Source: a virus
Reading direction: 5' to 3' (one strand)
DNA length: 25,044 nt
Virus record (IMG/VR): IMGVR_UViG_3300005468_000058
Coordinates: 1-25,044 of that record
The position numbers and the translations under genes were made by a program. The notes under the pieces were generated by a model. That model saw only the letters and a program-made list of their open reading frames with translations. It was not told where the DNA came from and made no database searches. Of this stretch, positions 1-25,044 are shown piece by piece (position 1 is the stretch's first letter; every line of letters begins with the position of its first letter).

Positions 1-84
1 GGCTGTGTCGTAGGCTTGCCTGGCTGTGTCGTAGGCTTGCCTGGCTGTGTCGTAGGCTTGCCTGGCTGTGTCGTAGGCTTGCCT
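1..84. repeat. 21-bp tandem repeat, four perfect copies
   Basis: The unit ggctgtgtcgtaggcttgcc plus t repeats exactly four times at 1-21, 22-42, 43-63 and 64-84, followed by a partial copy (ggctgtgt) from 85. The unit length is a multiple of three and keeps the leftward frame open, giving RQAYDTA heptads. Perfect identity between copies suggests recent expansion by slippage. The array may continue beyond the left edge. Confidence 0.95.
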
Positions 85-309
85 GGCTGTGTTTGTTGCA
101 TCTGAAACAGCATCCAAAGGAACAGCCTGTAACGCTTTCGCTCTGGCTGCTTGCTCCGCTTTGGGCTTGTCACTACGCACGTAGTCAACTCTTTCCAGTA
201 TGTTGTTACTCCATTCTAGAATGCCTTCATGATGCACAAAAATGAAAAACCCAGAGACTGGTCCTGTATAGTTTGGAAGCAGCGGATGTGTCTTGTTTAC
301 CTTTTTCAT
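1..309 (-). CDS. Partial phage protein with RQAYDTA heptad repeats
   Basis: A leftward frame opens with ATG at 309, preceded by an AAAGGAG ribosome binding site, and stays open to the left window edge (103 residues visible, C-terminus missing). The N-terminal part (about residues 1-63) is not recognised. From residue 76 the seven-residue unit RQAYDTA occurs four times in a row, encoded by four identical 21-bp DNA units. Alanine/tyrosine heptads of this kind favour a long helix or coiled coil, so a fibrous or spacer role is possible but is inference. The start overlaps the stop of the upstream 59-residue gene (ATGA), so the two are probably co-translated. Function unknown. Confidence 0.8.
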   Translation of the reverse strand, partial: MKKVNKTHPLLPNYTGPVSGFFIFVHHEGILEWSNNILERVDYVRSDKPKAEQAARAKALQAVPLDAVSDATNTARQAYDTARQAYDTARQAYDTARQAYDTA

Positions 310-485
310 AATTCTCCTTTTAGTTGTGCGTAGCGCAGTCTGCGTTGAGCATTGCGCCTAGCTTTGTTATCACGATTCCAGATTCGTGCGCGTCTTCTTA
401 TGACTCCTTTGTGTGTGCGCCTGTACGCTGCATCTAGCTTTGCATACCGCGCAGGGTTTGTGATTTTCATCGCAATCCAATTCAT
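306..485 (-). CDS. Small, highly basic phage protein (59 aa)
   Basis: ATG at 485 follows an AAAGGAG site with ideal spacing; the TGA stop overlaps the next start (ATGA at 306-309). The protein is rich in Arg and Lys (for example HKGVIRRRARIW and NKARRNAQRRLRY) and has no cysteines. Such composition suggests nucleic-acid binding, but no family is recognised. It is the first gene of the leftward unit that begins after the non-coding interval 486-1097. Confidence 0.72.
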   Translation of the reverse strand: MNWIAMKITNPARYAKLDAAYRRTHKGVIRRRARIWNRDNKARRNAQRRLRYAQLKGEL

Positions 486-536
486 AGCTCTCCTTTCGGC
501 TTATCGTCTTGCGTAACATATGTTCTTGCATTAAGA

Positions 537-565
537 ATTATATGTTATAGCGTAGTATATGATTA
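537..565 (-). promoter_or_regulatory. Possible leftward promoter with palindromic operator
   Basis: On the minus strand a perfect TATAAT lies at 542-537. The hexamer 17 bp upstream is only TAATCA, a weak -35. It overlaps the 12-bp palindrome ATTAACGTTAAT (562-573), as an operator might. About 50 bases separate it from the gene starting at 485. The weak -35 makes this tentative. Confidence 0.3.
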
Positions 566-600
566 ACGTTAATAGAGTAATGCGAGACTATATAAGACGG

Positions 601-621
601 TAGAACATATTCTATGTTCTA
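601..621. promoter_or_regulatory. 21-bp inverted repeat (operator or hairpin)
   Basis: TAGAACATA (601-609) and TATGTTCTA (613-621) form a perfect 9-bp inverted repeat around TTC. The half-site AGAACATA recurs as its complement at 519-526 and directly at 5643-5650. The palindrome abuts CTACGTAG and the 18-mer shared with the divergent control region. A dimeric phage repressor site is the simplest reading. Confidence 0.5.
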
Positions 622-1043
622 CGTAGTATATGGCCGAAGGCCTGTAGGTATGGTCGATCTCAGCTTACTTATTCTAGCTGAGTCTGTCTCTCCAGCGTGT
701 GCTGTGTGAAGTTCCGCTTGCAGCCTATGTCAGCAACGCTGACGCTTTGTGGCTCTTGAATGGCCGCGCTAGTCGCGGGTAACAAGTTGCGGTATCCATA
801 AGACAGGCTACTACCTTATACGTAAGGCATAATACTGTCATAATGTATTCTACACGATTGTAGAAAAAAAGCAAGTCCTATTTAGCACAAAATGTTACGA
901 ATTCTTTTTTACAAAACGTTCCATAGTGAATGGTTTGGCAGACAGGATGGGATGGCCTCCATCCAAACGAGTAAGGCTATTCGGCCCTACTTTGGGGCAA
1001 GTGGATCTAGATGAATTTTGACTTTAGGGTGAGAAGGGAAGGA

Positions 1044-1069
1044 AAGGGCCTGACCTAGATCAAGCCCTT
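1044..1069 (-). terminator. Terminator-like hairpin after the leftward operon
   Basis: In the leftward direction AAGGGCTTGA and TCAGGCCCTT form a 10-bp stem (one T-G wobble) around a 6-base loop. A pyrimidine-rich stretch follows, without a true U run. A second hairpin (TTGGTC-GTAA-GACCAA, 1077-1092) lies between it and the stop codon at 1098. Position and structure suit the operon end; the missing U run lowers confidence in intrinsic termination. Confidence 0.45.
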
Positions 1070-1097
1070 ACTCCCTTTGGTCGTAAGACCAATAGAT

Positions 1098-1442
1098 CTA
1101 GCGGGTACGGATGTCGTTGAGCTGCTGCTGTTGTTGAAGCTGGCGGAACTGATCGAGGAGTTGCTGCTGCTGCATGTTCTGCTGAAACTGTAGCTCGCGT
1201 TCAAGCACTTCGCGTTGTGCATCTCGCCTTTGTTGCTCAGCTTGGTATTGCTGGTCTCGTTGATCTTGCTGATACTGCTTATACCATTGGTCTACCGTGT
1301 CATTACGTTGGCCTGGTTGCGGTAGACACCATGTTCCAGATGGCCAGCACGGATCTGCATAGGCTGGCGTTGGACTAATCCACAACAAGACTGCTGTAGC
1401 GATAATAAGCGCACCAATCAACAAAGCGAGAAACAGTTTCAT
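1098..1442 (-). CDS. Exported Gln-rich protein from internal start (114 aa)
   Basis: An in-frame ATG at 1442 is preceded by AGGAGG four bases upstream, the best ribosome site near this gene. The product starts with MKLFLALLIGALIIATAV, a classic signal-peptide core, with a plausible cleavage after AYA (around residue 29). The mature part begins DPCWPSGTWC and continues as a Gln/Arg-rich helix with likely coiled-coil character. This placement of the signal peptide at the N-terminus makes it likely to be the real or major product. The neighbour upstream (1745-2077) is also exported, so the two may act in the envelope. Confidence 0.6.
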   Translation of the reverse strand: MKLFLALLIGALIIATAVLLWISPTPAYADPCWPSGTWCLPQPGQRNDTVDQWYKQYQQDQRDQQYQAEQQRRDAQREVLERELQFQQNMQQQQLLDQFRQLQQQQQLNDIRTR

Positions 1443-1748
1443 ACGGCCTCCTGGGTTACGATGAAAATAGACATCAGTACAAGCGAGGTACAGTAACCGC
1501 TGTTGGTTCTTTTCGTGGTCTTCCAGCTCTACGGAGTCCCAGACTTCATAGGCGCGCAATTCAGCCTTTAGGACGTGTGGCGGGATGGGTTCGATTTGCC
1601 GCTTGATAAACCTCCTGTCTAACAAATGCAAGATGCCCTTTAGGGATTGTCCGATCTTGGCGTGTTCCGTCGTGAGGTGCAAGCATATGGTTTTTGATAG
1701 GCTGAACCAAGTGACGGTATAGGTATTTTCACGTAAGCGCATATTCAC
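1098..1748 (-). CDS. Membrane-anchored Gln-rich protein, long form
   Basis: The open frame begins at GTG 1748 or more likely ATG 1742, which follows AGAGGTG; the GTG overlaps the upstream stop. Residues 1-102 form an unrecognised soluble-looking domain. Residues 103-131 are a hydrophobic segment ending in AYA-D, like a signal peptide or membrane anchor. The remainder is Gln/Arg-rich and probably helical (runs of QQQQ). A hydrophobic signal in mid-protein preceded by a consensus ribosome site argues that a shorter product also exists, listed separately. Alternatively the long frame is two genes whose boundary stop codon was lost. Function unknown. Confidence 0.5.
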   Translation of the reverse strand: MNMRLRENTYTVTWFSLSKTICLHLTTEHAKIGQSLKGILHLLDRRFIKRQIEPIPPHVLKAELRAYEVWDSVELEDHEKNQQRLLYLACTDVYFHRNPGGRMKLFLALLIGALIIATAVLLWISPTPAYADPCWPSGTWCLPQPGQRNDTVDQWYKQYQQDQRDQQYQAEQQRRDAQREVLERELQFQQNMQQQQLLDQFRQLQQQQQLNDIRTR

Positions 1749-2077
1749 CTCTTATGCTTTACAAAACGTACAGGCTTGCTCAGTTCACTGACTTGTCCGT
1801 TCTTGTTGCGTGACGCGATGGCTAAGGCCCCTGACTTGCCCTGTAGCTTTAGAGTGATACTTGGCTTCGTTCCTACAGGGGGTTGTGGTACCGTATACTC
1901 AGGCAGGACAGGCACAACCTTGCAGCCAGGTTTCCAACACATGAATACCTGATAGTCTGTTACAGCGGGATCATTGTTTCTATCCCAGGTGATTGTGAAG
2001 GCCTGAGCGGTACCTGGTAGCACACTCCCTACGGTCGTCAGACCGAAAAGACAGGCAGCAAGGATAAGTCTTGTCAT
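1745..2077 (-). CDS. Secreted small FnIII-like protein (110 aa)
   Basis: Residues 1-26 form a signal peptide (MTRLILAACLFGLTTVGS, ending AQA). The mature chain of about 84 residues resembles one fibronectin type III or Ig-like beta sandwich: ITWDRN near its start, DYQVF in the middle, and SGALAIASRNKNGQVSELS near the end, where FnIII folds carry the F and G strands. Two cysteines (CWKPGC) could form a disulfide. Its start overlaps the stop of the gene upstream (ATGA), marking tight coupling. A role in adhesion or host-surface modification is inference. Confidence 0.72.
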   Translation of the reverse strand: MTRLILAACLFGLTTVGSVLPGTAQAFTITWDRNNDPAVTDYQVFMCWKPGCKVVPVLPEYTVPQPPVGTKPSITLKLQGKSGALAIASRNKNGQVSELSKPVRFVKHKR

Positions 2078-2313
2078 CGTTGCACCCTGTTCCTATTCGC
2101 ATCTAGCAGATGGACCAGTGCGAGCCATGCCTCTGTTAGGTCTCGCAAGGCTTGCACTGAGCGCGTGTCTTTGCCTTTAAAGGATAGCTCTAACACAGTT
2201 TTGATAAAGGTCATGTTGGTACCTATTTTGTGTTCTATATCTTGCAAGGTACTGAGCGACACTTTGCAAAATATCGGTTCTATTGTATCTGAGCACAATT
2301 GTTTTTCGTTCAT
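2074..2313 (-). CDS. Hypothetical phage protein (79 aa)
   Basis: ATG at 2313 follows GAGGAAG and overlaps the stop of the upstream gene. The chain looks alpha-helical, with amphipathic stretches such as SVQALRDLTEAWLALVHLL toward the end. No motif, signal peptide or metal site is recognised. It is supported mainly by tight operon packing on both sides. Confidence 0.65.
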   Translation of the reverse strand: MNEKQLCSDTIEPIFCKVSLSTLQDIEHKIGTNMTFIKTVLELSFKGKDTRSVQALRDLTEAWLALVHLLDANRNRVQR

Positions 2314-2495
2314 AGTTCTTCCTCATCATATTGCAAGATGGCTTTTTGTCTCCCATTCAGCCAGGATGCTCTTTTGGCTGCAGACTCTTGATTGTCAAAG
2401 TCGGCATCAGGTTGCCAGTTTCCATGTGGATCATAAAATCCCGTCGTCCACACGTCGGGCTCTGACTTGATATAGACCCACATCGAAATTTTCAT
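2310..2495 (-). CDS. Small conserved-looking phage protein (61 aa)
   Basis: ATG at 2495 follows AAAGGAGGAGCT, a strong ribosome site, and overlaps the preceding TGA. The chain has the pattern WTTGFYDPHGNWQPDADF followed by ESAAKRASWLNG. From memory this resembles a recurrent class of tiny phage proteins with a WxVGFYDPxGxW...AAxxVxYLNGG pattern. Their role is not known to me. Confidence is good for the gene and low for function. Confidence 0.72.
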   Translation of the reverse strand: MKISMWVYIKSEPDVWTTGFYDPHGNWQPDADFDNQESAAKRASWLNGRQKAILQYDEEEL

Positions 2496-2662
2496 AGCTC
2501 CTCCTTTTTGTAATGAGCAATCGCAGCCCTTGCTTGTTTAATCGCTTTACCATGAGCCGCAAAGACAGGCTGGCGCTTTTCCTTTTCATCAAGCTGGTTT
2601 TGCTCTTGTTCTAGGCAGCGAATACAGCGTTCTAGCGCCGTCAGTAAACGTTTACAGTTCAT
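2492..2662 (-). CDS. Small helical phage protein (56 aa)
   Basis: This gene is short. ATG at 2662 follows AAAGGAGGAACA; the TGA overlaps the next ATG (ATGA at 2492-2495), and its own start overlaps the upstream stop. The sequence begins MNCKRLLTALERCIRCLEQE and is helical and charged, with cysteines at 3, 13 and 16. A single CIRC pair is not enough to call a zinc site. Function unknown. Confidence 0.68.
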   Translation of the reverse strand: MNCKRLLTALERCIRCLEQEQNQLDEKEKRQPVFAAHGKAIKQARAAIAHYKKEEL

Positions 2663-2859
2663 TGTTCCTCCTTTGTGAGGATGGAGATTACGTGACAGGG
2701 GTAGTTAAGCTGTAGCTTTTGCTTTACCTCAGAGCCTAGGGCATGGCGTGTCCAGGCTGTCGGTAAGGTATCCGTACCAAACAATTCTAGTATCTCTGGA
2801 TCGTTGACAAACTTAGCAGACCATCCGCCTAGATCCTTGCTCAAGAGAATGTGTTTCAT
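2659..2859 (-). CDS. Hypothetical phage protein (66 aa)
   Basis: ATG at 2859 has a GAGG ribosome site inside the end of the upstream gene, and both ends overlap neighbours by four bases. It contains GGWSAKFVNDPEILELFGTDTLPTAW and ends in a strand-like CHVISILTKEE. From memory, small phage proteins with FxxDPEIxxLFGTxxLPTxF are common. The operon position supports an accessory or early role. Confidence 0.7.
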   Translation of the reverse strand: MKHILLSKDLGGWSAKFVNDPEILELFGTDTLPTAWTRHALGSEVKQKLQLNYPCHVISILTKEEQ

Positions 2860-3047
2860 CTTATTACCTCACAGGTTATGCGAGCTGCATCATACCAAGC
2901 TGCCAAGGCGAGCCTGATATGCTCTGTAAAGTCACCAAGCGTACCGCCAGGATCTCCGCTTGCCACAGTGACAGTTACCGTATCCGTAAAGCCTCTGAGA
3001 CCTACAGTTAGTTCGCTTGGCATCGAGACATAGTATTTTATTTTCAC
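2856..3047 (-). CDS. Hypothetical phage protein, GTG start (63 aa)
   Basis: The start is GTG at 3047, overlapping the upstream TGA (GTGA), with AGGAGG about ten bases before it. The chain has a beta-like centre (FTDTVTVTVASGDPGG) and a helical end (HIRLALAAWYDAARITCEVI). No family is recognised. A longer frame on the other strand here is a shadow, since all surrounding genes are leftward and packed. Confidence 0.65.
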   Translation of the reverse strand: MKIKYYVSMPSELTVGLRGFTDTVTVTVASGDPGGTLGDFTEHIRLALAAWYDAARITCEVIR

Positions 3048-3205
3048 TTCTCATCCTCCTTGAAATCATTTGCGAGTACATAGGCTCGCCTGATTTCTTC
3101 GTAACTATGCCGTGCCAGTTCATAGGCTTGCTTGGCTGCCACGAACGCACACCAGGCCTTGCTATAATTCTGCAGGGCTTTGTCCAAGGTCTTTTTGTTG
3201 ACCAT
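3044..3205 (-). CDS. Small helical protein with degenerate AYE heptads (53 aa)
   Basis: ATG at 3205 follows AGGAGGAAC. The chain contains AAKQAYELARHSYEEIRRAY, in which Ala-Tyr pairs recur every seven residues. This is the same pattern as the RQAYDTA repeat of the gene at 1-309, and the DNA at 3123-3138 is nearly identical to that repeat unit. A single helix or coiled coil is likely. The 5' end overlaps the upstream zinc-finger gene by 44 bases in another frame. Confidence 0.65.
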   Translation of the reverse strand: MVNKKTLDKALQNYSKAWCAFVAAKQAYELARHSYEEIRRAYVLANDFKEDEK

Positions 3206-3365
3206 GTTCCTCCTGTTTGCTATTTGCTAGATCATGGTTTACTTTTGATGCTGCAGCATAACATTGCTCGCACAAAGGCTTGCCTGTGCCAGTGATAAGT
3301 CCGTGCAAGGAACCTTTTGTTGCTGCTCGATTGCATTTATAGGTACTGCAATACATGATACTCAT
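3162..3365 (-). CDS. Zinc-finger-like miniprotein (67 aa)
   Basis: ATG at 3365 follows GGGAGGGAAAC. Cysteines at residues 6, 11, 32 and 35 (YCSTYKC and PLCEQC) form a four-cysteine set typical of a treble-clef or zinc-ribbon fold. The C-terminus is polar (SKQEEHGQQKD) and overlaps the next gene. Likely a zinc-stabilised DNA- or protein-binding accessory factor; its target cannot be inferred. Confidence 0.7.
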   Translation of the reverse strand: MSIMYCSTYKCNRAATKGSLHGLITGTGKPLCEQCYAAASKVNHDLANSKQEEHGQQKDLGQSPAEL

Positions 3366-3395
3366 GTTTCCCTCCCTTCAAAAAGCGGCAGGCCT

Positions 3396-3605
3396 TCACT
3401 CTGCGCCTGAATGGAATTGTGCCAGGGCTTCTCGTTTACAATCTAGTTTCTGATCTGCGCTGATGCCTTCAGGCAGATACACTCCGAGGACTTCTCGCAT
3501 GACTTTCCCATCCTCGACTAGATCCACGTACTCGATGATGGCATCCCCTTCATAGATAGAGCCGTGTCTACCCTCCCAATGTATCGTTACCATTTTCTCA
3601 GGCAT
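3396..3605 (-). CDS. Hypothetical phage protein (69 aa)
   Basis: ATG at 3605 follows GGGAG seven bases upstream. The chain has alternating hydrophobics (MVTIHWEGRHGSIYEGDAII) suggesting a small beta-rich fold, and an acidic middle. No cysteines, signal peptide or known motif. It sits in the leftward operon between the AT-hook protein and the zinc-finger protein. Confidence 0.68.
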   Translation of the reverse strand: MPEKMVTIHWEGRHGSIYEGDAIIEYVDLVEDGKVMREVLGVYLPEGISADQKLDCKREALAQFHSGAE

Positions 3606-3616
3606 GATGTAACTCC

Positions 3617-3790
3617 CTACACAACCTTGCGTGGTCTGCCAAGCTTGGCCTTCTTGCGCTGGCGTCGGATCATCTTCTGCATGTGACTGTCAGGGCTGTT
3701 ATTGTTGTTGTTGAGTACCCCCTCAGGCCCTAGGACGTTTATCAGAGCCAAGATTGCGTTTAAGACGGCTTTATGTTGCTTGCTCACCAT
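3617..3790 (-). CDS. AT-hook-type basic protein (57 aa)
   Basis: I place the start at ATG 3790, which follows AAGGAG nine bases upstream; a longer frame to 3856 overlaps the upstream 21-residue peptide and lacks a ribosome site. The N-terminus is helical and hydrophobic (AVLNAILALINVL), followed by an Asn run (NNNNN) and a basic tail ending KAKLGRPRKVV. GRPRK at residues 51-55 matches the core of an AT-hook, which binds the minor groove of AT-rich DNA. A nucleoid-like or regulatory role is inference. Confidence 0.62.
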   Translation of the reverse strand: MVSKQHKAVLNAILALINVLGPEGVLNNNNNSPDSHMQKMIRRQRKKAKLGRPRKVV

Positions 3791-3803
3791 GATAATAATC
3801 TCC

Positions 3804-3869
3804 TTATCCGTTTTGTGAATGAATAAACCCCCATAATCCAAAAACGAGAAACACAAGCAGATAATCCAT
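3804..3869 (-). CDS. Tiny membrane peptide (21 aa)
   Basis: ATG at 3869 follows AAAGGAGGGGTA, an excellent ribosome site, and the frame ends in TAA at 3804-3806, just before the ribosome site of the next gene. The peptide is MDYLLVFLVFGLWGFIHSQN plus G, essentially one transmembrane helix. Strong signal and snug spacing argue that it is translated. Small phage membrane peptides can act on host membrane proteins or as holin modulators, but nothing here tells which. Confidence 0.55.
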   Translation of the reverse strand: MDYLLVFLVFGLWGFIHSQNG

Positions 3870-3888
3870 TACCCCTCCTTTGTTAGTA

Positions 3889-4212
3889 TTAACCGACTTC
3901 TTCTTGCGTTGACTCTTGTAGATTCCAGCGTAAGCCTACATAGTAGTATAGCTCGTTACACTCATCTTCGCTTGAGGGGTATTTGTCTGAGACAGAGGGT
4001 GATTTGACAGGTTTCTTATCCTCAGGATCTAGCAGTATCTCAACGCCATTCATAGCGGCACATTCTAAGGCATCTTCCAATGCTTCGTTATAGTCGTCTC
4101 CTATACCTACACAGCAATCAGCATACTTCGTAAACGAGGTATCGTGCCCTTGGAAATACTGCGCATTGTCGATACCGTAGTTCGTGATTTCGTAGTCCGT
4201 CGTCTGTTGCAT
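3889..4212 (-). CDS. Conserved phage protein, YFQG-type (107 aa)
   Basis: ATG at 4212 follows GAGGAGGGAGAATA. The sequence carries EITNYGIDNAQYFQGHDTSF near the N-terminus, then GIGDDYNEALEDALECAA, and ends with ELYYYVGLRWN. I recall this three-part pattern (HGIxHxQYFQG, then GxGxNxxEAxxDALE, then YYYVxxRW) from many unrelated phages, where it is annotated as hypothetical. The function is not known to me. The family resemblance is from memory and was not searched. Confidence 0.75.
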   Translation of the reverse strand: MQQTTDYEITNYGIDNAQYFQGHDTSFTKYADCCVGIGDDYNEALEDALECAAMNGVEILLDPEDKKPVKSPSVSDKYPSSEDECNELYYYVGLRWNLQESTQEEVG

Positions 4213-4213
4213 A

Positions 4214-4360
4214 TTATTCTCCCTCCTCGGAAGTGTAGCCGCACATTGAACACTTGAGCGAGCCGGTACAAGGCACAGAGCCCGTATAGTAGAAATGGGG
4301 ATGGTAGCAGGGCTCTAGCCGTACTTCAGGATACAACGCGCAACGCTTGAGAATCACCAT
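4214..4360 (-). CDS. Zinc-ribbon-like miniprotein (48 aa)
   Basis: A short leftward frame from ATG 4360 (GGAAG upstream) ends at TAA 4214-4216, one base beyond the next ATG. It overlaps the 3' end of the preceding gene by 35 bases. Residues include EPCYHPHFYYTGS and then SLKCSMCGYTS, giving Cys18, His20/22 and Cys37/Cys40 as likely ligands. The final KCSMCGY is a typical zinc-knuckle. The exact start is uncertain because of the overlap. Confidence 0.55.
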   Translation of the reverse strand: MVILKRCALYPEVRLEPCYHPHFYYTGSVPCTGSLKCSMCGYTSEEGE

Positions 4361-4568
4361 CTGTCTTCCGTGTTCTAGGTTTCCGACAATGGGCTAGCAT
4401 TGTCTTCGGGTCTATCTTCCGCCTCATTAGCTCATGTCCGCCAAGCTCGTTTTTGTGGATAAGATCCACGACTATAAGCTGGTTCTCAGGATTGAAAAAG
4501 AAATTGACAGTGTGTCCCTCGTTGGTCTCTGCCCTGAATTCCTGAATAGGTAAGCTCGCTCTTTTCAT
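4326..4568 (-). CDS. Hypothetical phage protein (80 aa)
   Basis: ATG at 4568 follows CGGAGGATAGC. The chain begins MKRASLPIQEF, contains a strand-rich centre (HTVNFFFNPENQLIVVDLIH) and a basic tail (CRKPRTRKTDGDSQ). No recognised family. About 90 bases with a hairpin separate it from the upstream gene at 4657. Confidence 0.65.
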   Translation of the reverse strand: MKRASLPIQEFRAETNEGHTVNFFFNPENQLIVVDLIHKNELGGHELMRRKIDPKTMLAHCRKPRTRKTDGDSQALRVVS

Positions 4569-4616
4569 GCTATCCTCCGTTGGTTACAGGTTACACTCCC
4601 TCAAGACTCCCATGAG

Positions 4617-4644
4617 TGGACCTAGCAGAGTACAGCTAGGCCCA
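4617..4644 (-). terminator. Intergenic hairpin inside the leftward operon
   Basis: TGGACCTAGC and GCTAGGCCCA pair over ten positions with one mismatch around an 8-base loop. It lies in the only sizeable gap (4569-4656) of the leftward operon. There is no U run on either side, so attenuation or RNA processing is as likely as termination. Confidence 0.4.
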
Positions 4645-4656
4645 CCTTGCGAGCCT

Positions 4657-4857
4657 TTAGGCCGTTGCGTAGGTCTCTGCTAACTGCCAGAGACCACGAT
4701 TCAGAGTTAAGTCAGTGTCAATAGATTGCACGGCTCGCGTGCCTCGCATTTCACAGATACGCTCATCTCCAGCAGGCCCAACAATCACTTCAAACTCTTC
4801 ATCGTCAAACTGAACTCGGCTCCACGGCCCAGGCGTATGTGTTTGTTGTGTAGTCAT
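4657..4857 (-). CDS. Small phage protein of HTPGPW type (66 aa)
   Basis: ATG at 4857 overlaps the upstream stop (ATGA). The N-terminus THTPGPWSRVQFDDEEFEVI matches a very common small phage protein pattern, T-H-T-P-G-P-W followed by a short beta-rich domain ending in a helical NxxLIAxAP-like segment (here TLNRGLWQLAETYATA). Proteins with this start occur widely in phages without an assigned function. Recognition is from memory. Confidence 0.72.
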   Translation of the reverse strand: MTTQQTHTPGPWSRVQFDDEEFEVIVGPAGDERICEMRGTRAVQSIDTDLTLNRGLWQLAETYATA

Positions 4858-5051
4858 GATTGCTCAACCCCGTCCAAATGAAAGGTGAAACGATTAGCTT
4901 TATGCTGTTTGGGCTGCCTACCCTTAGCCAGAATAGACTTTGCCTCCATGTACCGCTGTGCGAGCGCCTCGCTTACTCGATCATCATCCTCCATGTCGAA
5001 ATCTTCTTCCATTTGTTCACAGATTTTTCTCAGGGCTTCTCGTGGTGTCAT
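4854..5051 (-). CDS. Hypothetical acidic/helical phage protein (65 aa)
   Basis: ATG at 5051 follows AAAGGGTGACATC and overlaps the upstream stop; its own stop overlaps the next start. The N-terminal half is helical and acidic (REALRKICEQMEEDFDMEDD) and the end is basic with a short strand (RFTFHLDGVEQ). No motif recognised. Confidence 0.65.
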   Translation of the reverse strand: MTPREALRKICEQMEEDFDMEDDDRVSEALAQRYMEAKSILAKGRQPKQHKANRFTFHLDGVEQS

Positions 5052-5230
5052 GATGTCACCCTTTCATGTCGTTCCAGCATTGCGCGTTTCATAATGGTTT
5101 GGCGTTCACGGTCAGGAATAGTTACAACCCAATATCCACGCCCGAATTTCAAGTCTTCAAATACTTCCCAGATCACCCCGCTACGGCTTTTGAACTTGTC
5201 ACCGACTCGAATTGCAGTATCTTGTTTCAT
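5048..5230 (-). CDS. SH3-like small phage protein, first gene of leftward operon (60 aa)
   Basis: ATG at 5230 follows AAGGAGGACAGT. It contains VGDKFKSRSGVIWEVFEDL and YWVVTIPDRERQ, a pattern typical of small SH3 or KOW-like barrels (GDxF..R.G..WEV). It is the promoter-proximal gene, about 30 bases from the predicted transcription start at about 5260. An early regulatory or host take-over role is plausible but not shown. Confidence 0.68.
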   Translation of the reverse strand: MKQDTAIRVGDKFKSRSGVIWEVFEDLKFGRGYWVVTIPDRERQTIMKRAMLERHERVTS

Positions 5231-5266
5231 ACTGTCCTCCTTGGTTGATACTTGCCTTGTGGTTGT

Positions 5267-5295
5267 ATCCTATCAAAACAAGTCAGAGCTGTCAA
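5267..5295 (-). promoter_or_regulatory. Near-consensus sigma70 promoter for the leftward operon
   Basis: On the minus strand TTGACA (5295-5290) is a perfect -35, a 17-bp spacer follows, and TAGGAT (5272-5267) is a 4/6 -10 with an extended TGA just before it. Transcription would begin around 5260 and read into the gene starting at 5230. This suits an early promoter used by host polymerase. Confidence 0.75.
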
Positions 5296-5467
5296 GCTAA
5301 CCTTGTCCGTTGCGCCGTATATTAGAGATTTTAATGTTTGAATACCCTTCTATTATCAAGGGCTTACAAGGCGTTGCGATGAACACTGAATTGGGGACAT
5401 GTTACCTACGAGAGGGTTAAGTACTAAGATTTAGTGACCATTACTAAGCGGAACGAAGTGACGCGAG

Positions 5468-5485
5468 CAGGCCTTACGGCCTTTA
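5468..5485. repeat. 18-bp hairpin repeat, copy 1
   Basis: CAGGCCTTACGGCCTTTA forms an AGGCC-TTAC-GGCCT hairpin followed by TTA. An exact second copy lies at 5597-5614; both are followed by GAGCGGA within 12 bases. A related form (CAGGCC-TTC-GGCC) occurs in inverse orientation near 631-641. Confidence 0.7.
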
Positions 5486-5596
5486 CTGAGCGGAACAGAT
5501 ACAGCGACCAACGGGAGCGACGAAGTGAAGCGGCAAGGGGATGAGCGAGAAGGATCTTGCAAGATGTAAAGAATCTTGCGCTACTCTTTATCAAGT

Positions 5597-5614
5597 CAGG
5601 CCTTACGGCCTTTA
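5597..5614. repeat. 18-bp hairpin repeat, copy 2
   Basis: Exact copy of 5468-5485 with the same stem and loop. It is followed by ACTTATCGAGCGGA rather than CTGAGCGGA, so the shared downstream GAGCGGA is spaced differently. Confidence 0.7.
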
Positions 5615-5780
5615 ACTTATCGAGCGGAGTGTCAACGAAGCGAGAACATATAACACGGCGTATCTAACAAGTAGAACTCTACATGATGAAACATAGAATA
5701 TGGCCAAGCATATATTACTTACATATAACTTGCTTGAGTCATCCATGCAATCCCTAAGCAATCTATCATAAACATCAATG

Positions 5781-6055
5781 CTTAGTGAACTAAGCTTACT
5801 AACATCTACGTAGTATATGGCCACTAGTGCAAACTACTTAGTGCAACATACCTACGTAGTTTTGCTTAGCAGCATATACCTTGGGCAAACTACTTACGTA
5901 GTATCACTTGGGTAACGGCGCATGGGTAACACATGCTAGTGAATACTACTTACGTAGTTCATGCTAGGTGTAATCAATGTAGTACTTACTACTTAAGTAG
6001 TTATACCCTACGTAGTAATGGCTAGGTAGAAATACAATCGGCACACCTTACGTAT
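5781..6055. repeat. TACGTA / ACTAC..GTAGT inverted-repeat array
   Basis: CTACGTAG occurs at 5806-5813, 5852-5859 and 6008-6015. The 14-mer ACTACTTACGTAGT occurs exactly at 5889-5902 and 5945-5958, with a variant ACTACTTAAGTAGT at 5988-6001 that is preceded by an inverted GTAGT-ACTT-ACTAC (5979-5992). TACGTA also occurs at 6049-6054, and CTTAG-TGAA-CTAAG at 5781-5794. Spacing is roughly 45-60 bases. Iteron or multi-operator function is inferred. Confidence 0.75.
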
Positions 6056-6072
6056 GGGCATGAGGCGTTGGC

Positions 6073-6288
6073 ATGACACTCTCTCGCGGAATAAACAAAA
6101 GAATAATACCTAATGAAAGGTTGGCCATGAACTTTTATCATGCAGCGTATTGGCCGATGCTTACATATTTCTACGGCGATATGGCAAAAGAAGTATTTTG
6201 CGATTTGCATTACGACCGATTTACGTACTACCCAGTTCATGAGCGGCCACGCTTCGAACGTGATTACGTAAAGCGTGAAGTATGTTGA
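6073..6288 (+). CDS. Hypothetical phage protein, first rightward gene (71 aa)
   Basis: The frame may start at ATG 6073 (GAGG upstream) or at ATG 6127 (GAAAGG upstream, giving MNFYHAAYWPMLTYFYG). I list the longer form. The chain is rich in aromatic residues (YWPML, YFYGD, HYDRFTYY) and ends basic. No family recognised. Its stop lies inside the start of the next gene. Confidence 0.55.
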   Translation: MTLSRGINKRIIPNERLAMNFYHAAYWPMLTYFYGDMAKEVFCDLHYDRFTYYPVHERPRFERDYVKREVC

Positions 6289-6611
6289 ATGACGGAGCCA
6301 GACCTGATGAGCGATTCTTTTTGCAGAATGGTACGCCGCTTGTTGAAACACACATTGATTGTTGGCTGTTCCGCTACACCAAATGGAAGGTCGTCAACGG
6401 CAGATTTATCTCACTCTGGTTCTGCAATCATCTGCAATTCTATTTTGGCGATTCCAAATGTGATGGATCTCGAACGTACTGGGCGTGGCAGAATCATCTT
6501 GCACAACCAGATCAATATGTGATGACGACGACAACAAAAGAATTACTTGCATTCCGGTTTCGAAAGACAGGCCCAAGCACAGTGCGTTGGGATAATATGG
6601 GCGGAAGTTAA
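6282..6611 (+). CDS. Hypothetical phage protein (109 aa)
   Basis: ATG at 6282 overlaps the end of the preceding gene, with no clear ribosome site, so translation is probably coupled. The chain is aromatic-rich (CWLFRYTKWKVVNGRFISLW, YWAWQNHL) and ends FRKTGPSTVRWDNMGG. Alternative frames here are shorter or antisense. The aromatic-rich character is shared with the preceding gene; no function can be assigned. Confidence 0.55.
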   Translation: MLNDGARPDERFFLQNGTPLVETHIDCWLFRYTKWKVVNGRFISLWFCNHLQFYFGDSKCDGSRTYWAWQNHLAQPDQYVMTTTTKELLAFRFRKTGPSTVRWDNMGGS

Positions 6612-6623
6612 TAGGAGGTAGTA

Positions 6624-6992
6624 ATGCGTATCGTAGATAACAGCACCGTTGAAGTTACTCTGAGTTACGATGAACCGGCATTCGATCAAGATAATACACC
6701 GTTGATCTCGACCGACAATCCTCCGTTGACTGACTTAGCTTATACCAGCATGTTTTATAAAGTTGGGACTGGTGCGGCTGTCGCTGCAGGAAAGAATACT
6801 GCCTCAAAGCCCAGTGGTGGGGGGCATATCAGTTCGCTCCTCCTGGTACCAGCTCCGGTTAATCAGAAGACTGCATTTGATTTTTGGGTCACGAGCACCG
6901 ACTTAACAGGGAACTCGGCAGGCGAAACGCACGCATCATTCACGGTTGATCGGATGGCTCCTGCTGTACCTATAAATTTTACCGTCGCCTGA
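6624..6992 (+). CDS. Ig/FnIII-like phage protein (122 aa)
   Basis: ATG at 6624 follows AGGAGGTAGTA. The chain looks all-beta, with NSTVEVTLSYDEPAFDQDNT at the start, FDFWVTSTDLTGNSAGE in the second half, and a Pro-rich end (DRMAPAVPINFTVA). This matches one Ig-like or FnIII-like sandwich followed by a linker reminiscent of the joins between tandem FnIII domains. There is no signal peptide, so a virion decoration or fibre role fits better than secretion. The fold is inferred by eye. Confidence 0.6.
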   Translation: MRIVDNSTVEVTLSYDEPAFDQDNTPLISTDNPPLTDLAYTSMFYKVGTGAAVAAGKNTASKPSGGGHISSLLLVPAPVNQKTAFDFWVTSTDLTGNSAGETHASFTVDRMAPAVPINFTVA

Positions 6993-7024
6993 TGGCTTGG
7001 CTAAAGAAGCTATTTGGAATTTGA
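6992..7024 (+). CDS. Possible 10-codon leader peptide
   Basis: ATG at 6992 overlaps the preceding TGA (TGATG), and the frame MAWLKKLFGI ends with TGA at 7022, two bases before the next ATG. It could be a coupling device carrying ribosomes to 7026, or an amphipathic peptide. It could also be chance; it has no ribosome site of its own. Confidence 0.3.
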   Translation: MAWLKKLFGI

Positions 7025-7025
7025 C

Positions 7026-7736
7026 ATGCCATTTGAAGATGACAAGGTATATTCAACAACGATTGATAGAACGAAAAAAGGGCGTGGCTTCGTCAACATC
7101 CTTGCACATGATCCGCCTACCGAGACTGAACTAGGTCAAGCTCCTGCAATGGAGCCGTTGAAGCACTTCGATACAGAAGAGAAAGCCACGACTTTTGCTG
7201 GTGAACGTGCACAAAAAGAATATGACGCACTGAGGAATGATCCATCCTCGCAATGGTATATACCAAAAGACAAACCGTTACAGATGAACAAAATGACAGA
7301 TCCACTAGACTTGTTAAAGAGCGGGTTAAAGACACTGGAGTTGAATGCAGGGTTCGACGTGCAAGAGCACATGAACCGTGCGTTGACTACAGGACCGTTT
7401 GCCGATGCACAGAAACGGCAAGCAAACTGGCTACCTCAAGTAGCACAGCTGGATACCACGAAGATGCAAGGGAACATGAAGGACGGGGTGTATACTGGCC
7501 CTGGCGGTTCACAGCTGAAAACGCTGGATGAAGAGTCTCGTGCGGCTGGTGTCCTGACAAAACCTGCAGGGATTACTCCGCAACCGTTACAACATCTAGA
7601 TCCGCTACGCTCGCATGATGAGATTCAATCGAGAATACCTGCGGCACGAAAGAAAACCGTGGTCGATCCGTATGAAGGCATGGACCCTGCACTGAAAGCA
7701 GCCGTCATCGCTGAAGAGAAAAGAAATCGAAGGTGA
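7026..7736 (+). CDS. Hypothetical phage protein (236 aa)
   Basis: I prefer ATG 7026, with GGA about eight bases upstream, over an in-frame TTG at 7014. The protein is hydrophilic and charged, with SSQWYIPKDKPLQM near the middle of its N-terminal half and a basic end (AVIAEEKRNRR). The C-terminal half is Pro-rich (LTKPAGITPQPLQHLDPL). It has no signal peptide, membrane segment or catalytic motif that I recognise. Position between the Ig-like gene and the lysis cluster gives little guidance; it could be a virion or assembly protein. Confidence 0.65.
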   Translation: MPFEDDKVYSTTIDRTKKGRGFVNILAHDPPTETELGQAPAMEPLKHFDTEEKATTFAGERAQKEYDALRNDPSSQWYIPKDKPLQMNKMTDPLDLLKSGLKTLELNAGFDVQEHMNRALTTGPFADAQKRQANWLPQVAQLDTTKMQGNMKDGVYTGPGGSQLKTLDEESRAAGVLTKPAGITPQPLQHLDPLRSHDEIQSRIPAARKKTVVDPYEGMDPALKAAVIAEEKRNRR

Positions 7737-7738
7737 GT

Positions 7739-7888
7739 ATGCCGCGATATGATTTCCTATGTCCCGTATGCCTTGTGACGTTTGAAGCCATTACTCCGGT
7801 CGATGTTGTGACGTTACCCTGTGTCAGCTGCCAACAGATACAAGCCGTTCGTCAGCTTAGTTACCCTGCACAAATACATATCCACTAA
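7739..7888 (+). CDS. FmdB-like zinc-ribbon miniprotein (49 aa)
   Basis: ATG at 7739 lies just past the previous TGA, with GGTGAG-type signal overlap. The chain starts MPRYDFLCPVCLVTFEAITP and has a second pair LPCVSC, so ligands are Cys8, Cys11, Cys28 and Cys31. The MPxYxFxCxxC opening and two-knuckle spacing resemble the FmdB family of small zinc ribbons. Such proteins are often annotated as regulators, without a firmly established function. It ends six bases before the next ATG. Confidence 0.68.
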   Translation: MPRYDFLCPVCLVTFEAITPVDVVTLPCVSCQQIQAVRQLSYPAQIHIH

Positions 7889-7893
7889 CGTAT

Positions 7894-7983
7894 ATGGGAC
7901 CTGGAAGCATTGTCTCCGCCCTCGCGGTATTCATTCTTGTGATTTGTACCCTGATGCTCTTTGAAGAAAGCGGAAGAGACTAA
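7894..7983 (+). CDS. Small membrane peptide (29 aa)
   Basis: ATG at 7894 opens a frame MGPGSIVSALAVFILVICTL... with one transmembrane helix at about residues 6-22 and a short acidic tail. Its TAA overlaps the next ATG (TAATG at 7981-7985), a common coupling arrangement. No clear ribosome site precedes it. Its place in front of a lipoprotein and a holin suggests a lysis or envelope role. Confidence 0.48.
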   Translation: MGPGSIVSALAVFILVICTLMLFEESGRD

Positions 7984-8180
7984 TGTGGGTCTTTTGGGGC
8001 TTATATACATTCGCGTGGGTACTGCTTTTGTGCTTACTGACAGGATGCGTAAGTGTTTCGCTCGATGTTCCGTTAGACGAGCCTGAACATCCATGCTTTC
8101 CTTTGCGTGGGGAAGAACAACCGTTCGACATTCAAGCTCGTGGTCAAGGGTATAATTCAGCAACCCATCATTGCGCTTAA
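7983..8180 (+). CDS. Small lipoprotein, possible Rz1-like (65 aa)
   Basis: Residues 1-21 are a hydrophobic signal (MWVFWGLYTFAWVLLLCLLT) ending in a lipobox LLTGC with Cys22 as the lipidation site. The mature chain of 44 residues (starting CVSVSLDVPLDEPEHPC) is short and polar with two further cysteines. Small lipoproteins beside holins are often outer-membrane spanin subunits. It is less Pro-rich than typical Rz1 and no clear inner-membrane spanin partner is adjacent, so the spanin assignment is tentative. A lipoprotein would fit a diderm host but does not prove one. Confidence 0.65.
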   Translation: MWVFWGLYTFAWVLLLCLLTGCVSVSLDVPLDEPEHPCFPLRGEEQPFDIQARGQGYNSATHHCA

Positions 8181-8189
8181 AGGAGTCTT

Positions 8190-8315
8190 ATGTTGTTAAC
8201 ATTTATTTCATACGTGGTCGTCCTGGTTGTTGGTGGAGCCCTCGGTTTCTTATTCGGCAAGAAAGTCAGAGCGGCTGCGGATGCTGCAATTGAAGCGACA
8301 AAGAAGATTGGCTAA
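8190..8315 (+). CDS. Small membrane protein with basic helical tail (41 aa)
   Basis: ATG at 8190 follows AAAGGAGTCTT. Residues 3-22 form a transmembrane helix with a GGALG segment that could promote helix packing. The tail KKVRAAADAAIEATKKIG is an amphipathic cationic helix. The gene sits between the lipoprotein and the holin, with the next ATG three bases after its stop. A second holin, antiholin or pinholin-like role is possible but unproven. Confidence 0.62.
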   Translation: MLLTFISYVVVLVVGGALGFLFGKKVRAAADAAIEATKKIG

Positions 8316-8317
8316 GT

Positions 8318-8707
8318 ATGTGGAATCCATTTAGCGATGCAGCCCAAGGCGCTATCATCGGATTTGGTGAGGCGATTAAAGACGCGGTCTCCGCGTTCAA
8401 AGCAGATCCAACGAAGGTACTAGAACTCGAAACGGCCATAGAGCAGGCTCGCTTAAGCTATGCCTCTCAATTAGCAACAGCTGTAAACGCAACAATGCAG
8501 GCTGAAGCGAAATCAGAGCATTGGCTGCAATGGTCGTGGAGGCCACTGTTTGGGTTTACTGGCGTGGCCTTGCTTATCAATAACTACATCCTGGCTTCAT
8601 ACTTGGCTCCGCTTGGTTTTATACCTATCGTGGTGCCTAACGATGTGTGGCTGATGATTATGGCTGTACTTGGAATTTCTGCGTATGTACGAGGTAGGGA
8701 TAAATAG
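8318..8707 (+). CDS. Holin, GTA 3TM-type (129 aa)
   Basis: The protein has an N-terminal amphipathic region and a helical charged middle, then AEAKSEHWLQWSWRPLFGF and two clear membrane helices at about residues 77-101 and 106-123, ending in SAYVRGRDK. This order, especially the W-R-P turn before the first strong helix and the GxSxxxRG end, matches the family of three-helix holins found in gene transfer agents and phages (PF11351-like). It would form membrane lesions that let lytic enzymes reach the wall. No endolysin gene lies next to it in this window. Confidence 0.78.
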   Translation: MWNPFSDAAQGAIIGFGEAIKDAVSAFKADPTKVLELETAIEQARLSYASQLATAVNATMQAEAKSEHWLQWSWRPLFGFTGVALLINNYILASYLAPLGFIPIVVPNDVWLMIMAVLGISAYVRGRDK

Positions 8708-8722
8708 ATCCTGGAGGGGATA

Positions 8723-9058
8723 ATGTTGCAGGTTGGTGACAAGGTATATATCGAGGACAGTGCTCAGATTGACATCGGCTTTATGGCCTGGAGTCACATC
8801 AAGGCTCATCCATATGCCGTCGTGAAACATCGGATGGATTTTGCTGGTAAAGAACTACCAGAAAGCGAACGTGTCTATGCCCTGGAGTGGCCTGAGAAAT
8901 TTTCTGGTGGGCATAACTGTCACGGTAACTGCTTAGATCAACAGGGTCAATTTATCGCTTATAAACATCTGTCACTCGACTTCGAAGGATCTAGAGAAGT
9001 TTGCACTGTTCCACAGCTGGCTTCGCCAGAAGCATTTGAAGGATTAGTTACTAAATGA
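8723..9058 (+). CDS. SH3-like phage protein with GGHNCxG motif (111 aa)
   Basis: ATG at 8723 follows CCTGGAGGGGATA, a leader shared with two other genes. The N-terminus LQVGDKVYIEDSAQIDIG suggests an SH3-type barrel; the middle holds EKFSGGHNCHGNC, a pattern I recall from small phage proteins (FPGGHxCxG) that usually precede a Trp/Tyr strand. Two Cys and two His in that loop could bind a metal. Its stop overlaps the next start (ATGA). Function unknown. Confidence 0.65.
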   Translation: MLQVGDKVYIEDSAQIDIGFMAWSHIKAHPYAVVKHRMDFAGKELPESERVYALEWPEKFSGGHNCHGNCLDQQGQFIAYKHLSLDFEGSREVCTVPQLASPEAFEGLVTK

Positions 9059-9666
9059 AACAGGTACGACGTAATGTAATAAAAGTCGCTAAGACAGCAT
9101 CGGCTGTGCCTGTTGTGGTGGTGCCGCAGTCCCTCCCTGCGGCATTGCCCAAACGTGGACGCGGGAGGCCCAGGAAGAATCCGCTGGCTCAGTTTGATAT
9201 GCCCAGTGTGTGCGAAGAGACTTCGCTTAAAGCTGATATAAAGAAACCTGGGAAGGATCTGACAGGCAAAGCACTAGTCGTATTCCGCAAGGCAATGGCT
9301 GAAGCAGAGAAAGCCAACATGACTGCGGCTGAATATGACGGCGGAGGCACGCAAGAGACAGCGTATTCTGTCAGCAAAGAATCCTTGCAGCGACGTGTGA
9401 CTCGTCGGCTGAACGTCCTGGACAGGTTCTTGACTGACGACAAGCTGGTTGAACTGCTCGCATTCTCAAGTCTGAAGGAAATAGGAATCTACGAAGGCAT
9501 CATGCTGGACAAGTCGCTTGTCTTACAGGGACAACCGACCGTGATTATCGGCAACGATGATCGAACCGCGATGGCGAGCGTACTTCCTCGCTTGATGGAC
9601 GAGTTAAAGCGACGAGGGTTGGTTAACAATAACTCGCTAAAAACAACTGCCGTGGTATTACCGTGA
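9055..9666 (+). CDS. Candidate small terminase subunit with AT-hook (203 aa)
   Basis: The gene lies directly upstream of the large terminase, the usual place for the small subunit that recognises phage DNA. Residues 33-41 (KRGRGRPRK) are a canonical AT-hook. The C-terminal half is helical, with RRVTRRLNVLDRFLTDDKLV and SLKEIGIYEGIMLDK resembling the helical core of small terminases, then a conserved-looking end with LPRLMDELKRRGL. No sequence-level family match can be claimed, so the assignment rests on position, size and DNA-binding features. Confidence 0.55.
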   Translation: MKQVRRNVIKVAKTASAVPVVVVPQSLPAALPKRGRGRPRKNPLAQFDMPSVCEETSLKADIKKPGKDLTGKALVVFRKAMAEAEKANMTAAEYDGGGTQETAYSVSKESLQRRVTRRLNVLDRFLTDDKLVELLAFSSLKEIGIYEGIMLDKSLVLQGQPTVIIGNDDRTAMASVLPRLMDELKRRGLVNNNSLKTTAVVLP

Positions 9667-9670
9667 GTTT

Positions 9671-11353
9671 ATGAAAATAGATGCACAGCAAGACTTTTCG
9701 ACATTGACGGATGATGACTTGCTCAAAACAGCAAGCCAACTTCTTGAATTACAAGAAGTAGACAGGAAAGAATTCGCGCTGCATTACTATGAACCAGCCA
9801 ACAAAGAAGTCGGCAAGATCCATGAACTAACGGTTGGTACAATCGGCATATTTGGCGGGAACGGTTCAGGCAAGACAGAGCACGCACTTGTAGAAGGGAT
9901 CATTAGATGCACCGGCATCGTACCCGCTTCACTAAAGGCTACATATCCACGACAAAAGTTGCGCGGCCCTATTCACATGAGAGTCGTTTGCGAATCGCTG
10001 ACGACAGTGTTGGAACCTATCATTTTACCGAAGCTGCAGCACTGGAACTGGAGTGGCGATCCACAAAACCCAGGAGGCGAACGCGGGCATTGGGGATGGA
10101 TTCCGAAGCACTGTCTCTTAAACGGCGATTGGAAAAAGTCATACAGCACAAAATTAAGAATGCTGCAAGTGCTGTATCGAAACCCTGAGACTGACAAGGT
10201 TGAAGGCATTTCGACCATCCAGTTTATGTCGTACGACCAAGACTCGTCGGACTTTGCCTCAGGCGATATTCATTATTGCTTGCACGATGAACCGCCGAAG
10301 TTTGCGATCTGGAAAGAGAACAGGGCTCGCGTGATGAGAGGCGGGAAGGGTTCGACAATGGTTGTGTCGATGACCTGGCCTGACAATCCAGCACTCCCCG
10401 TTGATTGGATCTTCGACGAAGTCTATGACAAGGGTATGCCTGGGTTGTTAAAAGACCCACAGGTAGAAGTTATCAACATCTTCTCGACGATGAACAAACA
10501 TCTCGACCAAGATGAGATTGCGGCTCGTGCTTCACAAATGAGTGCCACGGAGCGTAACTCGCGTATTTACGGATTGCCGATTCGATTCAGCAACAGGATT
10601 CATCCTGATTTTACCGATCAGCCTAAGTCGTGGTGCTTCGACTGTGGCAAGATTGTCTTATTGACGACGGAGCATGCTTGTTCCGACTGTCTTGGTATAG
10701 CGGTGATTGACTACAACAATGTTGAACCATGTACGCCAAATCCGTTTTGGACGTGCATATGCTTACTTGACCCTCACCCACGTAAACCACATTTCTTGTT
10801 ATGGGTCCAGGTGACGCCGAATGAAGATTATGAAATCGTGGCGTCTAAACAGGTTGAGGGTGGAGCGGAAGCCGTGCGTGACACGGTAAAAGAAGTCGAA
10901 GAACTGTTGCAGTATCGTCATGTGATTCGCTTGATGGACCCCAATATGGGCGGTAGCCCAAGTGGAGCTACGCGAGAATTAACTTGGCAGCGTGAGTTTG
11001 ATAACGTCGGACTTCACTTTGATCTTGCTGATGACAGCTCGGTTGGACGTGCACGGTTGAATGACTTTATTAAACCAGATCCCTATTTCAAGCGTACACG
11101 TCTTCGTGCTGATCCTTCGTGCACCGATGTTGCGTTTCAGATGAAGCGGTATGTGTGGGCTGATCGAAAGAACGAAGAAGGCAAAGATCAAATGCAAGTG
11201 CCGCTGGCCTTGCACGATGACTATCCAGCCTTGCTAAAGTATTTGATGAACTATTTACCCACGAGCGCCAACATGACTCCAAAAGTCTATCGGCGTGAGC
11301 GTGGGAGTGCTACTTATAAAGTCAGCGAAAGGGTGAACTATGGCAGGCATTGA
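9671..11353 (+). CDS. terL: Large terminase subunit (ATPase-nuclease)
   Basis: This motor protein translocates DNA into the prohead and cuts it. Walker A is GGNGSGKT at residues 62-69; Walker B is IHYCLHDE with Asp206-Glu207. The RNase H-like nuclease follows, with likely metal ligands Asp367 (LLDPHP), Asp423 (LMDPNMGG) and Asp516/517 (ALHDDYPALL). At the start of the nuclease region there is a four-cysteine set, C322-x2-C325-x11-C337-x2-C340, a zinc ribbon not usual in large terminases. The length of 560 residues is normal. It starts just after the candidate small subunit and overlaps the portal start by 14 bases. Confidence 0.93.
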   Translation: MKIDAQQDFSTLTDDDLLKTASQLLELQEVDRKEFALHYYEPANKEVGKIHELTVGTIGIFGGNGSGKTEHALVEGIIRCTGIVPASLKATYPRQKLRGPIHMRVVCESLTTVLEPIILPKLQHWNWSGDPQNPGGERGHWGWIPKHCLLNGDWKKSYSTKLRMLQVLYRNPETDKVEGISTIQFMSYDQDSSDFASGDIHYCLHDEPPKFAIWKENRARVMRGGKGSTMVVSMTWPDNPALPVDWIFDEVYDKGMPGLLKDPQVEVINIFSTMNKHLDQDEIAARASQMSATERNSRIYGLPIRFSNRIHPDFTDQPKSWCFDCGKIVLLTTEHACSDCLGIAVIDYNNVEPCTPNPFWTCICLLDPHPRKPHFLLWVQVTPNEDYEIVASKQVEGGAEAVRDTVKEVEELLQYRHVIRLMDPNMGGSPSGATRELTWQREFDNVGLHFDLADDSSVGRARLNDFIKPDPYFKRTRLRADPSCTDVAFQMKRYVWADRKNEEGKDQMQVPLALHDDYPALLKYLMNYLPTSANMTPKVYRRERGSATYKVSERVNYGRH

Positions 11354-13847
11354 CGAGTTGCAGCCTCCAACAGGCGTACCAGAGGAAGCCACATCAGAGT
11401 TGACTCCTCCTACGGGCGAGCCTGTGATGGAAGGTGAAGAACCGATAGGGTTCGCGATCAAGCCTCCACAAAGAACACGCTCGCTTGTCAAAGAGCCTAA
11501 AAAGGTCCTGGCAAGCTTGATTAAGAAATATACGCTGGATATTGATGATAGGTCAGAGTGGGCTGAGAATCGTATTCAACGGACTGCGAAATATCGTGGC
11601 TGGCGAGAGGTGAAGACTTATCCGTGGGAGAACGCGAGTAACGCCCATCTTCCCATCATCATGACTGACGTACAACGAACAGAAGACACCCTTCATAATG
11701 CTGTGCTGTCTACTCGTCCTGTCATGAACGCGAAGGGTGCGAATCGAGACATTGAATCAAAAGAAAAGACGGTCGATCAACTCTTGGATCATCAAATCTT
11801 TGTTGAGAACGCAGGTGAGACTCGCGTTGGTAATTTGATTTCGTCGTTCTGTCAGGATGGACAGTTCATTGCCTATATTCCATATATCAAAGAGAAGCAG
11901 AAGGTGACTCGAACAAACGTTCTTGACTATCCTGCAGCTGGAGTATCGTGGGATGCGTGGTTGATGAAGAAGCTGATGGAGTTGTATCCAAAGGCAACGA
12001 CCCTTCCTGGCACAAAAGCTCCGTGGAACTGGATTATTCGGACTCAAAACCCACTGACCGGCGATGATGTAACAGAGAAGATTGACGTATACCAAGACTC
12101 TGAAGAAGATCAGGTTCAACTCGTGTGTCATAAAGAAGAAACGATATTCGATGGTCCCTCGCTTATCCCGAAGGAGCTAGAAGATATTGTTGTACCGGCA
12201 CGGTGCGAGAATCTGCAGCCTCAGAGCATGTCGAATCCGACAGGTGCTCCACACGTATTCATGGTGGATTATCCTAGCAGAGACGAAGTGCTGAAGCTGG
12301 TTGATTCTGGATTCTATGATGAAGTCACCAAGGAAGACAAGATCAAAATTGAAAACGCGAAAGTGCCGATTGGTGACGCGAGAGATCCGCTCGCCCAAAA
12401 GCAGTTAACGGATGACCTTGCAGGCGTCAGTGCGGATAATCCTTCTGAACCTGAAGACGAGCCGTTGACTCGGTTGACGTTCTTTGGCAGGGCAGATCTT
12501 GATAATGACGGGTTTGAAGAAGAAGTTGTTTACTGGTTTTTGAAAGAGCCTGAAATCTTTTTGCGAGCGCGTTACCTGACTGAAGTATATCCGGCTGTTC
12601 CGATGCGAAGACCGTTCGCAATGGCAAAGTATATTCCTGTCAACGGACAGTTTTATGCTATCGGGTTAATCGAGTTAATGGAGTCTGGTTACGATATCAT
12701 CAAGAAGACGTTTGACCAGATGATTGATAACGGCGACTTGACAAATACGCCGTGGGGATTTTATCGGCCTATGTCAGGGATTCGACCTGAAGTGATTCGC
12801 GTAGGTCCTGGTGATTTGTATCCGACGAATTCTCCGAAGGATGACGTATTCTATCCAACACTTCCTCAAGGGATGGCAGCATTTGGAAATAACATCATCA
12901 CGCTTGTTAGTCAGATCCTTGACCAAACTACTTTGGTTGGACAACTGCAGCTCGGCGGTGTGCCGCAGGGAAAGTCTTCCGCTTTACGTACCACGTCCAA
13001 CATGCAGTCCTTGCTACAACAAGGAGACGCACGACCTGAACGAGTCTTGCGGAGGTTCTTCTGTGGCTTGGCTGAAATCTGGGCGCAGTTCCACGAACTG
13101 AATCAAGTCTTTCTACCGAGAGAGAAACAGTTTCGTATCAGCACAGGTGTAACGCCTGATAAGAATCCGTATATCAAGATTACCAACAGAGAAGCTATCT
13201 CTGGCAGGTTCCAGTTTGAATTCGGTGCAAGCATTCTAAACACAAACCGTGCGCTTGCAACTTCAGCCTTACAAGACATGCTTGGTATCTTAGTCAATCC
13301 GCTCTTGTTCCAGCTTGGGATTGTGACGCCTCAGAATCTTCATACACTGTTGGCTGACTTTATCAAGGCTCGTGGACAAGACTTTATCAAGTACATTACG
13401 TCTCCGACGAATGATCCATATGCAGGTGGTCCGAAGATCTCTGTTGAAGACGCGATACAGTCCATCATGAACGGCTTCTATCCGTATGGTGGGCCTATGG
13501 AGCCGTTGCCTGAACATCTGCAGAAGCTCCAAGCGTTTGTCAGTGACCCTGCAAACCTTGATGTGTTTACGCCGATGCAAACGCAGATGCTTGGACAGTA
13601 CGCGGCTACGCGAGTTGCGGAGATGCAGCAAATGTTAGAGCAGCAAAAGATGATGGAAAATGCTGCAGCCATGCAACAGCAATTAGGAGGTGGTCCTGGT
13701 GCGGCAGGTGGGAAGCAGGCAACACAGCCTGGACCACAAGCGCAAGGGGGACCTCCTAACGTTGGACCTGGCGGGAATCCGCCTGTACAGGGCAAAGAGA
13801 TGTTAGACGAGTCGTTGCCTGGAGCTGGCGGAGGCCAGAACGGATGA
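11340..13847 (+). CDS. Portal protein (835 aa)
   Basis: The portal forms the dodecameric DNA channel at one capsid vertex and docks the terminase. Position right after the terminase and the overall pattern support this: an N-terminal region with RTAKYRGWREVKTYPWENAS, a middle with FYAIGLIELMESGYDIIKKT, then GGVPQGKSSALRTTSNMQ and a helical RFFCGLAEIWAQFHEL segment. The last 60 or so residues are a Gln/Gly/Pro-rich tail (GGGPGAAGGK, GPQAQGGPP), likely disordered. The length is at the large end for portals, similar to podovirus types. The ATG overlaps the terminase end, suggesting coupling. Confidence 0.85.
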   Translation: MAGIDELQPPTGVPEEATSELTPPTGEPVMEGEEPIGFAIKPPQRTRSLVKEPKKVLASLIKKYTLDIDDRSEWAENRIQRTAKYRGWREVKTYPWENASNAHLPIIMTDVQRTEDTLHNAVLSTRPVMNAKGANRDIESKEKTVDQLLDHQIFVENAGETRVGNLISSFCQDGQFIAYIPYIKEKQKVTRTNVLDYPAAGVSWDAWLMKKLMELYPKATTLPGTKAPWNWIIRTQNPLTGDDVTEKIDVYQDSEEDQVQLVCHKEETIFDGPSLIPKELEDIVVPARCENLQPQSMSNPTGAPHVFMVDYPSRDEVLKLVDSGFYDEVTKEDKIKIENAKVPIGDARDPLAQKQLTDDLAGVSADNPSEPEDEPLTRLTFFGRADLDNDGFEEEVVYWFLKEPEIFLRARYLTEVYPAVPMRRPFAMAKYIPVNGQFYAIGLIELMESGYDIIKKTFDQMIDNGDLTNTPWGFYRPMSGIRPEVIRVGPGDLYPTNSPKDDVFYPTLPQGMAAFGNNIITLVSQILDQTTLVGQLQLGGVPQGKSSALRTTSNMQSLLQQGDARPERVLRRFFCGLAEIWAQFHELNQVFLPREKQFRISTGVTPDKNPYIKITNREAISGRFQFEFGASILNTNRALATSALQDMLGILVNPLLFQLGIVTPQNLHTLLADFIKARGQDFIKYITSPTNDPYAGGPKISVEDAIQSIMNGFYPYGGPMEPLPEHLQKLQAFVSDPANLDVFTPMQTQMLGQYAATRVAEMQQMLEQQKMMENAAAMQQQLGGGPGAAGGKQATQPGPQAQGGPPNVGPGGNPPVQGKEMLDESLPGAGGGQNG

Positions 13848-14014
13848 AACAGACTAGCCAATTTACAGTAGGCTGTGCCACATGCAATATGGTCAAAGGC
13901 ACAGTGTCAGAGGTAGAAGCAGAAGATCGACCTGGGTTTTTTAGAAATGTCTCTGTACCAGATCCTATGCCTACGAAGTGTGACGTATGCGGAGCAATGT
14001 TATCACGGTTATAA
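13844..14014 (+). CDS. Zinc-ribbon miniprotein (56 aa)
   Basis: ATG at 13844 overlaps the portal stop (ATGA). Two knuckles, GCATC (Cys11, Cys14) and KCDVCG (Cys46, Cys49), form a standard four-cysteine zinc ribbon, with an acidic loop between (SEVEAEDRPG). It resembles other tiny zinc proteins in the window only by this layout. Coupling to the portal suggests expression with head genes; no role is known. Confidence 0.7.
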   Translation: MKQTSQFTVGCATCNMVKGTVSEVEAEDRPGFFRNVSVPDPMPTKCDVCGAMLSRL

Positions 14015-14027
14015 CCTGGAGGGGTGT

Positions 14028-14405
14028 ATGTCAGTCGCGGTTAAAGACTTGGCGTGGATAGCTGGCCTAGCCGAAGGCGAAGGCTGCTTCCGTGAACAGA
14101 AAAAGCCACGTTGGTCTCCACATTTTGTAGTAGTGATGACTGACAAAGATGTTTTGATAAAGTTAGCTGGTCTTCTTAACACTCACGTAACAGGTCCGTA
14201 TCAATACAAAGTAGATCGTAAGCCTTTTTATAGAGTAGAAATTTCTGGCCGTAGAGCTATTGCCTGGATGTTAACTTTGTTTACATTCATGTGTAAGCGA
14301 CGACGGTTAAAAATAAAGACCTTAGTAAAAAGTTTTTTGAAACATAAGAATCACAGGAGAGCATATCACAAATACTATAACAGGGGGGAAGTACAGTGTC
14401 TATAG
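14028..14405 (+). CDS. LAGLIDADG-like homing endonuclease candidate (125 aa)
   Basis: I choose ATG 14028 because CCTGGAGGGG lies three bases upstream; a longer open frame to 13947 overlaps the zinc-ribbon gene. Residues 10-21 (WIAGLAEGEGCF) match the AGLxEGEGxF form of the LAGLIDADG helix, with Glu16 and Glu18 as possible metal ligands. The rest has a strand pattern (HFVVVMTDKDVLIKLAGLL) and a strongly basic end (CKRRRLKIKTLVKSFLKHKN). With one motif it would work as a homodimer. It is visibly more AT-rich than its neighbours toward the 3' end, consistent with a mobile insert. Confidence 0.75.
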   Translation: MSVAVKDLAWIAGLAEGEGCFREQKKPRWSPHFVVVMTDKDVLIKLAGLLNTHVTGPYQYKVDRKPFYRVEISGRRAIAWMLTLFTFMCKRRRLKIKTLVKSFLKHKNHRRAYHKYYNRGEVQCL

Positions 14406-14758
14406 ATGTGAAGGACTTCAGAAAGTTTCGTGAAGGAAAGTTGACTGAGGAAGCGTTGAAAGCTGAACCGCGCAGGTTGCTTGACCAAGTAGAAAGCGAA
14501 GCGGCCAATACAGGCGATGCACACCTCGACAAGATGATACGCGGGATGCAAGCGTTAATCGAAAAGTACGATGCCCATGCCCAAGCTGTTGCGACGAAGG
14601 GCATTGGTTGTGTGCAAGACGACATGTTAAAGCTTCAACAGTTCGAGTTTTTCTATACCAAAGGTCAGTCGGATGCGTTGAAAGGCGCTCTGCTTTTGCC
14701 AGAACAAATCATAGCAGAGTCCAAAGGCGCGATTCCATCCGGCACTGTGGTTAACTAA
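14396..14758 (+). CDS. Hypothetical helical phage protein (120 aa)
   Basis: The start is GTG 14396, preceded by AGGGGGGAAGTACA; it overlaps the end of the endonuclease gene by 10 bases. The chain is mostly helical and charged (VKDFRKFREGKLTEEALKAE, HLDKMIRGMQALIEKY) with a short hydrophobic patch near the end (GALLLPEQIIAES). No motif recognised. Placement between portal and scaffold suggests a head assembly or packaging accessory. Confidence 0.65.
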   Translation: MSIDVKDFRKFREGKLTEEALKAEPRRLLDQVESEAANTGDAHLDKMIRGMQALIEKYDAHAQAVATKGIGCVQDDMLKLQQFEFFYTKGQSDALKGALLLPEQIIAESKGAIPSGTVVN

Positions 14759-14762
14759 ATTT

Positions 14763-14778
14763 CGTACTTATAAGTACG
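14763..14778. promoter_or_regulatory. 16-bp perfect palindrome before the scaffold gene
   Basis: CGTACTTATAAGTACG is fully self-complementary; as RNA it gives CGTACT-TATA-AGTACG. It occupies the 58-base gap between 14758 and 14817. A processing hairpin or operator is possible; there is no U run. Confidence 0.5.
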
Positions 14779-14816
14779 CGGGTATCTGAGCACCCTAAGC
14801 TCTGCAGAGGTGTAAC

Positions 14817-15680
14817 GTGGAAGTTGAGACGAAACCAGATGACAAGATCGAATCAAAACCAGCTGACTCAAAGGAACCGGAAGATGACGCGGAGCCACTT
14901 CTTGAACCTGTTGTAGAAGATGAGCCAGCACCAGAGCCTAAGGTTCATCCCTTAGCCCCTAAAGGAAGACGATTTGAACAAGTTTACGCACAAGGGAAAC
15001 AAGCTCAGCGTGAAGCACAAGAACTGAGAGAACGATTACTAGCTGCGGAAACGAAAATCGAATTGCTTAGTGGAAGTAAGAAGGCTGAACCTGCTGAGAC
15101 AGAGTATTCGTGGCCGCAACTGGAAGAGTTCATTGCTCAAGGTAAAATCACGCGAGGCGAGGCAGAAGCCCATCGTGAGGAAATCATAGCCCGTCGAGTC
15201 GCAAATAAAGTAAAAGGTGATTACGGGCAGGAGCTTAGACAAACCACTAGAACCGAAGCCTTGTCAAAGAACATTAACGACTATGTAGCTGTTGTTCCCG
15301 CCATTCTTCAGGAAGATTCCGCCGACCGGCAGAGACTTGATGAAGAGTTTGACTGGCTTGCTTCAGTCCAAGGAGTGGATTCTTCTAAGATTAGTGACTC
15401 CGAACGAAAGGCCTTGCAGTTGACCGCGTTGCGTAATGTCTATGGTCCCATTGACTCGTTGACCAAACGGACTGCCTCACCTAAGCGTGAGACTCAACAT
15501 GAATTGCCAGGTGGGACACCGCCTAGGCGCTCCACGAATAAAGATCAAGCGCTCCTTGATGGATTAACTTTACCGCAAGTCACGCATTATAAAAAGATGA
15601 TGAATGCTGGACGGTATAGAGGTGGATGGAAAGACGTTGTTGAGGAATTAAAGTTCGATAAGTCTAAACGGAGCCGATGA
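14817..15680 (+). CDS. Scaffolding protein candidate (287 aa)
   Basis: The start is GTG 14817 after AGAGGTG. The first 45 residues are acidic and Pro-rich (DSKEPEDDAEPLLEPVVEDE), followed by a coiled-coil segment (QAQREAQELRERLLAAETKI) and a mainly helical remainder. The end is very basic (VVEELKFDKSKRSR), as in scaffolding proteins that bind the capsid protein by a charged C-terminal helix. Position between portal and capsid genes agrees. No protease is seen, so cleavage cannot be predicted. The assignment is by composition and context. Confidence 0.65.
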   Translation: MEVETKPDDKIESKPADSKEPEDDAEPLLEPVVEDEPAPEPKVHPLAPKGRRFEQVYAQGKQAQREAQELRERLLAAETKIELLSGSKKAEPAETEYSWPQLEEFIAQGKITRGEAEAHREEIIARRVANKVKGDYGQELRQTTRTEALSKNINDYVAVVPAILQEDSADRQRLDEEFDWLASVQGVDSSKISDSERKALQLTALRNVYGPIDSLTKRTASPKRETQHELPGGTPPRRSTNKDQALLDGLTLPQVTHYKKMMNAGRYRGGWKDVVEELKFDKSKRSR

Positions 15681-16039
15681 TGGGCGTAACAATTCATGTA
15701 CCGAGAGAGTTTACGAAAACAGAAGTCACACAGGCAATGGAAGCACCAGGGAAGACGACTGGCAGGACTAGCGGCAGCTGGGTTCATGATCTTTGCGCGT
15801 TGCGGAAGGTCATAACTCTCTGTTCATTCTGTCAACCAAAGTTTAATCCTGGTCGGCTTGGCTATGCAAAGGAAAAAGAGTTTCCTATAGTTCAGGCGAA
15901 GTGTGATGGATGCTATACATTTGATCCTCGTTGTGCAGCATACTTCTGGTCTGAAACATATCATGATGTACGCAGTACGGCGGCTGAGCGACGGGCTACA
16001 CGGACAGCTCAGATTAAGGCAATGGCAAAATTAAAGTAG
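15677..16039 (+). CDS. Cys-rich, zinc-binding phage protein (120 aa)
   Basis: ATG at 15677 overlaps the scaffold stop (ATGA) and follows GGAG. Cysteines at about 40, 49, 52, 76, 79 and 86 include two CxxC pairs (LCSFCQ and KCDGCY), which probably hold one zinc ion. The C-terminus is a basic helix (AAERRATRTAQIKAMAKLK). It sits within the head gene block. Neither a family nor a catalytic motif is recognised. Confidence 0.7.
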   Translation: MMGVTIHVPREFTKTEVTQAMEAPGKTTGRTSGSWVHDLCALRKVITLCSFCQPKFNPGRLGYAKEKEFPIVQAKCDGCYTFDPRCAAYFWSETYHDVRSTAAERRATRTAQIKAMAKLK

Positions 16040-16050
16040 CAAGGATAAAT

Positions 16051-16101
16051 AAGACAATCCGTTGATGTGTCTTTAATAGCAAGTAACATACGTTACTATG
16101 C
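16051..16101 (+). promoter_or_regulatory. Two-hairpin intergenic element, copy 1
   Basis: AAGACA (16051-16056) pairs with TGTCTT (16068-16073). Then GCA-AGTAAC-ATAC-GTTACT-A-TGC (16079-16101) forms a second hairpin with flanks AATAGCA and ATGCTTA. The second hairpin and its flanks recur at 20286-20314 with a different but still paired stem. It lies between genes and just upstream of the ribosome site for 16116. Confidence 0.6.
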
Positions 16102-16115
16102 TTACAGGGGTAATT

Positions 16116-16820
16116 ATGCAATTTGAATATCTTTTAGGTGGTGGAGCGCCGACAATCAAGAAATACAAGATGGCGGCTGGGCATGCCTCAGGCATTGCTG
16201 TCCTAGTAGCGGCGGCTGGTGCAACTGGACTGAGTACGTCTACGACAACCTCGTGGGCTGACTTTGTAGGCGTCACGTTGGATGCAATCCTCGCATCCGC
16301 TATTCCAGTGGCGTACAGCACAGTGCAAGGTGCCGTGGAGTATTTGCAGTCGGTTGTCATCAATCCTGATGCGGTCTACCGTGCGTTGATGGTGGGTTCT
16401 GCTGCTGGTGCCGTGGTTGAAGAGAGAACAGTGGGTACAGCATCCTCGAACGGGTTGACCATTGTAGGAACAGCTGGTGATACAGATCCTTCTTCGCCGG
16501 ATATGGATGAAGGAACGGCGTGGTATGTCTCAGGTCAAGGTGGAGCGTCACGGAAGATTACCTCGACGACAACCACATTGACTGTAACCGTCGTGATGCC
16601 GTTTGCGGCTAATACGATTGGGAACAAGTATCACACAATCGGGTATACCGTTGGTACGAAGGGCTTAACGATGAGCACTGACTTGAAGAACGTCAGGGTT
16701 GATCTTGCGGCTACTGGTGCTGCGGCTCGGTGTGTGGACATGGAACTGAACGGTAAAGGAAATAGCTACTTGCACGTCCTCGCTGCAGATGGTGTTTTCT
16801 CAGGTTCAGCGTTAGCATAA
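16116..16820 (+). CDS. Head decoration/stabilisation protein candidate (234 aa)
   Basis: ATG 16116 is preferred because AGGGG lies six bases upstream and the earlier in-frame ATG (16098) lies inside the conserved hairpin. The N-terminus MQFEYLLGGGAPTIKKYKMA followed by Ala/Gly/Thr-rich strands and VINPDAVYRALMVG resembles proteins encoded just before the capsid gene in several phages. These carry a small beta-barrel that binds the capsid lattice. The second half is Thr-rich and strand-like (KITSTTTTLTVTVVMPF). Assignment comes from position and remembered pattern. Confidence 0.6.
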   Translation: MQFEYLLGGGAPTIKKYKMAAGHASGIAVLVAAAGATGLSTSTTTSWADFVGVTLDAILASAIPVAYSTVQGAVEYLQSVVINPDAVYRALMVGSAAGAVVEERTVGTASSNGLTIVGTAGDTDPSSPDMDEGTAWYVSGQGGASRKITSTTTTLTVTVVMPFAANTIGNKYHTIGYTVGTKGLTMSTDLKNVRVDLAATGAAARCVDMELNGKGNSYLHVLAADGVFSGSALA

Positions 16821-16845
16821 AATTTAACATCGGCATAGGTGAGTA

Positions 16846-17763
16846 ATGGGAAGTCCAATGGATGTTGGTAGTTTTGGTGATTTGCTCGATAAGAGCATTA
16901 CCAAGCTATTCTACAATGAGTTAGATCAATTGTCAGACCGTATCAGTGAGTTCTATCAGATGGATACTTCGAAGGATTCATTTGAGAAGTGGTCTGGTAT
17001 CGGTGAGCTTGGAGATTTCTCTGAGTTTAACGGAGCTGTGAACTATCAGAGTCAGGCACAAGGCTATGACGTGACTGCGGAGCATCGGGCATTTGTCAAC
17101 GGGTTCCAGGTGACTCGACAGATGTATGATGATGACCGACATGGTATCTGGGAGCGTAAGTCTCCCGCGTTGGCGAATTCGTACAATCGAACACGCCAGG
17201 GTCACGGAGCCAGAGTGTTCAACTTTGCGTTCAACGTGGATACGTTTTTCTATACGAATACGGAAGCCGTTTCGCTATGTAGTGACAACCACACAACGAA
17301 TTCTGGTGCGTCTACATCGACTGGTTTTGATAACTATGTCACCAGTGCGTTTTCTGCCACAGCAATTTCCGCACTTCGCACTCAGATGAGGGGGTTCCGT
17401 GGAGACGTGGCCAACAAGATCAGTGTGATGCCGGATAAGCTCCTGTATCCTATTGAGCTTGCTGACAGGGCGGATGAGATTCTGAAGTCTCAGAAAGATC
17501 CTGCGAGTGCGAATAACACCTACAACCCTCAGGGTAATGGCAGGTGGTCTGGCACGGATTGGGAGTTCCTGACTGACACGAACAATTGGTTTATGTTAGA
17601 CAGCAAGAACGCGAAGCAGTGGCTAGTGTGGTTTGACCGTATTCCTCTTGAATTTGGCAAGGCAGAAGAGTTCGACAGTTTCGTAGCCAAGTGGCGTGCG
17701 TACTGCCGATATTCGTATATGTGGCTGAATTGGAGATGGATTGCTGGAGCTGAAGTCAGCTAA
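16846..17763 (+). CDS. Major capsid protein, Mu gpT-like (305 aa)
   Basis: This subunit builds the icosahedral shell with an HK97 fold. The segment RAFVNGFQVTRQMYDDDRHG followed by RKSPALANSYNRTRQGHGAR and VFNFAFNVDTFF is typical of the Mu gpT-like capsid family (PF10124). Next come SDNHTTNSG and a conserved-looking ISVMPDKLLYP, and the chain ends in aromatic-rich CRYSYMWLNWRWIAGAEV. The length matches that family. It follows the decoration candidate and is followed by hairpins and a tRNA rather than directly by another gene. A start at ATG 16846 fits GTGAG upstream. Confidence 0.88.
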   Translation: MGSPMDVGSFGDLLDKSITKLFYNELDQLSDRISEFYQMDTSKDSFEKWSGIGELGDFSEFNGAVNYQSQAQGYDVTAEHRAFVNGFQVTRQMYDDDRHGIWERKSPALANSYNRTRQGHGARVFNFAFNVDTFFYTNTEAVSLCSDNHTTNSGASTSTGFDNYVTSAFSATAISALRTQMRGFRGDVANKISVMPDKLLYPIELADRADEILKSQKDPASANNTYNPQGNGRWSGTDWEFLTDTNNWFMLDSKNAKQWLVWFDRIPLEFGKAEEFDSFVAKWRAYCRYSYMWLNWRWIAGAEVS

Positions 17764-17782
17764 AAGGTTCTGGCCTACTGAC

Positions 17783-17800
17783 AAATGCCCAATGGCATTT
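17783..17800 (+). terminator. Hairpin after the capsid gene
   Basis: AAATGCC and GGCATTT form a perfect 7-bp stem around CAAT. It is enclosed by GCCTAC (17773-17778) and GTAGGC (17811-17816). Lying 20 bases past the capsid stop, it could end or stabilise the capsid message. There is no U run after it beyond the stem's own TTT. Confidence 0.45.
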
Positions 17801-17830
17801 CGCAAGATAGGTAGGCGAGTCGCTTTCGGG

Positions 17831-17904
17831 GCCTGATTCGTTCAGTGCTAGGATATTCCCTTTGTACGGTAATGACGGGGGTTGGATTCCTCCATTAGGC
17901 TCCA
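17831..17904 (+). tRNA. tRNA-Thr (anticodon TGT), unusual C19-G56 pair
   Basis: A complete 74-base cloverleaf folds by hand. The acceptor GCCTGAT pairs with ATTAGGC (one G-T). The D-stem is GTTC/GGAT with loop AGTGCTA. The anticodon stem is TTCCC/GGTAA (C-T mismatch in the middle) with loop TTTGTAC, so the anticodon is TGT. The variable loop is TGAC, the T-stem GGGGG/CCTCC, the T-loop TTGGATT, the discriminator T, and CCA is encoded. T8, A14, G15-C48, G18, T54, T55 and A58 are all present. Threonine identity pairs G1-C72 and C2-G71 and anticodon G35, T36 fit. Position 19 is C and 56 is G, a swap of the normal pair. Confidence 0.8.
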
Positions 17905-17912
17905 AAGGTTAT

Positions 17913-18035
17913 ATGAAAAAAGATTTGTTAAAAAAGAGTGAGGTAGGGTTGGCGAAAGTCAATAGCATGAAGCCAAAGAAACCTCGCAAGAAGATGTGGG
18001 CGAATTCAGATATCGACCAATCTTATACAAAATAA
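17913..18035 (+). CDS. Tiny basic phage protein (40 aa)
   Basis: ATG at 17913 follows AAAGG just after the tRNA 3' end. The peptide MKKDLLKKSEVGLAKVNSMK continues with PKKPRKKMWANSDIDQ and ends at TAA 18035. It is strongly cationic. The ribosome site and location in an otherwise empty gap support translation. The central PKKPRKK could bind nucleic acid; nothing more can be said. Confidence 0.52.
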   Translation: MKKDLLKKSEVGLAKVNSMKPKKPRKKMWANSDIDQSYTK

Positions 18036-18096
18036 TTCTGACGCACGTTAGGGGCGCGTAACGCTTGCGGATTCGAATAGTGCCAAAAGGATAGGT

Positions 18097-19086
18097 ATGG
18101 CTTTTTTGACGAAGTATGGTTCGTTTTGGGGAACACTCCCTGTCACGACTGGTAGGTATTTCTGGGTTGCACCTTCTAACTCATATACAGTAGAAGGCAA
18201 GGCGTATGAATCGTCAGACGATAATGACGGTCTTTCGCCTGAACGGGCAGTTAGAACAGTAAACAGAGCGATTGCGTTGGCAGATGCGAACGTCGGCGAT
18301 GTGATTATTCTCATGCCTGGTTCACACTCGGTGAGTGCCACGGTTGCGATTACAAAAGCTGGGTTAACGTTTACAGGTATTCCTGGCAATAACCAGCTAG
18401 AAAATGCTCGTGGTCCTGCTGGTAAGCGTATGAAGACGCAAATTACTAGCACAGCGACTGCTGGTATTATTTTCACAGTCTCAGCGACAGATACTGAGAT
18501 TGCACACATTCACTTCGCCCCTCCGGCTGCTGGTGGACGTGGGATCAGTCTCGCTCCGTTGTCTGGTGCGGCTAACAGAGCATACGTGCATGATTGCACG
18601 TTCCATTTGATAGCTACAGCTTCAGTTACTACTTATGGAATAACTGTTCCTGCTGGTGTAACTGCTGATTTGCTAGAAGATGTTTTGGTAAGTCGCTGCT
18701 ATTTCTTATCAGGTACTGCTGCTGCGTCAGGAGCGAACGGCCCTGGTGTTAACGTGCTTGGAACAGCTCACGGTTTAACTATTGAGCAAAGCACATTCCA
18801 GTTGAAAGGTACTGCTGCATGGGCAGCGGCTATTCTTTCATCCAATGCCGGTACACTAGGCGTAATGGCACGTGATTGCGATTTTATCACGCCTACATCG
18901 GCTACTACAGTTATGACGGTAGGGATTAACACTACTGGTCAAACCGTGGATGGTTCGTTTCAAGTATTGCGTTGCTATTTCCCAGTAGGCAGCGACGGCA
19001 TTGCTTCAACAGCGACTGCTGACGCTATTCTTGCTGAAAGTTATACAGCTGGTACTACAGGTGGAGTCTTGTTAAGTAACGCATAA
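18097..19086 (+). CDS. Right-handed beta-helix virion protein (329 aa)
   Basis: After a short N-terminal part (FWGTLPVTTGRYFWVAPSN), the chain has DDNDGLSPERAVRTVNRAI, the motif that opens pectate-lyase-like beta-helix domains (DGLSPxxAxxTxxxAI). Repeated short strands follow, such as GLTFTGIPGN, ITVPAGVT, VLVSRCYF and GLTIEQSTF. Enzyme residues cannot be identified by eye, so it may be a fibre or spike that binds or cuts polysaccharide, or a capsid decoration, as it sits next to the capsid gene. The start ATG 18097 follows AAAAGGATAGGT. Confidence 0.7.
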   Translation: MAFLTKYGSFWGTLPVTTGRYFWVAPSNSYTVEGKAYESSDDNDGLSPERAVRTVNRAIALADANVGDVIILMPGSHSVSATVAITKAGLTFTGIPGNNQLENARGPAGKRMKTQITSTATAGIIFTVSATDTEIAHIHFAPPAAGGRGISLAPLSGAANRAYVHDCTFHLIATASVTTYGITVPAGVTADLLEDVLVSRCYFLSGTAAASGANGPGVNVLGTAHGLTIEQSTFQLKGTAAWAAAILSSNAGTLGVMARDCDFITPTSATTVMTVGINTTGQTVDGSFQVLRCYFPVGSDGIASTATADAILAESYTAGTTGGVLLSNA

Positions 19087-19100
19087 GCGTAACGGCTTCT

Positions 19101-19123
19101 GGTGGTTGAGCCTATCAGCCACC
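19101..19123 (+). terminator. Terminator-like hairpin after the beta-helix gene
   Basis: GGTGGTTGA and TCAGCCACC pair over nine positions (one T-G wobble) around GCCTA, followed by TTAAA. It falls between the stop at 19086 and the shared CCTGGAGGGG ribosome site of the next gene. The U run is short. Confidence 0.45.
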
Positions 19124-19141
19124 TTAAACCTGGAGGGGTAC

Positions 19142-19921
19142 ATGGTTCATTTGACTGATACAAGGCACGCTTGCGGCACAGTAGTTGTGGCTGCAGCTAT
19201 CCAGCCTAGATACTACAATTTTACAATGTCGCTAGATAATCTTGGCGCACCTGTAGGCACCAAGTTAAACATTGTGCGTAGCTGTGATATAACGCAAAAC
19301 TTTAATAGTGGCATTAAAGCGATGGTGGGCGATTGGGTTTGGTTTTTGGGTGACGATCATTCGTTTGAACCAACCTTGCTTATGCGGCTTTTAGATTTTG
19401 ATGTTGATGTTGTTGTACCGATTACACCGTGTAAAGTTCCGCCGTGGAGTCCGTGTATTATGCACGGCCCTGCTGATACTAGTACTGGGTTTTGGCAAGA
19501 AGATATGGTTTTGTATCACTGGGATGAACTGTCAGGCGACGGGCTGTTACCTTTGCCTAAAGGCGATTTTATAGGACAAGCAGGCATGCTTGTTCGCAAA
19601 CCTGTTTTGGATAAGATTGGGTATCCGTGGTTTAAGTGCGGGCAGCTTGACCCTGGCAGATTACAAGAAGATATGATGTTTTGCCATGAAGTACAAGAGC
19701 TAGGATACACAGTCAACATTGACCAAGGCACTATATTTGACCACCATTTTCCAGTCACCATTACAGCGCGTAGACATGCAGGCAAATGGTGTCCAGCGTT
19801 GAAATCTGGAAATGACAGCGTTGTGGTATTACCAGATGCAAAACCTGTTTATACACATACAGTAAATGGTAACAAGTATTACGGTGTCCCGCGTTCAATT
19901 ACACAACTTGGAGAAATATAA
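19142..19921 (+). CDS. Glycosyltransferase-like protein, GT-A type (259 aa)
   Basis: ATG 19142 follows CCTGGAGGGGTAC; the longer frame to 19106 would cover the hairpin. Residues 63-73 (GDWVWFLGDDH) place an acidic DDH motif at the end of a hydrophobic strand, as the DxD metal/sugar-nucleotide site in family 2-like glycosyltransferases. Later FIGQAGMLVRKPVLDKIG and LQEDMMFCHEVQELGY fit the acceptor-side loop and the conserved ED of the catalytic base region. The probable role is to glycosylate a virion protein, DNA or host polysaccharide. It lies in the structural block, which favours virion decoration, but that is inference. Confidence 0.68.
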   Translation: MVHLTDTRHACGTVVVAAAIQPRYYNFTMSLDNLGAPVGTKLNIVRSCDITQNFNSGIKAMVGDWVWFLGDDHSFEPTLLMRLLDFDVDVVVPITPCKVPPWSPCIMHGPADTSTGFWQEDMVLYHWDELSGDGLLPLPKGDFIGQAGMLVRKPVLDKIGYPWFKCGQLDPGRLQEDMMFCHEVQELGYTVNIDQGTIFDHHFPVTITARRHAGKWCPALKSGNDSVVVLPDAKPVYTHTVNGNKYYGVPRSITQLGEI

Positions 19922-20221
19922 ATGCCTACGCCTTATTACTTTAACATGGCAACAGTAGCAAATTTTACAGATTCTACTAATCCAAATGCTGCGCCACAAA
20001 CTTATACTGTGCATCTCACGCTCATCCCGCATAAGGTTAAGAAAGACTTTTTAGCTATTTATACCGATACCACAATAGAACCTAGCGGAGACCTTATCGC
20101 AAACGGAGTTTATAAATTTGGCGCATGGAACGGTCTGTCGCTTGGCTCGGTTAGTATCACTTGGGATGGCGACTCTAGCCCTACTGTTTATACCAACGTA
20201 GCCTACAATTTACATTCATAA
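19922..20221 (+). CDS. Hypothetical beta-rich phage protein (99 aa)
   Basis: ATG at 19922 directly follows the preceding TAA. The sequence is strand-rich and Thr/Tyr-rich (PQTYTVHLTLIPHKVKKDF, LGSVSITWDGDSSPTVY) without cysteines or membrane segments. It may be a small sandwich fold. Adjacent to the glycosyltransferase and structural genes it could be a virion component; no family recognised. Confidence 0.6.
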   Translation: MPTPYYFNMATVANFTDSTNPNAAPQTYTVHLTLIPHKVKKDFLAIYTDTTIEPSGDLIANGVYKFGAWNGLSLGSVSITWDGDSSPTVYTNVAYNLHS

Positions 20222-20268
20222 GTCACATAGTTAGTCTGGTCGTTCTAATCGCTGTAAAGCGTGGTTCC

Positions 20269-20311
20269 AGTCTCCATAAGACTGCAATAGCAAGTCATTA
20301 CATGACTATGC
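20269..20311 (+). promoter_or_regulatory. Two-hairpin intergenic element, copy 2
   Basis: AGTCT and AGACT near 20269-20282 pair around CCATA. Then GCA-AGTCAT-TAC-ATGACT-A-TGC (20290-20311) repeats the structure and flanks of 16079-16101 with compensatory stem changes. It lies in the 100-base gap before the gene at 20323. Function unknown; RNA processing or translation control are the likeliest. Confidence 0.6.
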
Positions 20312-20322
20312 TTAAAGGATAT

Positions 20323-21108
20323 ATGAAAGATCTTAACACAAACTTACTCCGTCATCCTCAACGTGAACAGTTACACGCAGATATCGCTCAAGCTGAACAG
20401 ATGTTGCCGCACGCAAAGCCTGATGACCAAGGCACGATGCGCTCAAATATCAATAAGGCGAAGCGGCAGTTAGACACACAGTCTCCTGAGCCGTTGACTG
20501 GTAAAGAAAAAGACACGCTTGCCTCACTCGAAAAGAAGCTCATTAAGCGTATCACTACCAACATGCCGACTGAAGAGGTGATGCGCAAGAATCCAGCTGG
20601 TGCTGTGGACTGGCATACGAAGTGGGAGAAGGCCAACAAGAAGCTCATCCGTATGTGGAAGAATATCAAGATTCAGTTGAATCCTGATAACTCTGACAAG
20701 GATCTAGCCAACATTGAGCGGTACCGGCCTAGTGGTGCATCAAACAGAATGCGTACAGATGCTCAGATTGCTGGTGCTATGTCGTACTCAGACATAGACC
20801 CTGAGTTGTGGCCGTTGGACGCTCCACAGAATACCGCTCTTGAACAGAGCAAGCGCAGACTGACTGAGGAAGACGCAGAGAGTGAAGTGAACAAGGCGAT
20901 AGACTCGTTTGACAGTGCGGAGCTGGATGCTCATGTCGCCAACGAAGACGAAGACGCCGATAAGAGAAAGACGCCTGCTACGCCTGAGCAACACGCTATA
21001 TTAGTTCAACGTTTAGCCAACGCGAGAGAAGCCAAGAAGAAGAAAGCAGAAGAAGAGAGACAACTCGACGAACAACTTGAGGCCGTGCCGGACCTAACAA
21101 CGGTCTAA
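20323..21108 (+). CDS. Hypothetical charged helical protein (261 aa)
   Basis: I prefer ATG 20323, with AAAGGA three bases upstream, because earlier in-frame ATGs at 20302 and 20308 lie within or beside the conserved hairpin; the short spacing leaves this open. The chain is hydrophilic and mostly helical, with HPQREQLHADIAQAEQML, then DIDPELWPLDAP in the middle and a C-terminal helix rich in Lys/Glu (AREAKKKKAEEERQLDEQL). The part near residues 205-225 is very acidic (ANEDEDADKR). It could be an internal head or scaffold-like protein; no family recognised. Confidence 0.68.
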   Translation: MKDLNTNLLRHPQREQLHADIAQAEQMLPHAKPDDQGTMRSNINKAKRQLDTQSPEPLTGKEKDTLASLEKKLIKRITTNMPTEEVMRKNPAGAVDWHTKWEKANKKLIRMWKNIKIQLNPDNSDKDLANIERYRPSGASNRMRTDAQIAGAMSYSDIDPELWPLDAPQNTALEQSKRRLTEEDAESEVNKAIDSFDSAELDAHVANEDEDADKRKTPATPEQHAILVQRLANAREAKKKKAEEERQLDEQLEAVPDLTTV

Positions 21109-21130
21109 TTAGCCACGGTAAAGGAACAAC

Positions 21131-22186
21131 ATGGCATCCTGGCCCCCTACATTTGAAGAGAATTTTGAACTTGGTACACGAGGTGGATATGACAGCGAAA
21201 CTGACTCTGAAGGTATTTTGAACTTCAGGCATTACTCGTGGTTGGCACGGTATGACACAACCATAGTCGGAGCGATTGCTCCGTGGCGTGGCGCGTACTG
21301 CATGGAAATCGTGCTTGGTGGAGATGCGAACGATCACACGCTGATTGAAGCAGCCGTTGTTGCGAATACTAAACTCAGTTATGATCGGTTTTACTTCTTC
21401 CTTGGCAAGAACTTTACCGCCACAGCCGACGATACGCTTAACATCTTTGAGCGTCAGAGTGCGGCTGCTGTCCAGGGTGTCATCGGACTTCGAATCACAG
21501 CTGCTACTGGTGCTGTGGAAATCGGTACAGGCAAGGTTGCTCCCACAGCGTTTGCAACCTCGTTACTACAGCGTGGTCGCTGGTATTGCTTAGAGCTTGA
21601 GGTAGACGTTGAGACAGGCGGTACAGGCAAGACAACGCTTTATGTCGATGGGACACAGGTTGCACAGGTCACGACGATTACACATATCGCTTTGACGACA
21701 AGCGCTATCGGTGTCAGGAACGCTTTATCAACAACTTCAGGTCACATGTTCTTTGACTGTGTCGTGATGGATGATAACGGAACTGATGCCTCAGCCGGTC
21801 GTGCTTATCCTATGAGTGACAGATACCCTGAGACGGTGCTTGTAACGCAGAGTACGCACCTTGCACTCGGATATTCAGAATTGCTGAATGTGACGTTGCT
21901 GCCTGGTGCGGCAACAAACAATGTACTGAAGATTTACGATACGGATGTAGCGAACACGAATGACGAAAGTAACGTGTGTGCGATTTTGTATAACTTGACA
22001 GCGAGCGAACCTCCGATTGACTTAGCCGACGTGCCGTTGACCGTGAAGCGTGGAGCGTTTATTCAGCTGGCTGGCACGAATCCGCGAGCATTGATTCATA
22101 TCGGTAGTTCGCAAGGCTGGGGTAGTCACGGGCGTATTCGCCAGCACGGGTATTCTCGTACGGCTCACAATATAGCTACGCAGTAA
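21131..22186 (+). CDS. LamG/concanavalin-like virion protein (351 aa)
   Basis: The N-terminal 230 or so residues look like a jelly-roll lectin: TFEENFELGT at the start, AYCMEIVLGGDANDHTLIEA in the middle, and then RGRWYCLELEVDVETGGTGK and TTLYVDGTQVAQ, typical LamG strands. A second domain of about 110 residues follows from PMSDRYPETVL. Such proteins usually bind sugars on the virion surface or host. The ATG at 21131 follows AAAGGAACAAC. Binding partner unknown. Confidence 0.7.
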   Translation: MASWPPTFEENFELGTRGGYDSETDSEGILNFRHYSWLARYDTTIVGAIAPWRGAYCMEIVLGGDANDHTLIEAAVVANTKLSYDRFYFFLGKNFTATADDTLNIFERQSAAAVQGVIGLRITAATGAVEIGTGKVAPTAFATSLLQRGRWYCLELEVDVETGGTGKTTLYVDGTQVAQVTTITHIALTTSAIGVRNALSTTSGHMFFDCVVMDDNGTDASAGRAYPMSDRYPETVLVTQSTHLALGYSELLNVTLLPGAATNNVLKIYDTDVANTNDESNVCAILYNLTASEPPIDLADVPLTVKRGAFIQLAGTNPRALIHIGSSQGWGSHGRIRQHGYSRTAHNIATQ

Positions 22187-22193
22187 GGGTAGT

Positions 22194-22817
22194 ATGCCTT
22201 TTACGACTGCAATAATCGACAGTTTCAATAGAGCTAACGAAACACCTATCGCCAGTCCGTGGGTCAAATTTGACACGGACTTTGCGTTCGCTAACTTGGC
22301 GAGCAACCAGTTAACAGCCGATGTCACGGTCAACGACCACTGGCTGGTGCATACCGGCACGTTGTTTAATGCCGATCAAGAAGCCTACATGACTCATGTA
22401 GCCACGACTAACTCTGAAGGTGTCATCCTCAGAGCGAACAACGTGAATACAGCCACACCGACCGGCTACATGATAGAGATTGTGAGTAACACAAGCTGGG
22501 AAATCGCGACATGGAACGGCACGAGTTATGTTGTCATCGCGACGGGAGCGGTGACTCATACGACAGGGCAGCAAATCGGTGGACGTGCGATTGGAAACGT
22601 GATTGAAGCATGGCATACGGTTGCTGACGTGTGGACGTTACTGGGTAGTGTGGTTAACAACACATATCTCACGACTGGGTATATCGGTATCAATATGTCT
22701 TCGAACGTATCAGCGATTGCTGACGCCTTTGGTGGTGGATCAATCCCTAGTAACGACAATTATAGGATACGCAACTCACGGGCAAAAGGTGCTAGAGCTA
22801 ACCGCAAGCATAGGTAA
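22194..22817 (+). CDS. LamG-like virion protein (207 aa)
   Basis: The start IIDSFNRANETPIASPWVKF is the usual opening of small concanavalin-like domains (DxFxRAxxxPxxxxW). Strand patterns GYMIEIVSNTSWEIATWNG and YLTTGYIGINMSSNVSAIAD match the rest. The C-terminal tail is basic (RIRNSRAKGARANRKHR). It follows another LamG-like gene, suggesting a set of sugar-binding surface proteins. The ATG at 22194 follows AAGGGTAGT. Confidence 0.68.
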   Translation: MPFTTAIIDSFNRANETPIASPWVKFDTDFAFANLASNQLTADVTVNDHWLVHTGTLFNADQEAYMTHVATTNSEGVILRANNVNTATPTGYMIEIVSNTSWEIATWNGTSYVVIATGAVTHTTGQQIGGRAIGNVIEAWHTVADVWTLLGSVVNNTYLTTGYIGINMSSNVSAIADAFGGGSIPSNDNYRIRNSRAKGARANRKHR

Positions 22818-22826
22818 AGGAACATT

Positions 22827-23339
22827 ATGGGTCGTATAAGTCTACCGTCGATTTCAAAATTAGAGGATGTCCTTGATTTGCTGTTGAATCCTGAGAAGTA
22901 CAAACAGTACCTTCTCGAATTCAAAAACGCACATGATGCTGCCACACTTGCGCTGGCGAATCTTGAGACCAAGGCACAAGCCGATACCTATCTGAGTCAG
23001 AGTATCACGGCACACCAGCACGCTGAGAAAGCGAAGGCAGACGCCCACAAGGTTCTTGCTGATGCCAAGTACGAGGCTGACAAGATGTGCGAGAAAATGT
23101 TGGCGCATGCGGATGAGATCAACAATCGCATAGTTGTAGAACAGAAGACTTTGCTAAGCCAGATGCAGGAGTTTAAGAAAGCAAAAGCTGAGTTTGACTC
23201 GTACAAGGCTGCGTCTGAGGAACAGATTGCTTCACAAAAGCGCCAGAACGATCAAGTACGGTCTGAGCTTGAGAAGCTGAGCGCGAAGCTGGAAGACAAA
23301 CGAGTGAAGATTTCGCTTGCTGCTGAAGCATTAAGGTAA
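22827..23339 (+). CDS. Coiled-coil phage protein (170 aa)
   Basis: The ATG at 22827 follows AAAGGAACATT. After LEDVLDLLLNPEKYKQYLLE the rest is a continuous helix rich in Ala, Lys, Glu and Gln (AHADEINNRIVVEQKTLLSQ, QVRSELEKLSAKLEDKRV), a long coiled coil. One Cys and no catalytic motif. It may be a fibre stalk, chaperone or virion spacer. It lies between surface proteins and two conserved virion-type genes. Confidence 0.68.
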   Translation: MGRISLPSISKLEDVLDLLLNPEKYKQYLLEFKNAHDAATLALANLETKAQADTYLSQSITAHQHAEKAKADAHKVLADAKYEADKMCEKMLAHADEINNRIVVEQKTLLSQMQEFKKAKAEFDSYKAASEEQIASQKRQNDQVRSELEKLSAKLEDKRVKISLAAEALR

Positions 23340-23347
23340 GGACTGCG

Positions 23348-23608
23348 ATGCCTATTGACTCTTATGTTCAGGTTGCGACTGACGGTGCTGGTAAGAAAGT
23401 TGATATGGATCAAGTTGCCACGGCTGGAGGCGATACGATTTATAGGCAACGGGCTACATTGGTAGGCGAGACAGGCGATATTTTACAATCAATACTTGAT
23501 GAACAGATCACACAGACGCGACTACTCCACGCAATCTTTAAAGTTCTGATTTCTAGCAATGCAGAGTATTCCGGTGTCGATCCACTTGATAAAGACAGAA
23601 TAACTTAA
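23348..23608 (+). CDS. Conserved virion-type small protein (86 aa)
   Basis: The start MPIDSYVQVATDGAGKKVDM resembles the N-terminus of many small phage structural proteins (DSYVQVxxDGxGKKVxx). The remainder ends ILDEQITQTRLLHAIFKVLI, an amphipathic helix. ATG 23348 follows AAGGACTGCG. Likely a tail or fibre accessory; the resemblance is from memory. Confidence 0.62.
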   Translation: MPIDSYVQVATDGAGKKVDMDQVATAGGDTIYRQRATLVGETGDILQSILDEQITQTRLLHAIFKVLISSNAEYSGVDPLDKDRIT

Positions 23609-23618
23609 CAGGAGTCAT

Positions 23619-24242
23619 ATGGCACAAACAGTAGGCGGGCAAGTCGGTCCTTCAGGAGCAGCCGATAATACTTATCCTCCGTTTCGGCAAGGCCGGTCAG
23701 CGGAGTTAATCGCTCAACAGCTTCACGGAAGATATTACGAATCAGCCTACCGGCGTGCCATATTTAATGGAGCCATTGTGGCTCAAGTTACGACCGTTGG
23801 CTTAGCTACGACCTATACAGGGTTATGCTTGTCTAATCCTATTGGCAGTCCTGTTAACTTGGTTTTGTTAAAAGCTGGGTATGGGTTTACTGTTGCGTGG
23901 GCTGCTGTGGCAGCCATTGGCCTTATGGCTGGGTACAACAGCGGAACGAACGTTACACACACTACACCTGTTACACCGCGTGGCAACTTCTTTAACGGCG
24001 GTAGCGGCGGGTATGGTTTACTCGATTCGTCAGCAACCTTGCCGACAGCACCGACATTGCACACAGTCTTTAATGCTTCTACAACGGCTACGGCTGCTGT
24101 TCCGCCCCTCGTCAGCGGCCTTGTTGACTTTGAAGGTTCGTTGATTTTGCCTCCTGGCGCATATGCTGCGTTCTTCACATCAACTGTGTCTGCAGCGGCC
24201 AGCGGTCATTTTAGCTTTTCATGGGAAGAAGTGCCTGTATAA
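23619..24242 (+). CDS. Conserved phage structural protein (207 aa)
   Basis: ATG 23619 follows ACAGGAGTCAT. The N-terminal part has RSAELIAQQLHGRYYESAYR followed by TYTGLCLSNPIGSPVNLVLL, a combination I recall from virion proteins of several podovirus-like phages. The rest is a Gly/Ala/Thr-rich beta protein (GNFFNGGSGGYGLLD, LVDFEGSLILPPGAY) and ends HFSFSWEEVPV, typical of a jelly-roll-like domain. Role on the particle is not known. Confidence 0.68.
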   Translation: MAQTVGGQVGPSGAADNTYPPFRQGRSAELIAQQLHGRYYESAYRRAIFNGAIVAQVTTVGLATTYTGLCLSNPIGSPVNLVLLKAGYGFTVAWAAVAAIGLMAGYNSGTNVTHTTPVTPRGNFFNGGSGGYGLLDSSATLPTAPTLHTVFNASTTATAAVPPLVSGLVDFEGSLILPPGAYAAFFTSTVSAAASGHFSFSWEEVPV

Positions 24243-24251
24243 GGACACGCT

Positions 24252-24506
24252 ATGCTTATAGACTTGCGCTCGTTGTGGGAAACTTCTGTGGTGTATAGAA
24301 AAACCTTTGCGTCGAGTGGAACGCGCACAGGGTCACGGCAATTAATGTTTATATCAGGCATGCCTAGGATACTTAACGATGGCTTTACTGAAACAAAGCA
24401 CGGCTTATACTCGACTGTTCAAAATGATAAGTGCTTTGGATCACTTCTCGCTCAAGACTGGGCTAGCGCCAAGCGTAAATTTGTCCAAAGCTGGCGCAGT
24501 ATTTAG
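24252..24506 (+). CDS. Hypothetical small protein overlapping the next gene (84 aa)
   Basis: ATG at 24252 follows AAGGACACGCT. It begins MLIDLRSLWETSVVYRKTFA and runs in a different frame over the first 128 bases of the next gene. The region before 24379 would otherwise be a 136-base gap, so the first half is probably coding. Whether the part beyond 24379 is meaningful is unclear. No motif recognised. Confidence 0.45.
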   Translation: MLIDLRSLWETSVVYRKTFASSGTRTGSRQLMFISGMPRILNDGFTETKHGLYSTVQNDKCFGSLLAQDWASAKRKFVQSWRSI

Positions 24507-25044
24507 TGCTGCGGCTGGTACAGTAACAGAAGTAGGGAGTGGATGGTATAAGGTTGCGCTGACATCTGCCGATACCAGCACGTTAGGAGACTTGGCTTTT
24601 TACATCACAGCTGCTACTGCCGATGATACAGACTTCTGCGATCAAGTTGTAGCGAACATCCTTGGTGACACACTTCCTGTAAACATGACGCAGATTTTAG
24701 GTACTGCTGTTTCAGCTCCTGCGACTGCAGGTATTCTGGATGTGAACGTTAAGAACATTGATAACGATGCAGCCAGTGCGTCAGGTACAGTGACATTCCC
24801 AAACGCGACTCTGGCGAGTACAACAAACATAACTGCTGGCACGATAACGACAGTCACAAACCTGACGAATGCCGCGACAGCGGGTGATTTGACGGCTACG
24901 ATGAAGACATCAGTCATCACAGCGGTCAACGTTTCTACGCCGGTAGCACTCTACGTTACGGGAGATGTGGGAGGCAACGTCCAAGGCAATGTCAATGGTT
25001 CCGTTGGCAGCGTTGTAGGATTGACAGCCTCGAATCTCGATACG
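24379..25044 (+). CDS. Partial phage fibre/structural protein (222 aa visible)
   Basis: ATG 24379 follows AGGA nine bases upstream and the frame stays open to the right edge. The start MALLKQSTAYTRLFKMISAL then LKTGLAPSVNLSKAGAVF and EVGSGWYKVALTSADTSTLG is a pattern I know from many phage tail-fibre or baseplate-like structural proteins. The visible end moves into short Gly-Asn/Val repeats (GDVGGNVQGNVNGSVGSVVG), a likely beta-repeat fibre. C-terminus missing. It overlaps the 84-residue gene before it. Confidence 0.75.
   Translation, partial: MALLKQSTAYTRLFKMISALDHFSLKTGLAPSVNLSKAGAVFSAAAGTVTEVGSGWYKVALTSADTSTLGDLAFYITAATADDTDFCDQVVANILGDTLPVNMTQILGTAVSAPATAGILDVNVKNIDNDAASASGTVTFPNATLASTTNITAGTITTVTNLTNAATAGDLTATMKTSVITAVNVSTPVALYVTGDVGGNVQGNVNGSVGSVVGLTASNLDT

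Follow-up and report, generated by a model that had tools for sequence, protein, structure and literature searches.

A viral tRNA-Thr with an inverted C19-G56 elbow pair, and covariation of positions 19 and 56 in phage tRNAs

The DNA analysed, referred to here as the window, is the whole 25,044-nt stretch of IMG/VR virus record IMGVR_UViG_3300005468_000058. ARAGORN, run over the whole 25-kb window, found a single tRNA, tRNA-Thr(tgt), on the plus strand at 17831-17904, between the gene for the major capsid protein and a short open reading frame. The features of the locus are:

16846-17763, plus strand: gene for the major capsid protein, directly upstream of the tRNA (PHROG 371 major head protein; Pfam Phage_capsid_4); relatives of the protein are encoded in 72 IMG/VR loci
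17831-17904, plus strand: tRNA-Thr(UGU) with encoded CCA and an inverted C19-G56 elbow pair (ARAGORN; RF00005, 40.4 bits; compensatory stem changes in the related locus L006)
17844-17850, plus strand: D-loop AGUGCUA, in which G18 is 17847 and C19 is 17848 (direct parse and ARAGORN bracket structure)
17858-17870, plus strand: anticodon-stem mismatch of C29 (17858) with U41 (17870), also present in L006
17863-17865, plus strand: anticodon UGU, predicted to read ACA, with U33 on its 5' side and A37 on its 3' side (ARAGORN)
17882-17888, plus strand: T-loop UUGGAUU, in which G56 is 17884 (direct parse and ARAGORN bracket structure)
17913-18035, plus strand: basic ORF of 40 codons, with a Shine-Dalgarno sequence (AAAGG) that starts right after the CCA of the tRNA (from the sequence)

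Rfam cmscan matches RF00005 to 17831-17901; its 40.4 bits (E 1.7e-5) exceed the gathering score of 29, and no other Rfam family is matched in the whole window. As a chance control, 200 dinucleotide shuffles of the 25-kb window yielded one ARAGORN tRNA in total. In the ARAGORN bracket structure the 5' part of the molecule is parsed as GCCUGAU (acceptor stem), UC, GUUC (D stem), AGUGCUA (D-loop), GGAU (D stem), A, UUCCC (anticodon stem), UUUGUAC (anticodon loop) and GGUAA (anticodon stem), and the 3' part as UGAC (variable region), GGGGG (T stem), UUGGAUU (T-loop), CCUCC (T stem), AUUAGGC (acceptor stem), U (U73) and the CCA, which is encoded in the DNA. The acceptor, D, anticodon and T stems of the RF00005 cloverleaf are all paired except at C29·U41, and several of the pairs are G-U. 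A first-pass annotation made from the sequence alone had described a full tRNA-Thr cloverleaf with encoded CCA and with C29-U41 as its only broken pair, and both descriptions hold. Nearest-neighbour folding of the unmodified RNA prefers another fold for the window tRNA (-23.6 vs -14.9 kcal/mol for the cloverleaf); for the L006 tRNA the cloverleaf is the predicted minimum.

The compact 7-nt D-loop makes the assignment of G18 and C19 unambiguous, and the T-loop bases are U54, U55, G56, G57 and A58. Direct parsing and the bracket structure agree that the tertiary pair of the elbow is kept but inverted, as the same annotation had read it. In cellular tRNAs G19-C56 is near-universal, and neither Rfam nor ARAGORN requires it. 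The window tRNA keeps the pair and not its identity; by every test made it is a tRNA, except for the identity of this one tertiary pair. It resembles bacterial and phage tRNA-Thr(UGU) (RF00005) in its cloverleaf, anticodon UGU, U33, A37, G1-C72, C2-G71 and CCA, and in G18, U54, U55, R57 and A58, and differs from them in C19-G56, the compact 7-nt D-loop, U73 and the C29-U41 mismatch.

The threonine determinants of E. coli tRNA-Thr are G1-C72, C2-G71, G35, U36 and A37. All five were found by direct parsing in both the window and L006 tRNAs, which also have the combination of an NGU anticodon with G1-C72 and C2-G71 taken as the criterion for a bacterial tRNA-Thr, and charging of the window tRNA with threonine would be expected. 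Threonine identity has been placed in the acceptor-stem pairs and the anticodon, and position 73 matters little (PMC9976931).

Among the relatives of the locus, the exact core of the window tRNA is found in two further contigs, where ARAGORN calls the same tRNA. In L006, where the capsid protein is 84% identical, a tRNA-Thr(UGU) lies shortly 3' of the capsid stop codon. The two tRNAs are identical at 58 of 74 bases; the other 16 include, in the stems, four double and two single compensations, all of which leave paired bases, and no pair is newly broken. C19-G56 and C29·U41 are both kept. Between the same two loci the capsid gene has changed at 165 of its 306 third codon positions, so that the bases that the tRNAs share are under selection; the swap is old and has been kept.

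This conservation bears on whether the gene is a decaying pseudogene or a sequencing artefact, with drift or error behind the letters at positions 19 and 56. The C29-U41 mismatch and the several G-U pairs would fit such an origin, but the tRNA core is identical in contigs of two metagenome records (L001, L002), the swap is kept in L006 across strong divergence, and phage tRNAs with variant pairs have no excess of stem mismatches (0.80 for C-G and 0.98 for A-U, compared with 1.14 for G-C). A decayed version lacking the paired 19/56 change was sought in the related phages and none was found; L004, L005 and L007 have instead an ordinary G19-C56 tRNA-Thr(UGU) behind the capsid gene. Decay or error is thus highly improbable and is contradicted already by this conservation, and the earlier reading of the paired inversion as compensation is well supported by L006 and by the covariation described below.

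The route by which the swap was inherited is less simple. In the capsid tree L006 groups with L004 and L005 and not with the window (92/90, below the starred level), and since L004 and L005 have the canonical tRNA, a purely vertical inheritance of the swap is in doubt; the tRNA stretch may well have passed from one relative to another. Whichever the route of descent, swapped and ordinary tRNAs of the same isoacceptor replace one another.

The first-pass annotation had offered a second possibility, namely a tRNA mimic used to cut the capsid mRNA from the next gene. The fold would then serve mainly to let RNase P cut between the two. In favour of this, the tRNA lies 67 nt past the stop codon of the capsid gene, and the Shine-Dalgarno sequence of the next ORF adjoins its CCA. 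A mimic of this kind would have the shape of a tRNA without its decoding features and would be tied to the mRNA that is cut. In the window tRNA, however, the anticodon, U33, A37, the threonine acceptor bases and the CCA are intact and conserved; relatives have a canonical tRNA-Thr(UGU) near the same place, most of the capsid relatives, the more distant ones, lack a tRNA there, conservation of the tRNA alongside the capsid gene stops at close relatives, and the other C19-G56 tRNAs lie mostly in loci that hold several tRNAs. Because the CCA runs into the Shine-Dalgarno sequence of the 40-codon ORF and the tRNA lies within the operon, cutting of the transcript would be expected as a by-product, for which no mimic is needed. 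We consider a mimic unsupported and very unlikely; the alternative offered in the same annotation, a functional divergent tRNA, is well supported by the score above the gathering cut-off and by the fold and swap kept in a diverged relative.

A strict pattern (compact D-loop, encoded CCA, C19 and G56) was run over IMG/VR with its matches checked by ARAGORN, and the same pattern with other letters at 19 and 56 was used for matched scans in which distinct, structure-checked tRNAs were counted. The complete IMG/VR scans gave 23 distinct tRNAs with C19-G56, 12 with G19-U56 and one with G19-G56; for A19-U56 there were at least 71, and for C19-C56 two true tRNAs among the 120 stretches listed. Raw counts of C19-C56 matches are misleading, most being G19-C56 tRNAs with GTGC elsewhere, and structure parsing is needed. 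A first, looser pattern was discarded: most of its matches were due to chance, and the only real tRNAs were those of L001, L002 and L006 and a tRNA-Lys of L077.

Structure parsing of the fetched viral loci revealed 40 distinct C19-G56 tRNAs (34 clusters at 80% identity, covering 13 isotypes) and 114 distinct A19-U56 phage tRNAs, numbers which mean that the identity G19-C56 does not define RF00005. U19-A56 also occurs, so that all four Watson-Crick pairs are present at 19-56 in phage tRNAs, with A19-U56 commoner than C19-G56. The statement in the first-pass annotation that G19-C56 is close to invariant is therefore correct for cellular tRNAs but does not extend to those of phages. In the tRNA arrays of L166, L162, L160, L158 and L148 several isotypes are swapped together (C-G with A-U and/or U-A). 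HNH endonuclease genes lie near the arrays of L162 and L166, and an RNA ligase gene near that of L162; among the ten ORFs checked from phages in which several tRNAs are swapped, none was recognised as a tRNA-modification gene.

BLASTN of the window tRNA alone against named phages gave short chance matches only. A concatenate of 19 C19-G56 tRNAs matched the named phages XM05, Lacusarx, Mithridates, Myrna, MseS-P1 and Kudefre; in the regions of these phages that were fetched, C19-G56 is absent and the tRNAs matched are canonical, so that the search yielded no cultured phage with C19-G56. One tRNA of Lacusarx, a tRNA-Glu, has A19-U56.

The C19-G56 pattern, applied to 84,980 bacterial and archaeal species genomes, retrieved 106 stretches, of which ARAGORN and structure parsing confirm six as true C-G tRNAs. 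Three of the six are tRNA-Glu(UUC), Bradyrhizobium accounting for two of the three; an Eremiobacterota tRNA array holds a further two, and the last is on a short Bacteroidetes contig. In its canonical form the pattern occurred about twice per genome in 41 Bacillota genomes. A19-U56 was found in two of 299 Bacillota genomes, both times in the same tRNA-Thr, and no phage gene was recognised in the few neighbouring ORFs that were read. Phages are not alone in having swapped pairs, but cells have them far more rarely by this pattern test, the comparison being one of counts. The C19-G56 tRNA-Glu(UUC) loci are L328, L333 and L402; L328 (Bradyrhizobium) is a 24-tRNA array, and L328 and L333 also hold a tRNA-Met(CAU) with the T-loop UGCAACC.

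Since the C-G and A-U loci had been fetched by means of patterns, a covariation table of all the tRNAs is inflated, and the analysis was redone on 1,890 distinct phage tRNAs from which every tRNA matching any search pattern used until then had been removed. G19-C56 is present in 1,739 of these non-target tRNAs. Position 56 is other than C in 71, and in 66 of the 71 the base at position 19 is its Watson-Crick partner (39 A-U, 16 C-G and 11 U-A). When the position-19 letters were permuted among the 151 tRNAs that are not G-C, the number of pairs averaged 27.7 over 20,000 shuffles and never exceeded 45. G19 occurs with A, G or U at 56 once, while a base other than G at 19 occurs with C56 80 times, so that position 19 is the more tolerant of the two, although a part of the 80 may be misplaced D-loops.

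A tree of 97 tRNA-Thr, nearly all with a compact D-loop, was built with positions 19 and 56 masked. It requires 17 changes of pair type; most of its forks are weak, there being few columns. Two tRNA-Thr(GGU), one C-G and the other A-U, come out as sisters with support of 100/95. After L006, the tRNAs closest to that of the window are phage tRNA-Thr with A-U (L166) or C-G (L157, L166, L138, L160), and next come further A-U and G-C tRNAs, that of Erythrobacter phage XM05 being one with G-C. The nearest sequences thus include the compact-D-loop phage tRNA-Thr, in which the elbow pair varies between C-G, G-C and A-U: tRNA-Thr(CGU) has C19-G56 in L138, L157, L160 and L166 and G19-C56 in Erythrobacter phage XM05 and Sphingobium phage Lacusarx, and the tRNA-Thr(UGU) of L166 has A19-U56. 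Like the window tRNA they have a short D-loop, a 4-nt variable region (mostly AGAC) and mismatches in the anticodon stem.

A 29-41 mismatch recurs in phage tRNA-Thr, as C-U in the window and L006 and as C-C in the tRNA-Thr(UGU) of L166, a recurrence noted also for the tRNA-Thr of L145 and L077; the tRNA-Thr(CGU) of L138, L157, L160 and L166 have mismatches at 31-39. Such anticodon-stem mismatches could matter for anticodon nucleases.

Departures from the standard elbow occur elsewhere. The staphylococcal tRNA-Gly that serve in cell walls and not in translation have non-standard elbow bases, and both the contact between D-loop and T-loop and the use of EF-Tu are weakened. The window tRNA is likewise off the standard elbow bases but keeps a Watson-Crick pair. 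Metazoan mitochondrial tRNAs also depart from the standard elbow, and a number are without the elbow structure altogether (PMC4810234), whereas the phage tRNAs keep an elbow pair.

The explanation that we favour, with a probability of roughly 0.8, is that the window encodes an ordinary ACA-decoding phage tRNA-Thr, in which it is the pairing of 19 with 56 and not its identity that is selected, swaps arising by compensatory mutation. The tRNA would read ACA codons during expression of the phage genes and would be retained as the tRNA-Thr of other phages are. ACA makes up 31-40% of threonine codons in the relatives that have the tRNA, compared with 4-26% in most of those that lack it, although this is confounded by base composition, the AT-rich tRNA-less L023 and L030 being at 42% and 33%. 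A comparison at similar GC content goes in the same direction (31% in L007, which has the tRNA and 54.7% GC, vs 19% in L008 at 56.6% GC).

The exposed face of the 19-56 pair offers the ribosome, RNase P and others a flat surface for recognition (PMC4810234). The elbow would accordingly require a flat Watson-Crick pair on which the ribosome (A-site finger and L1 stalk) and RNase P can stack, and in phage tRNAs the identity of its bases would matter less, since stacking should accept any Watson-Crick pair. A-U, the common outcome, would be reached through a G-U wobble, and the rarer C-G and U-A through a mismatch. The spectrum fits compensatory mutation, as A-U is commoner than C-G and the 12 G-U tRNAs were found. 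Counted against it are the alternative fold predicted for the unmodified window RNA and the clustering of the swaps, for which pure neutrality alone does not account: 13.1% of the other tRNAs in loci picked for one C-G tRNA are Watson-Crick variants, compared with 1.3% in control loci. Several causes of the clustering would fit: common descent, hosts of an unusual kind, a host factor exerting selection, or a faster turnover of tRNAs in some of the phages.

Selection by a host factor would take the form of adaptive escape: a swapped elbow would hide the tRNA from, or make it resistant to, a factor reading the T-loop or G19-C56, and would leave it acceptable to the ribosome. Such a factor could be a defence nuclease that cuts tRNAs, a toxin or tRNA surveillance. 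Evasion of defence is a serious rival because phage tRNAs reportedly evade tRNA-cutting defences through their anticodon and variable loops: changes in the anticodon loop have been proposed to do so (PMC10264068), as has the distinctive variable loop of T5 tRNA-Tyr, as related in PMC13096335. The concentration of swaps in particular phages (L138, L148, L157-L160, L162, L166), the RNA ligase gene in the L162 array region and the recurrence of the 29-41 mismatch in the tRNA-Thr of the window, L006 and L166 are in keeping with it. However, each of the three other Watson-Crick pairs occurs and A-U is the most frequent of them, which points to mutational access through G-U and not to escape from one recogniser, and the elbow pair goes unmentioned in the literature examined on phage tRNAs and tRNA-targeting defence. 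We know of no defence factor that reads the identity of 19-56, and consider escape unlikely. It is similarly doubtful that phages repeatedly rewire the elbow pair under selection, giving phage tRNAs that are partly orthogonal, accepted by the ribosome but missed by a host factor that reads G19-C56; a tRNA-cutting defence, a T-loop enzyme or RNA surveillance may be such a factor.

G19-C56 has been described as invariant (for example in PMC6337575), and a literature search, largely without subscription journals, found no report of inverted or covarying 19-56 pairs in phage tRNAs. Under the favoured reading of compensatory mutation, what is conserved at 19-56 of virus tRNAs is the pairing rather than particular letters. 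Phage tRNAs provide a natural double-mutant experiment, with G-U as a likely step towards A-U and change at 56 without a partner almost absent, which separates two confounded reasons for conservation, pair geometry and base identity. The swapped tRNAs are ready sequences for asking how far RNase P, T-loop enzymes, the A-site finger, the L1 stalk and tRNA-targeting defences depend on that identity, and the five arrays with several swapped isotypes are good sources. Filters that demand G19-C56 will throw out real phage tRNAs.

Three other features of the window were observed. A free-standing homing-endonuclease-like gene (13947-14405, plus strand; PHROG 5046 HNH endonuclease, weak LAGLIDADG_3) lies slightly downstream of the portal gene. 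The 40-codon ORF at 17913-18035, which matches no PHROG or Pfam family, ends in NSDIDQSYTK, and a similar C-terminal end is found in L006 and L007. At 18040-18091 on the plus strand, just 5' of the Shine-Dalgarno sequence of the gene at 18097, is a conserved pseudoknot-like leader RNA in which the hairpin loop GGCGCG would pair with the downstream CGUGCC, with one mismatch in the window (G against A). It has no Rfam family match. In 13 sequences (the window, L005, L006, L007, L008, L013, L015, L021, L025, L036, L038, L045 and L052) six of the ten proposed pairs change on both sides, for example to GAUGCG/CGUAUC in L015, GCCACG/CGUGGC in L021 and GCUGCG/CGUGGC in L036. The proportion of cells paired is 99.2%; column shuffles reach 83.5%, and sliding gives at most 46.9%, a control that leans towards the structure because this was read by eye off the same sequences. 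The RNA is perhaps a new cis-regulatory element of the gene just downstream of the capsid gene.
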